Positions 1 through 35,867 of a stretch of DNA of 35,867 bases are shown here, piece after piece (the stretch's first letter is position 1; each line of letters opens with the position of its first letter). The position numbers and the translations under genes were made by a program. The notes under the pieces are model-generated. The model was given only the letters and a program-made list of their open reading frames with translations, had not been told where the DNA came from and made no database searches. Origin of the DNA: Myxococcales bacterium (GTDB taxonomy: Bacteria; Myxococcota_A; Polyangia; Polyangiales; Houyiibacteriaceae). The stretch spans positions 1-35,867 of the forward strand of contig JAACVI010000224.1 of NCBI GenBank assembly GCA_009992505.1. The letters run 5' to 3'.

Positions 1-1180
1 CGTCGATGGCGCGCTCGACGGTGGCGTCGGTCTCTGACGCTTGACGCGCGAGCTCGATAGCCAAGGTCAACTTCTCGTCGGCCCCGCCTGCGGCGCGCTG
101 GGCGTCGGCCAGGATGGTCAACAGCCGCGGGCGCTGATCGTCCGTGGACAGGTACTCGCGGTAGAACGCGAGCATGCCGGCGTTGCCGGGATCGATCTTG
201 CGCAGCCTGCCGAAGTACGGCTCGGCGGCGTCGGGCTGCTGCCGGATGCGCCAATGGACCATGCCGAGCTGAAGCAGGATGCCGCGCTCCTGCTCCAACT
301 TCTGGCGTGAGCGCAGCGCGTCCTCGTACAGACCGACCAGGCTGTCCCAGTCCTCCGCCTCCGTGTAGTGCGCGACCAAGAAGCTCATCGCTTCGTCGTG
401 GCCCGGCGCGAACTCCAGCACGCGGCGATAGGCTTGGGCTGCGTTGTCGGGTTGTTCGAGCTTCCTGCTGTAGAGGCGCGCCGCCGCCAGGTAGAGGTTG
501 AGCTTGTCGTCGCGACCTCGCGCCGCGTCCGCCGTCTGGCTGAGCACTCCGGCCTCGTCCTTGGCCTTGTCGCGAGCGCGCAGCGTCACGCAGTAGAGGC
601 GCGCCGCGCGCACGTCCCCCGGATCGGAGCGAAGCGCGTCGCGAAAGAGCTTGTCGGCCTCGCGCGCCTTGCCCTTGGCGCGATACTCCCAGACGAGGCA
701 GCCGGCGCGCACCAGGAACGAGGTGCGGACGGTGGCGTCCGAGGCATCCTGGGCCTCCTCCACGAAGCGATCGGCGATCTGTCGCCAGCGCTCGGACATC
801 TGCTCGAGCTCCTCGAGCGCCTGCTCCACGCCCGCGTCCCCCGGACGCACCTCGAGCGCCATTCGGTAGGCTTCGGTCGCCGCTTCGGGCTCCAGCAGCT
901 CTTCCCGACGCAAGCGCCCGAGCTCTTTGAGCAGCGCGAAGCGGAAGTCGGGATCGTCGTGACTTATCGCTTGTTGGAGTTCGATCAGCCAGGCGACCGC
1001 CTGGGCCTCGCCACGACGTTCGTGCTTGGCGCGCGCGGCCTCGAGCAAACGCAGCGGGGATTCACCCGTGCGCTCGGCATCGCCGCTCTGGATTGCCTCG
1101 GATAGCCCATCGAATGCGGCGCGATCGAGCGGATCGCGCTGCAGCATGCCAAGGTAGTGGGAGACCGTCAGTGACGCCAT
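1..1180 (-). CDS. TPR-repeat protein, C-terminus truncated by window edge
   Basis: Minus-strand reading from ATG at 1180: MASLTVSHYLGMLQRDPLDRAAFDGLSEAIQSGDAERTGESPLRLLEAARAKHERRGEAQAVAWLIELQQAISHDDPDFRFALLKELGRLRREELLEPEAATEAYRMALEVRPGDAGVEQALEELEQ; TPR-like helices. Missing from ORF track because no stop occurs inside the window. Confidence 0.75.
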   Translation of the reverse strand, partial: MASLTVSHYLGMLQRDPLDRAAFDGLSEAIQSGDAERTGESPLRLLEAARAKHERRGEAQAVAWLIELQQAISHDDPDFRFALLKELGRLRREELLEPEAATEAYRMALEVRPGDAGVEQALEELEQMSERWRQIADRFVEEAQDASDATVRTSFLVRAGCLVWEYRAKGKAREADKLFRDALRSDPGDVRAARLYCVTLRARDKAKDEAGVLSQTADAARGRDDKLNLYLAAARLYSRKLEQPDNAAQAYRRVLEFAPGHDEAMSFLVAHYTEAEDWDSLVGLYEDALRSRQKLEQERGILLQLGMVHWRIRQQPDAAEPYFGRLRKIDPGNAGMLAFYREYLSTDDQRPRLLTILADAQRAAGGADEKLTLAIELARQASETDATVERAID

Positions 1181-1333
1181 CGTTGCACCTGCCGTCCCGG
1201 GACCCACGGCGGGGCGAGCGAGCGCGCTCGGATCGAGCCGTTTTGCCGGACGTAAATGACCGGAAAAAGACAAGAATTACGAAGTCTAGGGCGCGCCCAT
1301 GACCGGGCCGAGCGATGGTACCGGCGCGCGCCT

Positions 1334-1367
1334 GGGGCGATCAAGGGAAGACTTGAACGATCGCCCC
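1334..1367 (-). terminator. Putative hairpin terminator downstream of the 1376..2122 gene
   Basis: Perfect 9-bp inverted repeat GGGGCGATC (1334-1342) / GATCGCCCC (1359-1367); no strong U-tract. Confidence 0.4.
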
Positions 1368-1375
1368 CCGCAGCC

Positions 1376-2122
1376 CTAGAAGGCCATCAAATAGCCCGAC
1401 CAGCCGAGGGCCGCGAAGGTGACGACTCCCGCCGCGAGGTGCGCGGTCGAGAGCGCACGCAGGGCGTCGTAGTGGTTGGCGCGGTCCATGCCGAAGCGAG
1501 GCCCGTTGGCGATGACGACGCCGAGAGCCATCTGCGCGACCATGCCGATGAGGTGCACCCAGCGCAGCGCCTTGTGCAGCCTGAGGCGTCGCGCGAACAC
1601 GCCGTTGCCTTCGTCGAGCCCACCGGGATCGGGCATCGCCACCGCGAGGCTGAAGGTCGTCGTGTACAGCGCGAAGGTGGTCACACCGGAGATCAGGTGC
1701 AGCCAAGGCACGCCCGAGCATTGGCCTTGTCCGAAGGTGGCCGTGCCACGCGCGCAGGGATTGCCCCCGCGATTGTCCCAGGCTCCATAGAGGTTGCGAT
1801 ACTGGATGGCTCCGAGGGCCAAGGTGGCGCCCATGGCCGCGAAGGTCGTGATGCCCATGATCTTGTGCACGCTCGCCACGCTCTGACGTCGCGACATCCG
1901 CTCGCCGTAGGACGGCTCCGCGGGCGCGGGGGTCGCTGTCTCGGTCGGCGCGGGGGTCGCTGCGGCGGGCTGGGTCGTGCCGTCATCGGAGGGCTCGAGC
2001 AAGTCGAGCTGCTCCGCGGATTCGACCTGCAACGGAGGCAAGGTCATGTCCGCGAATGCCGGGTCGACATGGAGGGAGAGGCCGAAGAAAGGGGTCGCCC
2101 AAAGGAGGGCTACGTGGAGCAT
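1376..2122 (-). CDS. Secreted/membrane protein with about four hydrophobic segments carrying histidines (cytochrome b561-like? family uncertain)
   Basis: ORF 1376..2311; MLHV start (2122) gives a signal-peptide-like N-terminus MLHVALLWATPFFGLSLHVDPAFA; alternative start 2167. Segments VHKIMGITTF, WLHLISGVTTF, LHKALRWVHLIGM, STAHLAAG. Confidence 0.65.
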   Translation of the reverse strand: MLHVALLWATPFFGLSLHVDPAFADMTLPPLQVESAEQLDLLEPSDDGTTQPAAATPAPTETATPAPAEPSYGERMSRRQSVASVHKIMGITTFAAMGATLALGAIQYRNLYGAWDNRGGNPCARGTATFGQGQCSGVPWLHLISGVTTFALYTTTFSLAVAMPDPGGLDEGNGVFARRLRLHKALRWVHLIGMVAQMALGVVIANGPRFGMDRANHYDALRALSTAHLAAGVVTFAALGWSGYLMAF

Positions 2123-2220
2123 GCGCGCATGATTCCACGCGACCCACGCATCTTCCAGTCCAACCATGCACTTTCGGATGCACGGCCCTAGCCGGGGCCG
2201 CGAGGGCGACGCGGAGCGCC

Positions 2221-3141
2221 CTAATGGGTGAGCGAGCGCACGCCGGCGGTGTGGACCTTGCCCGGCAGCTTCCTGCCCACCAGAGCCTCGGCGACCTGTC
2301 CGGCTTGCCACAGCTGTTCGAGGTCGACGCCCGTCTCGATGCCCATTCCGTCCAGGCAGTAGACGAGGTCCTCGGTGGCCAGATTGCCGGCCGCGCCGGG
2401 CGCGTAGGGACAGCCACCGAGACCTCCGACGGCCGCGTCGAAGGTGGTGATGCCCATGCTCAGGCCCACCAGCACATTCGCCAGGGCCGTGCCGCGTGTA
2501 TCGTGCAGATGAAGCGCGATGCGCTCGGGCGGGATCTCGGCCAGCATGGCGTCGAGGATGCGCCGAGTCTGCAGCGGGGTACCGACGCCGATGGTGTCGC
2601 CCAGGGAGACCTGGTAGCAGCCGCGAGCCAGGAGCGTCTTGGCCAGGCGCAGCGAGTCCGCCACGGCCACATCACCCTCATAGGGACAGCCCCAGACGGT
2701 CGAGACGTAGCCCCGCACGCGATCGCCCGCCGCCACCGCCGGCTCGATCACACGATCGAAGGCCGTCAGCGTCTGCTCGATGGTCTTGTTCACGTTCTTG
2801 AGGTTGTGCGTCTGGCTGGCGCTCAAGAAGACCGCCACTTCGCCCAACCCGGCCTTCTGCGCACGCACGAGGCCCGTGCCGTTGGGCACCAGCGCGCTGA
2901 AGGTGACGCCTTCGGGCGCCTCCGCCATGTGCGCGACCTGATCGGCGTCGGCCATCTGGGGCACCCACTTGGGCGACACGAAGCTCGTGATCTCGATGCG
3001 CTTCAGACCCGAACGCACCAGCGCCTCGATCAGGCGAACCTTGGAGTGGGTCGCGACCTGCGCGGCCTCGTTCTGAAGGCCATCGCGAGGCGAGACTTCG
3101 TAGATGGAGACCCGGGAGGGGAGATGGTCGAGGATCTTCAT
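2221..3141 (-). CDS. mvaB: Hydroxymethylglutaryl-CoA lyase
   Basis: VSIYEVSPRDGLQNE N-terminus and GGLGGCPYAPGAAGNLATEDLVY catalytic-Cys signature of the HMGL-like TIM barrel family. Confidence 0.93.
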   Translation of the reverse strand: MKILDHLPSRVSIYEVSPRDGLQNEAAQVATHSKVRLIEALVRSGLKRIEITSFVSPKWVPQMADADQVAHMAEAPEGVTFSALVPNGTGLVRAQKAGLGEVAVFLSASQTHNLKNVNKTIEQTLTAFDRVIEPAVAAGDRVRGYVSTVWGCPYEGDVAVADSLRLAKTLLARGCYQVSLGDTIGVGTPLQTRRILDAMLAEIPPERIALHLHDTRGTALANVLVGLSMGITTFDAAVGGLGGCPYAPGAAGNLATEDLVYCLDGMGIETGVDLEQLWQAGQVAEALVGRKLPGKVHTAGVRSLTH

Positions 3142-3178
3142 GCCTGCCCTCCGCGGGAGGATGGTTGCACGTCAGAAA

Positions 3179-4369
3179 TCATGGGCCACTCGTCGGCGAC
3201 AGCTCCCCATGTTCGCATTGGTAGCGGTGCATGGAGACCTCGCGGCCGATGGGTGTGGCCACCAAGAGAGCGCGTCCCGTCCATAGGGCCCTGGCCCCTC
3301 GAGGCGCAATCGCGTCGGGCAAGAGCGCCTCCAGATGGGCCACGCTGCCGCCGAGGGCCATGGTGAAGGCGCCCGCGTGCAGGACGGGATGGGCCCCAGT
3401 GCAATCGACCTCGGGGGTGAAGTCGCCGACGACCTCGAGCACGCGCCCGGCCTCGCGAATCCGCACCAGTCGACGGGCGGCGCCACAGCGACCCACGGCC
3501 AGCGCCGCGTCGGCCGCGGCCATCAGGCCCATGGGCTCACAGCCCTCCAGGATGCGCTGGGACTGGGCGTAGCTGAGCGCGAAGTCCACGCCCAGCACGG
3601 TGGTCGCGGGTTGGCCGCCGGTCCGGTCACAGACACCGAAGTACCAGACGCCCTGGGCGTAGGTCGCGCCCGCGATGGGGAAGGTGCACGAGTCGGGCAG
3701 AGCCCGCGGCAGATCCTCGCGACCGGTCGCGTCGCCGCCGAGTCGAGCCCCGCGCACCAGAGCGCAGCGCGCGCGCGAGCCCTCGTCACAGCGGCCGTCG
3801 GGCGCTCTCCAGCGCACCTCGGAGACGCCTGCCTCGGACACGGCGACCCCGACCTGCCCTCTGCCGCCCACCGTTCGCAGGGGGGTCGGGCCCAAGGTCG
3901 TCACGGGACCGAACGCAGACCCCGTCGCGTCACCGACCGCGGCGACCGCCGAGAAGACACCGTTGTTTCTGGCGACCCAGACCACGGCCAGACGCCCTCC
4001 CCCGGCCGCCGCTTCCACCTCCACGGCGTCGACTGGCACGAAGGGCCCCTCGAACCCCGCCGGGCGCTGCGACGCGAAGAGCTCCGGGTCCTGACCGCGA
4101 TGGCTGCCGAGCGCGTCCATGACCGCGAGACGCACGCCCCCTCCGTCGCTCGAAGCCGGCGAGAAGATCAGCCCGGCGCCGCCCTCGAGAGCCACGAGAT
4201 CGAAGGCACTCGCGGTGGCGATGGGCCGCGGCGAGAGCAGCGGCGGACGCACGATCGGGACGACGGGCGGCAACACCAGGGGCGGCGGCTCGTCCTCGCA
4301 GGCGGTCAGCAACGCCAGACAGAGCAGCAACGGCGTAGCCAGCCGATGAGAGCGCCGGAGCAGGACCAT
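3179..4369 (-). CDS. Uncharacterised lipoprotein
   Basis: From MVLLRRSHRLATPLLLCLALLTAC: signal peptide with lipobox LLTAC; start adjusted from ORF 3179..4417. Confidence 0.7.
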   Translation of the reverse strand: MVLLRRSHRLATPLLLCLALLTACEDEPPPLVLPPVVPIVRPPLLSPRPIATASAFDLVALEGGAGLIFSPASSDGGGVRLAVMDALGSHRGQDPELFASQRPAGFEGPFVPVDAVEVEAAAGGGRLAVVWVARNNGVFSAVAAVGDATGSAFGPVTTLGPTPLRTVGGRGQVGVAVSEAGVSEVRWRAPDGRCDEGSRARCALVRGARLGGDATGREDLPRALPDSCTFPIAGATYAQGVWYFGVCDRTGGQPATTVLGVDFALSYAQSQRILEGCEPMGLMAAADAALAVGRCGAARRLVRIREAGRVLEVVGDFTPEVDCTGAHPVLHAGAFTMALGGSVAHLEALLPDAIAPRGARALWTGRALLVATPIGREVSMHRYQCEHGELSPTSGP

Positions 4370-4474
4370 CTCGGCATCTTGCCAAAGATGCGCAAGGAAG
4401 GCGATCGAGCGATGCACGCGAGCGTCGAACTCGATCGGCGCGCGGGCGGACGTGTGGGCGATCCCCGCGCCAGG

Positions 4475-4669
4475 TCAGACCAGATCGAAGTCCTTGCAGA
4501 AGAGCAGCGGGGCTTCGGGATCGTCGTAGCGCGCGGCGTGATGCTTGACCGTGGGGTAGCCGTGGGCGCAGCCACGCGCCGGATCGAAGAGCACGCAATC
4601 CTCGCAGTTGAAGCGCAGCTGAAAGCGCTCGCGCTGCTCTCGGAAGCGGGCGTCCTGCTCGACGATCAC
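4475..4669 (-). CDS. Small conserved-looking Cys-rich protein (about 64 aa)
   Basis: VIVEQDARFREQRERFQLRFNCEDCVLFDPARGCAHGYPTVKHHAARYDDPEAPLLFCKDFDLV; GTG start proposed at 4669, overlapping the rpiB 3' end; CxxC...C...C pattern. Start uncertain. Confidence 0.55.
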   Translation of the reverse strand: MIVEQDARFREQRERFQLRFNCEDCVLFDPARGCAHGYPTVKHHAARYDDPEAPLLFCKDFDLV

Positions 4670-4679
4670 AAAGCCGCTC

Positions 4680-5135
4680 TCAATCCGCGGTCGGGTCGCT
4701 GGCGGGCTCGATCTTGGCCACGCGGCGCGCGTGTCGTCCGCCCTCGAAGGCGGTGGCGAGGAAGACGGAGAGGATCTCCTCGGCCAGGCCCGCACCAACC
4801 ACTCGCGCGCCCATGCACAGAACGTTGGCGTCGTTGTGCATGCGGGCCATGCGCGCGCTGAAGGGCTCGGCGCAGAGCGCCGCGCGGATGCCCAGATGGC
4901 GATTCGCGGCCATGGACATACCCAGGCCCGTCCCGCAGACGAGCAGCCCCAGCTCGCTATGCCCCGACGTCACGTCCGCACAGACGGCGTGGGCGAAGTC
5001 CGGATAGTCGACGGAGCCGTGGCCCGATGTGCCGCGGTCCTCGACGTCGAAGCCACGCTCACGCAGCAGCGCCGCGAGCTCGTCCTTCAGATCGACGCCC
5101 GCATGATCGGCGCCGACGGCGACGCGTCGGCTCAT
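4680..5135 (-). CDS. rpiB: Ribose-5-phosphate isomerase B (RpiB/LacAB)
   Basis: [20 protein letters not shown]...GLLVCGTGLGMSMAANRHLGIRAALC...ARMHNDANVLCMGARVVG; start 5135 overlaps fabF stop (TGATG). Confidence 0.92.
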   Translation of the reverse strand: MSRRVAVGADHAGVDLKDELAALLRERGFDVEDRGTSGHGSVDYPDFAHAVCADVTSGHSELGLLVCGTGLGMSMAANRHLGIRAALCAEPFSARMARMHNDANVLCMGARVVGAGLAEEILSVFLATAFEGGRHARRVAKIEPASDPTAD

Positions 5136-6421
5136 CACGAACGCTCGGCGTAGCTCGGACCACCCAGGACCAGGGTGGCGTTGGTGCCGCCGAAGCCGAA
5201 GGAGTTGGTCATGGCGACCTCGATCTTCGCCTCCCGCGCGCCGTGGGGCACGAGGTCGAAGCCCTCGCTGGCCGGATCGGGATCCGTCAGGTTCACGGTC
5301 GGCGGGACGACTCCGTCGCGGAGCGCGAGGGCACAGATGGCCGCTTCGAGTCCGCCCGCCGCGCCCAGGAGATGACCGGTGACGCTCTTGGTGCTCGAGA
5401 CGAGCAGACCCTTCGTCACGTGATCGCCGAAGACCGCGCGCATGGCCTGAAGCTCTTGGACGTCGCCCGTGGGCGTGGACGTGCCGTGAGCGTTCACGTA
5501 GCTGACGTCCTCCGGCTGGAGGCCCGCGTCGACCAGCGCCGCGCGCATGGCGCGTTGGGCGCCTTCGCCACCGGGCGAGGGTTGGGTCAGGTGATAAGCG
5601 TCCGACGACGCGCCGTAGCCCAGGACCTCGCCCAGGATGGTCGCGCCTCGAGCGATGGCTCGCTCGCGCTCCTCGAGGATCACGATGCCCGCGCCCTCGC
5701 CGACGACGAAACCGTCGCGTCCGGCGTCGAAGGGCCGGCTGGCCTCCTGTGGCGCGTCGTTGCGCGTGGACAGGGCGCGCATCTGCGCGAAGCCGCCGAC
5801 ACCCAGAGGGGTGACCGCCGCCTCTGCGCCGCCCGCCACGGCCGCGTCGATGCCGCCGCGCCGGATCCACTCCGTCGCCTCGCCGATGGCGTGGGCGCCC
5901 GAAGAGCAAGCACTCGCCGTGGCGAAGCTCGGACCCTTGAAGCCCCAGCGCATGGAGACCTGCCCCGGAGCGAGGTTCGAGATGGTCGCGGGGATGAAGT
6001 AGGGACTGATGCGTCGAGGGCCCTTCTCGAACAGCTTTCGCGCGGTCTCCTCGAAGTACTCGATGCCGCAGAAGCCGACGCCGATGAACGTGCCCACGCG
6101 CTCGAGCGCCTCGCCCTCGGGGGCGAAGTTCGCCGCCGCGATGGCGTCCTCGGTCGCTGCCAACGCGAGATGGATGAAGCGCGCGGCCTCGCGGACGCGC
6201 TTCTTCTCCACGTAGCGCAGCGGATCGAAGCCCGTGCACTCTCCGGCGATCTTCACCGCGAAGTCTTCGGTGTCGAAGGCTTCGATTCTGCCTACGCCAC
6301 TGCGCCCGGCTTGGACATTGGCCCAAGTCGACGCGGCGTCGAGGCCGCAGGGACTGACCGCCCCCACGCCGGTGATGACGACCCTACGCGGGGCCGTTCT
6401 AGCCACTCTAGGTCTCGGCAC
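5135..6421 (-). CDS. fabF: 3-oxoacyl-ACP synthase II
   Basis: [28 protein letters not shown] active Cys; [26 protein letters not shown]. Confidence 0.94.
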
Positions 6422-6429
6422 GAACGGAC

Positions 6430-6666
6430 TCAGCCCGCGGCCTTTTCCGAGATGTAGCTCACGGCATCACCCACGGTGCGGATCTTCTCCGTGTCTTCGT
6501 CGGGGATGTCGATGTCGAACTGCTCCTCGAAAGCGAGGACCAGCTCCACGATGGCCAGCGAGTCAGCCCCGAGGTCATCGATGAACGAAGCCTCCGGCTT
6601 GATCGCGTCGCCATCGACGTCGAGCTGCTGCGAGATGATGTCGGCGACCTTTTCCGCAATATCCAT
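6430..6666 (-). CDS. acpP: Acyl carrier protein
   Basis: 78 aa with [31 protein letters not shown] phosphopantetheine site. Confidence 0.96.
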
Positions 6667-6714
6667 TGCGTTCCTCCAAGGGCGACCTTGTCGCCCGTCA
6701 CCCGCGAGCGCGGG

Positions 6715-7467
6715 TCAGATGTACATGCCCCCGTTTACACGGAGCACTTGACCGGTCACATAACCGGCCTCTTGACTGGCCAGATAGAGCACGGCCGCGG
6801 CAATTTCTTCGGGGCGCCCGACGCGTCCCAAGGGTGTCTGGTCGACGATGGCCTGACGAACTTCTTCGTTCAGGGCGTCGGTCATGTCGGTCTCGATGTA
6901 GCCTGGTGCGACGGCATTCACCGTGACCCCGCGCGACGCATACTCACGCGCCAAGGTCTTGGTCAACCCGATCAACGCGGCCTTCGACGCGGCGTATACG
7001 GCCTGACCGGGATTGCCCGTCTCGCCCACGACGCTCGAGAGGTGGATGATCCGGCCCCAGCGCTTGCGCATCATCGGGCGAATCGCCGCCTTGGCGCACC
7101 AAATCGCGCCCTCGACGTTCGTGGCGAAGGTGCGAGCCACCTCTTCTGGCTTCACGCGAAGCAACAATTGATCGATGGCGATTCCCGCATTGCTGACGAG
7201 AATGTCCAGGCGACCGTGCTGCTTGACGATCGCATCGACGGCCTGAGCGACGTCTTCCATCACGCTGACGTCGAAGCCCATCGCCTCGGCGTGGCCACCG
7301 GCGGCCTCGATGGCCGCAACGGTCTCCGCCGCAGCGGCCTCGCCCGAGCGATAGTTGACCACGACGAACGCACCGGCGCCCGCGAGCGCCTCGGCGCATG
7401 CACGACCGATCCCGCGGGAGCCCCCGGTCACGAGGGCGACCCTGTCGTTCAGCTCAAACACAATCAA
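6715..7467 (-). CDS. fabG: 3-oxoacyl-ACP reductase
   Basis: SDR: VALVTGGSRGIGRACAEAL, SNAGIA, YAASKAALIGLTKTLAREYASRGVTVNAVAPGYIETDMT. Confidence 0.94.
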   Translation of the reverse strand: MIVFELNDRVALVTGGSRGIGRACAEALAGAGAFVVVNYRSGEAAAAETVAAIEAAGGHAEAMGFDVSVMEDVAQAVDAIVKQHGRLDILVSNAGIAIDQLLLRVKPEEVARTFATNVEGAIWCAKAAIRPMMRKRWGRIIHLSSVVGETGNPGQAVYAASKAALIGLTKTLAREYASRGVTVNAVAPGYIETDMTDALNEEVRQAIVDQTPLGRVGRPEEIAAAVLYLASQEAGYVTGQVLRVNGGMYI

Positions 7468-7487
7468 TCAGATCGAGCACGAGACGC

Positions 7488-7682
7488 TCAAGCGAGGGTC
7501 TCGTCCTCGCCATCGATGATCTTGCGGCCATTGTAGTGGCCGCAGCTCGGGCAGACGCGATGAGGAACCATCACATCACCGCAGGTGGGGCAAGGAACGA
7601 GGTTCGGAGCCTCGACCTTGTCGTGGTGTGCGCGACGCTGATCGCGTCGGGCGCGGCTCTTGCGGCGCTTCGGGACAGCCAT
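7488..7682 (-). CDS. rpmF: Ribosomal protein L32
   Basis: MAVPKRRKSRARRDQRRAHH...CPTCGDVMVPHRVCPSCGHYNGRKII. Confidence 0.96.
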   Translation of the reverse strand: MAVPKRRKSRARRDQRRAHHDKVEAPNLVPCPTCGDVMVPHRVCPSCGHYNGRKIIDGEDETLA

Positions 7683-7685
7683 GGC

Positions 7686-8297
7686 TCAATCCTTACCTTC
7701 GGTCAGCTTCCGCTGACCCATGAGAGGGGTGTCCAGCTTCTGCTGGAGATTCATCAGGGGGGACAGACGGGGATCGACCTCGCGACCGGATCCGTCGGCA
7801 TGCAATACGCGCGGGCCCCGCACATGCTCCGGAATTTCGATGCCGGGGCATTCGGGATCACAGAGGGGCTTCATCGGGCACTCGAGCAGGATCTGCTCTC
7901 GCACCATGGAATCGAAGATGATCTTGTCGCCCGAGAGGGCCTCGCGCAGGGGCGCGTCGGGACCGATCTCGTCCTCGCCCAGATCCTCGGGGATGGGATC
8001 CTTGGTGAGCAGGGTGCGGCTTCGGATGTCCATCTCGAGGGACGCATCCTCGAGGCAGCGCGCGCATGCGGCGACCACGGAGGCGCGCACTCGCGTCTCG
8101 GCGAAGACGTCGTCGCCCAGCCTGGTGAGCCGCACGTCGAAGATGGCGTCGACCGAGTCCAGCTCGGGGGCCGAGAGTTCGCTGCCCTCGAGTGCGGTCG
8201 CAAGCCATGCGCGCGGAATGGGAAATGCCCATTCCTTCGGCTGTTCTTCGACTTCGTCGAGCTCAATCGTGAACTCGTGGGCTGCTGCTGAGGACAT
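7686..8297 (-). CDS. YceD/DUF177 family protein
   Basis: From MSSAAAHEFTIELDEVEEQ; CARCLEDASLEM, GDKIIFDSMVREQILLECPMKPLCDPECPGI; adjacent to rpmF as usual. Confidence 0.85.
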   Translation of the reverse strand: MSSAAAHEFTIELDEVEEQPKEWAFPIPRAWLATALEGSELSAPELDSVDAIFDVRLTRLGDDVFAETRVRASVVAACARCLEDASLEMDIRSRTLLTKDPIPEDLGEDEIGPDAPLREALSGDKIIFDSMVREQILLECPMKPLCDPECPGIEIPEHVRGPRVLHADGSGREVDPRLSPLMNLQQKLDTPLMGQRKLTEGKD

Positions 8298-8337
8298 ATG
8301 GAGGACCCAAATCCGCGGCTCGGGGGCGGGACGGGCA

Positions 8338-8365
8338 ACCATAGCCGCGGCCGGTCCTCTGTCAA
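8338..8365 (-). promoter_or_regulatory. Sigma70-type promoter of the yceD-rpmF-fab block
   Basis: Minus strand TTGACA (8365-8360), 16-nt spacer, TATGGT (8343-8338), about 40 nt upstream of ATG 8297. Confidence 0.65.
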
Positions 8366-8459
8366 GGCGGGTTGCGTCGGAAGCGCGCTGCTGACGCGAG
8401 CTTCGCGGGCCCGCCAAGCCGCGGGCACAAGACCCGCAGTTTGAGTAGGCTGAGGCCCC

Positions 8460-10625
8460 ATGAGCTCCACCAGGCGCATCCACTTCCGCACCTGCACCCT
8501 ATGTGAGGCCATGTGTGGCCTCCGGCTCACGCTCGAAGACGAGCGGGTCGTGGACCTTCGAGGCGACCCGCTCGATCCTGGCAGTCAGGGACACATCTGC
8601 CCCAAGGCCTGGGCGCTGGTGGATCTGCAGGACGATCCCGACCGCATCGCGCGGCCTCTGCGGCGCAAAGGCCGTGATTTCGAGCAGGTGCCCTGGGACG
8701 AGGCGCTGGACGAGGCCGCCGAGCGGCTCGACGCCCTCAGGGTCGCACACGGGCCCAACAGCCGCGCCATCTACCTGGGCAATCCCACCATCCACAACCT
8801 GGGTGCCATGGCCTTCGGGCCGGCGCTGATGCGCGCGCTCGGCACCCAGAACCGCTTCAGCGCCACCTCGGTCGACCAGCTGCCGCACATGGTGGTGGCC
8901 CAGCAGATGTGGGGCCATCCGCTGCTCCTGCCCGTGCCCGACCTGGACCGCACGGATCTACTGGTGATCATGGGCGCCAACCCCGCCGTCTCCGCGGGCA
9001 GCTTGATGGGCGCGCCGGGCTTTCCGAAGCGCATGCGCGCGTTGCGCGAACGAGGCGGGCGCCTCTGGGTCTTCGATCCGCGGCACAGCGAGACCGCCCG
9101 CCTGGCCGACGTGCACCATTTCGTGAAGCCCGGGAGCGACGGCTGGCTGTTGCTCGCGATCCTGCGTCGACTGATCGCCCGGGGCGCGCAGCCGCCGCGC
9201 ATGGGACTGCCGGTCGACGGCCTCACGACGCTGCAGGCGGCTCTGGCGGAGCTCGCTGACTTCGACCTCTTTGCGCGCACGGGCGTGCCCCAGTCCGTGG
9301 CCGACGAAGTGGCAGACGCCCTGCGCGACACGCCCAAAGCCGCGCTCTACGGTCGCATGGGCCTGTCGACGCAGCGCTTCGGGACTCTGTGTCAGTGGTT
9401 GATCAACTTGATCAACCTCTTCGCCGGACAGCTCGACCGTGAGGGAGGCGTCCTCTTCAGCGCACCGGCGGTGGAGACGCGCGACGCGCCGAGGGGCATG
9501 GGGGTGAGCCGCGCTGGCTTCGGGCGCTTCACGAGTCGCGTGCGCGGGCTGCCCGCCTTCGGTGGTGAGCTCCCCGTCGCATGTCTGGCGGAGGAGATCC
9601 TCACGCCGGGAGACGGCCAGGTACGCGGACTCGTGACCTTCGCCGGCAACCCCGTGCTCTCCACGCCGAACGGACGACGGCTCGACGAGGCGCTGGCGTC
9701 CCTCGACTTCATGCTCTCCATCGACCTCTACCTGAACGAGACCACGCGGCACGCCCACCTGATCCTGCCGCCCGCCCCTCCCCTCGCGCGCAGCCACTAC
9801 GACCTCGCGCTGCACCTCTTGGCCACCCGGGACACGGCCAAGTACTCGCCGCCCTGCTTCGACAAAGACGCTGGCGCAAAGGACGATTGGCAGATCCTCA
9901 GCGGTCTGGCGCGACGCCTCTTGCGACGCTCGGGCGCGCCTCGATCCGTGCGGGCGACCGCCGCGGCGCTCCACGCGCTGGGCCCGGAGGGCATCCTCGG
10001 TCTCGGCCTGAGGCTGGGCCCCCACGGCGTGCGCGCGTGGCCGCCGAGGCGCGGCTTGAGTCTGGCGAAGCTGCGCGAACGGCCCCACGGCGTCGACCTG
10101 GGTCCGAGACGCGCGGGCACGTTGCCGGAGCGCGTCCCCAAGGGCACGCACCTGAACCTCGCGCCAGAGCGCTTGCTCGCGGACCTGAAACGATTGGCGA
10201 GCGAGGCGCGCAGCAGCGCGGAGGACGGCGCGCAGAGCTTGGCCTTGATCGGTCGACGTCAGCTCCGAAGCAACAATTCCTGGCTGCACAACAGCGAGCG
10301 CCTGATGCGCGGCGGCGATCGATGCAGCGTGATGGTGCATCCGGACGACGCGACCCGGCTCGGGCTCACGCACGGTGGACGAGCCGAGATCCGCACGGAG
10401 GTCGGCGCGGTGATCGCGCTCGTGGAGGTCACGGCGGAGATGATGCCCGGCGTCGTGAGCCTGCCCCACGGCTTCGGACACGATCGAGACGGCGCGCGCC
10501 TTCGGGTGGCGAGTCGCGCGCCCGGTGTGAGCCTGAACGATCTGAGCTCCGAGCTCCGACTGGACGAGGCGTCGGGCAACGCCGCCTTCAGTGGGCAGCC
10601 GGTTCAGCTGCGTCCGTCGGACTGA
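8460..10625 (+). CDS. Molybdopterin-dependent oxidoreductase
   Basis: N-terminal [4Fe-4S] motif CTLCEAMCG...GHICPKAWA; MGANPAVSAGS; VFDPRHSETARLADVHHFVKPGSDGWLLLAIL; C-terminal molydopterin dinucleotide-binding region. Confidence 0.9.
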   Translation: MSSTRRIHFRTCTLCEAMCGLRLTLEDERVVDLRGDPLDPGSQGHICPKAWALVDLQDDPDRIARPLRRKGRDFEQVPWDEALDEAAERLDALRVAHGPNSRAIYLGNPTIHNLGAMAFGPALMRALGTQNRFSATSVDQLPHMVVAQQMWGHPLLLPVPDLDRTDLLVIMGANPAVSAGSLMGAPGFPKRMRALRERGGRLWVFDPRHSETARLADVHHFVKPGSDGWLLLAILRRLIARGAQPPRMGLPVDGLTTLQAALAELADFDLFARTGVPQSVADEVADALRDTPKAALYGRMGLSTQRFGTLCQWLINLINLFAGQLDREGGVLFSAPAVETRDAPRGMGVSRAGFGRFTSRVRGLPAFGGELPVACLAEEILTPGDGQVRGLVTFAGNPVLSTPNGRRLDEALASLDFMLSIDLYLNETTRHAHLILPPAPPLARSHYDLALHLLATRDTAKYSPPCFDKDAGAKDDWQILSGLARRLLRRSGAPRSVRATAAALHALGPEGILGLGLRLGPHGVRAWPPRRGLSLAKLRERPHGVDLGPRRAGTLPERVPKGTHLNLAPERLLADLKRLASEARSSAEDGAQSLALIGRRQLRSNNSWLHNSERLMRGGDRCSVMVHPDDATRLGLTHGGRAEIRTEVGAVIALVEVTAEMMPGVVSLPHGFGHDRDGARLRVASRAPGVSLNDLSSELRLDEASGNAAFSGQPVQLRPSD

Positions 10626-11532
10626 CGGGCGAGAGCCCCGCCGAGCCTAGCTGGAGCATGAGAGGGTGGTCGGGGAGCACGGCGCCGTCTGCGGATCGCG
10701 CGTGGGGCGCACCCAACGCGCCCGCGAGCGCCGAGAGCTGACCGCCCTGCCCGCTCATGACCGCCCCCGCTCGGAACGCCGGCCAGGCGGAGACGCTCCC
10801 GAGCAGGTGCGCTCCCGCGATGAACTCGGTCAGCGAGGGTTCGCCCGCCTGCACGCCATCGAAGCCCAGGGCGAGGTCGGAGGCAGGCGACGCCCAGGAG
10901 ATCAGGTAGCGCGGTCCTGTGTCGGGCACGCTGTCGCCCAGCGCGTCGAGGTCGTCCGAGCCGAAGCCGCACGCGTCGTCCGTGCGCGCGTAGCGCCCCT
11001 CGGGCGCACCCGAGAGCAGCATCAGCGAGGTCGTGCCCATGTGCACCACGCGCAATCCGCGTGCGTCGACCACACCCTTGGCGTCGTCGCCCAGAGCCTC
11101 GAAGGCCTGGCTGAGCGTCGCCGCCTCGTCGCGACCTCCGCCGAGCACGAAACACGGGCGTTCGGTCGCGGCCAACGCGCGCAGCGTTCGCTCGGCCGCG
11201 GCCTCGTCGTCGCCCACGCCACCAAGCACGAACAAGACGTCCGCGCCCTGACCGACCAGGGCCGTGAGCCCGACGGCGAGGTCGCTCGCGTGGGGGGCAG
11301 GCCCACGCAGGAAGGCGACGTGCTGCGGCGATGGAGCGAAGCGCAGCTCACGTCCGTCGACCTGAAAGGAGACCCCGCCGACGCTGCGGCTGCCCGCCGC
11401 CGGTGGGGGCAGCTCGGCGCAGCGCACGTAGGGCGAGTCTCCACCGACGCGCAGGTCGCCCACGGGATCGCAGGGATGGCACGCAAGCGCGCTCACGGAG
11501 AGCAGGAGAACAGGGAGGAAACGACCGCGCAT
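10588..11532 (-). CDS. Lipoprotein resembling a degenerate calcineurin-like metallophosphoesterase
   Basis: MRGRFLPVLLLSVSALAC lipobox; ADVLFVLGGVGDD, PCFVLGGGRDE, ISWASPAS, FIAGAHLLGS occupy places of metallophosphoesterase motifs. Overlaps the end of the molybdopterin gene by 38 nt. Confidence 0.6.
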   Translation of the reverse strand: MRGRFLPVLLLSVSALACHPCDPVGDLRVGGDSPYVRCAELPPPAAGSRSVGGVSFQVDGRELRFAPSPQHVAFLRGPAPHASDLAVGLTALVGQGADVLFVLGGVGDDEAAAERTLRALAATERPCFVLGGGRDEAATLSQAFEALGDDAKGVVDARGLRVVHMGTTSLMLLSGAPEGRYARTDDACGFGSDDLDALGDSVPDTGPRYLISWASPASDLALGFDGVQAGEPSLTEFIAGAHLLGSVSAWPAFRAGAVMSGQGGQLSALAGALGAPHARSADGAVLPDHPLMLQLGSAGLSPVSPTDAAEPAAH

Positions 11533-11672
11533 GCTTGGCCATACCCTCCCTGGAACGCGGCGCCAAGCCTCGGATCGGCGAGCGCGGTCCCGGGCGCGCG
11601 GGCGGCTCGAGGCAGCCGCGCGTGCTAGGGTCTCTGCCCCCTTCGCACGCGACGCGAAGCCACGGAGCCCCG

Positions 11673-12515
11673 ATGAACCCAGACTTCCGAAGTTTCCGAG
11701 GAACCGACTCCTACCTCACGAGCGAGGGCCTCGAAGCCGCCGTGGATTGCGCGCTGACTCTGGAGCGACCGCTCTTGGTGCGGGGCGAGCCCGGCACGGG
11801 CAAGACGCTCCTGGCCGAAGCCGTCAGCCAAGCGCTGGGCCTGCCGCTGATCCGCTGGCAGGTGAAGAGCACCACGCGCGCGCAGGACGGACTCTACGTC
11901 TACGACACCGTGCAGCGGCTCTACGACTCGCGCTTCGACGATCGCGCGGTGGACGACATCTCGCACTACATCAAGCTCGGTGCCATGGGTCAGGCCTTCG
12001 ACGCCAAGGAGCGCGTCGTCCTTCTGATCGACGAGATCGACAAGGCGGACGTGGAGTTCCCCAACGATCTGTTGAACGAGCTCGACCGCATGCGCTTCCG
12101 CATCGACGAGACGCAGCGCGAAGTGGTGGCCGTGCATCGGCCCTTCGTGCTGATCACGAGCAACGCGGAGAAGGAGCTACCGGACGCTTTCCTGCGTCGC
12201 TGCGTGTTCCACTTCATCGACTTTCCCGAGCGCGAGCTGATGCGCCGCATCGTGGACGTGCACCATCCGAACGTGAACGAGGCGTTGGTGGAACAGGCCC
12301 TCGAAGCCTTCTACGGCATTCGCGGCATGCGCCGCCTGCGCAAGCCACCGAGCACGAGCGAGCTCATCGACTGGGTCACCGTGCTGCTTCAGGCCGGCAT
12401 CGGCGAGGTCAGGCTCGCCCAGGAGCTGCCCTTCCTCGGCACCTTGCTGAAGAAGGAGCAGGACCTCGCGTCCTTCGCTGATCAACTCGCCGGCGGTCGT
12501 CGCTTCCGCTCATGA
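11673..12515 (+). CDS. MoxR-family AAA ATPase
   Basis: From MNPDFRSFRGTDSYL; Walker A GEPGTGKTLLAEA, Walker B VVLLIDEIDKAD; ATG at 11673 in frame. Confidence 0.9.
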   Translation: MNPDFRSFRGTDSYLTSEGLEAAVDCALTLERPLLVRGEPGTGKTLLAEAVSQALGLPLIRWQVKSTTRAQDGLYVYDTVQRLYDSRFDDRAVDDISHYIKLGAMGQAFDAKERVVLLIDEIDKADVEFPNDLLNELDRMRFRIDETQREVVAVHRPFVLITSNAEKELPDAFLRRCVFHFIDFPERELMRRIVDVHHPNVNEALVEQALEAFYGIRGMRRLRKPPSTSELIDWVTVLLQAGIGEVRLAQELPFLGTLLKKEQDLASFADQLAGGRRFRS

Positions 12516-13708
12516 GCGCCGCGCTCGTCGTCCCCTTCCTGTATGCGCTGCGAAGCCGCGGTGTGCCCGTCGGTGCGCAGGAGGCCGTGGCCCTGGCCGA
12601 GGCGCTGGGCCATGGCTTGCACAACAGCTCCCTCGATCGCTTCTATCACGTGGCGCGCGCGGTGATGGTGCACTCCGAGCGACACCTCGACGCCTTCGAT
12701 CAGGCGTTCTCGGCGCATTTCCGTGGCGTGGACGTCCCGGCCGCCGCGATCCACGACGAGCTGCTCGAGTGGTTGAAGCAGGCGGCGGGCCAGCGCCCCG
12801 AGCTGACGGATGAAGAGCGCGCTCTCTTCGACGCCATGGATCCGGAGGAGATCGAGCGCCTGTTGCGGGAACGACTCGAGAACCAGAAGGAGCGCCACGA
12901 CGGAGGCAGCCGCCACATCGGCACCGGGGGCAAGTCGCCCTTCGGTCACTCGGGTGCCGCGCGCAAGGGCATCCGCATCGGCGGCAGAAGCGGAGGCCGC
13001 AGCGCGATCCGGGTCGCCGACGCGCGGCTCTATCAGGGCTACCGCGAAGACCTCGTGCTCGACGTGCGGCAGATGCAGGTGGCGCTGCGCAAGCTGCGCG
13101 CCTTCAACCGCGAAGGCGGCGAACGCGAGCTCGACATCGAGGGCACCATCGACGCCACGGCCTCGAACGCGGGAGAGCTCGAGGTGATCACGCGGCCGCC
13201 GCGGCGCCCTGACACGCGCTTGATCCTGCTGATGGACGTCGGCGGATCCATGGATCCCTACGCCCACCTGGTGTCGAGGCTGTTCAGCGCCGCCAAGAAG
13301 TCGACGCACTTCAAGGAGCTGCACACCTACTACTTCCACAACTGCGTGTACGGACGCGTGTACGGGACCGAGAACTTCGACCAACCGAAGCTGGTGCCCG
13401 ATCTGCTGCACGAGTGTGGCCCCCACTTCAAGCTCGTCCTCGTGGGCGACGCCTTGATGGCGCCCTACGAGTTGATGGCGGAGGGTGGCTTCCGCGACAT
13501 CGAGGGCGACGAGCGCACGTCCGGACTCGCCTGGCTGATGCGCCTGCGCGAACACTTCCACCGCAGCGTCTGGCTGAATCCGGAGCCCAAGCGCATGTGG
13601 CGCGGCAACACCATCGAGACCTTGGCTGAGGTCTATCCCATGTTTCCCCTCACGCTCGAAGGGCTCGGCGAAGGCATGTCGCACCTGGTGCGCGTCGGTC
13701 GCGGCTGA
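12512..13708 (+). CDS. VWA-domain (CoxE-like) protein
   Basis: LILLMDVGGSMDPY MIDAS-like motif; ATGA overlap with the MoxR gene. Confidence 0.88.
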   Translation: MSAALVVPFLYALRSRGVPVGAQEAVALAEALGHGLHNSSLDRFYHVARAVMVHSERHLDAFDQAFSAHFRGVDVPAAAIHDELLEWLKQAAGQRPELTDEERALFDAMDPEEIERLLRERLENQKERHDGGSRHIGTGGKSPFGHSGAARKGIRIGGRSGGRSAIRVADARLYQGYREDLVLDVRQMQVALRKLRAFNREGGERELDIEGTIDATASNAGELEVITRPPRRPDTRLILLMDVGGSMDPYAHLVSRLFSAAKKSTHFKELHTYYFHNCVYGRVYGTENFDQPKLVPDLLHECGPHFKLVLVGDALMAPYELMAEGGFRDIEGDERTSGLAWLMRLREHFHRSVWLNPEPKRMWRGNTIETLAEVYPMFPLTLEGLGEGMSHLVRVGRG

Positions 13709-13726
13709 AGCTCGCGCTCGCTGGGC

Positions 13727-13755
13727 TTGCCCGGATGGCGGCTTGCGGCTAATCG
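13727..13755 (+). promoter_or_regulatory. Putative hisS promoter
   Basis: TTGCCC (13727-13732), 17-nt spacer, TAATCG (13750-13755), 6 nt before ATG 13762. Confidence 0.4.
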
Positions 13756-13761
13756 CAGGGC

Positions 13762-15027
13762 ATGACGAAGCTCCGCTCCGTGAAGGGGATGAACGACATC
13801 TTGCCCGAGGAGATGCCTCGCTGGCATCGGCTCGAGCGCGAGCTCACGCGTGTGTTCGCGCTCCACGGCTACGCCGAAGTGCGAACGCCCGTGCTGGAGA
13901 AGACGGCGCTCTTCACCCACTCCATCGGCGAGGCGACCGACATCGTCAACAAGGAGATGTACACCTTCGTCGACAAGGGCGAGGAGTCGTTGACGCTGCG
14001 CCCCGAGGGCACGGCGTCCTGTGCGCGCGCCTATCTGGAGCACTCCGCGGGCGAGCGACAGCCGGTCAACAAGTGGTTCTACGTCGGCCCGATGTACCGC
14101 CGCGAACGCCCCGCGCGAGGCCGCTACCGCCAGTTCTATCAGGCGGGCGTGGAGTGCTACGGCGATCCCGGGCCCTACGTGGATGCTGAGATGATCGACA
14201 TGAGCGTCTCGCTGCTCGCGGCCCTCGGCATCACGGAGGTGCGCGTTCTGCTCAACTCCCTCGGCGGCAAGGAGACGCGCGCGCGCTATCGCGAGGCACT
14301 CAAGGCCTTCTTCGAACCGCATCGCGAGGCACTGAGCGCCGAGAGCCAGACCCGGCTCGAGCTGAACCCACTGCGCATCCTCGACAGCAAGTCGCTCACG
14401 GATCAGGAGATCTGCCAGGGCGCGCCGCCGATCCTGGACTTCCTCGGCCCCGAGGACGTCGAGCACTTCGACGGCCTGCGCGCCGCCCTCGACGCGCTCG
14501 GCACACCCTACGAAGTCGACCCCTCGCTGGTGCGCGGCCTCGACTACTACACGCGCACGCTCTTCGAAGTGCAGACGACCAGCGACGAATTGGGCGCTCA
14601 GAGCGCGCTGCTCGGAGGCGGTCGCTACGACGGCATGACCGAAGAGCTCGGCGGCAAGGCCACACCCTCGGTGGGCTTCGCCATGGGCCTGGAGCGTCTG
14701 CTCTTGATGATGCCCGTGACCGAAGAGCCGACCACGCTCGACGCCTTCATGATCACGGCGGGATCGGAGCTGCGCAGCCAGACCCTGGTCCTGGCCAAGG
14801 AGCTGCGCGCGGCGGGGCTCCGAGTCGACGCCGATCTGCGCGGCGGCTCGGTCAAGAGCCAGCTGCGGCGCGCGAGCAAGACCGGCGCACGCTTCGCGCT
14901 CCTGCTGGGTGAGGGCGAGGTCGCCCGTGGCGTGGTGCAGCTGAAGGACCTCGTGGCCCACGAGCAGCGCGATCTGCCCCTCGCCGAAGTCGCACGCGAG
15001 CTGGCAGCGCTCGTGGCCGCGGGCTGA
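13762..15027 (+). CDS. hisS: Histidyl-tRNA synthetase
   Basis: KLRSVKGMNDILPEE; motif 2 MYRRERPARGRYRQFYQAGVECYG; LVRGLDYYTRTLFEV. Confidence 0.95.
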   Translation: MTKLRSVKGMNDILPEEMPRWHRLERELTRVFALHGYAEVRTPVLEKTALFTHSIGEATDIVNKEMYTFVDKGEESLTLRPEGTASCARAYLEHSAGERQPVNKWFYVGPMYRRERPARGRYRQFYQAGVECYGDPGPYVDAEMIDMSVSLLAALGITEVRVLLNSLGGKETRARYREALKAFFEPHREALSAESQTRLELNPLRILDSKSLTDQEICQGAPPILDFLGPEDVEHFDGLRAALDALGTPYEVDPSLVRGLDYYTRTLFEVQTTSDELGAQSALLGGGRYDGMTEELGGKATPSVGFAMGLERLLLMMPVTEEPTTLDAFMITAGSELRSQTLVLAKELRAAGLRVDADLRGGSVKSQLRRASKTGARFALLLGEGEVARGVVQLKDLVAHEQRDLPLAEVARELAALVAAG

Positions 15028-15037
15028 TTCGCGGACG

Positions 15038-15661
15038 CTAGTTCTCGGACTGGCCGAGGTCGGGCGGGCGCTCCCGGTCCGTCTGCTGCTGCACGGGGCC
15101 TCGCGGCTGGGCAGCCGCCGGCGCTTGCGGAGCCGCGGGCTGAAGCTCCGCAGGCAGCCAGTTGCCCGCCGGGAACTCCACGAAGAGGAAGGTGTAACCG
15201 CCCGGTCCCGGCTGCGTGTAGACGCGCGGCGTAGCCTGGGCGCGAAGGTCGAAGGCGAACACCAGGTCGTGACGGCCTCGGCGCTCGACGCGAGCCCGCG
15301 TGACGGGCGTGTCGAAGAAGCGCGTCTCCAGCGGCCTGGTGGTGTTGCGCAGATGCGTGCGCGTGTTCTGCAACGTCACCTCGAAGCCGCCGTCGGTGGC
15401 CCGGGTCTGGAACTGAACGGTCTGGGAGAGTTGCAGGAAGAAGCGGGATCCACCGTTGGGCATCGCCTCGAAGCCTGGCCAGGTGACCAACCGGCTGTGC
15501 GCGCGGCGCACGCGCGCTTCGGCGGGAGGGGATCCCGACTCGGGCGTCACGCCCTGATAGGCGGTCGCGTCGGGGGCAGCGGCCACGGGCGCGTCCTGAC
15601 CGAAGGCCACCGACGTGGCTAGGGCCAGAGGAAGGAGGCTCGAGACGAAATATCGGGTCAC
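15038..15661 (-). CDS. Secreted protein, possible AMIN-like domain
   Basis: GTG start proposed at 15661 giving signal peptide VTRYFVSSLLPLALATSVAFGQ; beta-rich body; P/Q-rich tail. ORF 15038..15754. Confidence 0.6.
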   Translation of the reverse strand: MTRYFVSSLLPLALATSVAFGQDAPVAAAPDATAYQGVTPESGSPPAEARVRRAHSRLVTWPGFEAMPNGGSRFFLQLSQTVQFQTRATDGGFEVTLQNTRTHLRNTTRPLETRFFDTPVTRARVERRGRHDLVFAFDLRAQATPRVYTQPGPGGYTFLFVEFPAGNWLPAELQPAAPQAPAAAQPRGPVQQQTDRERPPDLGQSEN

Positions 15662-15734
15662 GTCCGAATCGTAGTGCCTGGGACGGGGCGACTGCAAAGA
15701 AGTGCGGAGAGCAGCGGCGTCCGACCCGTCCCGT

Positions 15735-16634
15735 TCAGGCGCAGCGGAAGCCACGCACGACCCTCAGAGTCCCCTTGGCGTGGCCTTGGCCAATCGCGAC
15801 CAGGCTGCCGTCCGGTCCCAGCAAGGCGAGGGGCTGATCGCCGACCCGCACCGCCTGGGACGTGTAGTCCGCGGCGCGCACGAGCCGTCCGTGGAAGGCG
15901 TCGTTGGCCCCGGCGGCGCTCAGCTCCACCTGAGGCAGATGCGCGACGGCGTCCGCGAGGGAGAGCAGGGACGAGGCCAGGCGTTCGGGACCATCGGTCG
16001 CCAGCAAGGCGTCCAAGGGGACGGCGTCACGCAGCTCGAGCGCGCCGCTCGCCTCACGCCTCAAGGCCTCGAGGTGGCCGCGGGTACCGAGCGCGAGCCC
16101 CAGGTCGCGGGCCAGAGAGCGCACGTAGTAGCCCTTGGCGACACCGACCCGGAGCGTGACGAGCCCATCCGCGTAGGTGAGCCCATCGAACCAGCGCATG
16201 CGAACGGCGCGAATCGGCGCCTCGACCTCTTCGCCGCGCCGATAGCGCTCGTGCAGCGCGCGCCCGTTCACCTTCAACGCGCTGACCACGGGAGCGCGTT
16301 GCTGCTGCGGCCCGAGGAACGACTCCACGACGCGACGCACGCCGCCCACGTCGAGCGCCGGCACAGGAGCGCGCTCCACGACCTCGCCCTCCGCATCCAG
16401 AGTGTCGGTCTCGCTGCCCAGCCGAATCGCGGCGCGGTAGACCTTGTCGTCCGCCGTCAGATAGGAGGCCAGCTTCGTGCCCTCGCCCAGGAGCACGACC
16501 AACACCCCCGTGGCCATGGGATCGAGCGTCCCCGCGTGGCCGACGCTGCGCTGTCCAGCGACGCGGCGGACGCGGGCGACGACGTCGTGAGACGACAAGC
16601 CACCGGGCTTGTCCACCACCAGTACGCCGTTCAT
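15735..16634 (-). CDS. truB: tRNA pseudouridine synthase B
   Basis: MNGVLVVDKPGGLSSHDVV...GHAGTLDPMATGVLVV...SALKVNGRALHERYR...GYYVRSLARDLG. Confidence 0.94.
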   Translation of the reverse strand: MNGVLVVDKPGGLSSHDVVARVRRVAGQRSVGHAGTLDPMATGVLVVLLGEGTKLASYLTADDKVYRAAIRLGSETDTLDAEGEVVERAPVPALDVGGVRRVVESFLGPQQQRAPVVSALKVNGRALHERYRRGEEVEAPIRAVRMRWFDGLTYADGLVTLRVGVAKGYYVRSLARDLGLALGTRGHLEALRREASGALELRDAVPLDALLATDGPERLASSLLSLADAVAHLPQVELSAAGANDAFHGRLVRAADYTSQAVRVGDQPLALLGPDGSLVAIGQGHAKGTLRVVRGFRCA

Positions 16635-17608
16635 CGCGACAGCAAGGGCAGAACCTCAGCCCGCAGACGCTCGACCGTGGCTTCCAGCGAGAGCGTCGAC
16701 AGAGCGCCTGCCGCGGCAGGATGCCCTCCCCCGCCGAAGGCCAACGCCACTTGCGAGACGTCGAGGTGCCCGTTGGAGCGCAGGCTCAGCTTGGTCGCCG
16801 CTCGTCCCTCCTCCGCCGGCCACTCCCAGAAGAGCGCGGAGACCTCCACGCCGTGGAGCATTCGCCCGTAGTTGACCAGGCCATCGACCATGTCGTCGGC
16901 GGCGCCCGTCGCGCGCATCAGCTCGCGGGAGACGCGCAAGATCGCGAGTCGTCCGTCGAACTCCAGACTCAGCCCTTCGACGAGCGCGCCCAGGAGCCGA
17001 AGTCGACCCAGCGGCCAGTCCTCGAAGAGGTGCCGTGACACGGTCCAGGCGTCCGCGCCTGCGTCCAGAAGCTCGGCCCCGAGCCGCATGGTCGCGGCGC
17101 TGGTGCCCAGGTAGCGGAAGCCCCCCGTGTCGGCCGCCAAGGCCGCGTAGAGCGGGGTCGCGGCGTCCCTCGGCAGTGGGTGCACGTCGAGCTCGCGAGC
17201 CAGGCGCACGACCAGCACGGCGGTGGCGCTCGCCGCGGGATCACGCAGCGCCAGGTCCCCGAAATCCGTGTGGGTCGCGTGGTGATCGAGCACGACCAAC
17301 GCCCCTCGGCGATCCGCGCCAGGCATTCCGTCGGGCAGCAGCTCGGGGCTCGCCGTGTCGAGGACGAAGGTGGCGTCGAAGCGAGCGTCCGGCGCGAGCT
17401 CGTGCGCGAGGTGGCCCGCCTGTGCCAGGAAGGTCAACGAGCGAGGTGGCCCGCTGGGCACGAAGAGCGTCGCCCGCTTGCCCAGGGCTCGCAGGATCGA
17501 AGCCAGTCCCAGAGACGAGCCGAGCGCGTCCGCGTCAGGGCGCCGATGAGGCACGACGAGGAAGTCCTCGCCTTCACGAACCAGACGCGCGACCTCGGCC
17601 AGACTCAA
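16631..17608 (-). CDS. nrnA: DHH-family phosphoesterase (NrnA-type oligoribonuclease/pAp phosphatase)
   Basis: VVPHRRPDADALGS, VLDHHATHTDFG, GGGGHPAAAGA. TTG start proposed at 17608 overlapping the rbfA stop. Confidence 0.85.
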   Translation of the reverse strand: MSLAEVARLVREGEDFLVVPHRRPDADALGSSLGLASILRALGKRATLFVPSGPPRSLTFLAQAGHLAHELAPDARFDATFVLDTASPELLPDGMPGADRRGALVVLDHHATHTDFGDLALRDPAASATAVLVVRLARELDVHPLPRDAATPLYAALAADTGGFRYLGTSAATMRLGAELLDAGADAWTVSRHLFEDWPLGRLRLLGALVEGLSLEFDGRLAILRVSRELMRATGAADDMVDGLVNYGRMLHGVEVSALFWEWPAEEGRAATKLSLRSNGHLDVSQVALAFGGGGHPAAAGALSTLSLEATVERLRAEVLPLLSR

Positions 17609-18087
17609 GCATCCTCCTCGGGATCGGTAGGTGTCGGCGGCGCGGGCGCGGCCTCTGGCGCGATCTCCATCAGCAGCTCCTCCATCCGCATTCCGGAGTC
17701 CACGACGTCGTCCCAATGGAACGTGAGCTCGGGCGTGCGCCTCAAGCCGAGGCGACCGCCCAGCGCTCTGCGCAGATGACCGCGCGCGCTCTCGAGGGCC
17801 ACGAGCAACGCCCCCTGACGCTCGGTACGTACACCGGGCCCAGCCGGGACGACGGGCTCATCGCTGCCCTCGTGACGCGCCCGAATCGCATGCCGAGGGT
17901 CGAGGCCATCGTCGAGTAGCCGCACGTAGATGCGCGCAAGGGAGAGGTCCGCAGTCACGCGAACGGCGGACACGATCACGCCCCGTGCCCGCGGATCGCG
18001 AACCGCACCGCGAAGGAACATCTCCGACAACTCGGCGCGGATTCGCTCCGCGACACGATCGGCGCGTTTGGCTTCGCGTTGCATCAT
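17605..18087 (-). CDS. rbfA: Ribosome-binding factor A
   Basis: MMQREAKRADRVAERIRAELSEMFLRGAVRDPRARGVIVSAVRVTADLSLARIYV...LRRTPELTFHWDDVVDSGMRMEELL. Confidence 0.92.
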   Translation of the reverse strand: MMQREAKRADRVAERIRAELSEMFLRGAVRDPRARGVIVSAVRVTADLSLARIYVRLLDDGLDPRHAIRARHEGSDEPVVPAGPGVRTERQGALLVALESARGHLRRALGGRLGLRRTPELTFHWDDVVDSGMRMEELLMEIAPEAAPAPPTPTDPEEDA

Positions 18088-18135
18088 GGATCCATGTCCC
18101 GTCTGGAGGTCTGCGGCGAGGCTCGCCGCCAGGCG

Positions 18136-20750
<2,615 letters not shown>

Positions 20751-20754
<4 letters not shown>

Positions 20755-21374
20755 GCGTCCTCCGCGAATCGATTCATGCCGTCCAACGATGCGATGCTGT
20801 CAGTCGCGTCGCGGAGAGCCTCCGCCATGCCCTCGTCCCGGACGCCCATGATGGCGACCTCGGCGCGACCGAAGAATTTCCCCAATTGGGCGCGCTCGCC
20901 CCAAACCACTGCGGCGATGTTCGCCGCCTCTGCCAACGCCAAGAGCTCCGCCTTGCGACCGCGTGCGTCCTCGGCGATGGCCAGCAGGTGAACGCTTCGC
21001 GCGCCGATGGCGTCTGCGACGGCGTCCGTCCCGATCACCAGATGACCCGCACGGCGAGCCGCGAGCAGGAGCCCGGCCACACGCGCTTCGTACTGGGCGC
21101 GCAGGCTCTCGATCAGGGTCTCGACCCCGGCCGACGCGCCAAGCGCCCGCGTGAGCCCGCCGCGGCGCACGGCCGCTTCGACGCACTTCAGGTTCGGATG
21201 CACGGACGCGCCACGCCCAGGCAGCCGGCGCCGAAGATCCACCACCACGCTGCCGCCATCGGGCTCGCGAACGACACGGGCCAACGCGTCGCGCCGGTCG
21301 TGCTGCCGACAGCCGACGCACATCCGCGTCGCCGTCTGGCGCTCACTTGTCGTCTGTTTGTCGTCGAGAGCCAA
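20751..21374 (-). CDS. YlxR (DUF448) - L7Ae-like fusion
   Basis: [19 protein letters not shown]...[22 protein letters not shown] then [37 protein letters not shown]; 4-nt overlap with infB. Confidence 0.87.
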
Positions 21375-21377
21375 GAA

Positions 21378-23120
<1,743 letters not shown>

Positions 23121-23131
23121 GGGATTCGCCT

Positions 23132-23163
23132 TTGCTAGAGAGAAAGCTTGCTAGAGAGAAAGC
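23132..23163. repeat. Perfect tandem duplication of 16 bp (ttgctagagagaaagc x2)
   Basis: 23132-23147 and 23148-23163 identical. Confidence 0.95.
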
Positions 23164-23193
23164 TCGAGGAATGCACAGAGAGTGGGGAAAGAA

Positions 23194-23223
23194 ACAGGAT
23201 CAGAAGAGACAGGATCGGAAGAG
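23194..23223. repeat. 15-bp tandem duplication with one mismatch (acaggatcRgaagag x2)
   Basis: 23194-23208 acaggatcagaagag; 23209-23223 acaggatcggaagag. Confidence 0.95.
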
Positions 23224-23264
23224 AGCGACAACGAGAGGGCGTTCCCGAGGGGTTCGCGCAGAGT

Positions 23265-23747
23265 TCACGTCTCATCGACGAGATGAGCGCGGGTGATGAG
23301 ATCGAAGGGGATGGCGATCGGGCTGCCATCCAGGTCGAGCTGGACTTCTTCGTCGACCAGCCCCAGGAGTTTGCCTTGAAAGCGACGCTGAGCGGCCACC
23401 GGCATCTGCGTCCGCACCATGACTTGGCGCCCCGTGAAGCGCTCGAAGTCGTCGCGCCGAACCAGGGGGCGCTCCGGACCGGGCGAGCTGACCTCAAGTC
23501 GATACGCGCCGCTCAGCAGATCATCGCGCACGTCGAGCGCGGCCGATGCGTCCCGGCTGACAGCCGTGCAATCCTCGAGCGTGATGCCGCTACCTTCGCC
23601 ACCGTCGGGGCGCGGGCGATCGAGGATGATCCTCAGGATGGCTCCCGCGGGCTCTCGCAGCTTGCGCACGTCGACCAGCTCCACGCCGTGGGCGTGGCAG
23701 ATGGGTGCGAGCAACTCTTCGAGGGGCGTTCCGAGGGCGGTGTCCAT
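23265..23747 (-). CDS. rimP: Ribosome maturation factor RimP
   Basis: MDTALGTPLEELLAPICHAHGVELVDVRKLREPAGAILRIILDRP...DCTAVSRDASAALDVRDDLLSGAYRLEVSSPGPERPL; ATG 23747. Confidence 0.93.
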   Translation of the reverse strand: MDTALGTPLEELLAPICHAHGVELVDVRKLREPAGAILRIILDRPRPDGGEGSGITLEDCTAVSRDASAALDVRDDLLSGAYRLEVSSPGPERPLVRRDDFERFTGRQVMVRTQMPVAAQRRFQGKLLGLVDEEVQLDLDGSPIAIPFDLITRAHLVDET

Positions 23748-23763
23748 GATATTTCTAATACTT

Positions 23764-23781
23764 TCGGCAACGTTTTGCCGA
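23764..23781 (-). promoter_or_regulatory. Hairpin in rimP 5' leader
   Basis: Perfect TCGGCAA-CGTT-TTGCCGA inverted repeat 17 nt upstream of rimP ATG. Confidence 0.55.
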
Positions 23782-23802
23782 TCCGAGGCTCGCGGTAGAG
23801 AC

Positions 23803-23830
23803 AAAAAAGGGCGGGCCGAGAGACCCACCC
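23803..23830 (-). terminator. Intrinsic terminator/attenuator upstream of rimP-nusA
   Basis: Minus strand GGGTGGG-TCTCTCGG-CCCGCCC-TTTTTT: 7-bp stem (one G:U) followed by six U. Confidence 0.75.
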
Positions 23831-23858
23831 GAACGGTCAACCGACGAGTTGGACGGCT

Positions 23859-23887
23859 CTCCTAGCACAGCGCATCCGGGCCAGCAA
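23859..23887 (-). promoter_or_regulatory. Putative promoter of the rimP-nusA-infB operon
   Basis: Minus strand TTGCTG (23887-23882), 17-nt spacer ending TGTGC, TAGGAG (23864-23859). Confidence 0.5.
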
Positions 23888-23977
23888 GTGGCTTCAAGCC
23901 AGGGCCGGAGCGGCGTCGGGCGAGACCGCCGTGACGAGAAAACGGGCGCGCGGGAGGCGGGGCGCACGGCCCAGCGC

Positions 23978-24397
23978 TCAGCTCTCGAGCTTCGCCAGGC
24001 CGGTGAGCTCGTCGTGGTAGCGGTCCGCGTAATAGGTGAGCACATCCACCGCGTCGCGGAACTCCGAGGTATCGAGCTCGGCCGTCGGGTACTCCACCGA
24101 CAGCACCACGTCGAGGTCGTCGTCGATGGAGAACTTGGCCATCAACAGGCCGTGGTTCAGTTCGAGCAACCTGCGGTAGAGGCGCGCGCTCGCGGCCTTG
24201 GACTCGGGCGAGGTCGTGAAGGGCACGACGGCGAAGCTGATGAATCCCTCGCGATCGAGGTGGATCAGGAACGGGAAGGAACCCGCCATGCCGCGCGCCC
24301 GACTGCGCCAGGTGGTCTCGGCGATGCGCTCGCACGGCCACTCTCTGGCGTTCAGGAGGGCCTCGACGGTGGCGGGATCGATGTGGAGATGCTTCAT
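23978..24397 (-). CDS. YbjN-domain protein
   Basis: MKHLHIDPATVEALLNAREWPCERIAETTWRSRARGMAGSFPFLIHLDREGFISFAVVPF...LYRRLLELNHGLLMAKFSIDDDLDVVLSVEYP. Confidence 0.75.
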   Translation of the reverse strand: MKHLHIDPATVEALLNAREWPCERIAETTWRSRARGMAGSFPFLIHLDREGFISFAVVPFTTSPESKAASARLYRRLLELNHGLLMAKFSIDDDLDVVLSVEYPTAELDTSEFRDAVDVLTYYADRYHDELTGLAKLES

Positions 24398-24427
24398 GGG
24401 GTCGCGGGTCTCATCGGGCAGCGGGCA

Positions 24428-24556
24428 CTACGGGCGGCCTCGCTCGGGCCATCGGAAGGGGCGCGGTTCGGCGCGCGCCGGAGAGACCGACAACGTGAGC
24501 GTCATCAAGGCCAGCCCGAGCGCGATCCGAAGAGCCATCGGGAGAAAGTAGAGCAT
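24428..24556 (-). CDS. Small ORF: signal peptide plus short P/R-rich mature peptide (42 aa)
   Basis: MLYFLPMALRIALGLALMTLTLSVSPARAEPRPFRWPERGRP; about 35 of 42 sense codons end in G/C; 30 nt upstream of the YbjN-like ATG. Below the ORF-track length cut-off. Confidence 0.45.
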   Translation of the reverse strand: MLYFLPMALRIALGLALMTLTLSVSPARAEPRPFRWPERGRP

Positions 24557-24659
24557 GGGCCCACACTTCTCTCAACTAGGCCGTGCGCCCGCGGGCCCGA
24601 CATGGTGCCACGTCCGGCTGCACACGCTGCACATCTCCAGCAGGCGCAGCAAGGGTACG

Positions 24660-24688
24660 TTGACTTCATATCTGGGCCTCTGATAACT
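24660..24688 (+). promoter_or_regulatory. Putative promoter of tatT-tatP
   Basis: TTGACT (24660-24665), 16-17 nt spacer, GATAAC/ATAACT; about 45 nt before ATG 24731. Confidence 0.5.
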
Positions 24689-24730
24689 GATTCACCGCTC
24701 GCGCCCATCGATGGCGCATTGGAGGGCGGT

Positions 24731-25687
24731 ATGAGGACCATGGTTCGATTGGGGCGGGGGATTGGTTTCGAAGGCAGCGCGGGCTTCGTCAGCGCGCTCA
24801 CGGCGACGCTCGTCGCCATGGCGGTCGGCGGTTGCGGAGAGAGCCGCCAGGGAGCGTGGGACACCACGCCCACGGCCTCCAACGGCGCCGTCGAGCAGAG
24901 CTCCACTTCGCACCACGACGAGCTCGTGGCCGCGGGCGAGGCCGCCTGGGCGCAGCGCGACGAGCTCGCGCAGGTCGACACGGCGATCCAGCAGTTTCAG
25001 GCAGCCGTCGAGGCCGAGCCGGGCGACCACGAGTCGTGGGTGAAGCTCTCGCGGGCGCTCTACTTCAAGTCCGATTGTCATCTGCGCTTCCAGGACGGCG
25101 CCGACGAGCAGTTCTTGGCCAGCTTCGAGCAGGGCACGCAGGCGGCGGAGCACGCCCTGGTCGCGCTGAGCGCGGACTTCGGCGAGCGCATGCGCGCGGG
25201 GACGCGCATCGAGGAGGCGGTGGACACGTTGGACGCCTCGGCCGTGCCGGCGCTCTACTGGCGCTCGAGCAACCTGGGCAAGTGGGCCTCGGCCAAGGGC
25301 TTCGCCACGCTGCTCTCCTACAAGGACGAGATCCGCGCGATCATGCAGCGCTGCCTGGACCTCGACCCGACCTACAACCACTACGGCCCGGACCGCTACT
25401 TCGGCGTGTTCTACGGGCGCGCGCCCTCCTTCGCCGGCGGTGACCTCGAGCAGAGCCGAGAGCACTTCGAGACCTCGATGGAGCACGAGCCCAACTACTT
25501 CGCCACCCACGTGCTGATGGCGCAGGACTACGCGATCAAGGCTCAGGATCGCGCGCTCTTCGATCAGCAGCTGCAGTGGGTGCTGAGCCATGATCCCGAG
25601 TCCATGCCCGAGCTCGCGCCCGAGAACCGCTGCGAGCAGCGCAAGGCCCGTGAGCTGCTCGAGAACGCGGACGAGCACTTCGAGTAG
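24731..25687 (+). CDS. TRAP transporter TatT-component family lipoprotein
   Basis: Lipobox AVGGC; ALYWRSSNLGKWASAKGFATLL...RCLDLDPTYNHYGPDRYFGVFYGRAPSFAGGDLEQSREHFETSMEHEPNYFATHVLMAQDYA typical of TatT; ATG 24731. Confidence 0.85.
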   Translation: MRTMVRLGRGIGFEGSAGFVSALTATLVAMAVGGCGESRQGAWDTTPTASNGAVEQSSTSHHDELVAAGEAAWAQRDELAQVDTAIQQFQAAVEAEPGDHESWVKLSRALYFKSDCHLRFQDGADEQFLASFEQGTQAAEHALVALSADFGERMRAGTRIEEAVDTLDASAVPALYWRSSNLGKWASAKGFATLLSYKDEIRAIMQRCLDLDPTYNHYGPDRYFGVFYGRAPSFAGGDLEQSREHFETSMEHEPNYFATHVLMAQDYAIKAQDRALFDQQLQWVLSHDPESMPELAPENRCEQRKARELLENADEHFE

Positions 25688-25795
25688 TCGGTCGCGACCG
25701 CGCGGTCGCTCGCCCTGCCGCCAACCCTCTGGGCGGCGTCCACTGAATACCTCCCCCTACGCCTCGTCTGGTCGAGGTAGCCCCGTGGAGCGGAC

Positions 25796-26818
25796 ATGAA
25801 CCTGAAGAAGCATCTTCCCCTGTATCTGGCGGCGCTCTCTGCCGCGATCTGCGCGCTCGTGCTGAGCCTCGGCGGAGGCGTGGGCGCCCAGGAGCGCATC
25901 GTCATGAAGGTGGCGACTGTCGCGCCCGAAGGCACGCCCTGGGAGCAGCAGCTCCGACGCTTCAAGCATTACGTCGAAGAGGGCACGGGCGGACGCGTGC
26001 AGGTGAAGATGTTCATGGGTGGCTCCCTCGGTGGCGAGAAGGCCCTCGTCCGACGCACGGCCCAGGGCAGCATCCAGGTCTTCGCGGGCTCGACCGCGGC
26101 GCTCGGTTCGCTCGTCCAGGAGATGAACGTCGTCGAGTCGCCTTATCTCTTCGCCGACGGCGCCGCCGCGGACACCGCCCTCGACAACGAAGCGGTCAAG
26201 GCGCAGGTGCGGACGCTGGTGGCGCGCCGAGGCTTCACCTTCGGCTTCTGGGCGGAGAATGGCTTCCGCTCCTGGTTCACGAAGGATCGCCCGATCCGCA
26301 CACCGTCGGACCTCTCGGGCCTGCGCATGCGCTCTCAGGAGGCGCTCGTGCACCTCGAGACCTACCGCGCCCTGGGCGCGAGCCCCGTGCCCATCGACGT
26401 GACCAACGTGCTGACGAGCCTGCAGACGGGCGTGGTGGACGGCTTCGACAACACGCCCCTCTTCGCCTTCGCGACCAGCTGGTACCAGGCGGCGCATCAC
26501 CTCGCGCTGAGTCGTCACGCCTATCAGCCCGGCATCATCGTCTACTCGAAGCGTTGGTTCGACGGGCTCCCGGCCGACATCCAGGAGGTTCTGCGCAATG
26601 TGCCTCAGGACATGGTGCAGGAAGGACGCACCAACGTGCGGCGCATGGACCCGATCCTGATCCGCAACCTCGAGCGCTATGGGCTCGAAGTCCACGAGCC
26701 CTCCAGCGCCGAGCGCGCGAGCTTCGCCGCGGCGACCCACACCGTGGCCGATCGTGTGGCGACGAAGGTCGGCCCCGGCGGCCGCGACCTGCTCCGCGCC
26801 ATTCGCGCCGCGCACTAA
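25796..26818 (+). CDS. TRAP transporter solute-binding protein (DctP/TatP-like)
   Basis: Sec signal; MKVATVAPEGTPWEQQLRRFKHYVEEGTGGRVQVKMFMGGSLGGEK...ALGASPVPIDVTNVLTSLQTGVVDGFDN. Confidence 0.9.
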   Translation: MNLKKHLPLYLAALSAAICALVLSLGGGVGAQERIVMKVATVAPEGTPWEQQLRRFKHYVEEGTGGRVQVKMFMGGSLGGEKALVRRTAQGSIQVFAGSTAALGSLVQEMNVVESPYLFADGAAADTALDNEAVKAQVRTLVARRGFTFGFWAENGFRSWFTKDRPIRTPSDLSGLRMRSQEALVHLETYRALGASPVPIDVTNVLTSLQTGVVDGFDNTPLFAFATSWYQAAHHLALSRHAYQPGIIVYSKRWFDGLPADIQEVLRNVPQDMVQEGRTNVRRMDPILIRNLERYGLEVHEPSSAERASFAAATHTVADRVATKVGPGGRDLLRAIRAAH

Positions 26819-26985
26819 CTTCTGGAGAGTCTGTCCGCAGACCCTGCCCCGCGGCGGGCGGCCGCAGCGGGCCACATCACGCCTCGGCGGGACGAAGGGT
26901 GCGTGCCGTTCACGTCCACGCGTCGCGCTGTACGCGGCCCGACGAGCGTGGCCCTACTGGCCGACGCGTCGCGCGGTCGGGGTGG

Positions 26986-27750
26986 CTAGGCGCCAGCCGC
27001 CATCTGCGCCGCGGGCAGGTGCCCGGGGACACGCAGGCGATCGCCGTAGCGCGAGATGAGCTTCTCCGCGATCTGATGCGCGAGGGGGGTGTCGACGTCG
27101 ATCCAGGTCGCGTCGCCCACGTCCGCCACCCGCATCTTGCCGGCCGCGGCCAGCGCCCCGACGCCCTGCGAGAGAGAGACGCCCTCGGGTCCATCCGCGC
27201 GGTCGAGCGCCTCGATCAGCGCCGGCGTGATGCGGAAGACGCCCGTGTCGATCACGTCGTAGTCCGTGAGCTCCTTGCCGATGCCCACGACCCGATCGCC
27301 TTCGATGCGCACCTTCGTGGCGTCCTCGAGGTCGAAGCAACGATCGATGCGGCGATCCACGCCCAGCACGGCCTCGTCGTCCGCGAGCGGATAGGCGGCC
27401 ACGCGACTGAAGAGCTCGTCGCTCCAGAGGTGATCGCTCATCATCAGATACGTCGGCCCGGTCACAAGCTCGCGTGCCTTGAGCAGCGAGGTGCCGTTGG
27501 GCTTGTCGTATTCGTCGTTCTGGATGAAGCGCAGCGTCAGGCGGAAGTGATAGCGCTCGAGTCCACGAATCAGCTCCTCACCGAGGTAGCCGACCACGAT
27601 CCCGACCTCGTCGACGCCCGCGCGCTCGAGGCTCCGTAGCACACGCACGATCAGCGGAACGCCACCGACCCGCTTCAGCGGCTTCGGAAAGTCGAAGCCC
27701 TTCACGAGTCGTGTGCCCTTGCCCGCTGCCAGTATGATTGCTCGGTTCAT
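26986..27750 (-). CDS. Nucleotidyltransferase, likely inositol-phosphate/alcohol-phosphate cytidylyltransferase type
   Basis: MNRAIILAAGKGTRLVKGFDFPKPLKRVGGVPLIVRVLRSLERAGVDEVGIVVGYLGEE...VGDATWIDVDTPLAHQIAEKLI; ATG 27750 in frame. Confidence 0.75.
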   Translation of the reverse strand: MNRAIILAAGKGTRLVKGFDFPKPLKRVGGVPLIVRVLRSLERAGVDEVGIVVGYLGEELIRGLERYHFRLTLRFIQNDEYDKPNGTSLLKARELVTGPTYLMMSDHLWSDELFSRVAAYPLADDEAVLGVDRRIDRCFDLEDATKVRIEGDRVVGIGKELTDYDVIDTGVFRITPALIEALDRADGPEGVSLSQGVGALAAAGKMRVADVGDATWIDVDTPLAHQIAEKLISRYGDRLRVPGHLPAAQMAAGA

Positions 27751-28182
27751 CTCAGCTCCGGTCACTCGAAGGTCGTCTCTTGGTCCACGAGCCCAGTCAT
27801 TCGTTGCAGGAAATCCACACGAGTGAATGGGAGCAACGGAGGGAGGGCAAGAATTCGGAGAATCCGAGCCGACCGGCCGTCTTCGTAGCTGCAAAGCAGG
27901 ATCCGTGCCGAGGCCGTGTCCTCGTTTGGGGCCGGTCCCCGGGCGCCTTCGAACTCCATGGAGTGCGGGAAATGGCGGGCAATCCGAGATCGAGCCCGCC
28001 TCGCGGCTCGACCCATGTCACGCGCAGCCACACGGGAGCGTGCCGCCCGGCAACACTTCTGGCCACTGGTGTATCCAGTCCACCACGACCTTCCGGCAAA
28101 CTCCGCAGCAAAATTCCGGCCGGGCAGCCGGCACGATGTTTGCGAGTGACTTTTGCAACGCTCGGTCCTAGGGAGCGACGTG

Positions 28183-28248
28183 AAATCGACGCGGGCATGT
28201 GCTACGCCCGCCCATCGCCGCCTCGCTGACGGCAAAAAATCGACGCGG
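28183..28248. repeat. 12-bp direct repeats AAATCGACGCGG flanking a GCGGGC/GCCCGC hairpin
   Basis: Copies at 28183-28194 and 28237-28248; hairpin arms 28191-28196 and 28206-28211; in the leader of the inositol-phosphate synthase gene. Confidence 0.6.
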
Positions 28249-28270
28249 TGAAGGCCGCAGGAGTGCGCTC

Positions 28271-29584
28271 ATGAAGAAGCCCGTGAAAATCCCCAAGGCC
28301 GAAGGCCGTTTAGGCGTTCTACTGCCCGGCATGGGAGCCGTCGGCACGACGTTCATCGCGGGCTGCCTGCTCGCGCGCAAAGGCCTGGCCGAGCCCATCG
28401 GTTCCCTGACCCAGATGGGCACGATCCGCCTGGGCAAGCGCACCGATGGACGCAGCCCGAAGATCTCCGAGCTCGTCTCCCTGGCGAAGCTCGACGATCT
28501 CGTCTTCGGCGGCTGGGACCTCTTCCCCGTGAGCGCCTACGAGGCCGCCAAGGAGGCGGACGTGCTCAAGCGCGAGCATCTCGACGCCATCAAGGACGAG
28601 CTCGAGGCCATTCGCCCCATGCCCGCGGTCTTCTTCCCCGAGTTCGTGAAGCGCTTGCGCGGCGAGAACGTGAAGACCCAGACCAACAAGATGGAGCTGG
28701 GCGAAGCGGTTCGTCAGGACATCCGCGACTTCATCAAGAACAACGGCCTCGATCGTGCCGTCGCCGTCTGGTGTGGCTCGACCGAGGTCTATCGTGAGCC
28801 CACCGAGGTCCACGCGAGCCTCTCGGCCTTCGAGCAGGGCCTGCGCGACAGCAGCCCCGACATCAGCCCCTCGCAGGTCTACGCCTGGGCGTGTCTGAAG
28901 GAGGGCGTGCCCTACACCAACGGCGCTCCTCATCTGACGACGGAAGCGGACGCCCTGCTGGAGCTGGCGCGTGAGACGCGCACGCCCGTCTGCGGCAAGG
29001 ACTTCAAGACGGGCCAGACCCTGATGAAGACGCTGATCGCCCCCGGCCTGCGCGCACGCATGATCGGCATCCAGGGTTGGTTCTCGACCAACATCCTCGG
29101 CAATCGCGACGGCGAAGTCCTCGACGATCCCGACAGCTTCAAGTCCAAAGAGGTCAGCAAGCTCGGAGTCTTGGAGACGATCCTTCAGCCGGAGCTTCAT
29201 CCGAAGCTCTATGGCAACATGTACCACAAGGTCCGCATCAACTATTACCCGCCGCGCGGAGACCAGAAGGAGGGCTGGGACAACATCGACATCTTCGGTT
29301 GGCTCGGCTATCCGATGCAGATCAAGGTCGACTTCCTGTGTCGCGACTCCATCTTGGCGGCGCCGCTGGTGCTCGACCTCGCGCTCTTCATGGACCTGGC
29401 CAAGCGCGCGGAGATGAGCGGCATCCAGGAGTGGCTGTCCTTCTACTTCAAGGCGCCCATGACGGCGCCCGGGCTGTACCCGGAGAACGATCTCTTCGTA
29501 CAGTTGATGAAGATGAAGAACATGCTTCGCTGGATGAACAACGAAGACCTCATCACGCACCTCGGCCACGAATACTACGACTGA
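28271..29584 (+). CDS. myo-Inositol-1-phosphate synthase
   Basis: LLPGMGAVGTTFIAG Rossmann; GSTEVYR; GKDFKTGQTLMKTLIAPGLRARMIGIQGWFSTNILGNRDGEVL; KVRINYYPPRGDQKEGWDNIDIFGWLG; RBS-like GCAGGAG upstream of ATG 28271. Confidence 0.92.
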   Translation: MKKPVKIPKAEGRLGVLLPGMGAVGTTFIAGCLLARKGLAEPIGSLTQMGTIRLGKRTDGRSPKISELVSLAKLDDLVFGGWDLFPVSAYEAAKEADVLKREHLDAIKDELEAIRPMPAVFFPEFVKRLRGENVKTQTNKMELGEAVRQDIRDFIKNNGLDRAVAVWCGSTEVYREPTEVHASLSAFEQGLRDSSPDISPSQVYAWACLKEGVPYTNGAPHLTTEADALLELARETRTPVCGKDFKTGQTLMKTLIAPGLRARMIGIQGWFSTNILGNRDGEVLDDPDSFKSKEVSKLGVLETILQPELHPKLYGNMYHKVRINYYPPRGDQKEGWDNIDIFGWLGYPMQIKVDFLCRDSILAAPLVLDLALFMDLAKRAEMSGIQEWLSFYFKAPMTAPGLYPENDLFVQLMKMKNMLRWMNNEDLITHLGHEYYD

Positions 29585-29613
29585 GCTCGAGCCCCGAGCC
29601 TGTCGCTCATATC

Positions 29614-29655
29614 GAGACGCCCCGTGGATCGAAGGGTCCCGGGGCGTTTCGTTTG
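29614..29655. terminator. Bidirectional-looking intrinsic terminator between convergent genes
   Basis: GAGACGCCCCG...CGGGGCGTTTC stem (one wobble), core ACGCCCCG (29617-29624)/CGGGGCGT (29640-29647), then TTTCGTTT. Confidence 0.7.
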
Positions 29656-29682
29656 CGACCGCTTCCTGTCCGACTGGTGGGA

Positions 29683-31434
29683 CTAGTGGGGCGTCTCGCC
29701 GCGAATGCGCACCACGGTCGCTTGCTGGTCCGCCGTCGGATAGACGCCGTGCCAGCCCTGGGGCATCGGTGGACTGGCCCAGCCGAAGATCTGGTGCGCG
29801 TCGGGAGGCGACATGTTGATGCAGCCGTGGCTCTTGGGACGCCCGAACGCGTTGTGCCAGAAGGCCGAGTGCAAGGCGTAGGCGAGCTGGAAGTACATGA
29901 CGTAGGGGACGTCATCGATGGAGTACGGGCCGTCGATGGCGTTGTCGCCGTCCATCGTGTGCGTGAGGTGCTTGGACGAGATCGTGAACACGCCCGTCGG
30001 GGTGCGGTGGTCACGCGAGGGGTCGTCCTCGCGCTCGATACGACCGCTGGAGATCAGCGTGGTGAAGACGGGAACTGTGCCCTCGTAGGCGACGAGCACC
30101 TGCCGCGACAGATCGACGTCGATCCACTTCTGCCCAGCGGCGACCTCGGAGGGAGGGTCCGAGCGCTCCGCGAGCACGACGTCGGAGTCCCGGTAGAGAT
30201 GGCCTTCGGGATCGCGGAAGTAGGTGTGACCGCCCTGTTCGACCCGGCCCGCGACGCGAAAGGCGTAGTGATAGCCTGGCGCTCCTCGTCCACGATGAAC
30301 CCGTCCGTTGACGGTCTCGGCGTAGAAGCCGGTCCGACTCGAGAGCACCCAGCCCACGGGCAAGCGCCAGGCGTCGTCCGTCGCGACCGCGGCGTCCCGA
30401 GCCGCGTCCGGGCCCGCGTCGCCTGGGGCAGGAGCCACCGCCGTGGGCTCCCGTGGCGGCGCGAGATCGACGCCGTGGAAGTCGCTTCCCTCACGCACGA
30501 CCACCGCGTTGTAGGGCACGAAGCCGTTGGATTGGGTGCGCCAGTAGCGGCGCGCGCCGCGACGGAAGTCGCGATCGAGGCTGACGAAGAACCCGCGCGT
30601 CACCCAGCGCATCACGACGCTGTCCGAGTCCGCGCTCAGCCCCTCGAGGGTCTCCACGCCGGCGTCGGTCGGTTCGGTCGAGTCGTCGTCCGCCGAGGGC
30701 GTGGCGAGCCCGTCGCCGGATGCGCTCGGCGCGGGGTCGCCGGCGGCGGTGCGGGCCACCGCGCTGTTGCCAGCGGAACCACCGTCACCGGCCGTCTCAG
30801 CGCCACCGGGACCCGCATCGGGCGGGGCTTGGCCTGGGATGTGATAGCCCTCGAACTCGGCGGCCTCCTCGTCGGTGGGCATGCGGCGATACATGGGGAC
30901 GCGCCGGCGGATGAGCCCGTATTCGTAGGGTAAGGGCCGATCGAAGCGGGGCTGGCGCGCGCGGATGGCCGGCAGGCGCCTGCCGTCGAAGGCGATCACG
31001 TCGCGCCCGTTGCACACGAAGCCGCCCACGGTGAGCTCGTACCAACCGCCACGGCAGCCCTCGAAACCCAGGGGCTCACCCAGCGTCGCGGTGAAGACCG
31101 AGCCCGCGCGCAGGTAGCCGCCGCGAGTGGCGTCGGGGCTCGCGCCGTTGCGCACGTTGACCACGAAGCGCTTGGTGAAGATGCGCTTGGGCGGCAGCGT
31201 GGGATCCGGATGCACGGTGTCGCGCCGTGCGTCGCGAGCGTCACGCTGCGGCGGGCTCGCGTCTCGGGCGGGCGCGGGAGCGGGATCGGGATCGGCGCTA
31301 CCGCAGCCGACGAGCGCGAGCAGTCCGAGGCCGAGCGGCCACAGAAGGCGTCCGCGAGTCGGACGGTGAATCCCCCGCGAATCCTGAACCGAGTCCGTGG
31401 GCAGGTGTGCTGGGCGTAGCGCGAGCAACTGCAT
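29683..31434 (-). CDS. L,D-transpeptidase (YkuD) lipoprotein with SH3-like domain
   Basis: Lipobox LALVGC; SH3-like GGYLRAGSVFTATLGEP...GGWYELTVGGFVC; catalytic ALHSAFWHNAFGRPKSHGCINMSPPDA. Exact start uncertain. Confidence 0.88.
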   Translation of the reverse strand: MQLLALRPAHLPTDSVQDSRGIHRPTRGRLLWPLGLGLLALVGCGSADPDPAPAPARDASPPQRDARDARRDTVHPDPTLPPKRIFTKRFVVNVRNGASPDATRGGYLRAGSVFTATLGEPLGFEGCRGGWYELTVGGFVCNGRDVIAFDGRRLPAIRARQPRFDRPLPYEYGLIRRRVPMYRRMPTDEEAAEFEGYHIPGQAPPDAGPGGAETAGDGGSAGNSAVARTAAGDPAPSASGDGLATPSADDDSTEPTDAGVETLEGLSADSDSVVMRWVTRGFFVSLDRDFRRGARRYWRTQSNGFVPYNAVVVREGSDFHGVDLAPPREPTAVAPAPGDAGPDAARDAAVATDDAWRLPVGWVLSSRTGFYAETVNGRVHRGRGAPGYHYAFRVAGRVEQGGHTYFRDPEGHLYRDSDVVLAERSDPPSEVAAGQKWIDVDLSRQVLVAYEGTVPVFTTLISSGRIEREDDPSRDHRTPTGVFTISSKHLTHTMDGDNAIDGPYSIDDVPYVMYFQLAYALHSAFWHNAFGRPKSHGCINMSPPDAHQIFGWASPPMPQGWHGVYPTADQQATVVRIRGETPH

Positions 31435-31557
31435 CGGGTTCTGATTTCATGCGCCTTCCGCCACGTCAACCCGCGCCTGGCCAAGTTCGCGCGTCGAATG
31501 GTAGGAGCCCGCGGGCGTCACGCCCTGTCGCGAGTACTCTAGGACTTCCCTTCTTCC

Positions 31558-33057
31558 ATGACCTCCGCACCCAAGCCGCACTCGAAAGCCATGGATGGCG
31601 AGCCCCATGATTCGTGGCGGCGCCTCGACTCGCGCCGAGCCGCCTGGGCCGCCGGTCTGTCCCTGCTGGCGCACGTGCTGGGAGTCTTCGCCCTCTCGGC
31701 CGTGGCCGCGCGGCCGCAGATCGACATCAGCTTCGAGCTGCCAGCGGAGGTCGAGTTCGGGATGACGGACGGCATGAGCGCCGACTCGGCCCAGGGGCCC
31801 CTGTCGCAGCCCGAGGCCGCCCCCATGCCCAACGCGGGCGGAGATGGCGTCGAGGGCGCGGGAATGGACGCAGGGACGCCCCACGACGCGGGACAGCCCC
31901 ACGACGCGGGCAGACGGCGCAGGCACCATGACGCCGGAGCGCCCGACGACGCGGGGAGGCCTGGCGACGCGAGCGCCCACGCAGCGGGAGACGCGGCGAT
32001 GGCGGACGCGGGGCGACGGGACGCGGGGGCCGCCACGGGTGACGGCGGTCAGGGCCGGGATGGCGGGCCCGGTGGACCAGGAGGAGCGGACGGCGCCGGC
32101 CGGATTCCGCCGGGCGCGCAGCTGGCGATCCGCCTGAACATGGAGCGCATCCGCCAGTCGCCCCTGGCACCCGAGGTCCGGCGCCTGCTGATGGCGATCC
32201 CCGACTGGCACGCGCTGCTCGACGGATCGGGCATCGATCCCATGGCGGATCTGGATCGTCTGCTCTTGGCGTCGCCGAACCTGCAGCGAGAGCGGCTCGT
32301 GCTCGCGGGACGACATCATCGCGATCAGGCCTACGCCGAAGCCGCCGCCGAGCGCCTGGCCACGAGCCAGCACACGACCACCGCCTTCCACGCGCGGGAC
32401 GGCGTGCGTGTCGCGCCGTGGCGCAACCCGGACAGCACGGCCCGCGTGGTGGCGCTGCTGGGCGATCACCACTTCATCATCTGCCGCCCGGAGGATCTGC
32501 CGCGCGTGCTGGCCCTGATGCACGTACGCGCCGAGGACCAGCGGCTCGACGCGGGCGTCCCCGCCATGGCCGCCGCGGACGCCCTGCTGGCCATGGGCGA
32601 CGACGAGGTGATGAGCTTCGAGATCGAAGGCGCGCGCCGCTTCGTCCGCGCGGGGCGTGTGGACGCGATGCCTCTGAGCGGTCGACTCTCGGTGCGTGAG
32701 ACCGCGGGCGACACGGTGCAGCTCGCGGGGCAGGCTCGCTTCGAGGACGCGGCCCAGGCCCGCGGCGCCAAGGAATTCTGGGCAGCGCAGCTCGCCCAGC
32801 TCGCGCGCAGCCCGATGGTGTCTCTGGTCGGGCTGTCCACGCCTTTGCGCAGGCTGACCTTCCGGGTCGAGGCCGAGCAGGTCTACTTCGAGACCTCCCT
32901 GGGCGCGGGGCAGGTGCGCCTCTTGCTCGGCTACCTCGAGGGCATGCTGGTTCAGTACCGTCGTGACCGCGAGCCACGGAACCAGGGCACGCCGGGGCCC
33001 AACACGCGCGCTCCGACGGCGCCTCCTGCGCATCCCGACGCGGGCGCAGGCGGCTAG
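31558..33057 (+). CDS. Membrane-anchored protein with DAG-rich linker, function unknown
   Basis: TM AAWAAGLSLLAHVLGVFALSAVAA; linker MDAGTPHDAGQPHDAGRRRRHHDAGAPDDAGRPGDAS...; C-terminal globular domain. Confidence 0.8.
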   Translation: MTSAPKPHSKAMDGEPHDSWRRLDSRRAAWAAGLSLLAHVLGVFALSAVAARPQIDISFELPAEVEFGMTDGMSADSAQGPLSQPEAAPMPNAGGDGVEGAGMDAGTPHDAGQPHDAGRRRRHHDAGAPDDAGRPGDASAHAAGDAAMADAGRRDAGAATGDGGQGRDGGPGGPGGADGAGRIPPGAQLAIRLNMERIRQSPLAPEVRRLLMAIPDWHALLDGSGIDPMADLDRLLLASPNLQRERLVLAGRHHRDQAYAEAAAERLATSQHTTTAFHARDGVRVAPWRNPDSTARVVALLGDHHFIICRPEDLPRVLALMHVRAEDQRLDAGVPAMAAADALLAMGDDEVMSFEIEGARRFVRAGRVDAMPLSGRLSVRETAGDTVQLAGQARFEDAAQARGAKEFWAAQLAQLARSPMVSLVGLSTPLRRLTFRVEAEQVYFETSLGAGQVRLLLGYLEGMLVQYRRDREPRNQGTPGPNTRAPTAPPAHPDAGAGG

Positions 33058-33088
33058 CAGGCTGCCGGGCCGCGGGGCTGCGAGCCAT

Positions 33089-33194
33089 CGTCGCGGCCCA
33101 ACACCGTCGCGGCCCAACACCGTCGCGGCCCAACACCGTCGCGGCCCAACACCGTCGCGGCCCAACACCGTCGCGGCCCAACACCGTCGCGGCC
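33089..33194. repeat. 16-bp perfect tandem repeat, about 6.6 copies
   Basis: CGTCGCGGCCCAACAC repeated at 33089, 33105, 33121, 33137, 33153, 33169 plus 10-bp partial at 33185. Confidence 0.98.
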
Positions 33195-33205
33195 ACAATG
33201 CAGAA

Positions 33206-33233
33206 AGGGCACGCCCCCGAAGGTGCGTGCCCT
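33206..33233. terminator. Hairpin terminator between convergent genes
   Basis: AGGGCACGC (33206-33214)/GCGTGCCCT (33225-33233). Confidence 0.65.
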
Positions 33234-33245
33234 CTCTGAGCTGGC

Positions 33246-33275
33246 GTTCGGCACCACCCGAAGGTGGGACCGAAC
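33246..33275 (-). terminator. Second hairpin immediately downstream of the HU gene
   Basis: GTTCGG-ca-CCACC-CGAA-GGTGG-ga-CCGAAC. Confidence 0.5.
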
Positions 33276-33282
33276 TAGAGGC

Positions 33283-33603
33283 TCAGTTCACGAGGTCCTT
33301 GAGCTTCTTCAGCGGCGTCGCCCGCACCTTCTTGGAGGCCGGCTTCGCGTCCCGCATCACGTCCTGGCCCGTGAAGGGGTTCTTCGCCATGCCGGCCTTG
33401 CGGGCCGGCACCTTCTTGACCTTGAGCTTGAGAAGATCCGGGATGACGAACTCCCCCGGACCGCGCTTCCCCAGCTCCTTCTTGATCAGATCACGGAGTC
33501 CTTCGAAGACTGCGCCGACTTCCTTCTTGGTCAGCTGCGTCTTGTCAGAGATCTCGCCGATGATCTGGGCCTTCGTCATCCGCTTGGTGGTTGGCATGGT
33601 CAC
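33283..33603 (-). CDS. HU-family DNA-binding protein (variant)
   Basis: TKAQIIGEISDKTQLTKKEVGAVFEGLRDLIKKELGKRGPGEFVIPDLLKLKVKKVPARKAGMAKNPFTGQDVMRDAKPASKKVRATPLKKLKDLV. Confidence 0.85.
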   Translation of the reverse strand: MTMPTTKRMTKAQIIGEISDKTQLTKKEVGAVFEGLRDLIKKELGKRGPGEFVIPDLLKLKVKKVPARKAGMAKNPFTGQDVMRDAKPASKKVRATPLKKLKDLVN

Positions 33604-33986
33604 CGTCCTGTTCCGCTATCGCCTGCGGTATCGTGGAAAAAGGCCTGAAATTAGCGCCCCCCGCAGACAAGAGACGTCTATGCCCGCACTCTCGGGCCAT
33701 GACAAGAGCTTTTTTGGGCAAATGTGCACGAAAATCGCCAGAGGCCGCGGCCCCCCAACCGGCGGGGACGCCTGCCGGGCGCGTCACGGCCGGCGAAACC
33801 GGGCGCGACGAATCGGGCGCGAAGACGCCGTGGGTCCTCCTCCAAAGCGCGCCGCAAAACCCGCAAATGCACGCGAAACGTCGTGGATCTACCTGATATT
33901 GCAGGATTTGGCGCATTTGCGAAATGGCGCCGAATCGGGCCCGAGGCGCCCCCCCTGCAGCCCCGCGAGGCACGTTTTGGGCCCCG

Positions 33987-34424
33987 CTAGGAGCGCGCCG
34001 CGGCGCACAGCACGCGCGTCTTTTCGAGCATCACGCGCTCCTCTTCGGCGTCGCGATGGTCGTAGCCCAAAAGGTGCAAAAGTCCGTGAGCGACCAGCAT
34101 CGTGACCTCGAATGAGATCGTCTTGCCGCTGGCGTGCGCCTGTTTCGCTGCCGTGGGCAGGGAGACCACGACGTCCCCGAGTAGGTCTGGAGAGAGCTCG
34201 GCGCCCTCCCCCTCGGACATGGCGAAGGCGAGGACGTCCGTAGGTCGATCGACGCCGCGATAGTCGCGGTTGAGCTCATGAATCACCGCGTCATCGCACA
34301 GTAGGATCGACAGCTCGGCCTGACTTCGCCCCAGGGACGCCAGCATGAGGTCGGCGCGCTCGCGCAGCCGTCGGGGAGAGATGGGGCGGACGCGGAGACC
34401 GCGCGTGTGCACATAGGCGGGCAT
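33987..34424 (-). CDS. ybeY: Endoribonuclease YbeY
   Basis: LNRDYRGVDRPTDVLAFAM...GDVVVSLPTA...LVAHGLLHLLGYDHRD metal-binding motif. Confidence 0.94.
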   Translation of the reverse strand: MPAYVHTRGLRVRPISPRRLRERADLMLASLGRSQAELSILLCDDAVIHELNRDYRGVDRPTDVLAFAMSEGEGAELSPDLLGDVVVSLPTAAKQAHASGKTISFEVTMLVAHGLLHLLGYDHRDAEEERVMLEKTRVLCAAARS

Positions 34425-34478
34425 CGAGAGAGGCTCATGTCGCAGCGCCTTCGGGTCAAGCTGCTATGCTCCGCCGCC

Positions 34479-35813
34479 ATGATCGAAAGCGTGTTGATAG
34501 CGGAGCGGGGCGAAGCCGCCGCACGGGTCGCCAGGAGCTGCAAGCGCCTCGGCATTCGGGTCGTCGGGTTGCGTGGAGACGACTCTTCGTCGGGGGTCCA
34601 TGTGGCCGCCTGCGACGAGACGCTCACCGTCGCCACCGGCGCGGACGGCAGGATCCCAGCGGAAGCCGTGGCCGCCGCGGCGATCGAGGCGAAGGTGCAG
34701 GTGGTGCATCCGGGACACGCGGGCGCCCGCGGCCAGCTCGCGCTGGCGAAGGCCCTGGCGGAGACGTCCATCGGTCTCGTGGGTCCCTCCCTCGAGAGCC
34801 TCGCGCGTCTGGCTTCTCCATCCTCCGTGCGCGAGGCCATCGCCGAGGCGGGCCTCACCCAACCGGCCTGCTCGGAACCCTTCGGCGGTGACGACGATCC
34901 CCGCCCCTTCGCCGCCCAGCTGCCCGCGCCGTGGACCGTGCGCGCAGCCGACGCCGAGACGGATCCGTTCGCGACGCCGCTCGTGGACGAAGACGATCTC
35001 TTCGCCGAGGTGGTCAAGAGGACGCGCGGCAACGACGTCGCCTTGGTGGTCGAGCAGGCGTATCACCGCTCCCGCGTGCTCGAGGTTCCCGTGCTCGTGG
35101 ACCAGGCCGGCACGCAAGAGCCGCTGCCCGAGCGCGAATGCAGCATCACGGTCAGCGGCCAGCGCCTGCTCGAAGAGAGCCCGAGCCCGGCGCTCGTCTT
35201 CCACGGCGAAGGCGAGGCCATCCGTGGCTTCTTGCTCGAGGCGGCCTGCGCCGTCACGCGGGCTCTGGGCGCCACGGGCTTGCTGCTCGTGCGCTTCGCC
35301 CTGGACGCCGATGGCCGCTTGGCCGTGATCGGGGTGCGCCCTGGCCTGCCGGTGCAGGACGCGATCACGGGCATGACGACCGGCCTCGACCTGGTCGAGT
35401 TCCAGCTCGAGATCGCCGCGGGACGCCCGCTGCCGGCGCGCGTGACCGAGGTGGAGCCCACGGGTCATGGCTGCGGCGCTTGGCTCGTCGCTCCGTCGAA
35501 CGAGACCTTCGACGCGGTGGTGGAGGAGCTGCGTTGGCCGCCCTTCCCCCAAGGCAAAGTGCGCACCGAGCCCTCCGCCAGCGTGGGCAGCACCGTGCCT
35601 CCAGACGATCGCCCCCGCATCGCCAAGATCACGACCTACGCGCCGACGCGACATCAGGCGCTGCTCCTGCTCGACCGCGTGCTGACCGAGAGCCGGGTCG
35701 CGCCCTACCAGACGAACCAACGTCTGCTCGGCCAGATCATCGGCGACGAGGCCTTCCGCGCCGGACGTTACGACACCGAATTCGTGCGTCGCCTGCTCAC
35801 GACGCCTCCCTGA
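34479..35813 (+). CDS. Biotin carboxylase-like protein, probable pseudoenzyme
   Basis: VLIAERGEAAARVARSCKRLGIRVVGL; VVHPGH; ERECSITVSGQRLLEESPSPAL; MTTGLDLVEFQLEIAAGRPLP; overall biotin carboxylase order but ATP-grasp residues replaced. ATG 34479. Confidence 0.8.
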   Translation: MIESVLIAERGEAAARVARSCKRLGIRVVGLRGDDSSSGVHVAACDETLTVATGADGRIPAEAVAAAAIEAKVQVVHPGHAGARGQLALAKALAETSIGLVGPSLESLARLASPSSVREAIAEAGLTQPACSEPFGGDDDPRPFAAQLPAPWTVRAADAETDPFATPLVDEDDLFAEVVKRTRGNDVALVVEQAYHRSRVLEVPVLVDQAGTQEPLPERECSITVSGQRLLEESPSPALVFHGEGEAIRGFLLEAACAVTRALGATGLLLVRFALDADGRLAVIGVRPGLPVQDAITGMTTGLDLVEFQLEIAAGRPLPARVTEVEPTGHGCGAWLVAPSNETFDAVVEELRWPPFPQGKVRTEPSASVGSTVPPDDRPRIAKITTYAPTRHQALLLLDRVLTESRVAPYQTNQRLLGQIIGDEAFRAGRYDTEFVRRLLTTPP

Positions 35814-35830
35814 GCGTCCGGCGCGAAATG

Positions 35831-35867
35831 TTACTGGCCTTCCTGCGCCGATCCATCCCCGCTCGCG
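35831..35867 (-). CDS. Possible 3' end of a minus-strand gene entering from the right edge
   Basis: Reading ...ASGDGSAQEGQ-TAA; too short to confirm. Confidence 0.2.
   Translation of the reverse strand, partial: ASGDGSAQEGQ

Follow-up and report, generated by a model that had tools for sequence, protein, structure and literature searches.

Biotin carboxylase (BC; AccC in E. coli, EC 6.3.4.14) carries its dimer and holoenzyme contacts on the A and C domains. R16, R19, E23, F363 and R366 are dimer-interface residues of AccC, and R292 and Q294 serve bicarbonate. A non-catalytic relative of a carboxylase component is known from plants, where the BADC proteins, which are related to BCCP but not biotinylated, tune the plastid acetyl-CoA carboxylase complex. 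The roles assigned to E201, Q233, E276, E288, E296 and R338 fit the site description for the C. aurantiacus and E. coli enzymes (PMC11077971). In the two-subunit pyruvate carboxylase of Methylobacillus flagellatus, an engineered BC with residues 131-201 (the B domain) deleted was purified and assembled like the wild type and served to solve the holoenzyme, but was inactive (PMC5059739). The same study discusses the R19E and E23R mutants of BC (PMC5059739). Searches of open-licence papers yielded no description of a family of BC pseudoenzymes or of catalytically inactive BC paralogues.

The locus and its neighbours

The window (the whole stretch of DNA that was analysed, 35,867 nucleotides from a Myxococcales bacterium) contains a gene for a putative biotin carboxylase pseudoenzyme, here called BCL. 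Its features and the anchoring neighbours are as follows.

33283..33603, minus strand: gene for an HU-type DNA-binding protein, assigned from sequence; synteny anchor
33987..34424, minus strand: ybeY, the divergent neighbour; synteny anchor
34425..34478, no strand: intergenic region of 54 bp that separates the divergent genes ybeY and BCL
34479..35813, plus strand: BCL coding sequence, ATG start, 444 codons plus stop (444 aa)
34479..34856, plus strand: A (N-terminal) domain, residues 1-126; Biotin_carb_N match at 1-107; RGE, R16 and R19 kept
34857..35060, plus strand: degenerate ATP-grasp B domain (lid), residues 127-194, equivalent to AccC about 131-203
34944..34970, plus strand: former glycine-rich ATP loop, about residues 156-164; AADAETDPF replaces ASGGGGGRG
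35325..35372, plus strand: former metal/bicarbonate strand, residues 283-298, VIGVRPGLPVQDAITG
35754..35774, plus strand: conserved C-terminal FRAGRYD motif, residues 426-432, common to intact relatives

The same series of genes (c7, HU, ybeY, BCL and, in most cases, eno) is found again across the GTDB family of the host and in other families of the order; relative to BCL, ybeY is divergent and eno usually convergent. The preliminary description of this DNA had BCL standing alone and divergent from ybeY. This is accurate, as the two genes are 54 bp apart and the BCL contig holds no match to a BCCP or a carboxyltransferase. Likewise, no linkage of a BCCP or carboxyltransferase gene to BCL was found in the neighbourhoods examined, where it is ybeY, HU and eno that constantly accompany BCL.

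The conserved neighbour c7 (31558-33057, plus strand), present at the locus in 21 genomes, encodes a protein that has a hydrophobic stretch at its N-terminus and a linker rich in G, A and D. A probable L,D-transpeptidase-like lipoprotein, assigned to its family from a C-terminal SHGCINM motif only, is encoded at 29683-31434 on the minus strand and is syntenic in 17 genomes. The gap between c7 and HU contains a perfect tandem array (33089-33194) of 6.6 copies of the 16-mer CGTCGCGGCCCAACAC, with a 100% match.

Predicted fold

BCL matched the Pfam profiles Biotin_carb_N (61.7 bits), CPSase_L_D2 (65.7 bits) and Biotin_carb_C (48.8 bits) in that order, all above the cut-off, and could be aligned over its full length to solved BCs. 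Against the NCBIfam accC equivalog it scored 166.7 bits, below the cut-off of 626.5, a threshold that is not decisive alone, as an intact relative at the same locus (L085, 509.7 bits) likewise falls below it. The AlphaFold2 model, built from a 12-row family alignment, reached a pLDDT of 91 and a pTM of 0.91. All 50 PDB matches listed by Foldseek for this model were biotin carboxylases or BC-containing carboxylases; E. coli BC chains among them (e.g., 2j9g) gave a TM of 0.85-0.87 at 26-27% identity. Domain profiles and model together place BCL in the biotin carboxylase (AccC) fold family, and it is predicted to fold still as a BC, in agreement with the end-to-end BC architecture read in the preliminary description, which had proposed these profile and structure comparisons. 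For a lidless member, a model built from a six-row alignment reached a pLDDT of only 50 and was set aside.

Loss of the active site

In an alignment with E. coli K-12 AccC, 13 of the 15 checked residues serving ATP, Mg, bicarbonate or biotin were replaced in BCL. Neither the ATP lysines (K116 to P114, K159 to R155) and the glycine loop (IIKASGGGGGRGM, aligned with TVRAADAETDPFA in BCL), nor the Mg ligands (E276 to R272, E288 to G285), nor the set of E296, R292, Q294 and R338 expected of a catalytic BC were retained. The catalytic E296 is replaced by Q293 and the biotin residue R338 by W335, and the strand substitutions are N290 to R287, R292 to G289 and Q294 to P291. Further replacements were H209 to V200, Q233 to T224, H236 to G227 and K238 to R229, leaving only E201 (E192 in BCL) and V295 as kept positions. 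With these changes, BCL should be unable to bind MgATP and bicarbonate productively or to carboxylate biotin.

The motifs previously called from the letters alone (a missing ATP loop, arginine for the lysine of HQK, loss of metal ligands and of the catalytic glutamate) were correct by the AccC alignment; the extent of loss was understated, as it also takes in the two lysines for ATP, the two glutamates for Mg and the arginine for biotin. Sequencing error or misassembly was ruled out because the copy in a genome of the same genus (G001), 84% identical to BCL overall, has identical letters at all 15 active-site positions.

Two further BCs are encoded in the host genome; of 19 positions checked, one keeps 18 and the other all 19. 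On contig C111, a BCCP gene (29337-29555) is directly followed by a BC gene (29578-30900), forming an intact accB-accC pair, and the second intact BC shares contig C120 with a carboxyltransferase and a BCCP. The search for an intact accC elsewhere, suggested in the preliminary description, was therefore positive, and catalysis is covered in the host.

Conservation and selection

Positional orthologues of BCL beside ybeY, HU and eno were found in 32 of the 34 genomes of the GTDB family, which are mostly MAGs. The other two genomes (G020 and G032) had no BCL; as a ybeY match was absent there too, the locus is probably missing from these assemblies. All sequences were read, and every one of the 32 family copies was degenerate, 12 of them at full length and 20 without the B domain (AccC about 131-203). 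The degenerate form is thus conserved in related genomes. A GLP motif at 289-291 replaces R292-I293-Q294 across the family; among 24 members, G289 and P291 were present in all and L290 in 22. Also conserved among these 24 were RG 10-11, R16, R19, E233, P235, DLV 304-306, GH 329-330, DD 376-377, P389, R391, H392 and FRAGxYD 426-432.

Beyond the FRAGQYD motif, two members carry RG/DRG-rich low-complexity C-terminal tails, of 114 aa (L011, G012) and 199 aa (L003, G016). The tail of the G007 protein is RS/KP-rich, and the intact BC of G041 ends in a basic stretch.

Between the host and its same-genus relative (G000-G001), dN/dS was 0.128 over 443 codons (Nei-Gojobori). By segment, values were 0.137 for residues 1-126, 0.317 for the lid (127-194) and 0.078 for residues 195-443; identity was 60% in the lid, the fastest-evolving part, and 90% over residues 195-443. 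Close lidless pairs gave 0.077 (G013-G002) and 0.123. Deeper pairs approach saturation at synonymous sites, and dN/dS values from them were not relied on. These ratios indicate purifying selection on BCL. The suggestion in the preliminary description that selection maintains a non-catalytic role agrees with the family-wide conservation, the low dN/dS and the clean lid deletions in sister genera. By these comparisons, BCL is a conserved pseudoenzyme, having lost its catalytic residues under purifying selection across species, and it very probably combines catalytic death with a retained function.

Probable origin from an intact enzyme

Intact BCs occupy the same locus in other Polyangiales families (G041, G047, G069, G070, G071, G042 and G037). 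Also outside the family, the G053 copy is partly broken, and within one GTDB genus the G072 copy (L168) is broken while that of G071 (L167) is intact, making this a good pair for timing the loss of catalysis. A partly degenerate family at the same locus (G035, G044, G054, G178 and G181-G183) has lost both Mg ligands and mostly kept E296 and R338.

Trees were computed both from all columns and after removal of those for the active site and the lid, and were rooted on BCs from other phyla. The full set fell inside a Myxococcota clade in which the basal members are intact BCs. Even after this removal, the host family and the next family (f3) grouped with strong support, so that shared losses alone do not explain the grouping of these two. 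For G053 and G072 relative to the main clade, support was 50/85, and the trees are compatible with anything from one to three losses of catalysis. Clean loss of the B domain alone required 2 or 3 changes on the trees. BCL branches are long, and the proteins evolve faster than their intact relatives.

These comparisons indicate that BCL descends from a working stand-alone BC that lay between ybeY and eno in Polyangiales; its association with ybeY, HU and eno was in place before catalysis was lost. The preliminary description proposed that catalysis had been lost, and the 13 of 15 replaced residues and the family-wide conservation of the degenerate form bear this out. Catalytic residues at shifted positions or orthologues with intact active sites would have spoken against it. 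The former were not found; the latter are present at this locus, though only in other families of the order. As they are confined to those families and look like the ancestral state, they do not contradict the pseudoenzyme claim.

Proposed function

BCL has a dead active site and a lid that is either relaxed or gone, and its other parts are strongly constrained; therefore, function should reside in the A and C domains. Together with the engineered lidless precedent, this leads us to prefer a role through protein contacts. The ATP-grasp lid is decaying and has been cut out cleanly in several genera, leaving an A plus C core that may work through protein contacts. BCL would then be a non-catalytic partner of the cell's catalytic biotin-dependent carboxylases, in a hetero-oligomer or as a competitor, and would tune how they assemble or how active they are. 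We infer binding as its function and a carboxylase component as its partner; the role envisaged in the preliminary description, as regulator or scaffold within an acyl-CoA carboxylase, is likewise conjectural. That BCL partners the cell's biotin-dependent carboxylases is a tentative reading, falling a little short of an even chance. Of the dimer-interface residues, R19 is present in 24, R16 in 22 and R366 in 21 of 24 family members. E23 is R in BCL, as in intact relatives, and F363 is not kept, so that the set is only partly diagnostic. Conserved core residues may also reflect folding alone.

YbeY, encoded by a constant neighbour of BCL, is an rRNA endonuclease, and BCL could have a role unrelated to carboxylation: it might act in translation or RNA metabolism, or sense a small molecule with the former active-site cleft. 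The absence of BCCP or carboxyltransferase linkage, the constant ybeY-eno neighbours and the long basic C-terminal tails in a few members (G012, G016 and G007) leave room for such a role, as does synteny that predates the loss of catalysis. However, most members, including the window copy, have no basic tail. Furthermore, the divergent ybeY and the usually convergent eno do not imply a shared operon, and synteny alone is weak evidence of function. We regard an unrelated role as possible if doubtful, and rate it only slightly below the carboxylase-partner role.

A different ATP-dependent or ligase activity, making BCL a new ATP-grasp enzyme, is improbable. The CPSase_L_D2 match of 65.7 bits and the presence of K159 and E201 in some full-length family members are consistent with it, but both Mg ligands and the glycine loop are lost, K116 is lost in most members, and 20 of 32 members are without the lid while the rest of the protein is conserved. 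Neutral decay of a redundant paralogue on its way to a pseudogene could account for the long, fast-evolving branches and the relaxed lid. However, a long open frame is present in all 32 family genomes covering the locus, dozens of positions are invariant and a new motif has become fixed, and dN/dS in the closest pairs (0.08-0.17) is similar to, and no higher than, that of ybeY in the same pairs. Conservation and dN/dS thus led us to reject pseudogene decay, which we consider very improbable. A working BC with its catalytic residues at shifted positions or supplied in trans is scarcely credible, as nothing beyond the fold supports it, the alignment of 24 family members revealed no compensating conserved residues in the former active site, and 20 members are lidless.

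Returning to the carboxylase-partner reading, a fuller version would see a Polyangiales pseudoenzyme family that arose at one locus, losing its active site step by step and later, perhaps repeatedly, the lid as well. Its conserved A plus C core, with the fixed GLP motif, would have a new binding function, possibly as a regulator of acyl-CoA carboxylase. Taken whole, this is conceivable but somewhat doubtful.

Comparison with known systems

A single locus thus presents a nearly complete series from working enzyme through partial loss to lidless pseudoenzyme, which lets one ask what a carboxylase subunit is kept for after catalysis is lost. BCL-type proteins pass Pfam cut-offs and may be labelled biotin carboxylases in annotation and enter metabolic models as such.

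BCL shares with E. coli AccC its domain order, length, fold, RGE, R16, R19, R366 and C-terminal domain, but is without the ATP, Mg, bicarbonate and biotin residues and has no adjoining accB. The intact stand-alone Polyangiales BCs are positional orthologues with a FRAGQYD-type motif and represent the branch from which BCL arose; in contrast to BCL, they keep all active-site residues. The lidless BCL genera lack the same segment as the engineered 131-201 deletion of Methylobacillus flagellatus and resemble its natural counterpart, although the latter is a laboratory construct whose holoenzyme with CT and BCCP is known. Like BADC, BCL is a non-catalytic paralogue of a carboxylase component, for which a tuning role is proposed; BADC proteins, however, are BCCP relatives with a known partner, whereas BCL is a relative of BC.
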